This document shows, one piece after another, positions 1 to 64,000 of a stretch of 64,000 bases of DNA. The position numbers were made by a program, and so were the translations under genes. The DNA comes from Hyphomicrobium methylovorum (GTDB lineage Bacteria > Pseudomonadota > Alphaproteobacteria > Rhizobiales > Hyphomicrobiaceae). The notes under the pieces are model-generated. The model worked only from the letters and a program-made list of their open reading frames with translations. It had not been told where the DNA came from and did no database searches. The stretch lies in assembly GCF_013626205.1 (NCBI RefSeq), contig NZ_QHJE01000001.1:310001-374000 (forward strand), read 5' to 3'. Position 1 is the stretch's first letter, and the number at the start of each line of letters is the position of its first letter.

Positions 1-7
1 GACTGAA

Positions 8-44
8 TCATCGGGTAATTAATTGTATACCGCAAGCCCGATGA
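8..44. repeat. 8-bp inverted repeat
   Basis: TCATCGGG at 8-15 is complementary to CCCGATGA at 37-44, with a 21-nt AT-rich loop. It lies just beyond the stop codon of the minus-strand gene ending at 175, together with the hairpin at 73-95. A role is not evident. Confidence 0.3.
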
Positions 45-72
45 CGACTTTCAGCGGCGAAGCTTCGGAATA

Positions 73-98
73 GGCCCCGTACGTCATCCGGGGCCTTT
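73..98 (+). terminator. possible terminator hairpin
   Basis: GGCCCCG at 73-79 pairs with CGGGGCC at 89-95 around a 9-nt loop and is followed by TTT on the plus strand. It lies 3' of the minus-strand gene that ends at 175, so it could act in both directions, but the U-tract is short. Positions 1-174 otherwise contain no convincing gene. Confidence 0.3.
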
Positions 99-174
99 CC
101 ACGCATCCAATTGAAGAATGGAGCACGCGAATGATGCTCCGCTCTTTCGTATACATCAAGCGTCGCCCTCACCC

Positions 175-588
175 TCAATACACATACTCCGGATGCTCCT
201 CCCATTCCCCGCCCCATGGAACGGCGCAGCGCACGAACCCGACGCGGTTCACCAGATGAAACCCTGCCGCCAGATACCAGCGTCCACAACGTGTCATCGG
301 GTCAACCACCGTCCACCACTCGCGGTAATCCGCGTCTTTGGGTATTTCCCATTTCTCCCACACATAACTTCCATCTGGCTTCGCTATCGGTAGGTACCGC
401 CGTTCAAATACGCGCCACGGCATCGCGCGCTTGTAAGGTATTGCAGGCGGCGCAACCGGCGTCGCATCAATCAACGGCGTATCCATGAGCGCATCATCTT
501 TGCTGCACAGCCTGCATCTCGTGATGCTCTGTCCTCCACACTCGGCGTAAAGGGTCTTGCAGTTACTGCAACGGCGAAGGTGGTTCAT
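175..588 (-). CDS. small zinc-ribbon-like hypothetical protein
   Basis: This 137-residue protein is not recognised. Its N-terminus has CxxC pairs (CSNC near residues 8-11, CRLC near 25-28) with another Cys between, the pattern of a small zinc ribbon. The rest is rich in Trp, Tyr and Pro with no membrane segment. It is the last visible gene of a tightly packed minus-strand run on the mobile element, and its ATG overlaps the stop of the next gene upstream by four bases (585-588), so translational coupling is likely. The zinc-ribbon call is inferred from cysteine spacing only. Confidence 0.55.
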   Translation of the reverse strand: MNHLRRCSNCKTLYAECGGQSITRCRLCSKDDALMDTPLIDATPVAPPAIPYKRAMPWRVFERRYLPIAKPDGSYVWEKWEIPKDADYREWWTVVDPMTRCGRWYLAAGFHLVNRVGFVRCAVPWGGEWEEHPEYVY

Positions 589-836
589 GACACCACCTCA
601 ATTTTTACCATTGGCCGCACATCGACGCTTTCAGGGTTGGTTTGCTCCAGCTTCCAGTCGCCAATGGCCTTGGCGAGCAACGCCAGAAAATCCAGCTCCT
701 TTGCATCGCAAAGGTGCCCGATATCCGACATGAGGTCGGTAACGGTGTCGCCGATGGCGTCTAAGCCAACTTCCGCTCGGAAGGCGTCTAGTGCGCGTTC
801 GGCGAAAAGCGCGCGTTTGAGATTCATCTTGTGCAT
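585..836 (-). CDS. small hypothetical protein
   Basis: An 83-residue acidic, mostly helical protein of unknown function. The frame is open back to 938, but the ATG at 836 is preferred because GAGGAAA lies just upstream and the extra N-terminal residues look like translated leader. It overlaps the following zinc-ribbon-like gene by four bases and belongs to the same minus-strand set of element genes. Confidence 0.5.
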   Translation of the reverse strand: MHKMNLKRALFAERALDAFRAEVGLDAIGDTVTDLMSDIGHLCDAKELDFLALLAKAIGDWKLEQTNPESVDVRPMVKIEVVS

Positions 837-910
837 GAGGTTGTTTCCTCTTGTTCTTGCTTTTTTTGTATTCAGGCCGTTGATACGGCTCTGTCGTCGT
901 CCGCTCTCGC

Positions 911-1219
911 CTATGCTGGCGGTGCGGGTTTCACCCATCGGATGGCACTTCTCGGACAGCCTTCCGATTTGCAGACGATAGCAATGGCATGCGCAGCGCT
1001 GCTGGCGCCCTCAACCCGCAATGTGATGTGGCTGGTCTTCACAATGTAAGGACGCGGGGTACCGATGAGACGAATGGGCTCTCGCTTGGCGAGCTTCGCG
1101 CAAACGAGCCAGAAGCTCTGGACGTCTATGGGTTCCCATCCCATCCAATCAATCAGAATGGTGCGGATGTCCTGCCGAGTGAGCATCGCGACTTCGTAGG
1201 GTTTGCGACGCGTGGTCAT
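911..1219 (-). CDS. small hypothetical protein
   Basis: A 102-residue protein with no recognised domain, basic at its N-terminus. Its start overlaps the stop of the DUF6915-like gene by ATGA (1216-1219), which supports it as a real, translationally coupled member of the run. No signal peptide or membrane segment is seen. Confidence 0.5.
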   Translation of the reverse strand: MTTRRKPYEVAMLTRQDIRTILIDWMGWEPIDVQSFWLVCAKLAKREPIRLIGTPRPYIVKTSHITLRVEGASSAAHAIAIVCKSEGCPRSAIRWVKPAPPA

Positions 1220-1584
1220 GAGGTGATGCTTTCGTTGGGTTGTTCGTCAAGGTGGGAGAGCTTTTCAGCCTTGCCCATCCATGGCTCTGGCCGGATGGCG
1301 CGTGCCCAGTCCGCAAAGGATGGGATGCGGCCCAAGTCCTCGCGCACATGCTGCTCGCCCACCCAGCGGGTCGGAATGACCCGACCGCTGGAAAGCGTGA
1401 TGGTGTTGCCGAAGATGCGCTCGGCCATGAAGATGCCTTCGGCGTGATGCCGGAGGGCGCGATGGCGGAAGTCCGCCAAGATGGCTTTGCTTTCATCGAA
1501 CCAGCTATGGATGGGGAGGTAGTCCTCAACCACCCCTCCCCACTTCTTCACCGATGACAGGGCGTGATGGTACGGATGTGCCAT
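1216..1584 (-). CDS. DUF6915-like protein
   Basis: A 122-residue protein starting MAHPYHHALSSVKKWGG, with later blocks WFDESKA, FRHRALRHHAEG and RWVGEQHVREDLGRIPS. From memory these match the DUF6915 family, found in alphaproteobacterial plasmids and integrative elements; its function is unknown. The ATG at 1584 is chosen over the longer frame to 1611 because GGAGGTG lies five bases upstream and family similarity begins there. The run of His and Arg is conserved in the family as I recall it. Confidence 0.65.
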   Translation of the reverse strand: MAHPYHHALSSVKKWGGVVEDYLPIHSWFDESKAILADFRHRALRHHAEGIFMAERIFGNTITLSSGRVIPTRWVGEQHVREDLGRIPSFADWARAIRPEPWMGKAEKLSHLDEQPNESITS

Positions 1585-1585
1585 G

Positions 1586-1966
1586 TCACACCTCCACCGT
1601 TGTGGTCTCAAAGCTCGTGAAGCGGTCGTTGCGCTCCAGCGTTAGCTTCCTCGTTGTGACGTTGAGGGTCACCGTCCCAAACGCTCCATCATCGATTTCG
1701 AATCCATCGTGGTGCTCGTCGAGTACCTTCCATGCGAAGTTTTCTAGGGCATCGGCCAATGCTTCGTGCGGAGGGATGCGCCAGCCATCCTGCATCAACT
1801 TGATTTTTACGAGCTTGGGTTCGAGCGCTTCGATGTCGGTGATGCCACCCTCATCGCCTATGCCGTCGTAGCCAACACGAACCTCGGTGTAGCCGAGCGT
1901 CTTGAGGTGCGCGATGAGCACGGCCTTGGCCTGCTCGATGGGCCATTCCCAATCAAAAAGGCTCAT
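1586..1966 (-). CDS. DUF6878-like protein
   Basis: A 126-residue acidic protein. It contains YDGIGDEGGI near residue 33 and HHDGFEIDDGAFGTVTLNV near 85-103, a pattern I associate with DUF6878 proteins of alphaproteobacterial mobile elements (function unknown). It ends only one base before the ATG of the DUF6915-like gene, so the two are probably co-translated. The family name comes from motif memory, not from a search. Confidence 0.6.
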   Translation of the reverse strand: MSLFDWEWPIEQAKAVLIAHLKTLGYTEVRVGYDGIGDEGGITDIEALEPKLVKIKLMQDGWRIPPHEALADALENFAWKVLDEHHDGFEIDDGAFGTVTLNVTTRKLTLERNDRFTSFETTTVEV

Positions 1967-2171
1967 GGGTACGGCCCTCCTCTTCCTCGTCTTCGATTTG
2001 GAAGTGCGGAGGCTCGAAGCTCGGGCAATCCCGCCAGCTCAGATTGCGGTCGAGGCCCCAATCCTTCTGGGCCTTTTCCATCGCTTCATCGGCAGATGTT
2101 GCAACGATGTCGACGTTGCGGACTTCGTACCAGCCAACGCTGATGGTGTAGATTTTGCGGGGCTGGCTCAT
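1953..2171 (-). CDS. small hypothetical protein
   Basis: A 72-residue protein with a beta-rich first half (YTISVGWYEVRNVDIVATSADEA) that resembles small ligand-binding or DpnD/PcfM-like folds, and an acidic tail. It overlaps the DUF6878-like gene by 14 bases and the upstream gene by four (2168-2171). Function unknown. Confidence 0.5.
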   Translation of the reverse strand: MSQPRKIYTISVGWYEVRNVDIVATSADEAMEKAQKDWGLDRNLSWRDCPSFEPPHFQIEDEEEEGRTHEPF

Positions 2172-2587
2172 GCGACCACCTCCGCCTTGGGCATGGCATC
2201 CTTGATGCTGGCGAAGATGTTGCGCTCTTCCGTCCAGTATTTGTGGAGTTTGGCCTGTTCGACTTCTGCAGCGCGGCCTTTGAGTTCAAAGGCCTTCGCG
2301 CCAATGGTGAAGTGAAACCGGCCATTGTCGCAACCCTCGGCCCATCCGTCTGCGTTTTCGAGCGGGTGGCCATAGAGGCACATGCCATCGGGGAAGAAAT
2401 TGCCGAGCACTTGGCACAGGCGGGCGTGGAATGTGAACAGGTCACCGTGTCCGCGCGGATAGGTGTCCCAAGTGTACTGGATGAAGGCGAGAACGCTTTC
2501 CAGTCCGCCGTTCCAATGCAGATAGAGGGCAACGGGATGCTGTTCGCCTTTGTCGTTCTCAAGGGTGAGGATGCAGCGGTTACCCAT
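2168..2587 (-). CDS. hypothetical protein of the mobile element
   Basis: A 139-residue protein starting MGNRCILTLEN, with HWNGGLESVLAF near residue 25 and GFFPDG-like and DNGRF motifs further on. Nothing in it indicates a catalytic role to me. The frame extends to 2638, but the ATG at 2587 is preferred because it overlaps the end of the upstream gene by only eight bases and gives a cleaner N-terminus. It is co-directional with its neighbours on both sides. Confidence 0.5.
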   Translation of the reverse strand: MGNRCILTLENDKGEQHPVALYLHWNGGLESVLAFIQYTWDTYPRGHGDLFTFHARLCQVLGNFFPDGMCLYGHPLENADGWAEGCDNGRFHFTIGAKAFELKGRAAEVEQAKLHKYWTEERNIFASIKDAMPKAEVVA

Positions 2588-2813
2588 GGCTGGCCTCCAC
2601 GGCTTGCCAGTTGCGGCCGATGAGCGTGCGCTCGTCACGCGAGAAGCTCAGTTCGGCATCGCAGCCGAAGCGGGCGAAGAGTTCGCGGGCAAGGGTTACG
2701 GCGTTGCGCTTGCCATAGGCTAGAACGTCAACGGCGGTGGGTTCGGGTGCGCGGAAGCGTACACGGTACGCTTTCATGGGTTTGCGGTTCATGGGTCTGA
2801 CGTTGACCGGCAT
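2580..2813 (-). CDS. small basic hypothetical protein, first of a run
   Basis: A 77-residue basic protein (MPVNVRPMNRKPMKAYRVRF at the start). It has a strong Shine-Dalgarno AAGGAGA eight bases before the ATG at 2813. As the first gene of the eight-gene minus-strand run ending at 175, its upstream DNA (2814-3010) probably carries the promoter or leader. That DNA holds a long palindrome and copy 1 of the structured element, about 92 bases before this start codon. Confidence 0.5.
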   Translation of the reverse strand: MPVNVRPMNRKPMKAYRVRFRAPEPTAVDVLAYGKRNAVTLARELFARFGCDAELSFSRDERTLIGRNWQAVEASHG

Positions 2814-2848
2814 GGTGGGGGTCTCCTTCTTGTTGGTTTGCGTAATTG

Positions 2849-2878
2849 TCGAGGGGTAATGTCCGCGACATTACCCTC
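2849..2878. promoter_or_regulatory. strong palindrome in the leader of the 2813 gene
   Basis: GGGTAATGTC, CGC, GACATTACCC forms a 10-bp perfect inverted repeat. It extends through CGAG/CTCG to about 13 pairs with one bulged G. It lies 36-65 bases before the start codon of the minus-strand gene at 2813. It could be an operator for a dimeric repressor or an attenuator; it has no U-tract on the minus strand, so a simple terminator is unlikely. Confidence 0.5.
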
Positions 2879-2904
2879 GCCCCCCGGGCGACGGGTGGGG
2901 GGTG

Positions 2905-2974
2905 GCCAGTCAAGGGAGGCTCCGCACGAGGGGCCCCGCGCTACTGGGGATACGTGTGGATGCCCTTGACGGGC
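2905..2974. ncRNA. structured element, copy 1
   Basis: A nested hairpin. The terminal stem is GTCAAGGG (2909-2916) with CCCTTGAC (2963-2970), extended by GCC/GGC past an A-G mismatch. Inside, CCGCACG (2922-2928) pairs with CGTGTGG (2953-2959), and CCCC (2934-2937) pairs with GGGG (2946-2949) around an 8-nt loop. The core 2917-2937 and 2946-2962 is identical to copy 2 at 3865-3905, while the terminal stem and the loop differ. Conserved core with a re-paired stem points to a folded RNA or DNA structure. Strand is not known; adjacent genes read on the minus strand. I do not recognise a known family. Confidence 0.6.
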
Positions 2975-3003
2975 TGGGGGGCAACGCCCCCGTTCAAGAA
3001 ATC

Positions 3004-3029
3004 AAAAAACACGTCGCGCTCTTAGCGCG
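3004..3029 (-). terminator. possible minus-strand terminator
   Basis: Read on the minus strand, CGCGCT and AGCGCG (3029-3015) form a 6-bp hairpin with a 3-nt loop, followed after five bases by six T (3009-3004). It would end transcription from the small membrane-protein gene at 3761-3546. Confidence 0.4.
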
Positions 3030-3480
3030 GCTCAAAGGCTGCGTTGTCTGATGAACCTTCGCTGCCAGCAATCGGCTTCTGCCGATGCATGGACGGTCGT
3101 CTTCGTCAGCCGAATAGCAATCGCATCCTGCCGATCGCGGGATACCGCAGTCGGTTGACGGCGAGCCGACGCTGTCACGGCCAGTCAGGGTGGTCACGTT
3201 CACTTCGTGGACATCCTGGCGGCCGTGGGCGTCGGCGAGCCGCGGGCCAGCGTTGGACTATTCACCGGACGCAATGGGAAGACCACGAAGCCCCCCAGAC
3301 ACACCCGCGAGCGCCCGAAGCTTGCGGTGACAAGCGAGGCAGCAGGCGGGCGAGCACGGCGGCGCAGCCGCCGCGCCGCAGCCCGTTTGCAACGAAGCAT
3401 GGCGGGGCGAGCGAGGGGTAAACGCGAGCGGGCGGCAAGGGGGCGACCAACGGGAGCACCCGCCGCCGTCACAGGCATAG

Positions 3481-3501
3481 ACCGGCGGAAAACCCGCCGG
3501 T
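3481..3501. repeat. 8-bp hairpin between genes
   Basis: ACCGGCGG (3481-3488) pairs with CCGCCGGT (3494-3501) around AAAAC, 45 bases past the stop of the minus-strand gene at 3546. The plus side is followed by TTGTTG. It may act as a weak bidirectional terminator. Confidence 0.35.
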
Positions 3502-3545
3502 TTGTTGCAACCGCTGTTCCCAGAGTGAACCCGCGCATGCGGCGT

Positions 3546-3761
3546 TCACCGCAAGGGCAGGTCATCGGGATAGTCCTCGGGCCACTTGCCGTTCTTCGCG
3601 TAGTTGTTTCTCGCGAAGCGGTGCTTGCGAAAGAACCCTTCGCGTTTGAGGCGTTCAAGGCGCACTTGCTCCATGCGATAGAGCAGATACCAGATGCCGG
3701 TTGCGGTGTTCATTATCGCCCAAAACGTCACGTATTTGCCGATGATGATGATGTCGTCCAT
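3546..3761 (-). CDS. small single-span membrane protein
   Basis: A 71-residue protein. Residues 4-28 (IIIIGKYVTFWAIMN through WYLL) form one hydrophobic span, followed by a basic and then acidic tail. The ATG at 3761 has AAAGGAA eight bases upstream; the frame continues to 3968, but that part crosses structured element copy 2 and is unlikely to be translated. Function unknown; it probably sits in the inner membrane. Confidence 0.5.
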   Translation of the reverse strand: MDDIIIIGKYVTFWAIMNTATGIWYLLYRMEQVRLERLKREGFFRKHRFARNNYAKNGKWPEDYPDDLPLR

Positions 3762-3804
3762 GTGTTGTTTCCTTTCTTTGTTGGTGAGGGAATTATCGCC
3801 CATG

Positions 3805-3950
3805 GCCTTCGGGCCGTCACAGACCGGCGACACCACGTTGACAAGGAAAGCACGAGCTATTCGGAGGCTCCGCACGAGGGGCCCCTCTGGGGATACGTGT
3901 GGATGCCGAATAGCGTTGGTTACGGAGCCGCGTCTTGACGGCCCGAAGGC
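3805..3950. repeat. 15-bp inverted repeat enclosing structured element copy 2
   Basis: GCCTTCGGGCCGTCA (3805-3819) is the exact reverse complement of TGACGGCCCGAAGGC (3936-3950). Pairing continues inward through AGAC/GTCT and CGGC/GCCG with single-base bulges, giving about 23 pairs that enclose the covarying hairpin at 3856-3914. Copy 1 does not have the same outer arms. The whole segment fills the gap between the DUF2958 gene and the small membrane-protein gene. Confidence 0.6.
3856..3914. ncRNA. structured element, copy 2
   Basis: The terminal stem GCTATTCGG (3856-3864) pairs perfectly with CCGAATAGC (3906-3914). The core 3865-3905 begins AGGCTCCGCACG and ends GGGGATACGTGTGGATG. The inner stems are CCGCACG/CGTGTGG (one G-U) and CCCC/GGGG around TCT. 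All core bases outside the loop match copy 1, but the terminal stem is entirely different and still fully paired. It lies 95 bases before the ATG at 3761; copy 1 lies 92 bases before the ATG at 2813. Confidence 0.6.
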
Positions 3951-3994
3951 TTGGCGCGGTTTCATCAAAAGGGATCACACCAAGAGGGCGGCGC

Positions 3995-4369
3995 TCATGG
4001 CGCCGTCTCCGCGAATGCAGGAATGTTGGTGACGATGCGCCCAGCCGGATACGAATACTTCATGTAGACCGAGATCGGTGCCTTCGCGACGAAGTGCCGG
4101 TCGCGCTCGACCGGCAGACCAAGTTTGCCGCGCACGGCTTGGATTTCGCTCAAGCTTACGGTGCCGAACTCGGCGAAGCCGAGCCCCAGATCGCAAAGCC
4201 CCCAGGCGATATCCGGTTCGTCGGGCTCGATCGCAGTGAGCAACCAGGTGCAGCCGGCATCCGGCGTGAACAGCTTCACGACCGGCTTCGGATCGAAGTC
4301 TTCAAGGACGGCTTGCATACGGCCGTTGTGAAGCAGCTGATCGTATTGCGCTTGCAGGAGGAGCTTCAT
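3995..4369 (-). CDS. DUF2958 protein
   Basis: A 124-residue protein containing PVVKLFTPDAGCTWLLTAIE, then FGTVSLSEIQAVRG and LGLPVERDRHF. This is the hallmark order of the DUF2958 family, small soluble proteins of plasmids, phages and integrative elements with no known activity. The length is typical of the family. The ATG at 4369 has GGAGG eight bases upstream, just beyond the stop of the gene at 4373, so the two genes form one unit. It supports reading this region as mobile-element cargo. Confidence 0.8.
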   Translation of the reverse strand: MKLLLQAQYDQLLHNGRMQAVLEDFDPKPVVKLFTPDAGCTWLLTAIEPDEPDIAWGLCDLGLGFAEFGTVSLSEIQAVRGKLGLPVERDRHFVAKAPISVYMKYSYPAGRIVTNIPAFAETAP

Positions 4370-4372
4370 GGC

Positions 4373-4651
4373 TCAGCCCTCCTTGCCCGGCGATTGCGAC
4401 CACGTCGGCGTTGCGCCGTTGTGGTCGGTGAGAACCACGTTGGGTTCGATGGCGAGGAACAGCGGCTCAATGAACGTCGTATCGCCTTCGTAGGTGACGT
4501 TGACGAGCGCCACGGCAGGTTTGCCATCGGCGAAGCAGGAGAACAGCGCGGGTCGTGCATCTGGGTTGATGAGTTTGTCGAGCGTCAAGGTATGGCTCGG
4601 TTTGATGTGGCTGACCGCAGCAGATGCTGGGGTCGTTGTCGTGCGGGTCAT
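4373..4651 (-). CDS. small hypothetical protein upstream of DUF2958
   Basis: A 92-residue protein with a Thr/Ser-rich N-terminus and a beta-rich centre (FADGKPAVALVNVTYEGDTT). It is not recognised. Its stop lies four bases before the DUF2958 start, which suggests co-expression. The Shine-Dalgarno (AAGAAAG) is weak. Confidence 0.45.
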   Translation of the reverse strand: MTRTTTTPASAAVSHIKPSHTLTLDKLINPDARPALFSCFADGKPAVALVNVTYEGDTTFIEPLFLAIEPNVVLTDHNGATPTWSQSPGKEG

Positions 4652-5015
4652 TGGACGTGACTTTCTTGTTGGAAGGGGCCACGCCGTGCGGCCCCGTCGC
4701 GAACGCCACGACGGGCGTTGAAGGACGGCCGGGCAAGGGCTGAAACCGAAGGCGACGAAAAGGGGATAAAGGGGCCCCTTTGCAGGCGGCCCTTGTGCGG
4801 ACGGCCACGTCCGTCAGGCTCGCGACATCTCAGGGGCTTACGGCTGCTCCGGCGTCAACAGACACGTCACGTGATGACGTGCACACATCCCCACACGCCT
4901 GCGTCTCAGCGCAAGCAGGCCGGACCTTTCCTTGATCCTCAATTTAGCGCCACGTCGAAGTGGCGACTGCTCGCTTGCGCTTGTTGTATACATTTAGCTC
5001 GACTAGAATCTGCAT
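4652..5015. other. intergenic region, 364 bases
   Basis: Divergent spacer between the 4651 minus-strand gene and the 5016 plus-strand gene. It contains a GGGGCC/GGCCCC hairpin near 4675-4695, a perfect 14-bp palindrome AAAGGGGCCCCTTT at 4768-4781, and the promoter at 4981-5009. No gene is convincing here. Confidence 0.45.
4981..5009 (+). promoter_or_regulatory. sigma70-like promoter for a leaderless mRNA
   Basis: TTGTTG (4981-4986), a 17-base spacer, then TAGAAT (5004-5009). The expected transcription start, about seven bases downstream, coincides with the ATG at 5016. No Shine-Dalgarno is visible, so the mRNA may be leaderless. Confidence 0.45.
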
Positions 5016-5228
5016 ATGACGAACATGCCTGATCAGACGACAGACCAGCTAAGGACAGCCATCGAACGGCGAAATGAATGGCTACGTGCTTGCGTGGATC
5101 ACGAAGCTTCAGCGACAAGCGCTCAGGAGTCGCCGTTTGTGATGGACGTGATGGAGCGGTGCCTCAAGCTCCGGTATGAACTCGCCGCAGACCGCTTTTT
5201 CAGCAGCATCCCGCCGCATGGTCATTGA
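5016..5228 (+). CDS. small hypothetical protein, plus strand
   Basis: A 70-residue helical protein (RTAIERRNEWLRAC, then VMERCLKLRYELAADRF). It is one of only two plus-strand genes before the integrase. The start is either the ATG at 5016, placed on the predicted transcription start, or the ATG at 5025. It overlaps the next gene by 11 bases in another frame. Function unknown. Confidence 0.4.
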   Translation: MTNMPDQTTDQLRTAIERRNEWLRACVDHEASATSAQESPFVMDVMERCLKLRYELAADRFFSSIPPHGH

Positions 5229-5433
5229 TTTCGATGGCGACGGTTTTCTCCGACGCAGACGCATCATAGAACTACGTCGCATCCTTCCCGATATCGAGAA
5301 TGCGCTGCTTCAGGTGGTTTCCCCAGAATTGAAATCGTACCTCGAAGAATCGAAGTGTGTCTTTGAGGCTGAGCTTATGAAGCTGATAGCCGATGAACAG
5401 GTCTCTGCGGAAACGTCAGCAGCCCGTGACTAA
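5218..5433 (+). CDS. small hypothetical protein, plus strand
   Basis: A 71-residue basic-then-acidic helical protein (FLRRRRIIELRRILPDIEN). The ATG at 5218 lies inside the end of the preceding gene; an upstream ATG at 5176 is also in frame. Both proteins are short and helical, so a single frameshifted gene cannot be excluded. Function unknown. Confidence 0.4.
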   Translation: MVIDFDGDGFLRRRRIIELRRILPDIENALLQVVSPELKSYLEESKCVFEAELMKLIADEQVSAETSAARD

Positions 5434-5500
5434 CCGGCGGCGTTCAAGGCCATCCGGCCCATCCCCTCCGTGAAGGAGACTTACCCCACTCGCCGCCGGT
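5433..5500. terminator. long inverted repeat between convergent genes
   Basis: ACCGGCGGCG (5433-5442) is complementary to CGCCGCCGGT (5491-5500). The 48-base loop holds smaller hairpins (GGCC/GGCC, CTCC/GGAG). It separates the plus-strand pair from the minus-strand paralogue array and may stop transcription from both sides. Confidence 0.35.
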
Positions 5501-5510
5501 ATTCGCGCAA

Positions 5511-5765
5511 CTACGTCATGACGAGCGCCTTCAACTCGCCGTTGATGCGGGAGAACACAATCATCATGTAGTTCATCCCAAGGTCTTCAGCGATGTCGAG
5601 CGTCTCGCCGTACACCACGGATTCGAGGAGTTCTCTGCGCTCCTCCGGTGCAAGCATCCTGTTGAACTTTCCCTTGGGTTCTTTGCCCGACCAGGTCAGA
5701 TCATGGCCATCGAGCGTGTCGCACACCCACTGGCCTTCATCGACAACAGAGCGATAATCCGCCAT
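5511..5765 (-). CDS. small HTH-like paralogue 1 of 4
   Basis: An 84-residue protein with an N-terminal variable part and a C-terminal module (LAPEERRELLESVVYG, then LDIAEDLGMNYMMIVFSR, then GELKALVM). The module resembles paralogues 2-4 just upstream and has the periodicity of a helix-turn-helix as in sigma region 4. GGGAGG sits six bases before the ATG. A DNA-binding role is inferred from shape only; no known family is recognised. Confidence 0.5.
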   Translation of the reverse strand: MADYRSVVDEGQWVCDTLDGHDLTWSGKEPKGKFNRMLAPEERRELLESVVYGETLDIAEDLGMNYMMIVFSRINGELKALVMT

Positions 5766-5776
5766 GCAAAACCTCC

Positions 5777-6022
5777 CTACAGCAACACCGTCGCCTTGAA
5801 CCCATCGTCCTGCCGCGAATACATGACGTTCAAGTAGGCAAGGCCGAGCTTCTCAGCGGTCTCGCGAACGTCACCGCGCCCAAGGGCATCCAGCAGCGCA
5901 CGGCGCTCTTCCGGCGATAAACTGCGATTAGCGCCCGGCATCGACGGGCGGTGAACCTGCACAACGGTGTTCCCGTCCGCCCTTTCGGTATCCACGAAGT
6001 AGAGATCCGGTTCGTCGATCAT
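5777..6022 (-). CDS. small HTH-like paralogue 2 of 4
   Basis: An 81-residue protein ending in the shared module: LSPEERRALLDALGRG, VRETAEKLGLAYLNVMYSR, DGFKATVLL. The start at 6022 is chosen because GGGGGAG lies nine bases upstream and the N-terminus (MIDEPDLYFVDTE) resembles the acidic start of paralogue 1. The spacers to paralogues 1 and 3 are 11 and 16 bases. Function unknown; probably binds DNA. Confidence 0.5.
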   Translation of the reverse strand: MIDEPDLYFVDTERADGNTVVQVHRPSMPGANRSLSPEERRALLDALGRGDVRETAEKLGLAYLNVMYSRQDDGFKATVLL

Positions 6023-6038
6023 TGGCCATTCTCCCCCT

Positions 6039-6392
6039 TTACAGCCCACGAAACGATTCAGGGGGAAGTCCCTCAAGGGGCTTCCGGAAGTAATCCGCAT
6101 CGCGGTTGGGGCACAGGCCCACCAGGATGTGGACGCACCAGCGCGGCTTCTTGGTCCGTCGTCCGGTCTGGCTGAGTGTCGACCTGCTGTAACTGACATC
6201 GAACGACTCGATGCCGTAGAACTCCGCCATCGCAATCGGCTCGCGGCCTTCTGCAATTCCCTTGAGGAACATCAGGGCCTGCTCTTTGCTCAGCGACGGC
6301 GAACTGGCGCCATCCCTCGGCCGCTTGCCCTCGGGCCACGTGATCACGGTTCGCGCCGAACCTGAGGCTCCCCGCCAGCGTACGTCGTCCAT
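6039..6392 (-). CDS. small HTH-like paralogue 3 of 4
   Basis: A 117-residue protein with the module in its middle (LSKEQALMFLKGIAEG, then IAMAEFYGIESFDVSYSR) and an extra C-terminal tail of about 40 residues containing CVHILVGLC. GGGAGGG precedes the ATG at 6392. It is the longest and most divergent of the first three paralogues; the two Cys in the tail are not shared. Confidence 0.45.
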   Translation of the reverse strand: MDDVRWRGASGSARTVITWPEGKRPRDGASSPSLSKEQALMFLKGIAEGREPIAMAEFYGIESFDVSYSRSTLSQTGRRTKKPRWCVHILVGLCPNRDADYFRKPLEGLPPESFRGL

Positions 6393-6403
6393 CGCACCCT
6401 CCC

Positions 6404-6676
6404 TTACTGATCTACGCCTGCGCCGATATCCAACTCACCGCTGAAGGCTAGCCTGCGCTTCCAGTACAGAACGGTGCAGTGGTCGCTGCCGAAGCGCTCG
6501 GCGATATCGAGCACGTTCTCGCCGTTGCGCAGCGCTTGGCTAAAAGCTGCGAACACGTCCGGCTCGCGGTGCAACGGCACCGCGATCTCCGTCTCGCTTT
6601 CCGAGTGGGAAAGGACGGTTCCATCGCGGTCGTAGGTGGTGACCGAGCCCTGCTGCATCATCGTCTGTCGCTGCAT
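6404..6676 (-). CDS. small HTH-like paralogue 4 of 4
   Basis: A 90-residue protein with a Met/Gln-rich start (MQRQTMMQQG) and a helix-turn-helix-like segment FSQALRNGENVLDIAERFG followed by CTVLYWKRRL. It aligns with the AE-x-LG helix region of the three genes downstream. CGGAGG lies before the ATG at 6676; the frame to 6730 is ignored. As the first gene of the array its promoter is expected in 6677-6800. Confidence 0.5.
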   Translation of the reverse strand: MQRQTMMQQGSVTTYDRDGTVLSHSESETEIAVPLHREPDVFAAFSQALRNGENVLDIAERFGSDHCTVLYWKRRLAFSGELDIGAGVDQ

Positions 6677-6798
6677 GTTGACCTCCGTTGTTGAAGGCCT
6701 AAAGCGAGCGCGATTTTTTGCCCGAAGCAACTAAGGTATTTTTGGGATGCCACCAGTTCGTCAAAATTGCGCTGGAGCACCGACAGGCACAGCCCCCG

Positions 6799-6837
6799 TT
6801 AAAATGAAAACCGCCCCAGTCCGAAGACTGAGGCGGT
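6799..6837 (-). terminator. UUCG-loop terminator of the integrase operon
   Basis: On the minus strand, ACCGCCTCAGTC, TTCG, GACTGGGGCGGT (6837-6810) folds into a continuous 12-bp stem, one pair being U-G, capped by a stable UUCG tetraloop. It is followed by TTTTCATTTT. The U-G pair becomes a C-A mismatch on the plus strand, so the terminator is directional and serves the 8240-6919 operon. Confidence 0.7.
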
Positions 6838-6918
6838 CCATCTGATGTGCGTTTCAACACGCCGTCCTGAGCGGCGCGGTGTCTTATGGCAAGGGACGAT
6901 GGCGAATTCCTGACGGGC

Positions 6919-7329
6919 TTACTGCTGAGCGCCCGGCAAGGTGTCAGCCCCGTTGTCCTCCTTCACATATCCAGCGTCCGCTAAATACTTCTCGGCCGGG
7001 ATGGAAATCATGTCGAAGCTTTTAGACCAGTAGATGCGAAGCTCAGCATACTGGCGCGTATCGGGGTCGCCGTCCTTCGGCACAATCTCCTTCCAGTCAA
7101 TGCGGTGGCCTTCGCGCGCGAGCCAGGCGATGAGTTTCATCGCCGCGCGTGTGCTTTGCAGGCGCAATGGCTTGTCCTGAGCCACGTGCAGCATCTCGTG
7201 GCCAGCGTCTGCCTCCTTCCACATCAGCTGGCGCAGGCGTTCGATATCGAACAGCTCGCGCGCGTAGGCTTCGCGGGCCTTTATCACCGCTGTCATCAGT
7301 TGCGACGGGGGTAGGCCTTCGTGCTTCAT
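6919..7329 (-). CDS. hypothetical protein coupled to integrase
   Basis: A 136-residue protein, helical and charged, with MLHVAQDKPLRLQSTRAA in the middle. No known domain is recognised. Its ATG overlaps the integrase stop (7326-7329), so it is translated from the integrase mRNA, and a terminator follows it. A small partner of a tyrosine recombinase could be a directionality or accessory factor, but nothing in the sequence proves this. Confidence 0.5.
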   Translation of the reverse strand: MKHEGLPPSQLMTAVIKAREAYARELFDIERLRQLMWKEADAGHEMLHVAQDKPLRLQSTRAAMKLIAWLAREGHRIDWKEIVPKDGDPDTRQYAELRIYWSKSFDMISIPAEKYLADAGYVKEDNGADTLPGAQQ

Positions 7330-8240
7330 CCGCCCAGGTAGGTCTTGGTGATCTGGATACGATTGTGCCCAAGCTCTTGCGAAAGCTGACGGCGGGCGTC
7401 CTGGTCAATTTCCCACTCGCGACCGCGCAAGGTCTTCGGATCGGGACCACCTTTTGCCGGACAGTCCATCCCGCCACTTAGCTGCTTGTAACGCCATTGC
7501 GCCCAGCCATGGCGCAAGCCGTGGGTGTTCCGCAAGCCAACTCGTAGCGTTTGGTACTCATAGGCCTTGAGGTGCTCGATGTAGTTCCGGCCTTGCGGAA
7601 TCAGCGCACAGGAACCGGCCAGCGCGTGAGCACAGTCCAGTACTTCTCGCTGGCGTTGGTGCGTGATCGGCACAAAACGCGGTCGACCGCCCTTGGCCCA
7701 CGAGCCGCGTAACTGAATGCCGTTGCCCTGGTCGGCGTATGACGGGTTGAACTTGATCGCTTCTTCACGCCGCAAACCAAACGCTGCTTGAAGCTCCAAA
7801 CTCATCGCGATGTACGGATCATCAATCTTCGTAAGCTTCTCGCGGTCAAGTTTCTGGGCTCGCTTTTCCATGCGCCGAACCGGTGCCACGCCGTAATCGG
7901 CATTGTGCCGCAACATTACGGACTTCTTGTTGACCTTCTCCGCCCACCACCGCACCGCCGACAGCCGGTTCGCAATGGTCCCGTCTTTCAACCCTTGCGA
8001 TTGCCAAAGCGTCACCAGCCCCTGCACATGCTTGGGCTTCAGCGACTTCGCCCCCGGCAAATGGTAGCCCAGGCTTTTGATGTCCCGGGCCACCGCTTGC
8101 AGCATGTCATGCCGGTTGGCTCGCGTGGCGAAGCTGCCCATCTTTGATTGGGCACACAGGTTCTTCAGGTCGAACGCCAACGCGTCCACGTCATTTGAAT
8201 CCTCGTTAGTTTTTATGTCCGCCTGCCATGCACGTAGCAA
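7326..8240 (-). CDS. tyrosine recombinase (integrase) of the mobile element
   Basis: A 304-residue site-specific recombinase expected to integrate and excise the element. Residues 15-110 form the helical SAM-like DNA-binding domain, and the catalytic domain follows. The expected residues are present: Arg157 in FGLRREEA, Lys183 in WAKGGRPR, His240-x-x-Arg243 in THGLRHG, His292 in ELGHNR and Tyr301 at the C-terminus. The overall form resembles the Integrase_1/Phage_int_SAM_2 type seen in integrative elements. The start is a TTG at 8240 without a clear Shine-Dalgarno, so the first residues are uncertain. No attachment site or tRNA was found next to it. Confidence 0.85.
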   Translation of the reverse strand: MLRAWQADIKTNEDSNDVDALAFDLKNLCAQSKMGSFATRANRHDMLQAVARDIKSLGYHLPGAKSLKPKHVQGLVTLWQSQGLKDGTIANRLSAVRWWAEKVNKKSVMLRHNADYGVAPVRRMEKRAQKLDREKLTKIDDPYIAMSLELQAAFGLRREEAIKFNPSYADQGNGIQLRGSWAKGGRPRFVPITHQRQREVLDCAHALAGSCALIPQGRNYIEHLKAYEYQTLRVGLRNTHGLRHGWAQWRYKQLSGGMDCPAKGGPDPKTLRGREWEIDQDARRQLSQELGHNRIQITKTYLGG

Positions 8241-8252
8241 TGGTCAGGCCGC

Positions 8253-8272
8253 CCGATGCTTATAATCATCGG
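8253..8272. promoter_or_regulatory. inverted repeat around a TATAAT box
   Basis: CCGATG (8253-8258) and CATCGG (8267-8272) flank CTTATAAT, so a consensus -10 hexamer TATAAT (8261-8266) sits inside a palindrome. No good -35 is visible on either strand. It lies 13 bases before the TTG start of the integrase and could be an operator. Confidence 0.35.
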
Positions 8273-8481
8273 CACAAGCGCTTCCTGCACTTGGGTCTGC
8301 GGGTATCCCGGCAAGGGGTATCCGCGCGCCGTTCACGGTTCCCGAGTTTGCCTACTTCCCTTCTGCGCTCTGCGCGCCGCTGACCGTGCCCGAAGGACCG
8401 TGTCAGACAGCAAGGGCCGCTTGGCTTCTCGTTGTTGTCCTGTGAACAGGCCACCTCCAACTGATGCCGGAGGGATGCGTC

Positions 8482-8510
8482 GTAGCCACGGACGTCCGTC
8501 ACGTGGCTAC
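8482..8510. repeat. 9-bp inverted repeat with nested palindrome
   Basis: GTAGCCACG (8482-8490) is complementary to CGTGGCTAC (8502-8510). A perfect 12-bp palindrome ACGGACGTCCGT (8488-8499) overlaps its left arm and loop, so two alternative hairpins compete. It lies in the spacer upstream of the nuclease gene pair. Confidence 0.5.
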
Positions 8511-8641
8511 AATTGATTATTGGGCGGCAAATGCAGTTCTGCCAGTCCCCACCCTGAAAACCCGTTCTGGCCGCGATCTGCGCCGAGCATCGGCTACACA
8601 GGTCAACACATCATCGTCGCCGAACCTGACCGACCTCGTGC

Positions 8642-8712
8642 CGGCCCCTCACTACCCAATTTCATTGTCTAGTGAGGGGCCGAAAAAAACAAACCGTGTC
8701 AAACGTGTCACA
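8642..8712. repeat. 13-bp inverted repeat, A-tract and short direct repeats
   Basis: CGGCCCCTCACTA (8642-8654) is the exact complement of TAGTGAGGGGCCG (8670-8682), with a 15-base loop. A7 follows at 8683-8689, then two 9-base repeats CGTGTCAAA and CGTGTCACA (8695-8712). The layout resembles a replication or transfer origin or a complex operator. No search was possible. Confidence 0.5.
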
Positions 8713-8784
8713 CGTGCAATCCCTGAAACATCAGCCTTGTCGCTACATTTTCGACAGCTGCCGCCGGTCGTGTTCCGATGGCGA

Positions 8785-9102
8785 ATGACCGCGACCGTAC
8801 CCGTCCCCTCCGATCCCGATCCTCAACTGGTACATCTCATCACGCTGTTGGCATGCTCCGTCGATTTCCGAAACCAGGTGCTGGACCGGATCGCCGCCTA
8901 TCTCACCCATGCTGCAAGTCAGCGCGATGCGGCGGTCGACGAAGTCATGGCCGACCACGAGCGCCACGTTCTTGGCCCTCTATACCGTCTACTCGCGGGG
9001 ATGCATGAGGCCCACCTGTTGGATGGCCTGACACCCCGGCAGACCAATGCAAGAACGGCCCATTGGTTCTCCGAGCGATTGGCGGAATTCCTCGAACCGT
9101 AA
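8785..9102 (+). CDS. small helical protein paired with a nuclease
   Basis: A 105-residue protein, mostly helical, with a proline-rich start (MTATVPVPSDPDPQ), a hydrophobic helix LVHLITLLACSVDF and a helix-turn-like end. Its stop lies two bases before the ATG of the PD-(D/E)XK gene, so the two are one transcription unit. The frame is open from 8464, but the ATG at 8785 is the first start outside the repeat-rich spacer. Function unknown; it may regulate or partner the nuclease. Confidence 0.5.
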   Translation: MTATVPVPSDPDPQLVHLITLLACSVDFRNQVLDRIAAYLTHAASQRDAAVDEVMADHERHVLGPLYRLLAGMHEAHLLDGLTPRQTNARTAHWFSERLAEFLEP

Positions 9103-9104
9103 CC

Positions 9105-9584
9105 ATGGCCCGCATACCTGCCGCCAGCCGCACACGCGGCGCTCTCGCTGAACAGGCCTTCAGGGCCTGGCTCGACCGTACCCGCCTCGGCTACATGATC
9201 GTCGACCAGACACCCTTCACCGTGCCGATCACTGCCTCGAAGGTCAAACGACCTGACTTTCTCGTGGGCATTCTCGATCACATGGTCGCCGTCGACGTGA
9301 AGGGCCGCGACCTGTTCGACGGCCACGGCATCATCGAGATCGACGAATACGACGGCTTCCATTTCTTTCAACGGTATTTCGGGCTGACGGTCTGGTACGC
9401 GTGGTATCCAGACCACGAGCACGATGTGGCCCTGCTGTTCCGCAACACCGACATCCGCGCCTCCCATCGCATGCGGCTTAAAGGCCGTGAGGTCTGCGCG
9501 ATCCCGGTCGACGCCATGACGCAATGCCGACCGTTCGATGAAGGATTTGACTACGCCCTCTTCGTGGCTAGCTGCGAAGGATAA
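9105..9584 (+). CDS. predicted PD-(D/E)XK nuclease
   Basis: A 159-residue protein with Glu16 in an N-terminal helix, Asp51 in KRPDFLV and Asp64-x-Lys66 in AVDVKGRDL. This order and spacing is the PD-(D/E)XK nuclease signature. A following IEIDEYDGFHFFQRYF segment fits the fold's later helices. The ATG at 9105 is chosen because it lies two bases after the preceding stop. Nucleases of this fold in mobile elements act in defence, restriction or DNA processing; the actual target is unknown. Confidence 0.6.
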   Translation: MARIPAASRTRGALAEQAFRAWLDRTRLGYMIVDQTPFTVPITASKVKRPDFLVGILDHMVAVDVKGRDLFDGHGIIEIDEYDGFHFFQRYFGLTVWYAWYPDHEHDVALLFRNTDIRASHRMRLKGREVCAIPVDAMTQCRPFDEGFDYALFVASCEG

Positions 9585-9614
9585 TTTTCACACCCCCACT
9601 TGCGAACCGGACTT

Positions 9615-9626
9615 ACCGCCCCAGAC
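9615..9626 (+). repeat. repeated leader motif, copy 1
   Basis: ACCGCCCCAGAC lies 52 bases before the ATG at 9679. The same 12 bases occur at 9977-9988, 33 bases before the ATG at 10022, and the flanks upstream also resemble each other (CCACT-GCGAA). It may be part of a shared promoter or leader. Confidence 0.35.
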
Positions 9627-9678
9627 CTTGAGTGCAGAACTATCTGCAATCGTTTGGTACTCAACACTGGAGAGTGAA

Positions 9679-9891
9679 ATGGCAAAAGGCACCAAGAAGA
9701 TCGACTTCATCGTCAACCTCGTTGCCGAGCGCGACGGCCGGGACTTCTGGACCCGCGTCGGCATTGCGTTCAAGAACGACAGCGAGCAGTCGCCGGTCAC
9801 GATCATCCTGAACCCCGGCGTCACCCTCACGGGTGACATCCGTCTCGTCCTTTCGGTTCCCAAGGCCAAGGAAGAAGCGGAAGCCGCCTGA
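9679..9891 (+). CDS. small hypothetical protein
   Basis: A 70-residue protein starting MAKGTKKIDFIVNLVAERDG, with later TRVGIAF and NPGVTLTGDIRLVL, likely beta-rich. GGAGAG precedes the ATG at 9679. It looks like a compact, well-expressed conserved protein of alphaproteobacterial integrative elements (from memory of similar sequences); function unknown. A clear terminator follows. Confidence 0.6.
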   Translation: MAKGTKKIDFIVNLVAERDGRDFWTRVGIAFKNDSEQSPVTIILNPGVTLTGDIRLVLSVPKAKEEAEAA

Positions 9892-9914
9892 CACCGAACC
9901 GCTCTTACGAGCAT

Positions 9915-9949
9915 GCCCCCGTCAGAAATGGCGGGGGCTTCTTTTTTTA
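9915..9949 (+). terminator. rho-independent terminator
   Basis: GCCCCCG (9915-9921) pairs with CGGGGGC (9932-9938) around a 10-base loop, followed by TTCTTTTTTTATT. It ends the transcript of the 9679 gene. Confidence 0.8.
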
Positions 9950-9976
9950 TTGGCGCCCCACTGGCGAAACGTCGTC

Positions 9977-9988
9977 ACCGCCCCAGAC
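9977..9988 (+). repeat. repeated leader motif, copy 2
   Basis: ACCGCCCCAGAC repeats the motif at 9615-9626 and precedes the next small gene. A similar string at 6810-6821 belongs to a terminator stem and is probably coincidental. Confidence 0.3.
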
Positions 9989-10021
9989 TTCAAACCCAAC
10001 CCCTCACGTTTGGAGTCTGCC

Positions 10022-10222
10022 ATGCAGAAATACGCTGCTCTGCCGCCTTCCCCGCGTGCGCGTCGCATCCTTCGCCAGACCGGCAAGGCGCCAAGCACAT
10101 GGACAAAGCTTGCCTACACGCGCTGTTATACCATGCAGTACGGCATGCGCGCGGCAAAGCTGACTGCGGTCATCGACTGCATAAAGGCCATACGCCAGGA
10201 AGGTTCGGCCCCATTGCCGTAA
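10022..10222 (+). CDS. small basic hypothetical protein
   Basis: A 66-residue basic protein (MQKYAALPPSPRARRILRQT at the start), with no known domain. It lies between two terminators (9915-9949 and 10228-10250) and so is a monocistronic unit. High Arg/Lys content would suit nucleic-acid binding, but this is only composition. It is the last gene with the character of the mobile element before the AT-richer spacer. Confidence 0.5.
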   Translation: MQKYAALPPSPRARRILRQTGKAPSTWTKLAYTRCYTMQYGMRAAKLTAVIDCIKAIRQEGSAPLP

Positions 10223-10227
10223 GCTAA

Positions 10228-10252
10228 GCCCCCCTCTTCAGGGGGGCGTTTC
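10228..10252 (+). terminator. terminator-like hairpin
   Basis: GCCCCCCT (10228-10235), loop CTTC, AGGGGGGC (10240-10247), then GTTTC. The stem is strong and the U-tract short. It follows the stop at 10222 by five bases. Confidence 0.6.
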
Positions 10253-10478
10253 GCTACCTACTCTGGCGCGCAGGGTAAGTCGCCAATAGCAGCGCCAGAC
10301 AATTTTTTCACCGGCAGCTCGCAACAAATGAACCATCAAATTGCTGAAACTTTCAAAGTGCATTCCATTTGCGTTGCCTCCAAAGGTAGTTGCGCTATAA
10401 TAAATCATGCATCCCCAAAAATGGCATGCGTCGCTTGTATTCATATTGGCTTAGTCGACATCAGGCGTAATTTAAAAA

Positions 10479-10760
10479 ATGAAAGTATATAAAATGAAGA
10501 CTGCACTGATTGCCGGAGCTCTTATTTCTTTAAGCTTTGCAAGCACCGCACTTGCTGACAAGTACCACAGCGACCCAGCTGTCGATTCCGAAAAGTCGAT
10601 TATACAAAAATCCTCCGTTGGCACATCCGATCTAGACGGCGCCAAACGCATTCCAGGTCGAGATTGTAAACTTTATAATGGTGGTATCCGTCAGCATATG
10701 ATGCCGCAATATGAAGTGGGAAATGCAGATCAGCCTGAATGTATACCGGGTTCTGAGTAG
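10479..10760 (+). CDS. small exported protein, AT-rich gene
   Basis: A 93-residue protein (or 88 from the ATG at 10494) with a textbook signal peptide (MKTALIAGALISLSFASTALA) and a mature part carrying two cysteines (RDCKL, PECIPG) that could form a disulphide. The gene and its flanks (10250-10870) are clearly richer in A and T than both neighbours, a sign of separate acquisition. Function is not recognised. A hairpin terminator follows at 10804. Confidence 0.6.
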   Translation: MKVYKMKTALIAGALISLSFASTALADKYHSDPAVDSEKSIIQKSSVGTSDLDGAKRIPGRDCKLYNGGIRQHMMPQYEVGNADQPECIPGSE

Positions 10761-10803
10761 AGCCTAGCACTGTCATAACTGTTGCAATTAGCAGTTATTG
10801 AAT

Positions 10804-10845
10804 GACGCTCCACAAGATTCGAGCTGTGGAGCGTCTTAATCTTCC
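10804..10845 (+). terminator. rho-independent terminator
   Basis: GACGCTCCACA (10804-10814) pairs perfectly with TGTGGAGCGTC (10825-10835), followed by TTAATCTTCC. It separates the exported-protein gene from the convergent cusA gene, whose stop lies at 10878. Confidence 0.6.
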
Positions 10846-10877
10846 TAAATTAAGAAGTTTTCCTTTTCTATTACCCG

Positions 10878-13800
10878 TTACGATTTCATCGTTAGGTCTT
10901 CTTTGTAGTCAAAACCACTTGTCACCTCGGGCTGACGAGCAGATGAAAGCCGCCAGCCCTTTACCACCGCATAGATCGCCGGGATGACGACCAGCGTCAG
11001 CAGCGTGGATGACACCATGCCACCGATCATCGGCACGGCGATGCGCTGCATGACCTCGGAGCCCGTACCAGTGCTCCAAAGGATTGGCAGAAGTCCCGCC
11101 ATGATGGCCACCACCGTCATCATCTTCGGGCGAACGCGCTCGACAGCTCCGATCATGATGGCCTCATTCAAATCAATGCGCGTAAATGGCTTCCCTCCGG
11201 CCCGGCACTTGACCTTGATCTCCTCGACGGCGTGGTCGAGGTAGATCAGCATGATGACCCCGGTCTCGGCTGCCACGCCCGCAAGAGCGATAAATCCGAC
11301 CGCTACGGCGACCGACATGTTGAAGCCGAGCCACCAGATCATCCACATGCCTCCAATGAGCGCGAACGGCAGCGACAGCATGACGATAAGCGTTTCAGTG
11401 ATGCGGCGGAAGTTCAGGTAAAGCAGCAGAAAGATAATCATCAGCGTCAACGGAACCACGAGCTTGAGCCTGGCTTCCGCGCGTTCCAGGTATTCGAACT
11501 GGCCGCTCCACACCAGATAGGTGCCGGCGGGCAGCTTGACTTGGTCCGTCACCGCCTTCTTCGCGTCGGCAATATAGCCACCGAGGTCGCGGTCCCGGAT
11601 ATCGACAAAGATGTAAGTCGCGAGCTTGGCGTTTTCGGTGCGGATGCTGGTCGGCCCCTGGGTTCGCCGGATGTCTGCCACCTCGCCGAGCGGCACCGTG
11701 CCTCCGCCCGGCATGGATACGAGCACATCCTTGGCAATCGCTTGTGGGTCCGAGCGCAAGTCACGCGGATAGCGGATCGCGACGGTATACCTTTCGCGAC
11801 CTTCTACCGTTGTGGTGATCGGCTCGGCACCCAAAGCCATGGCGACAACATCCTGAACATCGGACACCATCAGTCCATAGCGCGCCAGGCGTTCGCGGTT
11901 CGGAGCGATTTCAAGATAGAATCCGCCGACAACGCGTTCGGCATAGGCGCTGGACGTGCCTGGGACCGATTTGAGGACGGTTTCGACCTCGCGGGCGACC
12001 TTCTCCATCTGGGTCAGGTCTTTTCCGATGACCTTCACGCCCACAGGGGTGCGGATGCCGGTCGAAAGCATGTCGATGCGCGCCTTGATCGGCATGGTCC
12101 AGGCGTTGGAGACCCCAGGAAATTGCAGTGCTTTGTCCATTTCCTGAATCAGGGTGTCCGTGGTGACGCCCGGCCGCCACTCCTCCTTGGGTTTCAGGTT
12201 GATCACCGTCTCGAACATCTCGATTGGCGCCGGATCGGTCGCGGTCTGCGCCCGGCCGGCCTTGCCATAGACCGATACGACCTCCGGAAACGACTTGATG
12301 ATGCGGTCCTGGGTCTGCAGCAGTTCGGCGGATTTGGTGACCGACAGTCCCGGCAACGTCGTCGGCATGTACATCAGCGTGCCTTCGTCCAGGTTCGGCA
12401 TGAACTCGCTGCCGACCTGCGTGGCAGGCCACAATGAAATCCCCAACACGGCCACAGCCAGCGCAATGGTCAACTTCTTCGCTTTGAGCACGCCACGGAT
12501 GACCGGCCGGTAGACTGCAATCATCGCGCGATTGAGCGGATTCTTGGCTTCCGGAATGATGCGGCCACGTACGAACAGGATCATCAGCGCCGGAACGAGC
12601 GTCACCGACAGCAAGGCTGCTGCCGCCATCGCAAAGGTCTTGGTAAACGCAAGCGGGCCGAATAAGCGACCTTCCTGGGCTTCCAGCGTGAAGATCGGCA
12701 GGAACGACACGGTGATGATGAGCAGCGAGAAGAAGAGTGCAGGGCCGACCTCCGACGCTGCTTCGATCAGGATCTCATTCCGAGGTTTTTCAGGTGGAGC
12801 GCGCTCCAGATGCTTGTGAGCGTTCTCGATCATAACGATCGCCGCATCAATCATCGCGCCGATTGCGATGGCAATGCCGCCAAGGCTCATGATGTTGGAC
12901 CCCAGGCCGAGCATGCGCATGGCGACAAACGCCAGCAATATGCCCACGGGCAGCATGAGAATGGCGACCAGGGCGCTCCGCACATGCAGCAGGAACACAA
13001 TGCACACCAACGCCACGATGATGCTTTCTTCAATCAGCGTGGTCTTGAGTGTGGCAATGGCGCGATGGATCAGCTCCGAGCGGTCGTAAACCGGCACGAT
13101 CTCCGTGCCTTCGGGCAGTGACGGCATGATGTCTTCAATGCGCGCCTTAACGTTGTCGATGACCGTCAGCGCATTGGCGCCGGAGCGTTGCAAGGCGATG
13201 CCGCTTGCGACTTCCCCATCGCCATTCAATTCGGTGATGCCGCGGCGCTCGTCGCCGGCCAGTTCAACGCGCGCCACGTCCTTCAGAAGTACCGGTGTGC
13301 CGCCATCAGCCTTGACCACAATGCTTTCGATATCGGCAATGCCTTTGAGGTATCCGCGTCCCCGCACCATGAACTCATGCTCGGCCAGCTCCAGCGTCCG
13401 GCCGCCGACATCCATGTTGTTGCCGCGAATGACCTCGCGGATCTTGTCGAGCGGAATCCCGAGACTGCGCAACCGGCCAGGATCGACGACGACGTTGTAC
13501 TGCTTGACGAAGCCGCCCACGGACGCGACTTCGGCAACTCCCTCGGCCTTTGAGAGCCCGAAGCGAACCTCCCAGTCCTGCAGGGAGCGCAACGTCGCAA
13601 GCGACTTGTCTTTGCCGATCACGGCATACTGGTATACCCAGCCCACCCCACTTGCGTCGGGTCCCAGTGTCGGCGTAACGCCGGACGGCAGCCGCTTTGC
13701 AGCGGCATTGAGGTATTCGAGAACGCGCGAGCGTGCCCAGTAGATATCGGTGCCATCCTCGAAGATCACGTAGACAAAGGAGACGCCGAAGAACGAGAAA

Positions 13801-14051
13801 CCGCGTACCACCTTGGAGCGCGGCACGGTCAGCATCGACGTTGTCAGGGGATAGGTAACCTGGTCCTCAACAACTTCCGGCGCCTGCCCCGGAAACTCAG
13901 TGTAGACGATCACCTGGGTATCCGAGAGGTCAGGGATGGCGTCGAGAGGCAGTGTCCGTACCGCCCACACACCCGCCACGACCGCGAAGGCAGTGGAGAT
14001 GAAGACCAGCATGAGATTGCGGGCAGACCACGCGATGAGACTGGCGATCAT
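10878..14051 (-). CDS. cusA: CusA-type Cu(I)/Ag(I) RND efflux pump
   Basis: A 1057-residue HME-RND inner-membrane transporter that exports monovalent copper or silver from periplasm and cytoplasm, driven by protons. The 12-span layout and the IDAAIVMIEN motif (401-410, Asp402) in TM4 match the family. Met562 (YMP), Met612 (EM) and Met661 (RIDM) align at a constant offset of 11 with the three metal-binding methionines of E. coli CusA (573, 623, 672), which strongly favours Cu/Ag over Zn/Co. Its ATG overlaps the cusB stop by four bases. It is the last gene of the 15-kb minus-strand metal island. Confidence 0.92.
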   Translation of the reverse strand: MIASLIAWSARNLMLVFISTAFAVVAGVWAVRTLPLDAIPDLSDTQVIVYTEFPGQAPEVVEDQVTYPLTTSMLTVPRSKVVRGFSFFGVSFVYVIFEDGTDIYWARSRVLEYLNAAAKRLPSGVTPTLGPDASGVGWVYQYAVIGKDKSLATLRSLQDWEVRFGLSKAEGVAEVASVGGFVKQYNVVVDPGRLRSLGIPLDKIREVIRGNNMDVGGRTLELAEHEFMVRGRGYLKGIADIESIVVKADGGTPVLLKDVARVELAGDERRGITELNGDGEVASGIALQRSGANALTVIDNVKARIEDIMPSLPEGTEIVPVYDRSELIHRAIATLKTTLIEESIIVALVCIVFLLHVRSALVAILMLPVGILLAFVAMRMLGLGSNIMSLGGIAIAIGAMIDAAIVMIENAHKHLERAPPEKPRNEILIEAASEVGPALFFSLLIITVSFLPIFTLEAQEGRLFGPLAFTKTFAMAAAALLSVTLVPALMILFVRGRIIPEAKNPLNRAMIAVYRPVIRGVLKAKKLTIALAVAVLGISLWPATQVGSEFMPNLDEGTLMYMPTTLPGLSVTKSAELLQTQDRIIKSFPEVVSVYGKAGRAQTATDPAPIEMFETVINLKPKEEWRPGVTTDTLIQEMDKALQFPGVSNAWTMPIKARIDMLSTGIRTPVGVKVIGKDLTQMEKVAREVETVLKSVPGTSSAYAERVVGGFYLEIAPNRERLARYGLMVSDVQDVVAMALGAEPITTTVEGRERYTVAIRYPRDLRSDPQAIAKDVLVSMPGGGTVPLGEVADIRRTQGPTSIRTENAKLATYIFVDIRDRDLGGYIADAKKAVTDQVKLPAGTYLVWSGQFEYLERAEARLKLVVPLTLMIIFLLLYLNFRRITETLIVMLSLPFALIGGMWMIWWLGFNMSVAVAVGFIALAGVAAETGVIMLIYLDHAVEEIKVKCRAGGKPFTRIDLNEAIMIGAVERVRPKMMTVVAIMAGLLPILWSTGTGSEVMQRIAVPMIGGMVSSTLLTLVVIPAIYAVVKGWRLSSARQPEVTSGFDYKEDLTMKS

Positions 14052-15478
14052 GGTTTGGACTCCGTCGCCTGTTCGAAGGGCTTGAGAGCCGCCTGAAGAT
14101 TGCTTTCCGCGTCGATGAGGAAGTTGCCGTTGACTACGACACGGTCGCCTTCGGCTATGCCATCCAGAATCTCCGCGTAACCGTCACCTTTGCGGCCGAC
14201 CCTAACAGCACGAGGCTCGAATCGGCCTTCGCTGCGATCAACGAGAACGACCTGCCTTGATCCGCTGTCGATGACGGCGCTTATTGGCACCGCGACGACA
14301 GGATCTTGTTCACCGGTCGTAATGGCTACGTCGCCATACATGTCCGGCAATAGAGCGAGATCCGCATTGGCAAGTTCGATGCGGACCCGAGCCGTGCGGG
14401 TTTCTTTCATGAGATGCGGGTAGATGACCGCGACTATTCCCTTGAAGATGCGTCCAGGCCTTGCGCGCGTCGTGACCTGAACATCCTGACCCACGGCGAT
14501 CGCATCGATGTCGCCTTCCGATAAATCGGCCATCATCCACACCACGGAATGATCGGCCATGCGGAACAGAACGTCACCGGACTTGAAGGCCTGGCCATCG
14601 ACGGCATTGCGTTCGAGAACCACCCCGTCCAACGGAGCTCTCACCACAAAGGTGTTGGGTACTTGACCCGTTTTGCGGATGATCTCGATGAAGTCGGCCG
14701 GCACCCCGAGGTTCTCAAGGCGGCGAGCGGCACCAAAGCTACGGCCATTGCCATCACCTGCCGTCGGCGAACTGCGCCGATCGCCAATATTCTCCACGCT
14801 TAGATTGGCGGCCCAGCCGACCACTTCCTGGCTGAACAGCGTCACGAGTTCATCCCCCTTTCTTACATGGGTTGCCGTTGTTGCAGGGCCGACTTTGGCA
14901 ATGAATCCGTCGTACCGCGGGGCAACGACAGCGACGCGGCGCTCGTCCAGCTCGACAACCCCTGGAGCTTTGATGGTGTGTGTGAGTACGTGCCTACCTA
15001 CGAGCGTCGTCTCGACGCCGGTCCGCTGCAGCTTACCGGGAGATACCGTGACCGAGCCATCGTCCGACTCCTCGCCGTCATAGACGGGGATGTAGTCCAT
15101 CCCCATCGAGTCCTTCTTCGGCACGGTCGACGTATCCGGCAGGCCCATCGGATTGCGGTAGAACTTGATCTTGCGCTCGCCGGATGCGGCCTCGGGCAGA
15201 GGCTTGGGATCGAAGCTGACGTCCTCGCTGGCCAGCACCGGAACATAGTCCCGCCCGTCGTCGGTCTTGCGGGGGACGAGCGCATAGAACGGCCGCATGT
15301 CCGGGTCGCGATAGTAGATCACCGCGCCGGAAGGCTTGGTTGAGTGTGCAGTATCCATCGCTGCGGGCGGCTCGGCCCACGGCAGGGTGAGTAGGCCATG
15401 CTGGCCGGCCCACACCCCGGCTCCCATCGCGGCCACAAGCGCCGCGACGGTCGCCATACCCCTGGATAACGGGCTCAT
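14048..15478 (-). CDS. cusB: CusB-type periplasmic adaptor of the Cu/Ag pump
   Basis: A 476-residue membrane-fusion protein joining the CusA pump to an outer-membrane channel. After an N-terminal anchor (residues 7-30) come two degenerate copies of the heavy-metal-binding motif seen before CusB adaptors: YYRDPDMRPF near 56 and FYRNPMG...DSMGMDYIPVY near 105-133. The usual Cys are absent and Met is kept. Lipoyl-like, beta-barrel and membrane-proximal segments follow. It overlaps both cusA and the FixH-like gene by four bases. No cusC-type channel gene is adjacent; czcC further upstream may be shared. Confidence 0.9.
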   Translation of the reverse strand: MSPLSRGMATVAALVAAMGAGVWAGQHGLLTLPWAEPPAAMDTAHSTKPSGAVIYYRDPDMRPFYALVPRKTDDGRDYVPVLASEDVSFDPKPLPEAASGERKIKFYRNPMGLPDTSTVPKKDSMGMDYIPVYDGEESDDGSVTVSPGKLQRTGVETTLVGRHVLTHTIKAPGVVELDERRVAVVAPRYDGFIAKVGPATTATHVRKGDELVTLFSQEVVGWAANLSVENIGDRRSSPTAGDGNGRSFGAARRLENLGVPADFIEIIRKTGQVPNTFVVRAPLDGVVLERNAVDGQAFKSGDVLFRMADHSVVWMMADLSEGDIDAIAVGQDVQVTTRARPGRIFKGIVAVIYPHLMKETRTARVRIELANADLALLPDMYGDVAITTGEQDPVVAVPISAVIDSGSRQVVLVDRSEGRFEPRAVRVGRKGDGYAEILDGIAEGDRVVVNGNFLIDAESNLQAALKPFEQATESKP

Positions 15479-15870
15479 GGCGTTGCCTTGAGGATCAGTT
15501 TGGTCTCGACCGTTCCCTCTTCACCCTGGACTTTCGCGCCGAGCGACAGCGCCCATTGCCCAGCCATCGTCAAGTCGGTCTTGAAGCGATAGACGCCAGG
15601 CTCGGTGGAGGGGACCGGCTCAAGCGGCGCGGTCATCGCCTCCATTTTATCGGGCCCCATATCGATGCGCTTAGCGAAGATCACGGCGTCCCGAATGGCC
15701 CGGCCCGAGGGCTTGTGCACAAGCTTGACCGAGACAACGGCCTCGCCCTGCTTCAGCTCCTTTTCAACGAGCTGGAACTCATAGTCCCTGATATCCGCCA
15801 ATGCCGATGTGGCAATCGTGGTGAGTAGCGCGGTGCCCAAGGCAACCGCGCACAATGATGTGCGCTTCAT
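15475..15870 (-). CDS. FixH/YtkA-like periplasmic protein
   Basis: A 131-residue secreted protein with a signal peptide (residues 1-25) and one immunoglobulin-like beta domain of the FixH/YtkA type (VVSVKLVHKPSGRAI, GVYRFKTDLTMAGQWAL). Met residues in RIDMGPDKMEAM could bind copper. It overlaps cusB by four bases, so it is probably a copper-handling partner of the pump, in the place a CusF would take in enterobacteria. The partner role is inferred from position. Confidence 0.65.
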   Translation of the reverse strand: MKRTSLCAVALGTALLTTIATSALADIRDYEFQLVEKELKQGEAVVSVKLVHKPSGRAIRDAVIFAKRIDMGPDKMEAMTAPLEPVPSTEPGVYRFKTDLTMAGQWALSLGAKVQGEEGTVETKLILKATP

Positions 15871-15976
15871 GTCTACTTCTCCTGTTGTCGTGAACCGTCG
15901 CGACGGCCGTTATTGGCCGACACGTTCAGCGGCCACGGCAGATGCCGCAGCCGTCATGACGCCCAAAGGGCGCGGG

Positions 15977-16345
15977 TCAGACGCTGGGAGGGCGGAGAAG
16001 AGGTGGCACGAGGGAGCTGGCGGCAACGGCCGACGGCTCGGGCGCAAGCTTCGCGGCCACCAGGAGCCCAAGTGGCATCCCCCCCGTAAGCGGCGGCACA
16101 AGTTGCTGGAAGCATTTCACCAAGCATGTGCCCATGTCCGGACATACCTTTTGCGGGCAGTCCGGACAGGGCGACGGCTTCGCCGGCTTGTGGCAGGGCA
16201 TTTCATCGGCGCTTAATTGATCAGCGTGCGTCGCCCCCGCCATCGCAACTGCAAACGTGCTGGTCAACGGCATAGCGACAAGCGCCCCGAGCATGGCAAG
16301 CATGCCGAGGACAACAAACCAACGATGGCAACTGCGCTTTCTCAC
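15977..16345 (-). CDS. Cys-rich exported protein, DUF2946-like
   Basis: A 122-residue protein with an N-terminal membrane or signal segment (residues 9-32) and a dense Cys region (PCHK, CPDCPQ, VCPDMGTCLVKC), ending LVPPLLRPP. The Cys/His cluster followed by a C-terminal RPP motif resembles DUF2946-like proteins found beside copper genes. The start is a GTG. The gene at 57228-56776 shares the layout and the LLRPP ending. A metal-binding role in the periplasm is inferred. Confidence 0.55.
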   Translation of the reverse strand: MRKRSCHRWFVVLGMLAMLGALVAMPLTSTFAVAMAGATHADQLSADEMPCHKPAKPSPCPDCPQKVCPDMGTCLVKCFQQLVPPLTGGMPLGLLVAAKLAPEPSAVAASSLVPPLLRPPSV

Positions 16346-16382
16346 GGGAGAATCCTGACACAGGCTGGCCGGATTTTCAACA

Positions 16383-17072
16383 TTACCGCGACGAGCCCTC
16401 AGATGCCGTTAAATTTCGGTCATCTGCAGCCGCCGGTTGCCGTTCAGACCAGGCTTGCCGGAGGATCTGCAAAGACGAACTCAAAAAGAGCCCGGCCATC
16501 AGACCTGCGACCACCAGATCAGGCCATGCGCTTTGTGTTACCCAGACGCCCGCAGCAGCGAGCATGACCGCAACATTGCCGACAGCATCATTACGTGAGC
16601 AGAGCCAGACCGAGCGCACGTTGGCATCGCCGTCCTTGTAGCGCAGCAGTAACAGTACGCTCGCGCCGTTGGCGGCAAGCGCGAGAAATCCGATGCCTCC
16701 CATGATCTCAGCACGTGGCGTTCCAAGGACGAGAACCTGATACAGCGTGGTTCCAAAAACAAGCAGCCCCATGCCGAGCAGGCTGACGCCCTTCGCCAGT
16801 GCTGCGGAAGAACGCAGCGCCTGCGATCGACCGATGACGGCGAGACTGAGGCCGTAAGTCAGCGTATCGCCAAGGAAGTCCAGGGCATCGGCCTGCAACG
16901 CCTGCGAGCTGGCGAGTTGCCCTGCCGTCATTTCGACCGCGAACATCACGGCATTGATGGCGATCACGACCCACAGCACCCGCATGTATCGCCGATCCAT
17001 ACCGTCGAACTTCGGCGTACTGTGGCAGCCGCACGCGTGCTCGTTACAGTCTGTCTCCACGATATTGGTCAC
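16383..17072 (-). CDS. short CDF-like cation transporter
   Basis: A 229-residue protein with six hydrophobic segments and a Cys/His-rich N-terminus (CNEHACGCH). The CDF metal site is recognisable but altered: DALDFLGD in TM2 and SRNDAVGN in TM5 replace the HxxxD motifs of zinc CDF proteins. The cytoplasmic C-terminal domain of standard CDF exporters is missing. Proteins of this kind are annotated as cation transporters near metal pumps; the substrate is unknown. The start is a GTG with a weak ribosome site. Confidence 0.7.
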   Translation of the reverse strand: MTNIVETDCNEHACGCHSTPKFDGMDRRYMRVLWVVIAINAVMFAVEMTAGQLASSQALQADALDFLGDTLTYGLSLAVIGRSQALRSSAALAKGVSLLGMGLLVFGTTLYQVLVLGTPRAEIMGGIGFLALAANGASVLLLLRYKDGDANVRSVWLCSRNDAVGNVAVMLAAAGVWVTQSAWPDLVVAGLMAGLFLSSSLQILRQAWSERQPAAADDRNLTASEGSSR

Positions 17073-17076
17073 TTGC

Positions 17077-17322
17077 TCATCTCACAGCATAACCGCACTG
17101 CGCGGTGTGACGGTTGGAGCCCATCATGACCTGGTTTCCGTGATGGTGGTGCGGCTTGCGCGAACTGAAGTCATACCGCTTCATGCACGGGCCTTTGGCG
17201 CAATGGCCAAAGCCTTTCATGCGAGACTCTCCATCACGCCAAGGCACAACATGTGCCGTTGCTGATGTGGCGCTGAAACCAAGCAGCGCGGCGACGCAAG
17301 CAACTAGGTAAAGCCGAGTCAT
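17077..17322 (-). CDS. small exported His/Cys protein
   Basis: An 81-residue protein with a signal peptide (MTRLYLVACVAALLGFSA) and a mature part containing CAKGPC, a four-His run and further His and Cys. GGAG lies eight bases before the ATG at 17322. It ends four bases before the cation transporter start. Likely a periplasmic metal-binding protein; the specific metal is not evident. Confidence 0.6.
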   Translation of the reverse strand: MTRLYLVACVAALLGFSATSATAHVVPWRDGESRMKGFGHCAKGPCMKRYDFSSRKPHHHHGNQVMMGSNRHTAQCGYAVR

Positions 17323-17368
17323 GATTTTTCTCCGGCGAGGACGGCGGCTCACGCCGCCGCCCGTTCGC

Positions 17369-17677
17369 TTAATGATGACCGTGGTGATGATGGTGATGAC
17401 CGCCGCCCCAGCCGTAAATCCGCGGCACGAATCCGTAATAGCCATAACTGCGATGGCGGTGCCTCCACGAGCGGCGATGATGGTGGCCCCATCGGCGGTG
17501 ACCGTGATGCCGCCAATGACCGTGATGCCGATGGCGAACCTGTTGAACATCGGACGCGCTAGTCTGGGACAGAGCGATCCGACCGTTGCCGGCCGGAACC
17601 AGAGCCGTTGCGGCAGAGGTCCCGCCGAATACTGCAAGCGCAGCGGCGAGGATGACTGCAAAACTTTGCTTCCTCAT
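17369..17677 (-). CDS. His-rich exported protein
   Basis: A 102-residue secreted protein. After the signal peptide (residues 1-26) the mature part is dominated by His, Arg, Trp and Gly (HRHHGHWRHHGHRRWGHHH and a final HHHHHHGHH). The Gly/Tyr/His pattern resembles small outer-surface or periplasmic proteins that chelate divalent metals. AAAGGAGG gives a very good start at 17677. Buffering of zinc or nickel in the periplasm is inferred from composition and island context. Confidence 0.6.
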   Translation of the reverse strand: MRKQSFAVILAAALAVFGGTSAATALVPAGNGRIALSQTSASDVQQVRHRHHGHWRHHGHRRWGHHHRRSWRHRHRSYGYYGFVPRIYGWGGGHHHHHHGHH

Positions 17678-17703
17678 GGCACTTCCTCCTTTGGCGCTGG
17701 CTG

Positions 17704-17946
17704 TCACTTCTTGTGGTCGTGATCGGCGTCCTTGTGGTCTTCACCTTCGTGCGACGATGCCTCAAACGTGGCGCCGTCAATCTTCGCGCATTCTTCTTTA
17801 GTCAGTTCCTTCCAGCCCTGCTTTTCGCACGCGGCATCGCCCTGACAGACGGACGGGCCCGAGCAGTGACCGTGCTCCTCGCCCGCAAAGGCCGCTGCTG
17901 TAAAAAGCGACGCCGTCGCAATCGCGATGATGATTGGCTTGATCAT
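17704..17946 (-). CDS. small exported Cys/His protein
   Basis: An 80-residue protein with a signal peptide (MIKPIIIAIATASLFTAAAFA), then HCSGPSVCQGDAACEKQGW and KEECAKIDG, and an acidic His tail (DHKDADHDHKK). The cysteine pattern recalls DUF2282-like periplasmic proteins, though without certainty. AGGAG precedes the ATG at 17946. Probably a metal-binding accessory protein of the neighbouring pumps. Confidence 0.6.
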   Translation of the reverse strand: MIKPIIIAIATASLFTAAAFAGEEHGHCSGPSVCQGDAACEKQGWKELTKEECAKIDGATFEASSHEGEDHKDADHDHKK

Positions 17947-18005
17947 AGAGATACTCCTGTTTCGCGTTTGATTGCCGTAACGGTTGTCAGTCGCGTAACC
18001 TCCTT

Positions 18006-19106
18006 TCAGGGATTGCCCAAATAAATGCGGAAGGTCAGCGCGCCGTGTTTTGGCGTAAAAGCCAGCGCAGTGAACAAGCTGCCAGTACCGTTCGACAGTT
18101 GATAGCGCGTCACCTGCTGACCCGGCCATGTGGGCGTGTCGTGTGGTGCCACGCCAAAACGCGCCTCAAACCCGGCCTTTACATCGTCGAAGAGATGCAG
18201 GCTGACGGACTGGGTGGTGAGCGAGCAGACGTATACTGGTGGCTTGTGGCTGCTTGCCGAATGGACCAACGCATAGGCACCGAACCTGTCGTGGAACGTC
18301 CACCCCCCGTCGATGTGGGCAGCGCCGCTTCTGCGCGTCAAGTCTTCGTTCGGAGCAGGTTTCCATTTGCCAACGAGGGCAAGGGTCTTCAGGCCTTCCA
18401 GGCTATCGCCGTGCGCGATACAGGTCTTTGCGACCAGCCGCAGAAGGTGCTCGACTTGCCGCGCATGGGCAATCTCCGTTGCAATTTTGGAGGTGTCGAC
18501 CGTTGCCAGACCGCCGTCCCTGGCGCCACCGAGCAGGTCCACCAACCGCTGTCGCGCCGCAGCCGCTTCCTGGTCCTCGGCGTCGCGGCCGATGGCTGTT
18601 TCGTAGTCGCTAAGCGCCTGCTCAAGTTCCCGGCGGCGCACATGCACGATCGCGCGGTTGAAGTAGCTGTCGCTGACTTCGGGCTGCAGTCGAACCGCTT
18701 CGTCCAGGTCCTTAAGGGCTTCATCAAGCCGCCCGAGGTTGGACAACGCGTTCCCACGATTCATGTTGGCGTAGGGTAGTCCAGGGCTGATCTTCAGGGC
18801 CTCGGTAAAATCTCGGACGGCCGCGATGTAGTCGCCTTTCGCATAATGGACATTGCCACGGTTGTAATAGGCCAAGGCACTAGCCGGATTAAGTGCAATC
18901 GCGGCGTTGAAGCCTGCCAAGGCATCGTCCAGTTCGCCCTGCATGTAGTCGGCTGCGGCACGGTCATGGATAGTGGCGAAGTCGGCGGCCTCAGCAGACT
19001 CTCCGCGTTCAGCCGGAGCCCCTCGCGCCAAAGACGCGCCTGTCGCGCAAATGAGGACTGCGAAAAGGACGGCCAAATAGCACTTCGGCGTCAGGGCAAG
19101 AGGCAT
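18006..19106 (-). CDS. periplasmic TPR protein with unknown C-terminal domain
   Basis: A 366-residue secreted protein with a signal peptide to about residue 29. Residues 45-190 hold about four tetratricopeptide repeats (YYNRGNVHYAKGDYIAAVRDF and similar). Residues 205-366 form a separate domain, beta-rich towards its end (VYVCSLTTQSVSLHLFDD...FRIYLGNP), that I do not recognise. TPR domains mediate protein contacts, so it may assemble the periplasmic proteins of the island. Its place between czc and cus genes is unusual. Confidence 0.65.
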   Translation of the reverse strand: MPLALTPKCYLAVLFAVLICATGASLARGAPAERGESAEAADFATIHDRAAADYMQGELDDALAGFNAAIALNPASALAYYNRGNVHYAKGDYIAAVRDFTEALKISPGLPYANMNRGNALSNLGRLDEALKDLDEAVRLQPEVSDSYFNRAIVHVRRRELEQALSDYETAIGRDAEDQEAAAARQRLVDLLGGARDGGLATVDTSKIATEIAHARQVEHLLRLVAKTCIAHGDSLEGLKTLALVGKWKPAPNEDLTRRSGAAHIDGGWTFHDRFGAYALVHSASSHKPPVYVCSLTTQSVSLHLFDDVKAGFEARFGVAPHDTPTWPGQQVTRYQLSNGTGSLFTALAFTPKHGALTFRIYLGNP

Positions 19107-19150
19107 GAAACGCGCACTCCATCGTCAACAGGCCTGCGGGGCCGCTGGTG

Positions 19151-19621
19151 TCATTTCAGGGTGCCGGGCGGGTAAAGACCTTCGACGAGCGGCAAAAGTC
19201 CCTTGATCTTCGTTAGCGCGGTCGAGGCAGCATCAGCCTCGTTGTGCTCAGCGCCGTGGTGTAGCTCGTCAACAGCCTTATCGAGCTGCTTGAGAGCAGA
19301 GGTCAGCTTGGTCTTCGAGCCGTCGGCAACCATGTCCGACTTCTCCTGCAGCGTGTGCACCGCCGCTTCCATGTGCTCACCCGCTTCATGAGCCCCGGCC
19401 AGTTTATTGCCGCCAATGGCCGTCTCGGCTTCGCTCAACTTCGCCGTGATCAGCGTCCAGGCCTCTTTGACGTTGGCTGGTGGCGTGACCTTGAAGTGGG
19501 CCTCGTCCTTCCCGTGCGCGTGTTCCTTGCCGTGGTCATGGCCCTCTTCGGCCATCACAGGCGACGACACGGCAAAGACGACAGCGGCTGCGGCAGCCAG
19601 GATTGTTCGGATGGTGCTCAT
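19151..19621 (-). CDS. periplasmic His-rich helical protein
   Basis: A 156-residue protein with a signal peptide (residues 1-24), a His/Asp stretch (GHDHGKEHAHGKDEAH) and a helical bundle with regularly placed His (HEAGEHMEAAVH, ELHHGAEHNEAD). Its ATG overlaps the czcA stop (19618-19621), so it is made with the pump. Likely a zinc, cobalt or cadmium buffer for CzcCBA, comparable in role to CzcE, but no homology to CzcE is claimed. Confidence 0.6.
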   Translation of the reverse strand: MSTIRTILAAAAAVVFAVSSPVMAEEGHDHGKEHAHGKDEAHFKVTPPANVKEAWTLITAKLSEAETAIGGNKLAGAHEAGEHMEAAVHTLQEKSDMVADGSKTKLTSALKQLDKAVDELHHGAEHNEADAASTALTKIKGLLPLVEGLYPPGTLK

Positions 19622-22600
19622 GCGACATGCTCCTTTGCAATTTGGGTTTCTGGTTCGGCTTCGGCGGTGAACTCTTCGTTGAGGCAGAAGCGCTTGTAGA
19701 GCGCCGGCAGCACAATCAGTGTCAGCAGCGTGGCGGTGATCAGACCGCCAATGACGACCGTGGCCAGCGGCTTTTGAACTTCGGCGCCCGTTCCTGTCGC
19801 GATCGCCATCGGAACGAAGCCGAGCGAAGCGACCAGCGCGGTCATCAGAACAGGTCGGAGGCGGGTCATCGCACCTTCGATGATGGCCAGTTCGCCTTGG
19901 ATGCCCTTGAGCCTCAGCTGGTTGATGTAGGTCACCATTACGAGACCGTTCAGTACGGCCACGCCGGACAGCGCGATGAAGCCGACCGCGGCGGAAATCG
20001 AGAAGGGCATGTCACGGAGATAGAGCGTGAGGATGCCGCCTGAAATCGCGAGCGGCACGCCGGAGAACACCAGTAGTGCCTCGCGCACTTTGCCGAATGC
20101 GGTGAATAGCATCAGGAAGATGATGAAGAAGCACGCCGGTACGACGATCATCAACCGGCTGCGGGCCGCTTGCAGGTTTTCAAACTGCCCGCCCCAGGCC
20201 AGCCAGTTGCCTGGAGGCACCTGAACCTCGGTATCAATGCGACGCTGCGCCTCTTCGACAAAAGAGCCGATGTCACGCCCGCGCACGTTCGCCTGAACGA
20301 CCACGCGGCGCTTGCCGTTTTCGCGGCTGATCTGGTTCGGGCCTTCCTCGACCACAAACCGCGCCAGAGTCTTGAGCGGGATGAATGATGTCTTTGCGCC
20401 GTCGCCGTCGGTATCCGGTACGGGAACCGGCAGATTTTCCAGGGTTTCGAGATTGTCGCGCAAGTGGTCGGGCAGGCGCACCAGAATGGCGAAGCGGCGG
20501 TCGCCCTGGAACACAAGCCCCGCTTCGCGCCCGCCGACCGCAATCGAGATGACGTCCAGAACATCCCCGATGTTAAGGCCGTAACGAGAGATGGCCTGCT
20601 TATCGAGCTTGACGTCCAACATGGGCAAGCCCGTGGTCTGTTCCACCTTTACGTCGGCTGCGCCCGGCACCTGCCGCAGCACGGAGGCCACCTTGGTCGC
20701 CGTGGTCCCAAGCTCGTCAAAGTCGTCACCGAACACCTTGACGGCCACATCGCTGCGCACACCCGCGATCAGCTCATTGAAGCGCATTTGGATCGGCTGG
20801 GTGTACTCGTAGTTGTTGCCCGGCAGCAGGCCGACAGCCGCCGCAATCTTTTCGACCAGCTCAGCCTTGGTCATGCTCGGATCTGGCCAATCCGACTGAG
20901 GTTTGAGGATGATGAAGGTATCCGAGACGTGAGGCGGCATCGGGTCCGATGCCATTTCCGCCGTACCGGTCTTGGAGAATACGAACGCTACTTCGGGGAA
21001 TGCACGAACCGTCGCCTCCACCTTTAATTGCATGTCCTGCGACTGGGAGAGGGACGTTGAGGGAATGCGCATGGCATGCATGGCGAGGTTCTTCTCATCC
21101 AATGTCGGGATGAATTCCTGGCCAAGGCGCGTGAACAAGAACAGCGAGAACACGAAAAAGGCGACCGACATCCAGATGACGCTGGTGGTGTCTGCCAGCG
21201 CGTTGCGCAACGCCGGTTCGTAAACCCGCTTGGAATAGCGGATGATCGCGCTTTCCTTTTCTTCAACGCGACCGGTTACGAACAGTCCGATCATGGCCGG
21301 GACGAAGGTCAGTGACATGACGAATGCTGCTAGCAGCGCGATGATGACGGTCAGCCCCATCGGTTCGAACATTTTGCCTTCTACCCCTGTGAAGGTGAGG
21401 AGCGGCAGATAGACGGTGATGATGATGATTTGCCCGAACACCGACGGCTGGATCATCTCCTTGCTGGCGACCATCACCTCATGCAGCCGCTCGGAGACGT
21501 TGAGCAGCCGGCCTTCGTGGTGCTGACGTTCGGCTAGTCTGCGCAGTGCGTTTTCGGTGATGATCACCGCGCCGTCGACGATGAGCCCGAAGTCGAGTGC
21601 GCCAAGGCTCATGAGGTTGGCGGAAATCCCGGCTTCCACCATCCCGACCGTGGTGAAAAGCATCGTGATGGGAATGACCAGCGCCGTGATGAGTGCGGCG
21701 CGCAGGTTGCCGAGCATCAAAAACAGCACGACGATAACCAGCAGCGCGCCTTCCGCGAGGTTTTTGGCCACCGTCTTGACGGTGGCATCAACCAGAACCG
21801 TGCGGTCAAGCACCGTCTTGATGGCGATATCCGGCGGCAGTGACTTGGAGATCGTTTTGATCTTCTCGTCAACAGCGGCGGAAACGATGCGGCTGTTGCC
21901 GCCCTTCAGCATCATCGTGGTGCCGACCACCACCTCATATCCGTTCTCGCTGGCCGAACCGGTACGAAGTTCGCGGCCGATTCCAACTTCTGCGACGTCT
22001 TTCAAGTAAACCGGCACACCGTTGCGATTGGCGATGATAACATTGCCGATGTCGGTCGCTGTTTCGAGGCGCCCGTCGGCCCGGACGATGTAGGATTCAC
22101 CCTTTTGCTCGATGTATCCGGCACCGACGCTGGTGTTGTTGCGCTCCAACGCGGTGATGACGTCGCTAAACGTCAGCCCTAGCGACAACAGCTTCTGCGG
22201 ATCAGGCTGTACCTGGTATTGTTGCTCGTAGCCGCCGATGGCATCCACCTCGGCAACGCCGGTCACGCCTTTAAGCTGGGGCCGGATGATCCAGTCCTGC
22301 ACCGTGCGCAGGTACATGGAAAATTCGAAGTCCTTACGCAGAACCAGGCCTTCCGGCGTCAAGTAACTGCCATCGCTCTGCCAGCCTGGTTTGCCGTCTT
22401 TGACCTCAGCACCCTTGCCGCGCGGATGTTCGAAATGGACGGTCCACATGTAGATTTCGCCGAGGCCCGTTGAAACGGCACCCATGCGTGGTTCAGCCCC
22501 CGCCGGCAGATTGGCTTTGGCCTGGTTCATCCGCTCCGAAACCTGGGAGCGCGCAAAGTAGATGTCGACGTTGTCCTCAAAGACCGCCGTGACCTGCGAA

Positions 22601-22869
22601 AACCCGTTGCGCGATAGCGAGCGCGTGTAGGAGAGCCCCGGTATCCCCGCGAGTGCCGTTTCGATCGGGAAGGTGACGTTCTTTTCGATTTCAAAGGGCG
22701 ACAGCGCCGCCGCTTCCGTGTTGATCTGAATCTGGTTGTTGGTGATGTCCGGCACCGCGTCGATCGGCAGCCGTTGCAGTGAATAGAGACCGAATGCTGA
22801 TGCGGCAGCGACCAGCAAGACCACCAGCACGCGGTGCGTGAGGGAGAAACTGAGGATGCGTTCAATCAT
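19618..22869 (-). CDS. czcA: CzcA-type Co/Zn/Cd RND efflux pump
   Basis: A 1083-residue HME-RND transporter that pumps divalent cations out through CzcB and CzcC using the proton gradient. The TM4 motif LDFGLIVDGAVIITEN (425-440) keeps both aspartates and the glutamate (Asp426, Asp432, Glu439) shown to be essential in CzcA of Cupriavidus metallidurans. The Cu/Ag methionine set of CusA is absent. The start at 22869 has GGGAGG upstream; the frame to 22896 overlaps the region after the czcB stop and is not needed. It is translationally coupled to the downstream His-rich gene. Confidence 0.92.
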   Translation of the reverse strand: MIERILSFSLTHRVLVVLLVAAASAFGLYSLQRLPIDAVPDITNNQIQINTEAAALSPFEIEKNVTFPIETALAGIPGLSYTRSLSRNGFSQVTAVFEDNVDIYFARSQVSERMNQAKANLPAGAEPRMGAVSTGLGEIYMWTVHFEHPRGKGAEVKDGKPGWQSDGSYLTPEGLVLRKDFEFSMYLRTVQDWIIRPQLKGVTGVAEVDAIGGYEQQYQVQPDPQKLLSLGLTFSDVITALERNNTSVGAGYIEQKGESYIVRADGRLETATDIGNVIIANRNGVPVYLKDVAEVGIGRELRTGSASENGYEVVVGTTMMLKGGNSRIVSAAVDEKIKTISKSLPPDIAIKTVLDRTVLVDATVKTVAKNLAEGALLVIVVLFLMLGNLRAALITALVIPITMLFTTVGMVEAGISANLMSLGALDFGLIVDGAVIITENALRRLAERQHHEGRLLNVSERLHEVMVASKEMIQPSVFGQIIIITVYLPLLTFTGVEGKMFEPMGLTVIIALLAAFVMSLTFVPAMIGLFVTGRVEEKESAIIRYSKRVYEPALRNALADTTSVIWMSVAFFVFSLFLFTRLGQEFIPTLDEKNLAMHAMRIPSTSLSQSQDMQLKVEATVRAFPEVAFVFSKTGTAEMASDPMPPHVSDTFIILKPQSDWPDPSMTKAELVEKIAAAVGLLPGNNYEYTQPIQMRFNELIAGVRSDVAVKVFGDDFDELGTTATKVASVLRQVPGAADVKVEQTTGLPMLDVKLDKQAISRYGLNIGDVLDVISIAVGGREAGLVFQGDRRFAILVRLPDHLRDNLETLENLPVPVPDTDGDGAKTSFIPLKTLARFVVEEGPNQISRENGKRRVVVQANVRGRDIGSFVEEAQRRIDTEVQVPPGNWLAWGGQFENLQAARSRLMIVVPACFFIIFLMLFTAFGKVREALLVFSGVPLAISGGILTLYLRDMPFSISAAVGFIALSGVAVLNGLVMVTYINQLRLKGIQGELAIIEGAMTRLRPVLMTALVASLGFVPMAIATGTGAEVQKPLATVVIGGLITATLLTLIVLPALYKRFCLNEEFTAEAEPETQIAKEHVA

Positions 22870-22885
22870 GGCTGATTCCCTCCCC

Positions 22886-24322
22886 TCAATGCTCATGCTC
22901 GGCTTCGGCTTTGCCGAGCTCGGCCTTGAGCGTGAAGGTGTTGGAGGTGGCTACGGTCTCGCCGAATTCGAGCCCTGACACGATCTCGACGTTTCGCGAA
23001 TCCTCGCGGCCCGTTGTCACCGGCCGCGCACGGAAACCGCCGCTTTCGCTGACGAACACCACCTTGGAACCCTTTACCGTCTGAATGGCGCCAGCGGGCA
23101 CCAGAATGTCGACCTCCTGCTCTGACGCGATGAGGCGCGCATCCACATAGTCGCCGGGCTTCCATGTGCCGGCTGCATTGTCCACCTCGGCAATTGCTTT
23201 GGCGGAGCGCGTCTCCTGATCAATCACCGGGCTGAGCGCAATGATCGTTCCGCTTGCCTGCCTAGTACCCGACTGCACGCGTATCGTTTGACCTTGTTTG
23301 GCAAACGGCAGGTCATTGGGCGCGACAGCCAGCTCAATCCAGACCTTTGCCGGATCGGCGATCGTGAACACCTCTTTGTCGGTTCCAACAGTCTGACCGA
23401 GCACCAGGTCACGCGCGGTGACCTGACCGGCGATGGGCGCCCGCAGATCGTAGATGCGAAAACTGCTCTCATCGCCGACCTTTGGCAGCCGTTTTATTTC
23501 GTCGTCAGAGAGTCCGATCGCGTGCAGGCGTTGATGGGCAACATCGAGCCTGATTTTGGCTTCCGCATGGGCGTTGCGGGCGGCGAGGTACTCCTGCTCC
23601 GCAGTCACCTTCTGCTTCCACAGGCGCTCTTCCCGCTCATAAGTTGAGCGCGCCAGTTCCTCGGTACGCGACGCCGCCAGAAAATCAGCCTTTGCATCGG
23701 CCATTTCGCGGCTGTCGATCGTGGCAAGTAGATCGCCAACAGCAACGGTTTCGCCAAGTTGCCGATCAACGCTCGCCACGGTACCGGTCAGTTTGGGTAC
23801 AACCCGGGCCTGGGCGTTGGCATTCATCGTTATCCGGCCCGGTGCAGCAACCTCCTTACTGAGCTTGCCGGAAGCCGCCGGCTGCATCTCGATCGTTGCA
23901 GCCTTGATCTGCTCGGCACTGAGTTTGATCAGCCCTTCCGAAGATTCGCCTTCTTCCTTGCCGTGGGCATGGCCATCCGCGTCCTTTTCCCCGGCAGCCT
24001 CCTTACCGTGGGCATGACCGTCCGTGCCCTTCTCGCTTGCAGTCATTTTACCATGGTCGGCGTCCGCTTTCGCAACCGGCGCCATCTCTGCGCTGGAAGG
24101 CCAGACCGATTCCCAAACGGCCCGGAAAACTCCGTCCTCACAGACCTTCGTGCCAAAGCCTTCGGCTGCATGACCAGCGTCTTGCTCCTCGCCATGACCG
24201 TGGCCATGGCCATGCGCATCCACTTTCGCGGGTCCGCACATGGAGCTGGTCTCGCGATACGCCACGAACAAGCCCAAAAGTGCTGCTGCAAAGGCCAGGG
24301 TCAGTTTCGGGGTGAACTTCAT
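22886..24322 (-). CDS. czcB: CzcB-type periplasmic adaptor, His-rich
   Basis: A 478-residue membrane-fusion protein linking CzcA to CzcC. An N-terminal anchor (residues 8-22) is followed by three His-rich patches: HGHGHGHG near 37 and two HAHGKE repeats near 103-122. The adaptor body begins near 130, with coiled-coil helices (220-275), a lipoyl-like part (RAPIAGQVTARDLVLGQTVG) and beta-barrel regions. The His patches would collect Zn, Co or Cd in the periplasm. Its ATG overlaps the czcC stop by four bases. Confidence 0.9.
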   Translation of the reverse strand: MKFTPKLTLAFAAALLGLFVAYRETSSMCGPAKVDAHGHGHGHGEEQDAGHAAEGFGTKVCEDGVFRAVWESVWPSSAEMAPVAKADADHGKMTASEKGTDGHAHGKEAAGEKDADGHAHGKEEGESSEGLIKLSAEQIKAATIEMQPAASGKLSKEVAAPGRITMNANAQARVVPKLTGTVASVDRQLGETVAVGDLLATIDSREMADAKADFLAASRTEELARSTYEREERLWKQKVTAEQEYLAARNAHAEAKIRLDVAHQRLHAIGLSDDEIKRLPKVGDESSFRIYDLRAPIAGQVTARDLVLGQTVGTDKEVFTIADPAKVWIELAVAPNDLPFAKQGQTIRVQSGTRQASGTIIALSPVIDQETRSAKAIAEVDNAAGTWKPGDYVDARLIASEQEVDILVPAGAIQTVKGSKVVFVSESGGFRARPVTTGREDSRNVEIVSGLEFGETVATSNTFTLKAELGKAEAEHEH

Positions 24323-25689
24323 TTAGCAATGCTTTCCTGGAATTCCTTGATGTCGCGCCCGATCAGGGCCTCGACCTTGACCCGTGCCTTCTCGTAGTCG
24401 GCGCGGGCGTTTAACAGATCGAGCCGCACCTCGAACACCGAGCGCTGAACATCGAGAACATTCAGAAGATCGAACTTGCCTTCGTCGTAACCGATCTTGG
24501 TCCGATCAAAGGCCGTCTGCGCGACGGGCAGCACGTCGCGCTTCAATCCATTGAGCTGCGTTGCCGCAACTTCAAGCTCGCCAACAGCCTCAATCAAGGC
24601 TCTCAGCAGTTCATCGCGGACAGCCAGCGCATCGGTCTCGGCTTTCGCAAGCCGGCTTTCGGCGGCGGCAATGTTGCCGTCATTGCGATCAAAAATCGGT
24701 AGCGGGATCGCGACGGACGCAACGATCGCCGTCGAGTCGTTCTCATTAAACTGACGGACCCCGGCGCCAACCCGAAGGTCGGGGATGGATTTGGCATGCT
24801 CCAGATCCACTTGGGCAGCACGGCGGCCAACCTCATCACTCCAGCGCGCCAGCGTTGGATTGCTATTGAGGAAGGTTTTCAATGCTTCCACGGACGGCAC
24901 GCTGGTATCGTTGCCAAGCCGGCCAGCTGCAGCGCCGAAATCGGGCGCATGCGCGCCCCACAGCGTCGAAAGTTTGCGTTTGGCCGCATCCAGCCGGGCT
25001 TTCTCCGCACCTTGAAGGGCCTTGGCTCGCGCCGCCGCTACCAAAGTACGATCCAGCTCGATCGGGCTGGCCTTGCCGGCCTTGACGCGGGCATCGACGC
25101 TTTTGCGTGTCTTCTCCGCTATCGAGACAAACTCACCCAAAACCTTTACCCGCTCTTGCGCGGTGAGCACGTCCACGAAGGACTGGGCGGCCAAGGTCGC
25201 CATCTGCACGCGGATGCCCTCGTAGTCCCACGTGGCAAGTGACGTTTCGAGCTGAGCGGCCTGCAAACGCGCATAGCGCTTGCCACCGAGTTCAATGAGC
25301 TGGGTCAGGCTCGCGGTTTCTTCGGCGACATCGAAGTCGCGCTTATCCTTAGAGCCGCCGAAGTTCTCGACCTCCAGCAACAACTCCGGATTGGGCCGGC
25401 GTGAGGCTTGAAAGGCTTCGCCATCACGCGCCTGGATTTCGTGGTAGGCCGCGCGAACCGTAGGATTGTAAGCCAACGTCCGGCTGACTGCGTCGCGAAG
25501 CGTCAGCCGGTTTTCATAGCTTAGGGTCGACGTGGCGCTAACAGACGGAAACAGCGTCGGTCCGGCTTCCCCGGACACTGCCGTTTCCGTGCTCCAGCCG
25601 GAAAGTTCTTCGCCCGTGGCGCTATAGCCCGAGCAAGCGGTGGCCAGTGCCACAGCCAGCAAGAGATTAAATGTCGTACATTTCGCCAT
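24319..25689 (-). CDS. czcC: CzcC-type outer-membrane efflux channel
   Basis: A 456-residue TolC/OEP-family protein that forms the outer-membrane exit of the Czc pump. The start at 25689 gives a lipoprotein-like signal (LLLAVALATAC), though the lipobox is not perfect; the frame continues to 25752. The two repeated helical halves typical of the family are seen (TLRDAVSRTLAYNPTVRAAYHEI near the N-terminus; NSNPTLARWSDEVGRRAAQV later). As the only outer-membrane channel gene in the island it could also serve CusBA. Confidence 0.88.
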   Translation of the reverse strand: MAKCTTFNLLLAVALATACSGYSATGEELSGWSTETAVSGEAGPTLFPSVSATSTLSYENRLTLRDAVSRTLAYNPTVRAAYHEIQARDGEAFQASRRPNPELLLEVENFGGSKDKRDFDVAEETASLTQLIELGGKRYARLQAAQLETSLATWDYEGIRVQMATLAAQSFVDVLTAQERVKVLGEFVSIAEKTRKSVDARVKAGKASPIELDRTLVAAARAKALQGAEKARLDAAKRKLSTLWGAHAPDFGAAAGRLGNDTSVPSVEALKTFLNSNPTLARWSDEVGRRAAQVDLEHAKSIPDLRVGAGVRQFNENDSTAIVASVAIPLPIFDRNDGNIAAAESRLAKAETDALAVRDELLRALIEAVGELEVAATQLNGLKRDVLPVAQTAFDRTKIGYDEGKFDLLNVLDVQRSVFEVRLDLLNARADYEKARVKVEALIGRDIKEFQESIAK

Positions 25690-25769
25690 AGGGCCCCCAG
25701 GCATCGAATCATGTTTTGCGCCGTCAGCGAGTGTGCCGACGTGCGCAGCCAAAGATCAGACGGGAGGCG

Positions 25770-26192
25770 CTAAATGAGGAGGATAACCGTGCTCAGGGCG
25801 TCAAGACGCGGGTCGCTGGACACATGCGGCACAGCATAGCGGCTCGAAGCAACACGAATTTGCTCCGGTTGGAACGCGAGAGGTATAGGTGCGATTTGCA
25901 ACGGCGAATTACCGCCGTCATCGGTCGACTGCTTCTTGATCGAGGAGAAGGTGACTGTTGTTGTTGCCTGAAGAGCAATATCGACGCAATCCGGACCGTT
26001 CTTGAGACTGTCGGTTTGCGAGGCCTTTTCATGCGCAAGGTCAGCAACTTGGTCGTTCTGGTGGTGCATGGAGCTGTGGACGAACTCCACCATCCGGTGG
26101 CCGTCGTTGCCGATGCACAGGCGCATCGACCCGGCAACCAGGGTGGCCGGGATAAATAGCGCAAGCAGCAGAGCGGTTAAGACGCGTCGCAT
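25770..26192 (-). CDS. czcI-position exported protein
   Basis: A 140-residue protein with a signal peptide (MRRVLTALLLALFIPATLVAG) and a mature region with His-rich FVHSSMHHQ and Cys at 26 and 69. It is the first gene of the czc operon, where CzcI lies in other czc systems, and its layout is similar, but similarity is too weak to assign the name. It diverges from the czcD-like gene at 26312; the 119-base spacer must hold both promoters. Confidence 0.55.
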   Translation of the reverse strand: MRRVLTALLLALFIPATLVAGSMRLCIGNDGHRMVEFVHSSMHHQNDQVADLAHEKASQTDSLKNGPDCVDIALQATTTVTFSSIKKQSTDDGGNSPLQIAPIPLAFQPEQIRVASSRYAVPHVSSDPRLDALSTVILLI

Positions 26193-26311
26193 GATGTGGT
26201 TATATTCTCCTCACTAAGAAGCACTATCACGATTTTCTGCTGCATGGAAATCCGGCAGAGCGAGTGTTGCCTGTTTGCACATCAGTTATATTTCTGTAAC
26301 GAGGAGATCAT
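26193..26311. promoter_or_regulatory. divergent promoter region of the metal island
   Basis: This short spacer separates the minus-strand czc operon from czcD. Similar words GTTATATTCTC (from about 26198) and GTTATATTTCT (from about 26285) occur near each end and might be operator half-sites. No MerR-type dyad or regulator gene is visible nearby. GAGGAG precedes czcD. Confidence 0.35.
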
Positions 26312-27211
26312 ATGGGCGCCGGTCACGATCACGGGCATACGTCATCCAGCGCGTCTGCGCTGACCAAAGCCCTGGCGCTGACCGGGACGTTCCTGGTCGT
26401 TGAGGTGGTGGCCGGTATCTTGACCGGCAGCCTGGCGCTCATTTCCGATGCCGCTCACATGCTGACCGACACGGCCGGGCTCGCAATTGCGCTCGCCGCC
26501 ATTAAGGTCGGCGAACGGCCTGCCGACAGCCGGCGGACCTTCGGCTACCGCCGCTTCGAGATTCTGGCCGCAGCCTTCAACGCGATGCTGCTGTTCGGTG
26601 TGGCTGCGTACATTCTGTATGAAGCCTACCAGCGGGTTCTCGCCCCAACAGAAGTCCAGTCTATACCAATGCTCGTGGTGGCGTTCCTCGGACTTCTCGT
26701 GAACCTTGCCGCCATGCGGCTGCTGGCAGGCAACGCGCAATCGAGCTTAAACGTCAAAGGTGCCTATCTGGAAGTCTGGAGCGACATGCTCGGCTCGATT
26801 GGTGTCATGGCCGCTGCAACGATCATCTGGTTCACCGATTGGCGTTGGGTTGATCCGGTTGTCGCTGTGGCAATTGGATTGTGGGTGCTGCCGCGAACTT
26901 GGCAGCTCTTTAGCGAGACCATGAACGTTCTGTTGGAAGGCGTCCCGGATGGACTTGACCTCGAAGCGATTGCCTCGGGCATTAAAGCGACGCCTCACGT
27001 TGCCGACCTCCACGATCTGCACGTCTGGGCGCTGACGAGCGATCTGCCTTCACTATCAGTGCACGTCATCGTTACGGATGGCGCTAGCGCCGATGACGTG
27101 CGCCAACAGGTAGCAGCAACGCTTTCCCGCCAATTCAAGATCACTCACGTGACGATTCAAATGGAATCCACAGACTGCCGTGACGGCGTAGATCACCACG
27201 GCCTGCATTAG
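26312..27211 (+). CDS. czcD: CzcD-type cation diffusion facilitator
   Basis: A 299-residue inner-membrane exporter moving Zn, Co or Cd from cytoplasm to periplasm in exchange for protons. The N-terminus is His-rich (HDHGHTSS) and six spans follow. The TM2 metal motif SDAAHMLTD (His and Asp) is intact, and TM5 carries EVWSDMLGS. A cytoplasmic domain of about 90 residues starts near 205 (VPDGLDLEAIASGIKA, DLHDLHVWALTS). GAGGAG lies before the ATG. It would feed the periplasmic CzcCBA pump. Confidence 0.92.
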   Translation: MGAGHDHGHTSSSASALTKALALTGTFLVVEVVAGILTGSLALISDAAHMLTDTAGLAIALAAIKVGERPADSRRTFGYRRFEILAAAFNAMLLFGVAAYILYEAYQRVLAPTEVQSIPMLVVAFLGLLVNLAAMRLLAGNAQSSLNVKGAYLEVWSDMLGSIGVMAAATIIWFTDWRWVDPVVAVAIGLWVLPRTWQLFSETMNVLLEGVPDGLDLEAIASGIKATPHVADLHDLHVWALTSDLPSLSVHVIVTDGASADDVRQQVAATLSRQFKITHVTIQMESTDCRDGVDHHGLH

Positions 27212-27447
27212 GCGTCGCACAAACGGTCATTCATGCAACGTGTGGAACCGTGGAACCTTTTGCGCGGAAATCCGCAGCCGATCCATCCGGCTGACGTTGC
27301 GGAATGACGTTGCAGTATCATGATGCAGGAACGGTCAAGTGTGCAGACCCGCAACTACCCCTATCGCGAGTTAGACAGCATCCGATTGTATTCATCGCCC
27401 TGAGGGCATCGTCATGGCATCCTCTTCGCACGATGAAAGTGTGAAGA
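27212..27447. other. spacer with short direct repeats upstream of resolvase
   Basis: This 236-base spacer has a tandem GTGGAACC-GTGGAACC near 27241-27257 and TGACGTTGC twice, 13 bases apart, near 27290. Serine resolvases normally act on a res site just upstream of their gene, so this stretch is the candidate res region. No inverted repeat of a Tn3-type end was seen. Confidence 0.35.
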
Positions 27448-28065
27448 GTGAAAATCGGATACGCCCGCGTCTCGACGACTGACCAGAACCTCGACCTTCA
27501 ATTTGATGCTCTGGTCGATGCCGGCGTTAGCCGCGAGAACATCTATGAAGACAAGTCTTCCGGCAGAAACGACAACCGGCCCGGCCTTGATGCGTGCCTC
27601 AAGGCACTCCGTGAGGGAGATACCCTGCTCGTCTGGAAGCTCGACCGGCTCGGCCGGAACTTTCGCCACCTGATCAACACCGTTCGAGGGCTGCAAGACC
27701 GAGGCGTCGCTTTCATTGTCCTCACTGGACAAGGCGCCAACATCGACACAACGACACCAAACGGCAAGCTGACATTCGGCATCTTCGCTGCGCTTGCCGA
27801 GTTTGAACGAGACTTGATTTCAGAACGCACGAAGGCCGGGCTTAACTCGGCTCGTGCACGCGGCCGTCGCGGCGGTGCCAAACCCAAGATCGCGCCCTAT
27901 GCTCTCGCGGGCGTCATGGCTAAAGCAGATCAGGCGGCGATTGCCCGAGACAAAGAGTTCTCTCTGGCAAAGGCAGCAGCTGAACTTGGCGTTCACCGTT
28001 CGACGTTGTGGCGCTCTCGTCGGCGCGCAGAGAATGCTGCGATGGACGATTCAAAACTTGCTTGA
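27448..28065 (+). CDS. serine resolvase/invertase
   Basis: A 205-residue small serine recombinase. Residues 1-135 form the catalytic domain with RVSTTDQN (Ser9 as nucleophile), KSSGRNDNRPGL and VWKLDRLGRN. LAEFERDLISERTKAGL forms the long helix, and residues 170-195 form the C-terminal HTH (AAAELGVHRSTLWRSRRR). The start is a GTG. Enzymes of this group resolve transposon cointegrates or invert DNA; no transposase gene is adjacent, so it may be a remnant or a stand-alone element enzyme. Confidence 0.88.
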   Translation: MKIGYARVSTTDQNLDLQFDALVDAGVSRENIYEDKSSGRNDNRPGLDACLKALREGDTLLVWKLDRLGRNFRHLINTVRGLQDRGVAFIVLTGQGANIDTTTPNGKLTFGIFAALAEFERDLISERTKAGLNSARARGRRGGAKPKIAPYALAGVMAKADQAAIARDKEFSLAKAAAELGVHRSTLWRSRRRAENAAMDDSKLA

Positions 28066-28802
28066 ATGCCTTCTAGCGGCGCCCCGCCAGTTTGCCTTAA
28101 AACCTACTCGTCTTTACGCAAATATTCGCAGTACGTGTGTGCACGTTTCGTGCACGGCAGCCTCTAACCTTTTGATCTGATTGATCAGTCGCAGCCATCC
28201 ATCATCGGCGCGACGGAGAATCTATGTGACTGAAACTGCAAGGCTTTCCTATTCTTTAGTGTTCTCGAACGAGACCGTGCACAATCTGATCGCATCTTGC
28301 GTGCGCACGTTGTGCGCGCCGGAACCTACCCGCAATAGTCTCACGCCAGCATTCGATAAGCTACCTTCCAGCCGTTGGCGAGCGCCGCTCCGTCGCAAGG
28401 GTTAGCATCCTCCGAACCTTCCGACTGGTCGAAGAGGGGCCGGAGCGTCGAGACCGAGATCGGTCGTAACCCGAGCGACGACAACACGTTCGCGATCGCC
28501 ACGATGTGTCAGGAGGGGATTTGCACGATGCTCTGTGACGAAGCCGATCATCCTCGACCCTGCATGCGTCGCCACCTTCCAAATCCTGACGTATCGCGTG
28601 GCAGACGAGGACAGGTTTTCCGCTCCGTCGAAGCGCGCATGAGTCCTTCGGAAATTTCGCGGAGCGAACGTTAGCGTTGGATGATGTTGAAGTGGGATCG
28701 AATGTTGTCTTGAAGTCGATGTTGTTCGACATCCTGCTTTACATGAGGCAATTACAGAACTCGTTGAACGAGCAGAAATTCTTAGATTTACGGAGTACGA
28801 AC
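28066..28802. other. intergenic region, about 740 bases
   Basis: No convincing gene is present. It holds a perfect inverted repeat GTGCACG-TTT-CGTGCAC (28139-28155) and another GCGCAC-GTT-GTGCGC (28303-28317). Frames in this stretch lack ribosome sites and are Arg/Ser-rich. It may contain the right boundary of the metal island. Confidence 0.4.
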
Positions 28803-29648
28803 TTGTTGTCCGGTACATCGCGCGCAGAACTTGAAAGCCTCCTTTACGACGACGTTCCGAATGGCGATCTGACGACTGAAGGCCTCGGCCTAGCGCGCAT
28901 CGCCGGCAAAATGACATTTACGGCTCGCGATGAAATGGTGCTTGCTGAAGTCGAGAGTGCCGCGGCGCTGCTCGAAATGGCCGGCTGCCACGTCTCACTC
29001 GACGTCCAATCCGGCAATCGTATCGCCGCAGGGCAGACGATCCTGACCGCGCAAGGCAAGGGCGGCAGCCTTTTCGCGGCGAGTAAAGTGGCCCAAACGC
29101 TCATCGAAACCTGGAGCGGCGTTGCGACCGCAGCCCGCGCCATCGTCGATGCGGCCCAGGAAGCGTCTCCCCGCATCATCGTTGGTTGCACGCGTAAACA
29201 CGTTCCCGGAACCAAATCATTTGCTGTACGCGCGGTCCGCGCAGGCGGTGCCACGATGCATCGGCTCGGACTTTCTGAAACCGTCCTGGTATTTGCGCAG
29301 CATCGCGCCTTTTTGCACGATGAACCATTGTCTGCGCTCGTAGAACGTCTGCGGCGAGCGGCGCCCGAACAGAAACTCATCATCGAAGTGACGTCGCTCG
29401 ACGAAGCGCGTGCAGCACGCGAGGCCGGGTTTGATGTCATTCAAATCGATAAACTGAAGCCTGAAGCAGTCGCCCAGATTGTGTCTGCCATCGGTGCTGG
29501 AACACCGCGCCCGATGATTAGTGCGACTGGAGGCATTAACGTCGGCAACGCCGGAGCTTACGCTAAGACAGGCGTCGATATGCTTGTCACATCCGCTCCC
29601 TATTTCGGACGGCCGTGCGATGTCAAAGTCGATATTCGACCTGCGTGA
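28803..29648 (+). CDS. modD: ModD-like phosphoribosyltransferase-family protein
   Basis: A 281-residue paralogue of nicotinate-nucleotide pyrophosphorylase (NadC) of the ModD type. It shows YDDVPNGDLTTEGLGL, CTRKHVPGTKSFAVRAVRAG, MHRLGLSETVLVF and IQIDKLKPEAVAQIV in the family order. ModD genes usually sit in molybdate-transport operons and their reaction is not established. The start is taken as the TTG at 28803, which has GGAG seven bases upstream and fits family length; the frame is open from 28677. No modABC is adjacent; the neighbours are tonB/exbBD and, further on, an ABC importer. Confidence 0.75.
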   Translation: MLSGTSRAELESLLYDDVPNGDLTTEGLGLARIAGKMTFTARDEMVLAEVESAAALLEMAGCHVSLDVQSGNRIAAGQTILTAQGKGGSLFAASKVAQTLIETWSGVATAARAIVDAAQEASPRIIVGCTRKHVPGTKSFAVRAVRAGGATMHRLGLSETVLVFAQHRAFLHDEPLSALVERLRRAAPEQKLIIEVTSLDEARAAREAGFDVIQIDKLKPEAVAQIVSAIGAGTPRPMISATGGINVGNAGAYAKTGVDMLVTSAPYFGRPCDVKVDIRPA

Positions 29649-29683
29649 GGAATTGTCATATCCGCGTCGCCTGCCAACGGCGG

Positions 29684-30442
29684 CTATTTCTTCTTCGCGC
29701 CGCTTGCGACCTTGCCGTAGACAACGGAGATGGCAATTGAAATGACGCGTGGCGGAGCTTCGAATGGAGCGCTGGCCTCAACCGTCTTCATGGCGGCTAC
29801 ATCGAGTTCGGGCTGGCCGGATCCTGTCTCGATGCGCAGCGTGCCCGGAGCGATCGCGCCGTCGGCCTGGAGGGTAAAGGCGACACTTGCGGTGCCTTTC
29901 AATCCGCCTTTCCGACCTGCATCGGGATAAAGCAAATTTTCCTGCACTTTTTTTGTGAGCCTTCGAAGATAGATGCGTAGGCGTTCTGTCTCTTCCGCTT
30001 GTTCGGCGGCGAGCGTCTGCGCTTTTTTCTGTTCGGCTTCTCCTTCGACGTTCGCGCTGCCGGTATTGCCCGTGCTTGCCGGTGCTGGAGGCGAAGGTTG
30101 CTGCTGCGGCGGGGATTCTTGCTGTTTCTGCTCAGCCTGCTGCCGAATTCCATCCTCGGAGGTCACCTCTTGCGGCTCCTCTGGTGTTGGTGTCGGCTGC
30201 TGTACTTGAGGCGTTGGCGGCGTCTCGGGCGCCGCAGCTTGTGGCTGTTGCGGCGCGTCTTCGCCCTTGGTCTGCTGTTGGATTTTTTCTTCGCTCTGGG
30301 TTGGAGCTTCGATGCCCATCAGCTCGACGACGAGAATGGGTGGTTCTTCCGGAGGCTCGGGTTGAGGCAGCATGAATGGCAGCACAAGCGCACTGTGCAG
30401 CGCAATCGAGACGATCATCGCATGCCAGAATGTGAGGTTCAC
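29684..30442 (-). CDS. tonB: TonB-family energy transducer
   Basis: A 252-residue TonB-like protein that carries proton-motive energy from the inner membrane to an outer-membrane partner. The N-terminal anchor (FWHAMIVSIALHSALVLPFM) contains the membrane His typical of TonB. A long Pro/Gln/Glu-rich linker (25-150) follows, then the C-terminal domain (YLRRLTKKVQENLLYPDAGR, GTASVAFTLQADG, FEAPP). The start is a GTG overlapping the exbD stop. The gene order exbB-exbD-tonB continues from the two-partner secretion transporter upstream. Confidence 0.9.
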   Translation of the reverse strand: MNLTFWHAMIVSIALHSALVLPFMLPQPEPPEEPPILVVELMGIEAPTQSEEKIQQQTKGEDAPQQPQAAAPETPPTPQVQQPTPTPEEPQEVTSEDGIRQQAEQKQQESPPQQQPSPPAPASTGNTGSANVEGEAEQKKAQTLAAEQAEETERLRIYLRRLTKKVQENLLYPDAGRKGGLKGTASVAFTLQADGAIAPGTLRIETGSGQPELDVAAMKTVEASAPFEAPPRVISIAISVVYGKVASGAKKK

Positions 30443-30885
30443 GGCTCCGAACTCGCAGGCTTACTTCTATCGTCGGAAAGCTCTTGAACGGACGGCTTCC
30501 CTGCACTGCCGACGCTTTGTGTCTGGACGCCGACTTTGGTGAAACCACCACGCTTCAACGCGTCAGCGACATCGATGAATGCCTGGAACGGAATGCTCTT
30601 GTCGGCCCGGATAATAAAACTGGTGTCCTTGGGAAGATCCCCAAGGCGCTGCTCTAGCTCCTTGAGGCCAACAGGGCTGCCGTCGTAGTGGACGATTCCG
30701 CCGGGCGCGATCTCGATCGTCGTTTCCTTTTGCTTCTCAACTTGCGTTGGGGAAGCTTGCGGCAGCGCTATAGGAATGCGGCCAACTGCGACAAACGTCG
30801 CCGTCGTCAGCACCATAGTCAGGAGCACCAGCATAATATCGACGAACGGAATGACGTTCAGACTTTCGAATGGTTTGTCATCCAT
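30439..30885 (-). CDS. exbD: ExbD-type energising protein
   Basis: A 148-residue ExbD/TolR protein. One N-terminal membrane span (NVIPFVDIMLVLLTMVLTTA) carries the essential Asp within PFVDIMLVLL, and a periplasmic domain (ETTIEIAPGGIVHYDGSPV) follows. With ExbB it forms the proton channel that drives TonB. It lies 11 bases after exbB and overlaps tonB by four bases. Confidence 0.9.
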   Translation of the reverse strand: MDDKPFESLNVIPFVDIMLVLLTMVLTTATFVAVGRIPIALPQASPTQVEKQKETTIEIAPGGIVHYDGSPVGLKELEQRLGDLPKDTSFIIRADKSIPFQAFIDVADALKRGGFTKVGVQTQSVGSAGKPSVQELSDDRSKPASSEP

Positions 30886-30896
30886 GGCCGCTCTCG

Positions 30897-31358
30897 TTAT
30901 CTCTGCGCAACGGGTTCAACGCTGGCGACCTGCGCAATTTTCCAGCGCAGCATGAGAACCTTCGCCCGCCGCAACAGTCCGTTGTAGGCGACGACTGCGA
31001 CCAGGGCGACAACGAGACCCATCGCTGTTGCTTTAAGAGCGAGCGCCAGGCCGACCATGATTTTTCCAGGATCGGCGCCCTCTGCAAAATCCATACTGTA
31101 GAATGTCAGCATGATGCCGAGCACTGTGCCGAGCAGACCAATGTAAGGCGCATTCGAAGCGACTGATGCGACAATCACGAGACGCTTGGTGAGATCGAGT
31201 TCGAGAGCTTCCGCGCTCGTGTAGGTGGCGAGTTTTAACCGCGCATAGAATGCCAGCCTCTCAAGTATAATGGCGACGACGAGCACGCTTGAGATTGCGA
31301 GCAATCCAATGACGCCGTAGTCGACGAGGCCACTCAGGCCTTCCAGATCCATTGTCAC
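30897..31358 (-). CDS. exbB: short ExbB-type proton channel protein
   Basis: A 153-residue MotA/TolQ/ExbB protein with three spans. Its length fits the short ExbB2 form rather than the 230-residue ExbB. Conserved blocks are [31 protein letters not shown] and [19 protein letters not shown]. The GTG at 31358 has GAAGGGA nine bases upstream; the ATG at 31352 is the alternative. The stop of the secretion transporter gene is not upstream but the gene start lies only 15 bases after it, so they are one operon. Confidence 0.88.
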
Positions 31359-31372
31359 GCGAATGCGTCCCT

Positions 31373-33115
31373 TCAGAACGTAATGCCAGCCTGTAGGAGG
31401 CCAACGGTCGATCCGCGGCTATATGATTGCGTATCGCTTGACTCGTGGATGGTGTGCGCGAGATAGGCTTTCAGCATCAGCGCGCGACCGGGGCTGTGTT
31501 CGTAGGTTCCGTAGTACCCGATGCCGATGTCGGCAGTAGAGAGATAGTCAGGCTGCGTTGTCGTGTAGTCGCCATTTTCCAGCGCAACACCTCCGACATC
31601 GATGAACACGCTTGCGGCGTGGTGCCATGCGTAGATATCAGGCAAGGCATATTTCAACTCTGGCGTAATCACCCATCCCGAGTCGCCAGAGAGTCCCTCA
31701 TTCAATGAACGTATGCCGTAGATGCCGCTGAGACCGAACTGTTCGCTCGAGTCGAGATTGCCCGACAATGATTTCTGCCCGCGAGCATCGACAACAAGCG
31801 AAAGCTTCTGCGCAAGTGCCAACGTCAACGTGATGCCGCCGGAAATCTTCTGGAAATCACCAGCAGTGTCGGCGCCAGCCTTATTGAAGGCGAGCTGGGC
31901 CGCATCGGGATATTCGACATTGCCGATCGTCAGACCGAGATTGGAGCTGGTGACAAGAGGAAGCCCGAACAGTTCACCGACACGCTCTCGGTTGATCGAA
32001 ACCGTGCCTTCGTTGATCTTCCGATAGTTCGTAGACATATCGAGAACGAGATCGTTGAGGCGCTTGTAGTTATAAACCGCCGACACGACGATCGTGTCTT
32101 CGCGAGAGCGCAACAGCGGATAGAACAGGGCACCAGAAATGCCGTCGACGGTGCCGGCCGCGTCAAGACTTGCGAACTGGTCGCCGAGCGCATAGTCGGT
32201 GCGATAGACCGCGGCTTCTGCTCTTAATCCATCATAGCCAATGGGCACGGAATAGGCGACGCGCCCATTCATAAGGTCAGTGTTTTCGGAGATCATTCCG
32301 AACACCGACAATCGATCTCCGAGGCCGAGCAGCGAATTGGCGTTGATACCGGCCATAGTGCGCCAGCGTCCTGTGTATGGCGTGCCAAAGTTGTCCTCGA
32401 GCACAAAGCCATCGAAGCGGCGGCCCTCCGGAACTTCGAACTGAAAGTCGGACGTACCCTGCGCCCGACCTGCGCCCATCACTGAGCGCGGCATGCCCGC
32501 ACCGGATAGGTCAGAGATGAGCAACATGGCGCGCTCAAGCCCGTTCTTTTCAATCAACGGGCCTTCCGTCACGCCCTGCTGAACGAGAATGCCGTCGATG
32601 ACATGGTCGCGGATAAGCGAGGCGTTATTGACGGTGACTCGACCATAACGCCCCGGCACGAGTTTCAAATTGAGCGTGCCGCCGCGCGCGTCTTGCTCGG
32701 GAACATAAACCTTGGCCACCAGATAACCGGCTTCGCGATAGAGCGCTGTGATCTTGTCGGCGACCTCATAGATTTGCGCGAGCGACAACCTGCGGCCTTC
32801 GTACGGCTTCAATAGCGCACGAACACTCTGCGATGGCACGAGGTCATCTCCGCCACTAACGGCGATAGTTCGGATATGCAGCTTCTCTCCCTGGGGCATA
32901 TTCAGTTGTGGCTCGACTAGCTGTGGCAGGTCCAGCACGCCCCCCCGTTGCGGTTGCGGCGCATACTTCTGCGCTTGCTCGCCCTCGCGCGCTGCGGTTC
33001 CGGCGTCGTAGTTCTGTGCTGCGACTTGAGGAACGAGCGCCGCACTTGCAAAGAACGCCGTAGCGACCTGACGAGCGCGATACGAATATGCAGAGCGCGA
33101 CATGATCCGTGACAT
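31373..33115 (-). CDS. TpsB (FhaC/ShlB-type) outer-membrane secretion transporter
   Basis: A 580-residue outer-membrane beta-barrel that exports the partner TpsA protein. A signal peptide (to about residue 34) is followed by a Gln-rich linker, POTRA domains ([55 protein letters not shown]) and the barrel from about 210 ([22 protein letters not shown]). It ends in LLQAGITF with a terminal Phe, as outer-membrane proteins do. The ATG at 33115 is preferred; the longer start at 33172 falls inside a hairpin loop. Confidence 0.85.
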
Positions 33116-33160
33116 CGATTTATTTCCCCAACTGCGCACCACACGCCTCATCCAGACGGG

Positions 33161-33182
33161 CACGAAGGGCATGTCCTTCGTG
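33161..33182. repeat. 8-bp hairpin between ialB-like and tpsB genes
   Basis: CACGAAGG (33161-33168) pairs with CCTTCGTG (33175-33182) around GCATGT. It lies between the IalB-type gene and the TpsB start. There is no U-tract, so it may affect mRNA stability or translation rather than terminate. Confidence 0.4.
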
Positions 33183-33202
33183 ATAATTGACCGAGAGGTG
33201 AG

Positions 33203-33823
33203 CTATTTCCCGAGCGACGTTGCTCGATCGAGCGCCTGCCCGAAGCCTTTTACCGAAACGCTGAACGCCAACGGCTGTTTCGCGTCATTCTGGGCACCAA
33301 TCGAGAGCGGCGCATTTTCAGCTCGCAACAAGGCCAATGATTTCGCATCAAAGCTGAATGGTACGAGGCAGCCTTGCGGTAGACACGTCTTGAAGCGCAG
33401 GGAGCCGAGAGACGTATCTCCGACTTTGAACGTCACGCCCTTGTCGATCAAAATCCCGAAGGGCAATACCAACACGCCATCTGCTTTCTCGCCCTTGGGC
33501 TGTAGTTCGATCGCAAGGAGCCGTTGCCGAGTGTTGGCATCGGCTTGCTGTTGGCTGATCGAGCAGCGCTTACCACCATCAGACGAAACGCACTGCACCA
33601 TCCAATCCTGAAAAGCTTCGTTGATCGCCTGCGCGCCACCGGGAAGCACTGACGGTGCGGCGGACGGGGCGGCTTGCTGTCCTCCGGACGGCGGTGCAGT
33701 TGTCTGCGCCAGAGCTGTCAGCGGCGCGACCACGAACGTGATACCGCCTGCCAGAATATTCAGAACTTTGCGGCGCAGCCTCCTTGGCGGGTGGCTGCTA
33801 CGGATATTCAAACGCGCTTTCAT
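33203..33823 (-). CDS. invasion-associated locus B (IalB) family protein
   Basis: A 206-residue exported protein. After the signal peptide (to about 39) and a Pro/Ala/Gln linker, the IalB domain shows FQDWMVQCVSSDGGKRCSISQ, LAIELQPKG, LPFGILIDKGV and RFKTCLPQGCLVPFSFD with four conserved cysteines. IalB proteins are periplasmic or surface proteins widespread in alphaproteobacteria; the biochemical role is unclear. It lies between tpsA and tpsB, unusual company that suggests a role in exoprotein export or folding. Confidence 0.8.
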   Translation of the reverse strand: MKARLNIRSSHPPRRLRRKVLNILAGGITFVVAPLTALAQTTAPPSGGQQAAPSAAPSVLPGGAQAINEAFQDWMVQCVSSDGGKRCSISQQQADANTRQRLLAIELQPKGEKADGVLVLPFGILIDKGVTFKVGDTSLGSLRFKTCLPQGCLVPFSFDAKSLALLRAENAPLSIGAQNDAKQPLAFSVSVKGFGQALDRATSLGK

Positions 33824-33872
33824 CGTCCCCTACTCTCAACCAATATGCTGATGTGTTTGTCGGCCGTGCGTC

Positions 33873-36800
33873 TCATGGCGCGCCGGAGGGCGGCGCCGCA
33901 GTTTCGCCACCGTCAGGACTCTCGTCCTTCTTTTCGAGATCGAACCGCTGTCCATCGACGTCGATCGATTTGATCTGTGCGCCATAGTCGGCATCAGCAG
34001 CAGGCGCTGCTGCGCGCTTTGCCTTTTTGCGGCGTCGCTGATCATCGTCCGAAACCTTCGTCGTCGCCGAAGGCGCCTTTGAAAGATCGATTATCTCGTC
34101 GAGTTTCGGAGCGGATTTTGCTGTCGTCTGCGCGACACCAGCCTTGGCATCGGAAGGCGTAACCTGGTCCTCACGCGCCTTCTCAATTCCGACAGTTGCC
34201 GAGACGGCAGCTGCACCAATTGACGAGACGTACTGTTGAGGCGTCACACCAGTTGCTGGCGTGCGTGTCGGACGCGTCGGTGAGACCGGCGTTAAGCCAC
34301 CACCGCCGTTTCCGGTGCCAGTTCCACCGCCCGTCGGAATCGGCGAGCCACCGTTCATGATGCTTTCTGTGCTCTTCGCCAGCGCTGCCGGATCGCCGGA
34401 CTGCTGCTGCAACGTCGCAGCATCGCCCGAGTTCACACCGACCGCACCGCCGTGGAACTGAGCGGGCGTAAGATTGGTGCCATACTGAGCGTTGTAAGCA
34501 TCGACGATAGGTGTGCCTTCTCCAGGTCCGTGGTTGGGCTCGTAGTTGCCGCCGCCGTTCGTCGAAATTCCACTCGTTTCGACGTTCCAGAAGTTGCCGA
34601 CTGCCATGCCGTGCAGTCCGCTAACGACCATTCCGGAAAAGCCGCCGACATAGGTGTGATCTCCGAGCGCGGATCGTACGCGACCGGACGAAGATGAGAA
34701 AGCCACGCTGCCGTCATAGATCATACCAACGAAGCCACCGGCCGCGTCATCGCGAGCGTATACGGAATCGTCGAGATAAACGTCGCCGCTTGCTTTGGAG
34801 TTTGAAATGAGCGTGCCCATTTCAACGTAACCAGCAAAGCCGCCTACATATCCGCCCTTCGCTGTGACATTGCCGCTTGCAGACGATGCAATGATCGTCG
34901 TGCCATGCGAATAGCCGACGAAGCCGCCGACATGGGCTTTGGTTCGTCCAAGACTATCGAACGCAATACTGCCGAACGCGTGGCTGTTCCCGATGTATCC
35001 TGAGCCACTCTCACCGGTGAGACCACCGACGTAAGCAAAGCCCGCCGTCGTCAGATCTACGGTAGAATAGTTGTTTTTGGCGTACCCCGAGAACAAACCG
35101 TAAAGCCCGCCAGCGCTGCTCTGCGCGGAGTTGGACGCCGTGTAGCGCGCGTTGATCTTTCCGGTCGAGAATACATTCGTCATTTGACCTTCTGCGTATC
35201 CCGCAAGACCGCCGATGGAATAGCTGCCGTTCGCGACGCAATCTGCCGTGCAATCCACGTTGACGTTGACAACGCCAACATTGCTCACGCCTGCGAATTC
35301 TGGAACGACGCCAAAGGCAACCGTCGGATCCGACACCGACGGCGCGCCTTCATCGAATTGTGCGCGTCCGACATGTTCAAACAGGCCATTTCTCGACGAG
35401 GTGAGGTTCGACACTGTGTGTCCCATTCCGTTGAACACGCCGTCGAAGGAAACTGTGCCGCCACCGGTCACGCCGAGCGGCGTCCAGTTATCGATTTCTC
35501 CCAAGTCCAGATCCTTGCCCAACGCATAGCGCTTGCCGCTCGCGAAGTTGTCGGCGCTGTCGTTGATGGCCTGGAGATGGTTGACCGAATTGATGACCGT
35601 GTAAGCCGTCTCGTTTCCGGTGCTGCCCATCACGAGGCTACCGGAACTCTGAAAGTCGATCTTGCCTTTGAAAGCGTTCGTAGGCTTGCCGGCGGCATCA
35701 GTCGCATAAGCCATGTTAATGCCGTGCAGTGTATAATCTCTGACGGGTTGCGTAACACCGAGCAGATTGCCCGACAGATGCCTAACGAAGGTCGTGATGC
35801 CGTAGGACGCAAAGAGGCTTGCGCTGTCAGTCACCGTCATGACGTTGCTGACATTGATGTCGCTAGGCGAGACGAGGCTCAGGGTATTTTTCGACCAGGA
35901 GACGGCGTCTTTAACGTTCACGTTGCCCGTATTGGATCGGACGTTGACGTCGAGGCTACCGAGCAGTCTCGTCAGATCGGCCCCGCGGATGTTTGCTCCA
36001 GCAGCGATGTTGAAATCGCCGGGCGCTTTCATTTGCCAATAGCCATTGGCGAAGCCCGGTGCTCCGGACGCGGAGAGGGAGAGATGCGGAGCGAGCGTAA
36101 CGTAGCCAGCGGTTTCGATGACGCCGCCATTGCCGACGTTTGATGAGACGTCGATCGTGCCGCCAATGTTCACCCACTGATTGGCTGTCGCGATCGAAAA
36201 ATCAGTCAGGTGGCCATCAGCGTCGACCGTAAGTCCGATCCCGGATCCGCCAGCCAGAAGGACCTTACCTCCGGCGGCCTTGATGGCACCGTGGTTTGCG
36301 ACACCATTTCCGATCAAGCCGACGTAGCCGCCGTCGCTGACGGTAATGTCGCCATGGGCCTCAACCCATCCCGAAGCCGCGTTCGCGCCGAAGACGTAGC
36401 TGCCGCTGAGGAAGCTCGTATTCGTCATATCCTGGGTGGATGCGATCAGCGATCCGACGTTTACTCGAGAAGAGCCTGTGAACAGCACGCCTGCCGAATT
36501 CACGAGGTAGACGTGCCCCGGTGCCGTCATGGCGCCAGAGATGACGCTCTCTTCGTTACCGATAACCCGATTCAGCGTTACGGCCTTCGAACTCGGCTGA
36601 TTGAATGCGACCGTATAGCCGGTGCCGATATTGAAGCTGTCCCAGTTGATGATCGCTTTTTGCGAACTCTGGCCAACGGTCATCACCTTGCCGTTGGTCG
36701 CGACCGTCACGTTATCTCCCGAGATAACCTTCGGCCCTACAGGCAATGCCGCCTGATAAATGATGGCAAGTCCGGTCGCACCATTCATCGTGTAGTTGGA

Positions 36801-37739
36801 ATTCCCGCTCGCGGTCAGTGCAGCAAGCGACATGTCATAAGTTCCGACACCGTTGCCGGTGATGAAACCTTGGCCATTCAATTGCACGCTGATCCCCGTG
36901 TTATTAACTTGCGCGGAAAGCACAGCGTCAGCAGCGCGCGCGGTCATGATGACCTGGCCGCCGTCTGCCTTGATGATCTGCTTATTCTCGACCAGCGCGT
37001 TGAACACCCCCTTATCGATCGTCACATCGACAAGCGAGTTGCCGCCGAAATTCAACGTCGTCTTACTGCCCGCAGACAAGGCCACGGTGCCAAGCGTCGC
37101 CGTGATGGCGCCTTGGTTTGAAACGGTCTTTCCAAGCAGCGAGACGTATCCGCCTTGGGTGGCGCTAATGGTGCCCTTATTGACCACGGACGCGGCAGAT
37201 GAACCTGCGAATGTGTAGTTTCCAGCCAGGAAGTCGTCGTTCGAAATGTCGAGTGTGGAGGCGACAATGCCGCCTACGCTCACCTTGGCAGCATCAGAAA
37301 ACAGAATGCCGTTTGAGTTGACGAGGAAGATCTGACCGTTCGCGTTAAGCGCGCCCTGAATGATCGAACTTTCGTTTCCAATCACACGATTGAGCGTCAC
37401 CGATGAAGCATCGGGCTGGTGGAAGTTGACGGTCTCATGCGGTGCGACCGAGAATCCCTGCCAGTTGATAATCGCTTTGCCCGTCGTCTGGTTGATGTTC
37501 GTGACCGGACCAGTCTGCGAGATGCTCGCGGCGCCGGAAACAACATTGCCGCCGGCCGGTTCAGCGAACGCCAAATGGGGCGTCACCAGGCTTGCGATCG
37601 CCGTGCAAGCCACAAGCCGATGAAGTATTCCGGCTGAGAAATCTTTGGGACGCCAGAGGCTTGCTCCCACTTTCTCTCTGGCCGGCTCATCTGCTTCAGC
37701 GCGCATGATCAGCGCTTCCGCGCGACAGGACGAACGCAT
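33873..37739 (-). CDS. TpsA-type exoprotein with two TPS-like domains
   Basis: A 1288-residue secreted protein of the filamentous-haemagglutinin type. An extended signal peptide (about 59 residues) is followed by a TPS domain (63-165; AIINWQGFSV, VTLNRVIGNE, VNSNGILF) and a second, similar domain (335-440; AIINWDSFNI, VTLNRVIGNE, VNSAGVLF). Residues 740-1110 hold about six GLUG-like repeats (GGYVGGFAGY and similar), then a Pro/Thr-rich and an Ala/Lys-rich tail. It is likely moved across the outer membrane by the TpsB downstream. The ATG at 37739 has GGGGG close upstream; starts at 37829, 37754 and 37706 are possible. Confidence 0.82.
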   Translation of the reverse strand: MRSSCRAEALIMRAEADEPAREKVGASLWRPKDFSAGILHRLVACTAIASLVTPHLAFAEPAGGNVVSGAASISQTGPVTNINQTTGKAIINWQGFSVAPHETVNFHQPDASSVTLNRVIGNESSIIQGALNANGQIFLVNSNGILFSDAAKVSVGGIVASTLDISNDDFLAGNYTFAGSSAASVVNKGTISATQGGYVSLLGKTVSNQGAITATLGTVALSAGSKTTLNFGGNSLVDVTIDKGVFNALVENKQIIKADGGQVIMTARAADAVLSAQVNNTGISVQLNGQGFITGNGVGTYDMSLAALTASGNSNYTMNGATGLAIIYQAALPVGPKVISGDNVTVATNGKVMTVGQSSQKAIINWDSFNIGTGYTVAFNQPSSKAVTLNRVIGNEESVISGAMTAPGHVYLVNSAGVLFTGSSRVNVGSLIASTQDMTNTSFLSGSYVFGANAASGWVEAHGDITVSDGGYVGLIGNGVANHGAIKAAGGKVLLAGGSGIGLTVDADGHLTDFSIATANQWVNIGGTIDVSSNVGNGGVIETAGYVTLAPHLSLSASGAPGFANGYWQMKAPGDFNIAAGANIRGADLTRLLGSLDVNVRSNTGNVNVKDAVSWSKNTLSLVSPSDINVSNVMTVTDSASLFASYGITTFVRHLSGNLLGVTQPVRDYTLHGINMAYATDAAGKPTNAFKGKIDFQSSGSLVMGSTGNETAYTVINSVNHLQAINDSADNFASGKRYALGKDLDLGEIDNWTPLGVTGGGTVSFDGVFNGMGHTVSNLTSSRNGLFEHVGRAQFDEGAPSVSDPTVAFGVVPEFAGVSNVGVVNVNVDCTADCVANGSYSIGGLAGYAEGQMTNVFSTGKINARYTASNSAQSSAGGLYGLFSGYAKNNYSTVDLTTAGFAYVGGLTGESGSGYIGNSHAFGSIAFDSLGRTKAHVGGFVGYSHGTTIIASSASGNVTAKGGYVGGFAGYVEMGTLISNSKASGDVYLDDSVYARDDAAGGFVGMIYDGSVAFSSSSGRVRSALGDHTYVGGFSGMVVSGLHGMAVGNFWNVETSGISTNGGGNYEPNHGPGEGTPIVDAYNAQYGTNLTPAQFHGGAVGVNSGDAATLQQQSGDPAALAKSTESIMNGGSPIPTGGGTGTGNGGGGLTPVSPTRPTRTPATGVTPQQYVSSIGAAAVSATVGIEKAREDQVTPSDAKAGVAQTTAKSAPKLDEIIDLSKAPSATTKVSDDDQRRRKKAKRAAAPAADADYGAQIKSIDVDGQRFDLEKKDESPDGGETAAPPSGAP

Positions 37740-37944
37740 TAGTCCCCCAAACATAACGACGATCAGCTTAGTTGCTGCCGATCGATATAGCCAACAGGAT
37801 ATAGAATGGGTCCCGTAGCATGGGGTCAAAGGAGGGGGTGATGATCTCGATCATACGAGGTGGGAGAATTCAGCTTCTCATATGCAAAATCGCAACAGAT
37901 GGATGTGCCGACCGCAGAAAATCTCATCCGCGCGCGGCATTTCG

Positions 37945-38544
37945 TTACTTGAGATCGATAAGCCGAATTGCATTATCGTCGCGCTCGATCTCTCCATCAT
38001 CGGTCATCCGAGCGAGCGACCTGTAGAGAACTTCGTGCGTCAGACCTAATTCTGCTGCCAGATCCTTCAACGGCCCATTGATGACGACCGTTCTGTCGTC
38101 ATCCGCGGCATTGAGGGCGAGAAAATGCCGAATGCGATCTCTTGCGGAATGCAGCATGAGCCGCTCGTTACGCTCTCGCACAGCTATCAAACTACGAGAG
38201 ACCATCATCGTGTAGGCTTTGGCAAAATCTCCCCTGCGCTCAAACTCGGCGAGGACCTCCTTTTTCGGATAGAGCCGCACGGTCGATTGAACCAAAGCCG
38301 TGGCTTCGCAATGATAAGCGTCAGCGAACAGCGATGCTTCCGCAAGAAAATCGCCCGGTCGCGCCACATATAATGAGACGAGCTTTCCCGTGATCGTCGG
38401 GCGCTCCATGCGTACCCGCCCGCGTAGAACTTCGTAGAACCCCACAGATTGACCGCCCTGCGAAAACACGACGCCACCAGGCGCAAATGTTAGAATCGAG
38501 CTCGAAGATCGAAGCGACGACGGTACCCATTCCTGGAACGACAC
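37945..38544 (-). CDS. Crp/Fnr-family transcription regulator
   Basis: A 199-residue regulator. Residues 15-120 form the cyclic-nucleotide-binding-like beta domain (FAPGGVVFSQGGQSVGFYEVLRG), with no Cys set for an Fnr iron-sulphur cluster. Residues 140-195 form the winged HTH (LKDLAAELGLTHEVLYRSLARM). The ligand is unknown. It lies 200 bases upstream of the tpsA gene on the same strand and diverges from the ABC importer, so it may control either. Confidence 0.85.
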   Translation of the reverse strand: MSFQEWVPSSLRSSSSILTFAPGGVVFSQGGQSVGFYEVLRGRVRMERPTITGKLVSLYVARPGDFLAEASLFADAYHCEATALVQSTVRLYPKKEVLAEFERRGDFAKAYTMMVSRSLIAVRERNERLMLHSARDRIRHFLALNAADDDRTVVINGPLKDLAAELGLTHEVLYRSLARMTDDGEIERDDNAIRLIDLK

Positions 38545-38746
38545 TGCGATGGATCCTCACTGCGTGTGACATTGACAAGTTCTTCGGGCCGCCGATTAAG
38601 CGCATCACGTCGATCGCGAGTTCATGCGGTCGTAACTTCTCACACCACCAAATCGTCCGCGTTTGCGTCGCAGATATGTGAATGAGGAGCCCGGCACAGC
38701 TTAGACGTAAATTTCAGCGGACGGTCTGGTCTTTTTTTGATCATAT

Positions 38747-38770
38747 CGATATATCGGAGACGATATATCG
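38747..38770. promoter_or_regulatory. two identical 10-bp palindromes (operator candidate)
   Basis: CGATATATCG occurs at 38747-38756 and again at 38761-38770, separated by GAGA. Each copy is a perfect palindrome and the 14-base spacing puts them on nearly one face of the helix. They lie 57-80 bases before the ATG of the ABC importer operon, following T7 at 38732-38738. The Crp/Fnr gene diverges from here. A ModE-like site is possible from its AT core but not established. Confidence 0.55.
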
Positions 38771-38826
38771 CGTTGTAAGCTGCCCTTCCTTGCAACCATC
38801 CTATCGGGGCTGCAGGGAGGTTAGAG

Positions 38827-39813
38827 ATGCTGTCACGACGTACAATGCTGATCGGCGGCGGTGCAGGTGCGGCGGTCGCCGGAGTCTCCGTCAATTTTCC
38901 TGCATGCGCTGCCGAAGGCGGTGGTCTCGAAATTCTAGCACCGCATAATGCGGCTAGCATTCTCCTGGCTTACCTTGTCGAGAATGGCGACCTTGCGAAG
39001 GTTGCGCCGGGAATCACCTTTAGAACTTGGCGCTCGCCGGACGAGTTGCGGGCAGCCGTCGTTTCCGGTCGATCCCGAGTTTTCGCAACGCCGACACACC
39101 TGCCCGCGACGCTGTTCAACCGCGGGCTTCCGATGCGCCTCGTCGCTGTGCTTGGCATGGGTCATCTTTCAGTCGTGACCAGCGATGAGTCGATCAAGAA
39201 ACTTGAGGATCTGAAGGGCAAGCCGGTCCTCATGTTCTTCAAGAACGATATGCCAGACTTGGTGTTTCGAGCCGTCTCCAAGATGGAGGGCATCGATCCC
39301 GATCGAGATATGAAGTTGAGCTATGTGCAATCGCCGATGGAAGCGGCGCATATGCTCGCGGCTGGCAAGGCGGAAACCGCAGTTCTTGCCGAACCTCCCG
39401 CCACGGGTTCCATTCTTATGGCCGCGAGTAAGGGCCGCAAACTTCGCCGCGCGATCGATTTGCAGGAGATATGGTTCGCTCATCGAAAGCAGCGCGTGCC
39501 GATGATCGGGTTAGCTGTCGATGCCAGCCTACGCGAAGAGCACCCGGACCTTATCGCAGCATTGCGGGAGGGCCTTCCGCGCGAGAAAGCGTGGGCATTC
39601 AATAACCGAGCCGAGGCCGGTGCGCTTGCTGAGCGTCGGCTCGGAATGCGTCCGGAACCCTTTATCGGAGCGCTAGACCATTCGCGCATTGAGATCGCTT
39701 CGGCCGAGAGCATGAAAGCTGATCTGGCAGCATTCTATCAGACCCTCATCGATCTCGATGCGCGCGCGATCGGCGGCAAACTTCCCGGCGACGACTTCTA
39801 CGCCTCGTTATGA
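38827..39813 (+). CDS. ABC importer substrate-binding protein (NMT1/SsuA-like)
   Basis: A 328-residue periplasmic protein of the nitrate/sulphonate/taurine-type family. The N-terminus SRRTMLIGGGAGAAVAG is a probable Tat or Sec signal with a twin Arg. The body has LEILAPHNAAS and DLKGKPVLMFFKNDMP, which resemble lobe-forming segments of the NMT1-like fold. GGGAGG lies seven bases before the ATG. It overlaps the permease gene by four bases. The substrate cannot be read from sequence. Confidence 0.75.
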   Translation: MLSRRTMLIGGGAGAAVAGVSVNFPACAAEGGGLEILAPHNAASILLAYLVENGDLAKVAPGITFRTWRSPDELRAAVVSGRSRVFATPTHLPATLFNRGLPMRLVAVLGMGHLSVVTSDESIKKLEDLKGKPVLMFFKNDMPDLVFRAVSKMEGIDPDRDMKLSYVQSPMEAAHMLAAGKAETAVLAEPPATGSILMAASKGRKLRRAIDLQEIWFAHRKQRVPMIGLAVDASLREEHPDLIAALREGLPREKAWAFNNRAEAGALAERRLGMRPEPFIGALDHSRIEIASAESMKADLAAFYQTLIDLDARAIGGKLPGDDFYASL

Positions 39814-40580
39814 TGCACAGCGATTTATCAAAGTTGCTTTGGGCGTCTGTCGGTATTTCGCTGTTCCTAGCGACTTGGCAGATCGTTCACCTCGTCTCTG
39901 GCCCATTTGTTCTCCCATCGCTCTACGAGACGTTGTCTGCGTTCATTCGGATTACGCTTACCGGAGACGTGGCACCGGCTGTTATTTCAACCGCCAAGCA
40001 GGCGCTGGCGGGATGGATCATCGCTGGCGCCATCGGGTTTGGTCTTGGGCTGCTTTCCGGATTCATCAAGCCGGTCGGCGACGCTCTCTCGCCCTTGGCG
40101 ACGATGATCCTTGGTACGCCGCCAATCGTTTGGGTGGTGTTGGCGCTGCTCTGGTATGGCCCAGGCAGTATTGAGCCGGCGTTTGCAGCCGTCATGTCGA
40201 CATTTCCGATCGTCTTTGCCGCCAGCCAACAAGGCGTGAGAAGCCGCGATACGAATCTGGATGAGATGGCTCGCGTTTTCTCTGTGTCCCGAACACTGCA
40301 CACGACCGACGTTTTACTACCGCAACTCTGGGGATACGCACTGCCAGCTTTGACAACAGCCCTCACCTACTCGTGGAAAGTAGCAATCATGGCTGAAGTG
40401 CTGGGCGGCGGGACGGGGATCGGCGGACGCCTGGAGACCGCTCGCGCCAACCTCGATTTGCCCGAGACGATGGCTTGGATCACTGTCATCCTGGTTCTGG
40501 TTCTTATCTCCGACGGGCTTTTGCTTCTTCCTCTACGCCGCCGCATCAATGCGCGTTTTGGCCAGACGCGAGGCGGCTGA
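39810..40580 (+). CDS. ABC importer permease (SsuC/TauC-like)
   Basis: A 256-residue inner-membrane permease with six spans. The EAA-type loop that contacts the ATPase reads EMARVFSVSRTLHTTDVLLP near residues 150-170, and APAVISTAKQALAGWIIAG is the conserved N-terminal span. It is coupled to both neighbours (four-base overlap before, two bases after) and belongs to the BPD type of nitrate/sulphonate/taurine importers. Confidence 0.85.
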   Translation: MMHSDLSKLLWASVGISLFLATWQIVHLVSGPFVLPSLYETLSAFIRITLTGDVAPAVISTAKQALAGWIIAGAIGFGLGLLSGFIKPVGDALSPLATMILGTPPIVWVVLALLWYGPGSIEPAFAAVMSTFPIVFAASQQGVRSRDTNLDEMARVFSVSRTLHTTDVLLPQLWGYALPALTTALTYSWKVAIMAEVLGGGTGIGGRLETARANLDLPETMAWITVILVLVLISDGLLLLPLRRRINARFGQTRGG

Positions 40581-40582
40581 TC

Positions 40583-41332
40583 ATGCTGCGCTTCGATGAT
40601 GTGAGCCTGGACTTCGGCACAACGCCGGTCATTGATGGCCTCGACCTTACGGTCAACGCTGGCGAGCTTGTGGTCATGCTCGGCCAGTCTGGTTGTGGCA
40701 AGACGTCCGCGTTACGGATCGCAGCCGGACTTTTGCAACCGAGGCGCGGGCGCGTTCTGAATACATTTACACGAACCGCCTGCGTCTTTCAGGAGCCGCG
40801 ACTATTGCCCTGGGCAAGCGCGCTTGAAAACGCATCCTTCGCAATGAAAGCTCTCGGCATGGAGCGCGGCGAAAGGCTTGCGCGCGCAAAAGCGCTTTTG
40901 CGTCGCTTCGGGTTGAAAAATTCCGATCTCAATAAACGATCTGGAGAATTGTCCGGGGGCATGGCTCAGCGTGTCGCTACAGCGCGTGCGCTGGCGATCG
41001 ATCCGCAGCTTATTTTGATGGATGAGCCATTTGGCGCGCTCGATTCCGGTCTCCGGCGCGAGATGCAGGACATGGTTCGCGTCGCAGTACGAGAAAGCGC
41101 CATCGCCGTTTTATTTGTTACCCACGACGTGACCGAAGCCGTTCGCCTTGCCGACCGCATCATCGTGATGGCACCAACGCCAACCAAGGTCGTCGCTGAT
41201 CTTTCGAATAGCCCCCCATCTACGCAAGTCGGCGTTTATGAAGCATCCGCAGAAATACTGCGCCACCCAGCCGTCGTGGCGGCGCTGATGACTTCTGATG
41301 CTATCGCAGGCAGCTTTGAAGCACAGTCTTGA
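40583..41332 (+). CDS. ABC importer ATPase (SsuB/TauB-like)
   Basis: A 249-residue ATP-binding protein that drives the importer. Walker A is GQSGCGKTS (residues 34-42), the signature is LSGGMAQRVATARAL, and Walker B is LILMDEPFGALD followed by the H-loop FVTHDVTEAV. The ATG at 40583 lies two bases after the permease stop. It completes a three-gene importer; a separate regulator is not in the operon. Confidence 0.9.
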   Translation: MLRFDDVSLDFGTTPVIDGLDLTVNAGELVVMLGQSGCGKTSALRIAAGLLQPRRGRVLNTFTRTACVFQEPRLLPWASALENASFAMKALGMERGERLARAKALLRRFGLKNSDLNKRSGELSGGMAQRVATARALAIDPQLILMDEPFGALDSGLRREMQDMVRVAVRESAIAVLFVTHDVTEAVRLADRIIVMAPTPTKVVADLSNSPPSTQVGVYEASAEILRHPAVVAALMTSDAIAGSFEAQS

Positions 41333-41433
41333 AATGGATGGAGACACACGCGCGCCCCACCAATGCGGTGCTTATGTCTTGAGTAGACTAGCGCAATCTC
41401 AAAGAAAGTCTGACTTACGTCCGAACCGTGCCG

Positions 41434-43335
41434 TCACCCCGCTAGAGGTCGTTCGACGAGGACCGCTTCGATCTCGCTGAGGATTGCCGGATCGTCGATG
41501 GTTGGCGGCATCTTGTAGTCCGCGCCTTCGACGATCTTTCGGATCGTCCCGCGCAGGATTTTTCCGGAGCGGGTTTTCGGCAATCGCGCGATCGTGCGCA
41601 CCGATTTGAACGCGGCGACGGGGCCGATGCGCTCGCGCACCAGCGCGACGACCTCGTCTTCGATCTCACTGGCAGCACGGCTGACGCCTGCCTTCAACAC
41701 AACAAAGCCGACCGGAAGCTCTCCCTTCAGCGCATCGGCGGCTCCGACGACGGCGCACTCGGCGACATCGCGGTGCGATGACAGAACTTCCTCCATTGCG
41801 CCGGTGGAAAGACGGTGGCCCGCGACGTTGATGATGTCGTCCGTTCGCCCCATGATGAAGATGTATCCGTCTTCATCGCGATAACCCGCGTCGGACGTTT
41901 TGTAGTGACCCGGAAAATCATCCGTATACGTTTTACCGAAGCGATCTTCTGCGCCCCACAGAGTTGGAAAGCATCCCGGCGGCAGCGGCATCTTGATAAC
42001 GATATTTCCAAGCTGACCTGCTTCGACCTCAGTTCCTGCATCGTCCAGAATGCGAACGTCATAGCCGGGCATTGGAACGGTGGGCGAACCGGGTTTGACC
42101 GGCAGCGCACCGAGACCGATAGGGTTGGCAACAATCGGCCAACCCGTTTCCGTCTGCCACCAGTTGTCGATGACTGGGACGTCCAGATAATGTTCCGCCC
42201 ATGCGATCGTCGCGGGATCGGCGCGTTCGCCTGCAAGGAAAAGCGTTCGCAGGCTGGACATATCGTACTTGCCGATCAACGCGCCGTATGGATCTTCTTT
42301 TTTAATCGCGCGGATCGCGGTCGGCGCTGTGAAGAGCGCGGCGACTTTGTATTGGGAAATAACGCGCCAGAAGGCACCGGCGTCGGGCGTGCCGACGGGC
42401 TTACCCTCGTAGATGATTGTGGTGTTTCCGTTCAGGAGAGGGCCATAAATGATGTAGGAGTGGCCAACCACCCATCCGACATCGGACGCGGACCAGAACA
42501 CTTCGCCGGGCTCCACGCCGTAAACATTTCGCATGGACCACGCGAGCGCGACCATGCCACCGGTATCTCGGACCACGCCCTTTGGCTGGCCGGTGCTGCC
42601 GGACGTGTAGAGGATATAGAGCGGGTCCGTTGCTTGAACGGGAACGCATGCGGCCTTGCCGCCTGCTTTGCGCGTTTTGTCGACGAGCGTTGCCCAATCG
42701 AGATCGCGGCCTTCGTGCAAAGTGGCCGTCTCGACCTCGCGTTGAAGAACGATGCAATACTCCGGTTTGTGTGCAGCCAGTTCGATCGCCGCATCGAGCA
42801 ATGGCTTGTATTTCACGACGTGCTTGGGCTCGACTCCGCAAGATGCCGAGATCACGACTTTGGGTTTTGCTTCGTTCAAGCGGATGGCAACTTCATTCGC
42901 GGCGAACCCGCCGAAAACAACAGAGTGGATTGCACCCAATCGCGCAACCGCGAGCATGGCGATCGCGACTTCCGGCACCATCGGCATGTAGATCAGGACG
43001 CGATCGCCTTTAGTGATACCAAGCCCGGCCAGCGCGGCGGCAAAGACTTCGACGTCATCGAGGAGTTGCGCGTAGGTCAACGTGCGGCGGGTGCCGGTGA
43101 CGGGGCTATCATAAATGATGGCGAGTTGATCGCCACGGCCAGCGCCCACGTGACGGTCGAGGCAATTGTAGGCCGTATTGGTCTCGCCGCCGATGAACCA
43201 GCGCCCGTATGGAGCAATCGTGGAGTCGAACGTGCGCTCGGGTTGTTTGAACCAATCGATGCTTTTCGCCTGTTCGGCCCAGAAACCTTCCGGGTCCGCG
43301 AGCCAAGCATTGTAGACGTCCCGATATGCGGTCAT
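41434..43335 (-). CDS. prpE: propionyl-CoA synthetase-like AMP-forming ligase
   Basis: A 633-residue short-chain acyl-CoA synthetase. Motifs in order are YTSGSTGQPKGVVRD (AMP binding), WWQTETGWPI, GHYKTSDAGYRDEDGYIFIMGRTDD and RLPKTRSGKILRGTIRKI, where the catalytic Lys sits. The VRDTGG form and the N-terminus MTAYRDVYNAWLADPEGFW favour propionyl-CoA synthetase over acetyl-CoA synthetase; propionate, or a close acid, is the likely substrate. The start at 43335 matches family N-termini; ATGs at 43356 and 43416 are in frame. It is the last gene of the importer operon. Confidence 0.8.
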   Translation of the reverse strand: MTAYRDVYNAWLADPEGFWAEQAKSIDWFKQPERTFDSTIAPYGRWFIGGETNTAYNCLDRHVGAGRGDQLAIIYDSPVTGTRRTLTYAQLLDDVEVFAAALAGLGITKGDRVLIYMPMVPEVAIAMLAVARLGAIHSVVFGGFAANEVAIRLNEAKPKVVISASCGVEPKHVVKYKPLLDAAIELAAHKPEYCIVLQREVETATLHEGRDLDWATLVDKTRKAGGKAACVPVQATDPLYILYTSGSTGQPKGVVRDTGGMVALAWSMRNVYGVEPGEVFWSASDVGWVVGHSYIIYGPLLNGNTTIIYEGKPVGTPDAGAFWRVISQYKVAALFTAPTAIRAIKKEDPYGALIGKYDMSSLRTLFLAGERADPATIAWAEHYLDVPVIDNWWQTETGWPIVANPIGLGALPVKPGSPTVPMPGYDVRILDDAGTEVEAGQLGNIVIKMPLPPGCFPTLWGAEDRFGKTYTDDFPGHYKTSDAGYRDEDGYIFIMGRTDDIINVAGHRLSTGAMEEVLSSHRDVAECAVVGAADALKGELPVGFVVLKAGVSRAASEIEDEVVALVRERIGPVAAFKSVRTIARLPKTRSGKILRGTIRKIVEGADYKMPPTIDDPAILSEIEAVLVERPLAG

Positions 43336-43419
43336 GGTGTGCATCTCAATTTTCATGCGCGGCAGCAGCGCGGGCACGCGGCATGCGTTTTCCACACGCC
43401 GCGTCCAACGTTTCAATGA

Positions 43420-44199
43420 CTAGATGCTGTCGATCGCTTCAGCGGATTCCGGAAGGATCTGCCCGCCGTCAACAACAATGGTCTGGCCGGTGATGTAGGA
43501 TGCTTCGTCAGACGCCAAGAACAGCGCCGCGTTGCCAATATCCTCCACCCGGCCCAATCGCTTCAGCGGAATAGCGGCCGCCATGCCGTCGAGATAGGCT
43601 TGCCCGAGATCCCGCAAGCCTTCGGTGATGATGTTGCCGGGCATGACGGCGTTGATCGTCGTGTTGTAGCGCGCGAGTTCCATTGCAGCAGTTCTCAGGA
43701 AACCAAGCTGACCTGCTTTCGACGCACCGTAGTGCGCCCAACCCGGGTAGCCGGTGATTGGACCGGTGATCGATGACGTCACGACCACGCGGCCCTTTCC
43801 CGCTTTCTCGAAGGCTGGAATGCAAGCCTTGACGCACAGGAAGGTGCTTTTGAGGTTGGTCGTCATGACGTGGTCCCACTCGTCAGGACTGAGTTCGACC
43901 ATCTTCTTCTGCGGAAAAATTCCAGCGTTCGAGCAGAGGATATTGACCTGACCGAAGACTTCGATCGTCTTGGCGACGAGACGCTGAACGCTTTCCCAAT
44001 CGGAAACGTCAGCCGCGTGGGCCACCGCTGTGCCGCCGGATTTACGGATTTGCTCGGCCGTTGCTTCGGCGTCAGCCAATCCGCGCGCCGCAACCAGCAC
44101 CTTCGCGCCTTGTGCCGCGAACACCTTCGCGATGCCCTTGCCGATACCCTTGGAGCCACCTGTCACGATGACGCTCTGGCCTGCAATCGAGGTCAGCAT
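43420..44199 (-). CDS. SDR-family dehydrogenase/reductase
   Basis: A 259-residue classical short-chain dehydrogenase. The cofactor motif TGGSKGIG starts at 13, NAG is at 91-93, and the catalytic set is Asn115, Ser143, Tyr157 and Lys161 (YGASK). The C-terminus has ITGQTIVVDGGQ. SKGIGKG with Arg39 suggests NADP(H) or NAD(H) without certainty. AAGGGGA precedes the ATG. Lying between the importer and the acyl-CoA synthetase, it may oxidise an alcohol group of the imported compound. Confidence 0.85.
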   Translation of the reverse strand: MLTSIAGQSVIVTGGSKGIGKGIAKVFAAQGAKVLVAARGLADAEATAEQIRKSGGTAVAHAADVSDWESVQRLVAKTIEVFGQVNILCSNAGIFPQKKMVELSPDEWDHVMTTNLKSTFLCVKACIPAFEKAGKGRVVVTSSITGPITGYPGWAHYGASKAGQLGFLRTAAMELARYNTTINAVMPGNIITEGLRDLGQAYLDGMAAAIPLKRLGRVEDIGNAALFLASDEASYITGQTIVVDGGQILPESAEAIDSI

Positions 44200-44214
44200 T
44201 GTTTCGTCCCCTTA

Positions 44215-45021
44215 TCAGTTCAGTGTTTTTGGTTTGAAGCGATTTAGGAGATAGGGAATCGCGAATGCAATCGCGACCATGATGATCGAAGCGGCGACCG
44301 ACAGCATGCCGACGGTTGGCACGAGCGGCGAATAGGCGGACACCATCTTTGCGTAAAGCCATTCGGGAAGCGTCGAGTCGGCGCCGGTGGTGAACAGCGA
44401 CAACGGGAAATTTCCCCAGCTCAGAAGAAACGCGAAAAGACCGGCCGTTATGACGCCCGGCATCAGCAATGGAATCGTGACTTCGCGAAGAATTTGCCAC
44501 GTAGAGCAGCCCATATCGCGTGCAGCTTCCTCTAACGCCGGATCGAACCCATATGCGCGAATAGCGACGATTAGCGTTGCGATCGGCGTGATCCACACGA
44601 GATGCGCAATGATCGCGGTATGCCAAGTCGGAAGGATGCCGACGGCGTTGAACCACATCAACAGCGCGAGACCGAGAACGGATTGCGGAAAGAAAATCGG
44701 AAGCAAAATAAGCTTCTGGTAGAGGCGGCGGTAGCGCCATTGATACCGCGCGAAGGCAAGCGCACCGAAGAAGCCGAGAACCATCGAGATGATGGTGACG
44801 ATCAGCGCGATCTTCAGAGAAATCCAAAGCAGGTCTGAAACCGTGCCGCTGTGGAGCGCCTGCACGTACCAGTTCGTCGTGTGCTGGCGGATCGGAAACG
44901 AAAGATAGCGCGCTTGCGATACCGATGCGAAGCCGATGGCGACCAGCGGCAAATAGAGGAACGCGAGGATCAGCGCGCCGTAAATATAAAGAGCGATGCG
45001 CCCGGTCTTGGAGGGTTGCAT
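44215..45021 (-). CDS. spermidine/putrescine-type ABC permease (PotC-like)
   Basis: A 268-residue permease with six spans. The EAA loop is EEAARDMGCSTWQILREVTIPLLMPG. The sequence suits the PotC/PhnV group of polyamine and related importers. It follows the PotB-like gene with a one-base overlap. Its partners are the ATPase at 45877 and the binding protein at 47031. Confidence 0.88.
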   Translation of the reverse strand: MQPSKTGRIALYIYGALILAFLYLPLVAIGFASVSQARYLSFPIRQHTTNWYVQALHSGTVSDLLWISLKIALIVTIISMVLGFFGALAFARYQWRYRRLYQKLILLPIFFPQSVLGLALLMWFNAVGILPTWHTAIIAHLVWITPIATLIVAIRAYGFDPALEEAARDMGCSTWQILREVTIPLLMPGVITAGLFAFLLSWGNFPLSLFTTGADSTLPEWLYAKMVSAYSPLVPTVGMLSVAASIIMVAIAFAIPYLLNRFKPKTLN

Positions 45022-45875
45022 CAGCGCTTCCTCCCCATGATCGCGTCGAGGTCGATGCGAGAGACGCCGAAGATCGCCAATGCGCCGACGACGGCGATCA
45101 GCGTTACGGCCAACGCCGATCCGAGCGGCCAGTTCTGGCCATATGTGAAGGCGCGCTCGATTTCGTCGGCTATCACGATGACTGCGCGCCCGCCGAGAAG
45201 TTTCGATTCAGCGATTGCGCCTGCCGTCAGAACGAATGTGATGAGGCAGCCGACGACAATGCCGGGCGCGGAAAGCGGTAAGTCGATTTCGCGGAAAATC
45301 TGCCATCGGCTCGCGCCGAGATCGAATGCAGCTTGCCGCGCATCGTCCGGCACCATGGCGATCGCCTGCGCCAGCGGAAACAGCATGAACGGTAAGTAGA
45401 CATAGACGAGACCGAAAATGATGATCGGCACATTATAGAGCAGACCATCGAACGTCCCGCCGGTCCAGTTTCGCCAATAGCCTTCGATCAATCCGCCCTT
45501 CATCAAGGTCAGAACCCAGCCAAACAGACGGATGTTTTCGGACACGAACAGCGTCATCACAACGCCGATGGTAAGCACCAGCGTGAAGCGTCCGAAGACT
45601 TTCGCCATGGCGAACGCCAGCGGCCAGCAGATGACGAACAGGATCAGCGTTGCGGCCGTCGCCATCGCGAGGGAGGTAATCAGCGATTGCCAATATCCCT
45701 CCTGCACCATGATCGCGTAGGACGAAAAATCGGGGAGGTTTCCAAGAGAAAAGACTTTTTGCGGCATCACCGAGAAGGCGGCGACGACAAACAGAGGCGC
45801 AAGGAAGCCGAGCGCCAGGAACAGGCTGACAGGTAGCGCACTCAATAACCCCAAGCGCTGATTGAGCCGCTCCAC
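45021..45875 (-). CDS. spermidine/putrescine-type ABC permease (PotB-like)
   Basis: A 284-residue permease with six spans. Its EAA loop reads QAAFDLGASRWQIFREIDLPLSAPG. PotB-type partner of the next permease. The start is a GTG one base after the stop of the ATPase gene, consistent with coupled translation. Confidence 0.88.
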   Translation of the reverse strand: MERLNQRLGLLSALPVSLFLALGFLAPLFVVAAFSVMPQKVFSLGNLPDFSSYAIMVQEGYWQSLITSLAMATAATLILFVICWPLAFAMAKVFGRFTLVLTIGVVMTLFVSENIRLFGWVLTLMKGGLIEGYWRNWTGGTFDGLLYNVPIIIFGLVYVYLPFMLFPLAQAIAMVPDDARQAAFDLGASRWQIFREIDLPLSAPGIVVGCLITFVLTAGAIAESKLLGGRAVIVIADEIERAFTYGQNWPLGSALAVTLIAVVGALAIFGVSRIDLDAIMGRKR

Positions 45876-45876
45876 G

Positions 45877-46950
45877 TCACGCCTCCGGAATGAGATGCGC
45901 GCGATCGAGGTCGAATCCGAACCGCATCCGATCGCCCTCTTTCCAAGAGATCTGGTTCTCGCGCGAGAGTTCGACGGTCAGCTTGTAGCCATCATCAAGC
46001 CGGACAAGATATTGCACGCGAGAGCCGAGAAGATATTCGGCTTCGATTTCGCCTGTCGCGGTTACGTCCGCGCGATCTGCCGGACCGAGCACGCGAATGC
46101 TTTCCGGTCTCGCCATGAGACGGCCTTTAAAGTTCGGCGGAATTTTCTGAGCTGCGTTAGAGCTCGTATCGATCGTCACATGCTCGAAGGACGCGGCGCT
46201 GCCGTTGGCGATGGACCGGAAGAGATTTACCTCACCCATGAATTCAGCGACGAAGGCGCTTGTTGGCCGCGAATAAATTTCTTCAGCGGGGCCGAACTGC
46301 TCGAAGCGCCCGGAGCGCATGATGGCGATCCGATCCGACATCACCATCGCTTCTTCGAGGCTGTGCGTGATGTAGATGAAGGTCTTTCCGGTGCGGCGGT
46401 GAAGGTCTTTCAGTTCCTTTTCGAGCATTTTGCGCAAGCGGAAATCGAGCGCGGACAACGGCTCATCGAAAAACAAAATCTCGGGATCGAATGCGAGCGC
46501 GCGAGCGAGCGCAACGCGCTGACGTTCGCCGCCCGAGCACTGCTGGATGCGCTTGTCGTAGTAATTTGCTGGCAGGCGCACGAGTTCGAGCAGCTCCAGC
46601 GCGCGTGCGCGACGGACGGCCGGATCGACGCCTCGGATCTTCAACGGAAACTCGATATTCTGACCGACAGAGCGATGCGGAAACAGAGCCAGCGACTGGA
46701 ACACCATGCAGGTCGGCCGCTGGTTTGCGGGTACGCCGTCGATGCGCCGGTCACGAAGCCAGATTTCGCCGCTCGTCTGTTCTTCCATGCCGACGAGCAG
46801 CCGGATGAGGGTCGTCTTGCCACTGCCGGACGGGCCTACAATGGCCAGGAACTCTCCGTCCGCGACCGTCAGGTTGACGGAGTCGAGGGCAGTGAATTGA
46901 TCGAATGTCTTTTTCAGATCGACGATGCGGAGGATTGGCTGAGTGGACAT
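45877..46950 (-). CDS. spermidine/putrescine-type ABC ATPase (PotA-like)
   Basis: A 357-residue ATPase. Walker A is GPSGSGKTTLIRL (near residue 40), the signature is CSGGERQRVALARAL, and Walker B is LFFDEPLSALD; a C-terminal TOBE domain (RPESIRVLGPADRADVTATG) follows. It powers import by the two permeases. The frame is open to 47034 and would overlap the binding-protein stop, but the ATG at 46950 (MSTQPILRIVDLKK) fits family N-termini. Confidence 0.88.
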   Translation of the reverse strand: MSTQPILRIVDLKKTFDQFTALDSVNLTVADGEFLAIVGPSGSGKTTLIRLLVGMEEQTSGEIWLRDRRIDGVPANQRPTCMVFQSLALFPHRSVGQNIEFPLKIRGVDPAVRRARALELLELVRLPANYYDKRIQQCSGGERQRVALARALAFDPEILFFDEPLSALDFRLRKMLEKELKDLHRRTGKTFIYITHSLEEAMVMSDRIAIMRSGRFEQFGPAEEIYSRPTSAFVAEFMGEVNLFRSIANGSAASFEHVTIDTSSNAAQKIPPNFKGRLMARPESIRVLGPADRADVTATGEIEAEYLLGSRVQYLVRLDDGYKLTVELSRENQISWKEGDRMRFGFDLDRAHLIPEA

Positions 46951-47030
46951 AGCTACAGTTCTGCACGGGTCGGTCTGAAAAGAAAGGTCCGCCGTGTTTG
47001 GATGGCGGACCTGATGGGCCGGCTCTGCGT

Positions 47031-48167
47031 TCATCGACGCTTGGCCACGGTATAGATTTTGAGAAGCTCTTCGTAATCGGGGACGATCGAGAAATCGACC
47101 GAGCGCGAGAGTTCTTCCGTCAAGCTATCCCACTGGATCGCGTCAAGCTCGACATTGCTCCACATTTTGAACGTATCCGGATTTCCCATCTGGCTAACGG
47201 GATTGTACGTGCCTTCCGCGAAGCTCACGGCCTTCGCGATTTCCGGCTTCTGAACAAAATGCAGGAACTCTTCCGCCAGCGGACTGACGTCCGGATTGTT
47301 GACGACCGAGGTCAGCTCGATCCAGACGATTCCGCCCTTGCCATCGACTGGGCCGCTGTTCGGCGTAATAGCGCGGATGTTCGTTGCGCCATCGAAGCGC
47401 GCCGGGCTTGCGGTGTATGTTCCGCCTGTGAAGTAGGCGTCGATCTCGCCGTTGATAAGGGCGGTGTTCATCGCGACGAGATCGTCGCTCAGCATCTTCG
47501 CGCCTTCGAAAACCTTTTTCGTCGTGTCGGTGAACTTCGTGACGCCGTCAGCACCGACGGCCTTGAACGGGTTAATTCCCGCCGTCAAACAGAGATGGAT
47601 CACGTTCCAATTGTCGTACGTCAGAACGCCGAAGCGGCCTTTCATTGCCGGATCGAGAAAGATCGACCAACCCTGATCCTCGGCAGTTTTGCGGCTGATC
47701 TTATCGGTATTTACGACGAAGCTGAATGGGCCATAGCGCTGCGGCATTCCAATAAGCTCGCCACTTTCTGCAAATGCCAGCGGATAGGGTGCCGAGAATT
47801 CCGGTGACATCGTTGCGAAATACGGAAGGAAGCGATCTTTCGAAAGCGGCTTGATCAGCTTCTCGGGAAAAAGCTGCTGACGGGCCCATGGCTGATTGAC
47901 ATTGATCAGATCCCAAACCTTCAACTCACCAGCGCGAAGCTTGTTGATCATATCGGGATCGGACGTGCCGCTTTCAGCGCGCGCCGTTACGCCGGGAAAG
48001 GCTTTACGGAAAGGGCCAAGCACGTTGTCCGTGTTGTAGCCTTCCCAGCACAGGATATTCATTTCCTTGTCGCGCGCGGCGAAGGCCTGTCTTGCGTGCG
48101 TTCCCAATGCAGCGAACGCTGCTGCGCCGGCAGCTGTTTTGGCGAAGTGACGACGTGTCAGTTCCAT
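47031..48167 (-). CDS. spermidine/putrescine-type substrate-binding protein
   Basis: A 378-residue periplasmic binding protein of the PotD/extracellular-solute family 1 type. The N-terminus ELTRRHFAKTAAGAAAFAALG is a Tat signal. The body contains NILCWEGYNTDNVLGPF, the usual PotD-like entry. GGGAGG lies before the ATG at 48167. The bound compound is likely a small amine or amino alcohol, inferred from the linked kinase and phospho-lyase genes. Confidence 0.88.
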   Translation of the reverse strand: MELTRRHFAKTAAGAAAFAALGTHARQAFAARDKEMNILCWEGYNTDNVLGPFRKAFPGVTARAESGTSDPDMINKLRAGELKVWDLINVNQPWARQQLFPEKLIKPLSKDRFLPYFATMSPEFSAPYPLAFAESGELIGMPQRYGPFSFVVNTDKISRKTAEDQGWSIFLDPAMKGRFGVLTYDNWNVIHLCLTAGINPFKAVGADGVTKFTDTTKKVFEGAKMLSDDLVAMNTALINGEIDAYFTGGTYTASPARFDGATNIRAITPNSGPVDGKGGIVWIELTSVVNNPDVSPLAEEFLHFVQKPEIAKAVSFAEGTYNPVSQMGNPDTFKMWSNVELDAIQWDSLTEELSRSVDFSIVPDYEELLKIYTVAKRR

Positions 48168-48347
48168 CGAAGCCTCCCATATCGATCCGGCGCCGAAAAC
48201 GAGCGCTCATCAATTCAACGCCGAGCTAAGGCCGCATTGAATTCGGTTGATCTACGTTCCACGATATGTGTTGCGAAACGCAAGCAAAATGTTGCAGGTC
48301 ACAGAATTTTTCTTTATTCCTGCACAGCGTATAGGCAGGACGAACAA
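48168..48347. promoter_or_regulatory. divergent promoter region with inverted repeat
   Basis: This 180-base region serves the importer operon (minus) and the kinase-lyase operon (plus). TTGCG-AAA-CGCAA at 48271-48283 is a perfect inverted repeat, 65 bases before the kinase start. A related but imperfect dyad TTTCGC-AAA-GCGCAA overlaps the start codon of the DeoR gene (51586-51600). A DeoR operator is the natural candidate. Confidence 0.45.
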
Positions 48348-49364
48348 ATGGCAGGCATGTACGAGAACGAATTTGTTGAAGCGTTGCGCCAAGGATTATC
48401 GAATATAATCCACGAGTGGGATCTGTCTTCGCACTGCAGCGTAACCACCCTCAACATTTCCGAGAACGCCACCTTCAAAGCGGTCGATCCCCAGACCGGC
48501 AAGCCAGCGATCCTCCGGGTGCATCGTCCCGGCTATCACGACATCGACGAGATCGAGAGCGAACTCGATTGGATTCACGACCTGCGCCGCGAGAACGTTG
48601 TCGTAACGCCGAAGCCTTTGCCGCGCGCTGACGCCACTGCGATCGGCAGCATGGTTGCCGCGGGCGATGTTCGCCATGTCGTAGCGTTCGAATTCATGAG
48701 CGGAGCCGAGCCTGCTGCTCAAGACGACAAGATTGTCGAAGGGTTCAACGAGCTTGGAAAGATCAGCGCGCGTCTGCACCTGCACGCACGCGCATGGCAA
48801 CGCCCGGAAAACTTCCGTCGTACAACCTGGAATTTCGAGAGCATGCTCGGAAACGCGCCGCTCTGGGGCGACTGGCGTGATGCGCTCGGTCTCACGGCAG
48901 ACGGCAAAGCCATTCTCGAACAGACCAGCGCCGTGCTCAAAAAAATGCTCGCCGAATATGGCGAAGGGCCGGAGCGTTTCGGACTGATCCATGCGGATCT
49001 TCGACTTGCCAATCTTCTCGTCGACGGCGATCGGCTTGGAGTCATCGATTTTGACGACTGCGGCTTCAGTTGGTTCGTCTACGATTTTGCGTCTGCGATC
49101 AGTTTCTTTGAAGACGATCCCATCATTCCCAAGCTGCAAGACGCCTGGGTTGCGGGATACCGGGAAATCGCGCCGCTCTCCGACGAGGACGTCGCGGCGA
49201 TCCCGATGTTCATCATGCTGCGGCGCATGCTTTTGACCGCATGGGTTGCGAGCCATGCGGAAACGCCGACGGCACAATCGCTTGGTAGCGCGTTCACCGA
49301 CGGCACCGTGAAACTTGCACAGACCTTCCTCTTACAGCACGCCGGACAAGGCCAGCCGACATGA
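48348..49364 (+). CDS. APH-fold kinase, probable amino-alcohol kinase
   Basis: A 338-residue kinase of the aminoglycoside-phosphotransferase/choline-kinase fold. The catalytic loop is IHADLRLANLL (His215, Asp217, Asn222) and the metal-binding motif is VIDFDDCG (233-240). AGGA precedes the ATG at 48348. Its stop overlaps the start of a class-III PLP enzyme of the phospho-lyase type, the same pairing used to phosphorylate an amino alcohol or hydroxyamino acid and then eliminate phosphate. The substrate is inferred, not seen. Confidence 0.75.
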   Translation: MAGMYENEFVEALRQGLSNIIHEWDLSSHCSVTTLNISENATFKAVDPQTGKPAILRVHRPGYHDIDEIESELDWIHDLRRENVVVTPKPLPRADATAIGSMVAAGDVRHVVAFEFMSGAEPAAQDDKIVEGFNELGKISARLHLHARAWQRPENFRRTTWNFESMLGNAPLWGDWRDALGLTADGKAILEQTSAVLKKMLAEYGEGPERFGLIHADLRLANLLVDGDRLGVIDFDDCGFSWFVYDFASAISFFEDDPIIPKLQDAWVAGYREIAPLSDEDVAAIPMFIMLRRMLLTAWVASHAETPTAQSLGSAFTDGTVKLAQTFLLQHAGQGQPT

Positions 49365-50722
49365 CCAAAAGTAATGCGCGCGCCGCGCGGCAAATTCTGG
49401 ATATGAACGCTTACGATGCCGGACAGGCGGGAAAGAATGCGAACCCGCTTCTCGCACAGCGTATCGCCAATGTGGGCGCAGCGTCGGTCCTTTTCTATCG
49501 CGAGCCTATCGAAGTCGTGTCGGCAAGCGGCTCCTGGATGACCGCGGCGGACGGCACGCGCTATCTCGATTTCTACAACAACGTTCTGTCCGTGGGTCAC
49601 AGCCACCCACGAGTCGTCGCTGCGGTAACGATCCAGATCTCGCGGCTCAATATCAATTCGCGGTATCTGAACTCCGTCGTTGATCGGTATCTCGATGCGC
49701 TGAAAGCGACGCTGCCTGATCCGCTATCCAACATCGTTCTCTCCTGCAGCGGCAGCGAGGCGAATGATCTTGCGATCCGTATCGCTGCTGCGACGAGCGG
49801 CGGCACGGGCATCATCGTTAGTGCGAATGCGTATCATGGCAATACGTCGATCATTTCCGATATTTCGCCGTCTGCTCTAAAGCGCGGTTCGCTGCCCGAT
49901 CACGTGGTGACTGTTGCGGCGCCGAGCAGCGCGGGTGAGCATGCTTCGATCGATGACGCGTTCGCTGCCGAGATCGACCGCGCGATCGCCGAACTCAAGC
50001 GGCGCGGACATTCGCTTTCCGCGTTTATCTGCGACTCGATTTTCTCCAGCGACGGCGTTTACGCGGACCCGCCGGGATTTCTGCGCAAGGGCATAGACCT
50101 CGTTCGCAAGGCGGGCGGAATTTACATCGCTGACGAAGTGCAACCCGGATTTGCCCGTACGGGCGAAGCCTTCTGGGGCTTTGCGCGCCATGGCGTCATC
50201 CCCGATATCGTGACGATGGGAAAACCGATGGGGAACGGGTTTCCGATGTCGGGCCTCGCGACGCGCCCTGCTCTGCTTGAGCGCTTTTGCGCGGATACTG
50301 GATACTTCAGTACATTCGGTGGCAATCCGGTTGCTGCGGCCGCAGGCATGGCCGTGCTGAACGTGATCGAAGAAGAAAGACTGCAGGCGAACGCTCTTCG
50401 TCAGGGCAACTACATCAAGGAGCGGTTGCGTTCGCTAGCGGAGAAGGACGACCGTATCGCGGACGTGCGCGGTGCTGGACTGTTCCTCGGCATCGAACTC
50501 AGTCAGCCGGGCCGCAAGGATGATCCCAACGCCGAGCTTGCTACCGCGGTCATCAATGGCCTCAAGGAGCGTCGCGTTTTGATCGGCGCTGCGGGAACGT
50601 ACGGAAACACTCTGAAGGTCCGGCCGCCGCTGTCTCTTTCGCAAGAAGAAGCGGACATCTTCGTCGATCGGCTGTCTGAGACGCTGGCAGACCTTCCAGC
50701 AAAGGCGGCGGGGAAGAAATAG
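49361..50722 (+). CDS. class-III PLP enzyme, probable O-phosphoamine phospho-lyase
   Basis: A 453-residue fold-type-I PLP enzyme. GSEAND (131-136), AYHGNTSIISDISPSALK (157-174), IADEVQPGF (256-264) and TMGKPMGNGFP with Lys288 are present. The last two and the YHG-x-ISP block are typical of the AGXT2L group, which includes ethanolamine-phosphate phospho-lyase and phosphohydroxylysine phospho-lyase, more than of transaminases. Expected reaction: phosphorylated amino alcohol to aldehyde, ammonia and phosphate. A plain aminotransferase remains possible. Its ATG overlaps the kinase stop. Confidence 0.78.
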   Translation: MTKSNARAARQILDMNAYDAGQAGKNANPLLAQRIANVGAASVLFYREPIEVVSASGSWMTAADGTRYLDFYNNVLSVGHSHPRVVAAVTIQISRLNINSRYLNSVVDRYLDALKATLPDPLSNIVLSCSGSEANDLAIRIAAATSGGTGIIVSANAYHGNTSIISDISPSALKRGSLPDHVVTVAAPSSAGEHASIDDAFAAEIDRAIAELKRRGHSLSAFICDSIFSSDGVYADPPGFLRKGIDLVRKAGGIYIADEVQPGFARTGEAFWGFARHGVIPDIVTMGKPMGNGFPMSGLATRPALLERFCADTGYFSTFGGNPVAAAAGMAVLNVIEEERLQANALRQGNYIKERLRSLAEKDDRIADVRGAGLFLGIELSQPGRKDDPNAELATAVINGLKERRVLIGAAGTYGNTLKVRPPLSLSQEEADIFVDRLSETLADLPAKAAGKK

Positions 50723-50745
50723 CGCGAGAAGCGCGAGCGCGCAGT

Positions 50746-51600
50746 TCAATCCGACTGGGCAATTTTGATTTCGACGTCGGCTGTCTGCATCGCCTTACGC
50801 AGCGCCGATTTCGGCGATTGATCGGTCACCAGCTGATCGATCTGGCTCCAGGCGGCGTAGCGCGCGGTAAACATCTGATTGAATTTGGAGGCATCGGCCA
50901 CGACCATGCTGCGGTTTGCGCGGCCAATCATGCCCGAATAGACGTCGGCCATTTCGATCATTGCATCGCTTGGGCCGTCGGGCGCGATACCGCTGGCGCC
51001 GAGAATTGCCCACTCCGCGCTGTACATTTCGAGGAAGCGCAGCGTCTGCGTTCCGTACACGGCCCCCTCGCCTGAATGATAGAATCCCGGTGTCATCAAC
51101 ACCTTGATCGTCGAGTTGGTGGCAAGTGCGCTCGCGATGGCGTGCGCATGGGTGATGACCGTAATGTTCTGCATGCCGGACGCCATGCGGCGCGCAACGT
51201 GGAGCGTGGTGGCGCCTGAGCCGAGCATGAAGACGCGCGCATCCCGGCATTCGAAAAACGCCGTGTTTGCGATGCGCGTGCGTTCTTCGATGAGCAGATT
51301 GTGCCGCTGCGCGGCTGCGGGTTCAGCGACCAGGCGAAGAATAGCGCCGCCATAAGTCCGGCTGATCAGCCCCCGTTCCGTCAGTTCATCGAGGTCACGC
51401 CGGATCGTCTCTGTCGTGACGCGAAGCATTTCAGCAAGCTCGCTCACCCGCAACGCCGGGTGGTCCGCCAGAAGAGAGACGATCTCCTTCTGGCGCACGG
51501 TCTTCTTACTTGTATCAGGCCTGACGTTGATATGAATGACCTGCACCCCAGCCGGATGTCTTACGCAGATTGGTGTCGTTGCGCCTTTCGCAAAGCGCAA
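50746..51600 (-). CDS. DeoR-family transcription regulator
   Basis: A 284-residue repressor. The N-terminal HTH is VSELAEMLRVTTETIRRDLDELTERG (residues 53-78), and the sugar-phosphate-sensing-like domain follows (LGSGATTLHVARRM, ANRSMVVADASKF). DeoR proteins usually respond to phosphorylated small molecules, which fits a kinase in the linked operon. The start is a TTG with GGAG seven bases upstream. It is convergent with the phospho-lyase gene, 23 bases apart. Confidence 0.85.
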   Translation of the reverse strand: MRFAKGATTPICVRHPAGVQVIHINVRPDTSKKTVRQKEIVSLLADHPALRVSELAEMLRVTTETIRRDLDELTERGLISRTYGGAILRLVAEPAAAQRHNLLIEERTRIANTAFFECRDARVFMLGSGATTLHVARRMASGMQNITVITHAHAIASALATNSTIKVLMTPGFYHSGEGAVYGTQTLRFLEMYSAEWAILGASGIAPDGPSDAMIEMADVYSGMIGRANRSMVVADASKFNQMFTARYAAWSQIDQLVTDQSPKSALRKAMQTADVEIKIAQSD

Positions 51601-51689
51601 CGACGAGCTCCAAATACACTCCTAGCGCCGACGCCGGTTCTCCGTCCATAGGTGAGCGTCGCTTATATCCGGCGAAGGCTAACTCAACC

Positions 51690-54600
51690 TCAAAACGCGG
51701 TCTGGGCGGGCGACGCGCCGGTTTCCTCGTTCAGTCTTGCAATCTCCTTTTCTCCGAACATCAGGAACAGCACGGGCGTAACAAAGGCGTCGAGCAGGAC
51801 TGCCGAAATCAACCCTCCGAAAATCGTCACCGCGACCGGGTGGAGGATTTCCTTGCCCGCTTCGTGCGCGCCTATCAGCAGCGGTATGAGCGCCATTCCT
51901 GCGGCAAGGGCCGTCATCAATACTGGCGTCAATCGTTCCAGGGTGCCGCGCACAACCATCTCGCGGCCAAACGGCTGGCCCTCCAACCTCACGAGATTTA
52001 TGTAGTGGCTGATCTTGAGGATACCGTTGCGTGTGGCAATGCCCGCGAGCGTAATGAAGCCAATGGCGCTCGCAACGGAGAACGGTTCATTTGCGATCCA
52101 GAGCGCGGCGACAGCGCCGATGAATGCCAACGGCACGTTTGCCATGACAATCAAAGCCAGTACCGCCGAGCGGTAGCGGGAATACAGCAGCAGAAAGATC
52201 ATCGCGAACGACGCTGCCGATAGCAGACCGATCAAGCGCGATGCCTCCTCCTGCGCCTGGAACTGCCCTTCGACGCGCGCAAAATAATCTTGCGGGAAGT
52301 CGAAGGTAGAAACGGCTTCGCGAATTTCTTCAACGATCTGGGCCATGTCTGAGCCGTTGGTGTTGGCAAAGACCGCAATGCGGCGTCGACCGTTTTCGCG
52401 CTGGATCTGGTTGGGACCATCCGTTTCAACGATATCTGCAACGGCGCCAAGCGGAACACGCCCGGCTGGGCTTTCTATCGGCATATCGGCCAACGCAACG
52501 GTATTGCGATTGGCATCGCTTATGCGAACGACGACGTCGAAGCGTTTCGACTGATCGACGATTTGCGACACGACCTGACCGTTCGAAAGCGTTGCCAGCG
52601 CTTCGGTGATCTTGCTCGGGTTCAGGCCATAAAGCGCCGCCTTGTCATAGTCGACGCGAACCTGGAGCTGCGGAATGCGCACTTGCTTCTCAGTCTGCAA
52701 ATCGACGACGCCTGGAATGGAGGCGAGCCGCGATTGAAGCCCCGCCGCGAGACGGCGCAGCGTGTCGTAATCCTCGCCGTAGATCTTCACCGCGATCTGC
52801 GCTTTCACGCCCGACAGCATGTGATCGATGCGGTGGGCAATAGGCTGACCGACCGTAACACTCGCCGGAAGCGCGGAGAGGCGCGTGCGAATATCGGAGA
52901 GAACATCCTCACGGCTGCGCTCGGATGTTTTCAAATCGACATCGAGTTCGCTGACGTGGACGCCCTCCGCATGCTCGTCGAGTTCGGCGCGCCCTGTGCG
53001 GCGGCCGACGGAGTGAACTTCGGGCACCGACGCCACGAGATTCTCGGCGATGCGGCCCACACGGTCAGACTCGGCAAGGGAAATACCGGGCTGCAGAGTC
53101 AGGCTGATAAGCGCCGTTCCTTCGTTGAAGGGCGGCAAGAATGCTCGCGGCAGCATGATGCCGGCAACGATTGCCATGGCGACCGCAACGATCGGCACTC
53201 CTATGACGAAAGCCGGACGTGCGAAACACCATTTGAGGCCAGCCTCCTGGGCACGTTTAAGAACGCGCACCAGCGCGGTGTCATGCTCCGTGAGCGATTT
53301 CATACGCGGCAGAAGCCAATATGAAAGTACGGGCGTGACGGTCAGCGATACGACGAGGCTCGCGATAATCGAGACAATGAAGGCAATCCCGAGCGGCGCG
53401 AACAGCCGCCCTTCTATTCCCGACAGCGCGAACACCGGCAGAAACACGAGCACGATAATCATCGTCGCGTACAAGATGCCGGAACGCACTTCCATTGAAG
53501 CCGACGCGACGACCTCTTCTAGCGAGCGTTTGTCATTTGCGCCCGCTTTCCGGTGGAGACCGAGACGCCGATAAATATTCTCCACGTCAACAACCGCGTC
53601 ATCGACCAATGCGCCGATGGCGATCGCCAATCCGCCCAACGTCATCGTGTTGATCGAAAGGCCCATGAGGCTAAACACGACAAACGTCGTCAACACCGAG
53701 AGTGGAATCGCCATCAGCGATATGAATGTCGTCTGCCAGTTGAGCAGGAAGATGAACAGAACGATCGCGACGCAGACGAGTGCTTCGACGAGCACGCGCT
53801 TGACGTTCGCAATCGACGTTTCGATGAAGGTCGCCTGCCGGAACTGTACAGTTGTAGCCGTCACGCCTTCCGGCATGATGCCCTGAAGCTCCGGCAGCAT
53901 CGTTTCGATCCGCTTCGTGATCGCGACGGTGTCGGCGCCTGGCTGCTTCTGCACAGCGAGGATGACGGCCGGCTTGCCGCCGAGTCCTGCATCACCACGC
54001 TTCGTGCGTGCCGCAAAATCTACGTCCGCCACCTGATCGAGCGTGATCGGCTGACCGTCATGGTAAGCCACGACGAGTTTCTGAAGATCCTGGATCTTTG
54101 TCGTGCGGCCGATGTTGCGAATGAGATATTCGCGCGACGAGAGGTCGACGAATCCGCCACCGGTGTTGACGCCGAACTGGCGCAACGCCGATTGCACCGT
54201 CTCGAACGCGACATCCATCGTCGCCATTCGGCGCGGGTCGGGCACGACGCGGTACTGGCGCACCTCGCCGCCGATCGGGATGACCTGCGAGACGCCCGGC
54301 ACCGTCAGAAGCTGCGGCCGCATCGTGAAATCCGCTAACTCCCGCAGCGTCATCGGATTGACGCTCGTTCCCGACATAGCGATCAACATGATCTCGCCCA
54401 TCACCGACGAGATCGGGCCCATCTGCGCGGATACGTTGGAGGGAAGCTGCTCGCGAACGAGGCGAAGCCGTTCCGAAACTTCCTGGCGCGCGCGATAGAT
54501 TTCAACCGACCAATCGAATTCGACATAGACGATTGAAAGACCGACGCCGGAGACCGAGCGAACGCGTGTTACGCCCGCCATGCCGTTCATGGCGGTTTCA

Positions 54601-54806
54601 ATCGGATAGGTGACGAGTTGCTCCACCTCTTCGGGAGCAAAGCCCTCGATCTCCGATATCAGCGTAACTGTCGGGCGGTTGAGATCGGGGAATACGTCAA
54701 CGCTGAGCTGACGGAGACTGTAGAGCCCGTAAGTCGCGATCGCCAACGCGCCGACGAGAATGAACAGGCGATGACGGAGACTGGCGCGAATGATTGCATC
54801 AAACAT
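51690..54806 (-). CDS. HME-RND metal efflux pump, third copy
   Basis: A 1038-residue RND transporter of the heavy-metal group. The TM4 motif is VDDAVVDVEN (401-410), the variant with two Asp and Val-Asp seen in a subgroup distinct from CzcA (VDGAVIITEN) and CusA (IDAAIVMIEN). The CusA methionine triplet is not conserved, so Cu/Ag is unlikely; Ni, Co or Zn are possible. GAGG precedes the ATG at 54806; the frame to 54818 uses a GTG. It is coupled to the upstream adaptor gene. No outer-membrane channel gene is adjacent. Confidence 0.88.
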   Translation of the reverse strand: MFDAIIRASLRHRLFILVGALAIATYGLYSLRQLSVDVFPDLNRPTVTLISEIEGFAPEEVEQLVTYPIETAMNGMAGVTRVRSVSGVGLSIVYVEFDWSVEIYRARQEVSERLRLVREQLPSNVSAQMGPISSVMGEIMLIAMSGTSVNPMTLRELADFTMRPQLLTVPGVSQVIPIGGEVRQYRVVPDPRRMATMDVAFETVQSALRQFGVNTGGGFVDLSSREYLIRNIGRTTKIQDLQKLVVAYHDGQPITLDQVADVDFAARTKRGDAGLGGKPAVILAVQKQPGADTVAITKRIETMLPELQGIMPEGVTATTVQFRQATFIETSIANVKRVLVEALVCVAIVLFIFLLNWQTTFISLMAIPLSVLTTFVVFSLMGLSINTMTLGGLAIAIGALVDDAVVDVENIYRRLGLHRKAGANDKRSLEEVVASASMEVRSGILYATMIIVLVFLPVFALSGIEGRLFAPLGIAFIVSIIASLVVSLTVTPVLSYWLLPRMKSLTEHDTALVRVLKRAQEAGLKWCFARPAFVIGVPIVAVAMAIVAGIMLPRAFLPPFNEGTALISLTLQPGISLAESDRVGRIAENLVASVPEVHSVGRRTGRAELDEHAEGVHVSELDVDLKTSERSREDVLSDIRTRLSALPASVTVGQPIAHRIDHMLSGVKAQIAVKIYGEDYDTLRRLAAGLQSRLASIPGVVDLQTEKQVRIPQLQVRVDYDKAALYGLNPSKITEALATLSNGQVVSQIVDQSKRFDVVVRISDANRNTVALADMPIESPAGRVPLGAVADIVETDGPNQIQRENGRRRIAVFANTNGSDMAQIVEEIREAVSTFDFPQDYFARVEGQFQAQEEASRLIGLLSAASFAMIFLLLYSRYRSAVLALIVMANVPLAFIGAVAALWIANEPFSVASAIGFITLAGIATRNGILKISHYINLVRLEGQPFGREMVVRGTLERLTPVLMTALAAGMALIPLLIGAHEAGKEILHPVAVTIFGGLISAVLLDAFVTPVLFLMFGEKEIARLNEETGASPAQTAF

Positions 54807-54814
54807 GATCTGCC

Positions 54815-56659
54815 TCACCGCACCTGATTGATGAATTCGGCGCCTTGGACGGCGACACGATCGCCATCTTCGAGACCGGCGACGACAAGGACGCGCGTTC
54901 CGTCCAGCGGAAGTGTGCGAACCGGGACGGGCCGGAAGACCTCGGCTCCCGTCTTGACCCAGACCTGCAATAATCCGCTGGTTCCGCGCACGACCGCGTC
55001 GGACGGAACGACAACGCCCTCCACGGCCTCGCCCTGTTCGACAAAGACTTTGACGGCGGAACCGATGATCAGGCCTTCGTGGATTTCATCGACCTTGAAC
55101 TGCAACGACAATGATTGCTGACGCAGCGACGGTGCACGCCCAATGTAGGACAGCTTGATCGTGTGGCCATCCGGATCGACGGCGTGCGCGTTCGATATTT
55201 CGGGCGACGGGTGCGCCGAGACGCCGATCGCTTCGATCCATAGTTTGTTGGGATCGACGATTTCGAAGAGCGTATCGCGCGTGGTCACGACCTGTCCGGC
55301 GCGCACGTTGGCGACGGAGATGACGCCATCAACGGGCGCTTTCAGCTCAATGCGCTCAGCATCCTTTGGCGCGAGAACGCGCTGCTGTTCACGCAAGGCT
55401 TCGAGTTCGGCACGCGTGTCGTCGATGTCCTTCTGCGGAACGACACCGGAGATACGCGTTAAGCGCGCAAGCTTCTGTTCCGCGATGCGCAGCTTGCCGA
55501 CAACTTCTGCCGTCAATTGCTGCATAGTTCCGAGATCGGCAATGGGAATATTCGGATAGAGCAGCGCGAGAACATCGCCGGCTTTGACGTGTTCGCCGAT
55601 GTGTGAAATGCCGCGTTGGGTGAGTTCGATGCGGCCGTCCATCGGTGCCTGTACCTGACCGAATGACGACGGATCGGGCACCACCTTGCCGATCAGTTCA
55701 CGGGTCTCTCGCGCCTTTTCGATGACTGCAACGCGCGTGCGAATGTTTAGCAGACGCTGCGAGGGCTTCGGCATGAAGACGTCGCCATCCGAAAGTGCGT
55801 GAGGCCCCACGCCGAGAAGCGGCGGCATTTTCGTCGTGCTTGACTCGTCATGGTGATGATCGTGGCTGTGGCTGGTGCCCTCGCCGTGGTTGTGATCATC
55901 GTGGCTGTGGCCGTCACCTTCAGTGTGTTTGTGGTCGTCGTGGCTGTGGGTGGCGCCTTCGGTGTGCTTGTGATCGTCGTGATTGTGGCCGTCGCCCTCA
56001 GTGTGTTTGTGATCATCGTGGCTGTGGGTGGCGCCGCCCTCGGTGTGTTTGTGACCATCGTTGGGTTCTGCTTTGGCGGGCGTGTTATTCGCAGCCAGGA
56101 TGCAGAAGCCAATCAGGAGCGCCAGTCGCGCCGGGCGAAATGCGAAGGCGACGACAAATCCGATGACTGCAGCAAATCCCAGCGCTAACCAGGCAATCGG
56201 GCTTTCGAACAGATCACTGAGCGCATGCGCGTGCCCGGCGTCCGCATCTTCGGCTGGTGCCGGAATTTCGAGCTTACCGTCGAGGGAAACCGTCTTCCCG
56301 TCGTGTGTAATCGTAAATTTGACCGCCTTGGTGCCGGGTGCTTCGGCCCAATGCGCTTCGGCCATATAGGTGCCTTGGCCCGCGGGCCGAGCCGCTGCGG
56401 TTTCGCCTCCGTCTGCGACGACGCTGATCGTCGCGCCGTCGATAGGCTCGTTGGTGTCCGATTTGTCGAGATAGATCGTTAAATCGTGGCCCGCGGAAAC
56501 AGCTACAAGCTCCAGACCGTCTCCGGTCACTTCCATACGCGGAAGCTGCACGGCTGCTGGCGCGTTCGCTTTCTGATCTTCGTGGTCGTGACCCTCGTGC
56601 GCGGCGAGCGGCGCAGCGAAGGCAAACAGGCAAAGTACAATCGTGAGAAGTCGTGGCAT
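54815..56659 (-). CDS. RND adaptor with fused N-terminal domain and His repeats
   Basis: A 614-residue adaptor with an unusual build: a signal peptide (1-20), HEGHDHE, a beta domain (25-140), two membrane spans (153-174, 178-192), about five tandem His-rich repeats of 13-14 residues (202-270, based on DHKHTEG and HSHDD), then a standard membrane-fusion body (from 285: VQAPMDGRIELTQRG, coiled coil, APVDGVISVANVRAG). The repeats should bind metal. The ATG at 56659 has AGGA upstream; the frame continues to 56755. It pairs with the pump gene it overlaps. Confidence 0.8.
   Translation of the reverse strand: MPRLLTIVLCLFAFAAPLAAHEGHDHEDQKANAPAAVQLPRMEVTGDGLELVAVSAGHDLTIYLDKSDTNEPIDGATISVVADGGETAAARPAGQGTYMAEAHWAEAPGTKAVKFTITHDGKTVSLDGKLEIPAPAEDADAGHAHALSDLFESPIAWLALGFAAVIGFVVAFAFRPARLALLIGFCILAANNTPAKAEPNDGHKHTEGGATHSHDDHKHTEGDGHNHDDHKHTEGATHSHDDHKHTEGDGHSHDDHNHGEGTSHSHDHHHDESSTTKMPPLLGVGPHALSDGDVFMPKPSQRLLNIRTRVAVIEKARETRELIGKVVPDPSSFGQVQAPMDGRIELTQRGISHIGEHVKAGDVLALLYPNIPIADLGTMQQLTAEVVGKLRIAEQKLARLTRISGVVPQKDIDDTRAELEALREQQRVLAPKDAERIELKAPVDGVISVANVRAGQVVTTRDTLFEIVDPNKLWIEAIGVSAHPSPEISNAHAVDPDGHTIKLSYIGRAPSLRQQSLSLQFKVDEIHEGLIIGSAVKVFVEQGEAVEGVVVPSDAVVRGTSGLLQVWVKTGAEVFRPVPVRTLPLDGTRVLVVAGLEDGDRVAVQGAEFINQVR
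55850..56056 (-). repeat. tandem repeats coding His-rich segment
   Basis: About five repeats of 39-42 bases, in frame within the adaptor gene. Units code for DHKHTEG-x(2-3)-H-(S/N)-HD, with variants GGAT, DG and AT. Near-identity of neighbouring units suggests recent expansion, and copy number may vary between strains. Confidence 0.7.
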
Positions 56660-56775
56660 GGCGTGCCGTCCTGATATTCGAAGCATCGGGGTGGACCGGC
56701 GAGTCGCGACGCATATGCGCCGCCGAGACCGTTGAAGGTCCGACGATGACTGCACGCCACGTGGCGTGCATCAAA

Positions 56776-57228
56776 TCAGGCGATGGTTTTTGGAGGCCGC
56801 AGCAGAGGCTGGGTTAGTTCGCCATAGGGCAGCGCAGCGGCGCGTTTGCTCGGCGTAGACGTGAGCACCGGTGTTTGGGGACCCGAATTGAACGCCGTTA
56901 GAATAGCGACTGAAGCGCAGCAATGAGCATGGGCTTGGCAGCATCCGAAATCGATGCCGTTGTGCTGGTCGCCATGCTGGTCGAGCGCGTCCTGTGCAGC
57001 AGCCACCCACGCCGACGCGGTGACAACTTCCTGCCGGTGCGTGTTTTGCTCGCTCGTCTGCTGGATGTCGTGAGCGTGCGAGTGAACGGCCGCATGCAAT
57101 ATGGGCAGCCCGGCGCCGCCGAACAGCGGCACCAGGAACAGTACGGCAATCAAAACCTGTTGGACTGTTCTCTTCACGTGCAGAGCCAAACAACCTTCAG
57201 TCTGAATCGTCAAGAGGCACGGACACAT
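56776..57228 (-). CDS. exported His/Cys protein, DUF2946-like
   Basis: A 150-residue protein; a GTG at 57177 would give a cleaner signal peptide (VKRTVQQVLIAVLFLVPLFG). The mature part has HAAVHSHAHD, a His-rich middle and GCCQAHAHCC, ending QPLLRPPK. The Cys/His cluster and the C-terminal RPP motif resemble the gene at 16345-15977. It precedes the His-repeat adaptor and probably handles the same metal, possibly as a sensor-like inhibitor in the manner of CzcI. Confidence 0.5.
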   Translation of the reverse strand: MCPCLLTIQTEGCLALHVKRTVQQVLIAVLFLVPLFGGAGLPILHAAVHSHAHDIQQTSEQNTHRQEVVTASAWVAAAQDALDQHGDQHNGIDFGCCQAHAHCCASVAILTAFNSGPQTPVLTSTPSKRAAALPYGELTQPLLRPPKTIA

Positions 57229-57235
57229 TCCTGCC

Positions 57236-57532
57236 TTAACCTCCCGCCAGAGCGCCGACGATCAGGAACGGCTGCGCGCCGGTTGCCACAGCATCGGGCA
57301 GCGGCCCGTCGGCGGGGGTGTGCGAGAAATCCTGTTGGCAGGCGAAGAACCTTAAGAACGCGCGGCGCCGCTTCGTCTCATGGTCGCGGATGGCGCCGCG
57401 TAGCATCGGATAGGCCTGTTCCAGTGCGTCGAGAACGGAAGACGGCGTCACCGGCCCGTCAATAACGAGTGTCACCTCGCCGTTGACGTTGGCGTGCATC
57501 TTGAGGTGGGCCGGCAGAACGACGCGGATCAT
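57236..57532 (-). CDS. MoaD/ThiS-like small protein
   Basis: A 98-residue protein with a ubiquitin-like pattern: [14 protein letters not shown] at the start, [20 protein letters not shown] in the helix region, and a C-terminal Gly-Gly (LIVGALAGG). The GG end is required for adenylation and sulphur loading in MoaD/ThiS proteins. It overlaps the beta-propeller gene by four bases, not a molybdopterin or thiamine gene, so its use is likely different. Similar pairs occur elsewhere to my recollection, with unknown function. Confidence 0.7.
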
Positions 57533-58644
57533 GGCAGGGTTTGAACCTCGACGGAGAGGACGGGTGGCAGATCGCGCACGATTGCCGACCACGTGTCGCC
57601 GGAATCGGCGGACGCATAAACCTGTCCGCCGGTCGTTCCGAAATAGACGCCGCACGAGTCCATCTTGTCGACGGCCATCGCGTCTCGCAAAACGTTCACA
57701 TAGCAGTTCGATTGCGGAAGCCCGTTCGTGAGCGCTTCCCACTCGTGACCACCCGAGCGGCTGCGCCAGACGCGCAGCTGACCGTCCGGCGGGAAGTGTT
57801 CGGAATCGCTTTTGATCGGGACGACGTAGATCGTTTCGGGTTCGTGGGCGTGGACGTCAATTGCGAAGCCGAAATCCGTCGGCAGATTGCCGCTCACCTC
57901 GTGCCAAGTGTCGCCAGAGTCGTCGGAGCGCATCACGTCCCAATGCTTTTGCATGAAGAGGACGTTCGGTCGCGACGCGTGCATGGCGAGGCGATGAACG
58001 CAGTGGCCGACTTCTGCTTTGGGATCGGGGATGTACTCGGAATGGAGGCCCTTGTTTATGGGACGCCACGTTTTGCCTGCATCGTCCGTTCGGAACGCGC
58101 CTGCTGCCGAAATGGCAACGAACATTCGCTTATCGTCGCTCGGGTCGAGAAGAATGGTGTGCAAGCACATGCCGCCGGCGCCTGGCATCCAATGGTCTCC
58201 CGAACCATGCCCGCGCAAACCTTCCAGCTCCTCCCAGGATCGGCCGCCGTCACGAGACTGAAACAGAGCGGCGTCTTCGACGCCTGCATAGACGGTGTCA
58301 GGATCTTTCGCTGACGGTTCGAGATGCCAGACGCGCTTGAACTCCCAGGGGTGAGGCGTTCCATCGTACCATTGATGTGTGCCTGGGACGCCTTTGTAGG
58401 CGAAGCTGTTGTCGACAGCCTCCCAAGTTTTTCCGCCATCGTTCGAGCGTTGGATCTGCTGTCCGAACCAGCTGCTCGATTGCGAGGCATAGATGCGATC
58501 GGGATCGGCGGGAGAGCCGTGCAGATGATACATTTCCCAGCCCGCAAAGAACGGACCGTCCACACTCCACGATCTGCGATTTCCGTCGGACCGCAGAATG
58601 AAGGCGCCTTTGCGCGTTCCGACCAGCACACGTACGCTGCCCAT
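57529..58644 (-). CDS. Asp-box beta-propeller protein (sialidase-like fold)
   Basis: A 371-residue protein with six Asp-box motifs spaced around the chain: [40 protein letters not shown] and SADSGDTW. These mark blades of a BNR/YCF48-like propeller. No signal peptide is seen, so it is probably cytoplasmic and not a true sialidase. GGAGAG precedes the ATG at 58644. It is translationally coupled to the MoaD-like gene. Confidence 0.75.
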
Positions 58645-58881
58645 GCTGTCTCTCCCTGGCGATTGCTTCCATTACAGAACCAGGACGAACGGGCGCGCTC
58701 GTTCCCGACATGATCGAGAGAAATAATTTGCCGGATTGAAAGGCGTAAGCAAGGCTCATCGAACGCGAGATGTAAGATACCGGGCAAGCTTATGCCACTT
58801 GCCTGCTTTGTATTGCTGTTCAATGGGTTATCGAGCAGCGGCCAGACTGTAACCGTGCCCGCCGCTTTGGCTCAGTACGCT

Positions 58882-60798
58882 CTAGGGTTCCGCCTTCACC
58901 GTCGAGCCGACGACAGCCGCAACGGCCTTGGCGTCCTGTGCGTCCAACGGCTGATCGGCTGGTTCCTCGGTCGTTTTCGGTGAACTCTCAATCTCGTCGA
59001 GCCATCGCGCGGAGCGTGCGAAATCTCGATCCTTGCGGAATGCGTCGCTGGGGTTGAACCCGTCCAGGCGGGTGATTGCCTGGGCTACCAGTTTGCGAAA
59101 TTCTGGCACGTCAAAGTACGACGCGTGGACCAGTTCTTTCCAGGTGAAATAGGTGCTTATGGCTGAGTCCGCCGAATGGCGCGGATCGGCGAAGGTGATC
59201 TGGCCGATGGCACGGCGGAATTTCGCAATCGAAAGGCTCGCCGCCTGATTGCTGTAGTTCGATACGAGTCCGGCGATCGGTTCCGGAAGGCGTATCGGCG
59301 AAGCGTCGAGCCAGACTGGCCGGTCCGTCGCTCCGAGAGCGACCTCTCCTTCCGTGTCGTTGCCGAAGGCCGCGCGTTTCACTTCCGAATTGGTGATGCG
59401 ATTGAGAAGATCGCTCACCACGCGGCTGACGATTGTTGCAATCACTTTGATGACCAGCATCAAGACCAGCGCGAATGCTCCGAGGATGACCGGCACCATG
59501 ACCGCGGGAACAACGAGCGACCAGAACCAGCGCCGGCGCCGGTCTTCCACGTCAGCCGCGCCCAGCGCCCATGACAATTCATCCGTCACGACATGCAGCA
59601 ACAGTCCGCTGTTGATGGCAAGGTCGCGGCCGCCTCCACATAACTTGTTGTCGGGGCACGGCTGGCCATTTCTCTGAAAGAAGCGTTGCTTGAAGCGAAT
59701 GCCGCGTTCGATCGAGTCGATGTTAGGAAATTTTGCTTCGAGTAGATGCCGCCTCTCGCGATACGTGCGCCATATTTCTCGACGGTCTACGTTCGGCCCG
59801 AACCTCGCTGGGTTGGCTTCCGCTGCGTCGGTCAGATCTTCCTTCTTGCGTGTCAGCGCCAGTTCCTCGCGTAACGCTTTCAGCGCCGCCTCTGCTTCCG
59901 GAGTGGCACGCGAGTCGTAGATTTCGGTTTTTAGCCAATCGGCAAGAGCGACCATCGTTGGCGGCGAAAACAACACCGCAAAGTAGATGATCGGCAGCGT
60001 CACGACTGACAAAAGCGTGATTGCGGAGACGGCGAACGTCCGATCGAAAAAGGCCAGCTTGGCATCGGGGAGAAGCGATAGCCCCTGGATCGCCTCATCA
60101 TCAGGATGCGCGAGAGAGAGCCAGCGCGGACCAAAGTTTTCTTTCGTCCGTTTTCGCACGCGCGGATTGTGAGCGAGCATCGAGCGGCGCTCAAGATAGC
60201 GTAGCGCGATATAGAAGATGATCGCCGGGAGGCTCATCATCACCGCGGTGACGACGCGGATGCGTGGGAACAGTCCGCCGAACAGCATTTTGTCGCCGCT
60301 CGTCATGATCGCGAACATGTAGACCAGGAACATGAGCAGGAGCATCATCGAGGCGACGAAGATCACCTTGCGCATCAGGTTCAAACGGGTGAGCAGAAAG
60401 AGCTCTTTGCGCAGGCCAAGGAATGGCGTGCCTATCGTGATCCAGCGCTTTAGGTTCGGCAGACCTTTTTTGCGCGAAGCGGCGCTCAGCAGTGCACTCG
60501 ATATGACCGACCCGCCGTGACTGTGTCCGACGACGCAGTACGGTTCGCTTTTTGTTTCGAGATCGCGCATGACACGAACGAGCTTTTCACCCGCCTCGCG
60601 CCGATCGACCTCGCTGTTATTGCCGCTCCACACGAAAGGAACGATGTTGAGCTGGCCGTCTCTTGACTCGACAAGCTTGCGAATGTGCGTGTCGAACGTG
60701 CTTCCGGTCTCCCACCATTGAAGCTCGGTTTCGCCCCCTTCGGCTTCAACGGCCGTGGGGCGCGCAAACGTGCCGTGTACGATGATGATCGTCGCCAT
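58882..60798 (-). CDS. large membrane protein with alpha/beta-hydrolase domain
   Basis: A 638-residue protein. Residues 1-130 start as an alpha/beta hydrolase (IIIVHGTFARP, an oxyanion-type HG) with the nucleophile elbow GHSHGGSV near 91-98. Hydrophobic spans follow at about 143-168, 183-202, 257-283 and 430-462, with charged loops between. The later acid and His are not certain. A membrane-bound lipase or esterase is likely; the substrate is unknown. The Shine-Dalgarno is weak. It lies 237 bases after the propeller gene. Confidence 0.65.
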   Translation of the reverse strand: MATIIIVHGTFARPTAVEAEGGETELQWWETGSTFDTHIRKLVESRDGQLNIVPFVWSGNNSEVDRREAGEKLVRVMRDLETKSEPYCVVGHSHGGSVISSALLSAASRKKGLPNLKRWITIGTPFLGLRKELFLLTRLNLMRKVIFVASMMLLLMFLVYMFAIMTSGDKMLFGGLFPRIRVVTAVMMSLPAIIFYIALRYLERRSMLAHNPRVRKRTKENFGPRWLSLAHPDDEAIQGLSLLPDAKLAFFDRTFAVSAITLLSVVTLPIIYFAVLFSPPTMVALADWLKTEIYDSRATPEAEAALKALREELALTRKKEDLTDAAEANPARFGPNVDRREIWRTYRERRHLLEAKFPNIDSIERGIRFKQRFFQRNGQPCPDNKLCGGGRDLAINSGLLLHVVTDELSWALGAADVEDRRRRWFWSLVVPAVMVPVILGAFALVLMLVIKVIATIVSRVVSDLLNRITNSEVKRAAFGNDTEGEVALGATDRPVWLDASPIRLPEPIAGLVSNYSNQAASLSIAKFRRAIGQITFADPRHSADSAISTYFTWKELVHASYFDVPEFRKLVAQAITRLDGFNPSDAFRKDRDFARSARWLDEIESSPKTTEEPADQPLDAQDAKAVAAVVGSTVKAEP

Positions 60799-61202
60799 TT
60801 ACGCAGCCCCGTACGTCCAGCCTACCTCAACCCAAACACGCGCCAATCCGAGCGTCGCCGTTCGTTGCAGTCTCTTGGACTTATGATGGCTTAAGTTGGA
60901 AGGCGTAGCACCCCAGGTGCGCCGGAAAAGAAAGCAAAAGTAACAATCTGTGGCAGTAAATCCGCTATTTGCCGTCCGACACAATCCAAGTTCGAGACGT
61001 GTCAAATAGTCTTAGCCCATGTGGCCAGTTTACAATTTTGTAATAGCGGTTAAGCGCGCATCGGGTTTATCGGTCTGTTTTAAAGCATCTCCCTGCCATC
61101 CTATTTTCACAGCCCAGCCAAGCGAGAAATTGGAATGGAACTCTTGTTCTGTGCGGAGTGTTTGCATGCTGAGTAACACTGGATCACCAACGGGAGACTA
61201 GA
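60799..61202. other. intergenic region with MarR operator candidate
   Basis: A divergent 404-base spacer between the hydrolase gene and the marR gene. It contains the palindrome TTACAA-TT-TTGTAA at 61030-61043, AT-richer than its surroundings and suited to a MarR dimer. No gene is seen. Confidence 0.45.
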
Positions 61203-61631
61203 ATGCGCCACGATGCTCAACGTTCGATCATCCATCTTCTGCGACGCGTCGATCAGTGTGCCGCCCAACTCTATTCCACAGAAGCGTCCGACTCGGATTT
61301 GACGCTGAGGCAGCTTGCAATTCTGACCGCAATTTCTCAGGAACCTGATCTCAGCCAGACCGACCTCGTCGTAAAAACGGGTATCGATCGTTCGACGGTC
61401 GCGGGGATTGTCAGCCGCCTTATCGGCAAGGGCTTGCTGGAACGCCGTCGCTCTCCCGAAGATGGCCGGGCCTATTGCGTGCGCCTTTCCAAGCGCGGAG
61501 TCAAAGCAATAGCCGGAGCGGACCGGATTTACACTCGGATAGAGAAGAAGCTGCTGTCCGGACTTCCCTCGGGCGAAGCCAATCAATTCGTTTCGTCGCT
61601 CAAATCCATTCTCAGCGCACAGACAAACTAA
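61203..61631 (+). CDS. MarR-family regulator
   Basis: A 142-residue winged-helix regulator. DSDLTLRQLAILTAIS, SQTDLVVKTGIDRSTVAGIVSRLIGKGLLERRRSPEDGRA and LSKRG follow the family layout, with the DxR wing present. GGGAG precedes the ATG. Members sense small phenolic or oxidant molecules; the ligand is unknown here. It likely acts on the palindrome at 61030-61043. Confidence 0.88.
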   Translation: MRHDAQRSIIHLLRRVDQCAAQLYSTEASDSDLTLRQLAILTAISQEPDLSQTDLVVKTGIDRSTVAGIVSRLIGKGLLERRRSPEDGRAYCVRLSKRGVKAIAGADRIYTRIEKKLLSGLPSGEANQFVSSLKSILSAQTN

Positions 61632-61738
61632 AGTTTGCCTTTCTGCGCCCGCATAAATGCTGATCTGATCTTCATACTTAGCATTGGACGCTTTCAGGCG
61701 TCGCTCTATCATTTCGCAGTTTGGCGGAGTGAAACCTT

Positions 61739-62737
61739 TTGACGTTCATCGGCAGATGCGGCGGGCCAGCGCTTTCTGACGGCTCAGATTCGAAGCTGAT
61801 TTCCACATCGCAATTGCACCCCCGCGACCGTTTTGATTACTGGCATGAGATCGCCTGTCGAGCGACGACGCCGCACGAATGCCGGCCTCGAAATCGCGCC
61901 GCTTTTCAAGGCGAAATTCATGCGGAAACTTTAGCGGGGGGCTCGCTTACCTCTGTCAGCCATAATGGCATTACCACTTGGCGGACGCGTCGGCAGATCG
62001 CCCAGGCGAACGACTGCGTGTTTCTTTGTCTGCAGTTGGTAGGAAGCGCGCGGTTCAGTCAGTACGGCCGGGATGTCTCCCTTTCCGATGGTGATCTTGC
62101 GCTCGTCGATAATGGCTTGCAGGCCAACATGACCAGCTCGCTCAACTCCCATAAGCTTCTGCTTGAGCTGGGTCGTAGAGATTGCGAAGCCCGCCTCGGG
62201 AAAATTCAGCAATCGGCCGCGCGTCGGATTGATGGCTCTCGTGGCCTTGGAAAGCTTCTTTCTACTTTCGTACAAGGTCTGCGCGGACAATCCTCGCAGT
62301 TGAGTTCCGGCGCTCAGGCGCAGATCTCGCTGCAGGTGATTGATCTCGTCGCCGTCGCTTTGTCGGAAGGCGAAAGTGCTGGCCCGGTGCAATCGTCCGG
62401 GCGGCTTGCTTCCCTGCTTCGGCTCAAGTCCGTAGTCGATGCCAACCTTTCGAACAGCAACGTGACGTGCGAGGATCTTGCGAACGCCGCTGGCATTTCG
62501 GTGCGCTACGCCAACCAGCTTCTTGACGCTGAAGATACGTCGCTTCGGCGGTTGCTGTTCAGCAGGCGGATTGCGAAGTGCCAGGCGACACTGGCTGACA
62601 AGACGCAAGCGCATCGGCAAATCAGCGACATCGCTTACTCCTGGGGTTTCGACGATCCTTCGCACTTCGGCCGGCTTTTCAAAGACGCTACGGGAATGAC
62701 GCCACGTAGCTACCGTATGCAGGCGCGCCAGCCTTAG
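61739..62737 (+). CDS. AraC-family regulator
   Basis: A 332-residue regulator. Residues 20-190 form the AraC_binding_2-type ligand domain (RFDYWHEIACRA). The C-terminal 100 residues form the double-HTH (VTCEDLANAAGISVRYANQLL and ISDIAYSWGFDDPSHFGRLFKDATGMTP). The start is a TTG with GGAG nine bases upstream. It follows marR by 107 bases on the same strand. Its target is not evident. Confidence 0.88.
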   Translation: MTFIGRCGGPALSDGSDSKLISTSQLHPRDRFDYWHEIACRATTPHECRPRNRAAFQGEIHAETLAGGSLTSVSHNGITTWRTRRQIAQANDCVFLCLQLVGSARFSQYGRDVSLSDGDLALVDNGLQANMTSSLNSHKLLLELGRRDCEARLGKIQQSAARRIDGSRGLGKLLSTFVQGLRGQSSQLSSGAQAQISLQVIDLVAVALSEGESAGPVQSSGRLASLLRLKSVVDANLSNSNVTCEDLANAAGISVRYANQLLDAEDTSLRRLLFSRRIAKCQATLADKTQAHRQISDIAYSWGFDDPSHFGRLFKDATGMTPRSYRMQARQP

Positions 62738-62928
62738 AGCCCCATTCCGCCCTCCCAACATCTTGGTAATGCTCGCGGAACTCCCGGCATTCGAAGTTCG
62801 TTATCCTCGGGCCTCGCTCAAAATGGGCGGCCTGAACGGCTTTCTGCCGCCCTAATCAAAACGTAACCCAGAGATGAGACACTAATCGCTGGCGCCGCGG
62901 GGCCCGCCGGTACAGTTGGAGCTTGATC

Positions 62929-64000
62929 GTGAGCACCCGCCCAGAGTTGCTCATACGCCAGTTTAAGAGACGCGCCAAAGTGCTGCGGACTTCGGCGCTG
63001 GCATTTCGCGCGCGGGCGCAAACATCCGCGAACAAATTTCGCATCGTGGCGCTGGAGCGCGCGTCACGCTTCGCAATCAAGACATCGGACAGGTTATCGC
63101 GAGCGGTATTCATCGGACTGATTGCATTGGCATGCTCACTGCCGTTCGCGATCAAGCGCGAGACGCTCATTGCATCCGCGCCGCCCTCCGAAACGCTAAA
63201 GACGCGTTCGGCCGTTCCGCAGGCCGTTTCCAGCACGTCGCCGAAGCCGACTGCCGCACGCGAAGAAGAGCCCCCTTCTCTCTCGGAAACGAAGCCGGCG
63301 ATGGCGCTGCCGGACCCCAAAGAGGAGAAGCCAGTGCCGCCCTCCGAGCAGCAAGCGCCGCCTTGGAGCGATAGAGAAATCGCGGCGGCAAAGAGCGAGT
63401 GCGACCGTCTTCTTGAAAAGGTTACCTACGTTGCGGAGGAGCTTCCTCCTGCGCGAGAAGGCATATGTGGTGCGCCGGCTCCTCGGCTCTTGAGAAGCCT
63501 TGGACCAGACAAGACAAAGATCGATCCTCCTGCCACGCTGTCGTGTCCGATGATTGCGGCTATGAACACCTGGGTCAGCGAAAAACTTCAAACGGCGGCG
63601 AAGGAGAACTTTAACTCGCCCGTCGTTCGCATCATCGCCGGATCATATTCGTGCCGGAACCGGTATGGGCTTGCGCGTGCGCCGATCAGCGAGCACGCGC
63701 TGATGAACGCAATCGACATTTCGGCGTTCGTGCTCGCCAACGGCAAAGTCATTCGCGTGTCGAAGGGCTGGAAGCCACCGCACGAGCCGGAGAAGAATAC
63801 CGCAGACACAGAGGAACAAGACGCGAAAACCGATAAGGCAAAAGCTATGCGGTCGGCGGCGGCGAAGCTTGGCGGCGGCGCGACCGCTGCCGCGTCCGTC
63901 GTCGTCAAAGTGAAGGTGACGGTGCCGAAGCGCGATAAGCAGCAGGAAGCGTCATCTGCTTTTCTGCATCAGGCCCATAGCGATGCCTGCTCGTTGTTTG
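62929..64000 (+). CDS. extensin-like family protein, C-terminus cut by window end
   Basis: An open frame of 357 codons from a GTG at 62929 (GGAG eight bases upstream) that continues past the window. An N-terminal basic stretch and one membrane span (FIGLIALACSLPFAI, near 65-80) are followed by a Pro/Glu linker. From about 160 the extensin-like C domain begins (CDRLLEK...GICGAPAPRLL, LSCPMIAAMNTWV, SCRNRYG, ISEHALMNAIDISAFVLANG). The last visible part ends in SDACSLF. Such proteins are anchored in the alphaproteobacterial envelope; the activity is unproven. Confidence 0.85.
   Translation, partial: MSTRPELLIRQFKRRAKVLRTSALAFRARAQTSANKFRIVALERASRFAIKTSDRLSRAVFIGLIALACSLPFAIKRETLIASAPPSETLKTRSAVPQAVSSTSPKPTAAREEEPPSLSETKPAMALPDPKEEKPVPPSEQQAPPWSDREIAAAKSECDRLLEKVTYVAEELPPAREGICGAPAPRLLRSLGPDKTKIDPPATLSCPMIAAMNTWVSEKLQTAAKENFNSPVVRIIAGSYSCRNRYGLARAPISEHALMNAIDISAFVLANGKVIRVSKGWKPPHEPEKNTADTEEQDAKTDKAKAMRSAAAKLGGGATAAASVVVKVKVTVPKRDKQQEASSAFLHQAHSDACSLF

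Follow-up and report, generated by a model that had tools for sequence, protein, structure and literature searches.

Two structured elements located upstream of two small genes in the window (i.e., the whole 64,000-nt stretch of Hyphomicrobium methylovorum DNA analyzed here) raise the question of which molecule folds at this locus, an RNA read from the coding strand or the single-stranded DNA of a mobile element, and what the fold is for. In the initial annotation, two copies of an identical core with different apical loops (8 nt in copy 1 vs. 3 nt in copy 2) and with perfectly paired terminal stems of unrelated sequence were described, and all these features were found as claimed. On the minus strand, the common core reads GGCATCCACACGTATCCCC-loop-GGGGCCCCTCGTGCGGAGCCTCC, and the order within each copy is P1 - CAT - CC(A)CACG - TAT - CCCC - loop - GGGG - CCCCT - CGTG(C)GG - AGCCT - P1'. 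The P1 stem of copy 1 is formed by GTCAAGGG/CCCTTGAC and extended by GCC/GGC past one mismatch (2905-2907 with 2972-2974), while that of copy 2 consists of GCTATTCGG/CCGAATAGC. The distance to the minus-strand start codons, previously given as 92-95 bases, agrees with the measured values (Table 1). A chance repeat was ruled out, as the two-copy pattern was reproduced in none of 100 shuffles of the window, and both strands of both copies fold well below shuffled sequences (z from -3.7 to -4.4). Copy 2 is additionally enclosed by a 14-bp inverted repeat, absent from the initial annotation, which is kept with one mismatch in a homologous locus (L010).

Table 1. Coordinates of the hairpin elements and of neighboring features within the window.
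Feature	Position	Strand	Details
77-aa gene	2580..2813	minus	ATG 95 nt downstream of copy 1 stem
Hairpin between copy 1 and ATG	2851..2878		GAGGGGTAATGTCCGCGACATTACCCTC; resembles downstream hairpin of other leaders
Hairpin element, copy 1	2905..2974	minus	core 2915-2964; P1 2909-2916/2963-2970
71-aa gene	3546..3761	minus	ATG 94 nt downstream of copy 2 stem
14-bp inverted repeat enclosing copy 2, arm 1	3805..3818		partner 3937-3950; read directly
Hairpin element, copy 2	3856..3914	minus	core 3863-3907; P1 3856-3864/3906-3914
14-bp inverted repeat enclosing copy 2, arm 2	3937..3950		read directly
DUF2958 gene, same island	3995..4369	minus	homologues in L005, L033 and L034 directly behind element
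Integrase (Phage_int_SAM_2/Integrase_1), right end of mobile island	7326..8240	minus

The entry point to relatives of the element was a match on a Bradyrhizobium plasmid, upstream of a DUF2958 gene, and more members were gathered by a pattern scan of genomes and BLAST searches of plasmids. A covariance model built from five sequences and run on 385 genomes of the class gave strong matches (E below 1e-8) in eight of them, including the window's own genome; at E 0.1 ten genomes passed, the additional matches being weak and taken as false. With a second model, based on fourteen sequences, matches were obtained in 16 of 397 genomes of the order to which the window's genome belongs, presumably Hyphomicrobiales, and none was found outside the class among 299 genomes of the phylum. 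Altogether, about 30 distinct homologues were recognized on alphaproteobacterial plasmids and in integrated islands (E down to 1e-17). Copy 1, which is part of the training set, has E values between 1e-17 and 1e-20, and the two window copies are the only close ones in their genome. A divergent third copy (C1:1080697-1080757, i.e., L061:697-757; minus strand, E 3e-13) is not immediately followed by any obvious gene; a relaxase gene is located about 25 kb upstream of it. The G854 element is the same, at the same coordinates, as that of the Acuticoccus plasmid NZ_CP133484.

The earlier statement that the element belongs to no recognizable family holds for Rfam 15: at gathering thresholds, no family other than a tRNA passed in the window and 28 loci, and the weak matches (E up to 5) were of the kind expected by chance. 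Several candidates were discarded, i.e., two Paracoccus plasmid matches (L012 and L013), which look like ordinary terminators with one short word in common, as well as low-scoring model matches in G269, G475, and G118 and the second match in G130, which were treated as false. A phage or viral origin was also rejected, since there was no exact match in viral contigs and phage matches stayed at chance level.

The alignment of 30 distinct sequences strongly supports selection on the fold, which had been proposed from the two copies alone. In total, 89% of cells are paired, 63 cells, spread over three helices, are changed on both sides (double compensatory), and 27 further pair types were noted beyond these; such counts are biased in favor of the model, to which the alignment was fitted, and are not fully independent, as the sequences are related. 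The covariation score was reached by none of 500 shuffles, and slid controls collapsed. The terminal stem (helix 1) stays complementary in almost all homologues (95.6% of cells paired), and covariation is present in P1, P2, and P3, including the core stem; in P2 it is visible by eye (CACG/CGTG, AACG/CGTT, ACCG/CGGT). On either side of P2 there is an asymmetric internal loop, and the two loops are similar (approximately YMU by NCCU in the coding sense). At one inner-stem pair (alignment A7, columns 12/86), most homologues have A.C on the coding strand, which corresponds to G.T on the opposite strand. Two loci (L005 and L017) contain a second core within the first.

The position of the element supports the earlier view that it acts in cis on a gene behind it. 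A same-strand start codon preceded by a ribosome-binding site was located at a distance of 65-100 nt downstream in 20 loci; the spacing in 19 measured loci has a mean of 83 and an sd of 11, and the twentieth (L026) was added by reading its sequence. The genes behind the element encode ArdC, DUF2958, a methyltransferase-like protein, unassigned small proteins, and a family of small proteins with the signature FWTKIGxAWxHDDG, behind which a DNA methyltransferase gene is often found. Within the window, the 77-aa product matches no Pfam family and the 71-aa product none above the cut-off; an orthologue of the latter in L010 is preceded by the element at an identical distance. Roughly ten further copies lack a gene of this kind immediately downstream. 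Some copies (G130, G237, G854, and others) are not directly followed by a gene; those in the three named genomes lie on the strand opposite to the relaxase.

Fixed placement on the coding strand, 65-100 nt before a start codon, is what would be expected of an ordinary regulatory RNA in the 5'-UTR (riboregulator, attenuator, or protein-binding leader) that controls how the following gene is translated or terminated, and this is the chief rival of the reading preferred below. It is also consistent with the extra hairpins found between core and start codon (one of which, in L028, is terminator-like) and with unpaired CCUC loops, which seem to resemble an anti-Shine-Dalgarno sequence. However, sigma-70 promoters were not enriched over shuffles upstream of, inside, or antisense to the element in 29 sequences, and the pattern of stem variation points to the other strand. 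On both grounds, we consider a leader RNA unlikely, albeit a serious contender.

For the strand comparison, each locus was folded without G.U pairs and the 1x1 mismatches inside stems were counted in coding letters. A.C mismatches outnumber G.U ones by 21 to 5 outside the conserved A.C site, which adds 16 A.C (shuffles 184:115), and pyrimidine.pyrimidine mismatches outnumber purine.purine ones by 29 to 4 (shuffles 476:318); for both tests combined, p is about 1e-4. Read on the other strand, these mismatches become G.T, G.A, and G.G, which are better tolerated, and the stems would thus fold better on the template strand. A leader RNA should instead tolerate G.U in the coding sense, and this is not what the 21:5 ratio shows, a bias that is weaker in a second set of loci. 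The mean fold z is -3.9 for the template and -3.0 for the coding strand, and z is lower for the template than for the coding strand in 21 of 30 sequences. When the strand test was applied to the second set (ten other plasmids with a related gene and mostly a different core), it gave a weak trend that was not significant (18:10 vs. 663:527, p=0.44). A fold on the template strand is therefore favored in one of two tests, and the template is probably, although not conclusively, the folding strand.

The strand on which the element lies was then compared with the direction of conjugative transfer, using relaxase searches of the genome loci and ten annotated plasmids. All 14 gene-linked elements examined (those of 11 genome loci and of L108, L109, and L114) are on the strand that encodes the relaxase, and nine genomic contigs have the element in the same direction as the relaxase gene and within about 10 kb upstream of it. 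Because of this 14/14 agreement, the template strand is likely to be the transferred strand. RSF1010-like candidate nic sites (an inverted repeat followed by AAGTGCG) were found beside the relaxase gene in G947, G471, G1078, G831, G964, and L114, and all six point away from it. With the nic polarity of RSF1010 (PMC4814116), the strand predicted to be transferred agrees with the template strand at all six, an observation not independent of the relaxase count, because relaxase and nic are normally in this mutual orientation. In L108, L109, and L114, however, the gene is found beyond the relaxase, at a distance of 3-5 kb and outside the leading region, and therefore the L114 element would enter late; L108 and L109 share its gene order.

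The window island spans about 293.3-318.3 kb of contig C1 and is bounded by an integrase gene on each side. It encodes ArdC and a family A polymerase, as well as an FtsK/TraB-like ATPase and a rolling-circle initiator of the Rep_1 type. Searches of this island revealed no PF03389 or PF03432 relaxase, no recognizable nic site, and no pC194-type nick site above chance. In plasmids of the pC194 type the displaced strand is the rep-coding strand; should the same apply here, the displaced strand would again be the template for both genes. A Rep_1 rolling-circle initiator and an FtsK/TraB-like ATPase are encoded in L058 (12539-13657 and 15220-16854), in a chromosomal island with an integrase at each end.

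We tentatively propose, at somewhat less than even chances, that the element is a hairpin of the transferred strand by which establishment genes are expressed early. While the mobile element is single-stranded, during its transfer or rolling-circle replication, the hairpin would fold on the template strand of the gene behind it. Establishment genes (ArdC, DUF2958, methyltransferase-like, and others) could thereby be expressed, with the hairpin driving or permitting this step, before the complementary strand is made. The hairpin would presumably be recognized by RNA polymerase or a plasmid protein. We infer that the single-stranded DNA is the functional form and that the element promotes transcription. 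This account is preferred as the simplest, because it fits the fold, strand, spacing, gene type, and transfer direction. Among the options listed initially (RNA, ribozyme, or single-stranded DNA hairpin), the strand evidence thus leans toward the last, and nothing points to a ribozyme.

Single-stranded DNA could also be used differently, i.e., as an initiation site of the ssi/sso type, in which a hairpin in the displaced or transferred strand recruits primase or RNA polymerase for complementary-strand synthesis, its position before genes being secondary. The sso of rolling-circle plasmids are strand-specific hairpins starting synthesis on single-stranded DNA, and the element resembles them in this respect; its strand preference and transferred-strand orientation, the Rep_1 initiator and the family A DNA polymerase of the window island, and the copies without a gene behind would suit such a role. 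Gene spacing, however, is no feature of sso, and neither the tight distance to the start codon in 20 loci nor several copies per mobile element, each before a gene, would be needed for priming, which makes this alternative improbable. Even less probable is an antisense RNA transcribed from the other strand across the leader and folding as a hairpin to repress the downstream gene: the better fold on the antisense strand would be expected, but no promoter signal was found in that direction, and FinP-type systems have variable loops and conserved stems, the reverse of the pattern observed here. A non-autonomous mobile or recombining unit (MITE-like or attC-like), present in leaders by accident, would explain the conserved flanks with exchangeable cores on several plasmids and the nested doubled cores, but is scarcely credible for an element restricted to 65-100 nt before start codons, whose stems covary instead of sharing terminal sequences; a transposon end, addressed indirectly, is likewise unlikely because of the fixed gene spacing.

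The closest known counterparts of the proposed transferred-strand hairpin are the Frpo single-strand promoters, in which a hairpin in the transferred single-stranded DNA enables early gene expression (PMC11541004, PMC9849209). As in the Frpo/ssi elements of F, ColIb-P9, and related plasmids, stable stem-loops, in more than one copy per mobile element, precede establishment or anti-restriction genes of the leading region (apart from L108, L109, and L114), the gene orientation would make the transferred strand the template (14/14 gene-linked copies and the six candidate nic sites), and several copies are near oriT. Frpo are, however, defined by -35 and -10 boxes rebuilt in the stem, and these were not enriched over shuffles in the 29 sequences examined here. 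The element is therefore not filed as Frpo, to which it is also unrelated in sequence; moreover, it differs in its GC-rich core with conserved asymmetric internal loops, its almost exclusive occurrence in alphaproteobacteria, and the location of some copies outside the leading region. The STAXI motif (RF01728) is likewise structured and repeated, and is found close to genes for antirestriction proteins, SSB, and integrases; its authors also raised the question of RNA or single-stranded DNA (PMC2864571); unlike the element described here, which has no Rfam match, it is a tandem pseudoknot of Enterobacteriales.

Early anti-restriction expression from single-stranded DNA has been documented mainly for enterobacterial plasmids with Frpo. 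If the proposed explanation is true, the principle would extend to alphaproteobacteria through covarying hairpins not listed in Rfam, located before ArdC, DUF2958, and methyltransferase-like genes. The element would then provide a sequence handle for uncharacterized establishment and anti-defence genes, and would make it possible to test directly which features other than -35/-10 boxes can start transcription on single-stranded DNA. A broader generalization, which we regard as doubtful, is that hairpin promoters of the transferred strand form a class of their own, widespread among the mobile elements of alphaproteobacteria, lacking sigma-70 boxes and not related to Frpo. Such promoters would be recognized via their conserved asymmetric internal loops, perhaps by an alternative factor or one encoded on the plasmid, and would carry exchangeable cores inside a common outer stem.

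Different cores within related flanks were found on Agrobacterium, Rhizobium, Roseibium, Thiothrix, and Tenderia plasmids. In L046-L056, the flanks CTAAGGGGCTTCGCCCCTCGCGCGGGCAAGG / CCTTGCCCTTGCTACCCCC are common to plasmids of alpha- and gammaproteobacteria, and the cores between them are unrelated. A second core type, GGTCAAT..GCTGCCCGCTC..CGCTCCCGTGTTGCC..TGACC, was observed in L105, L106, L107, L110, and L113 upstream of a small FWTKIG-type gene, near a conserved CTCCCGACCGGCCGCGA leader end. Within the window, a hairpin with a different core and P1-like arms (GCAAGGGC/GCCCTTG, 4733-4740 / 4789-4795) lies upstream of the gene at 4373-4651. Finally, a long hairpin of very high predicted stability (-80 kcal/mol per 120 nt, plus strand) is situated at about 3131-3250, between copy 1 and the 71-aa gene.
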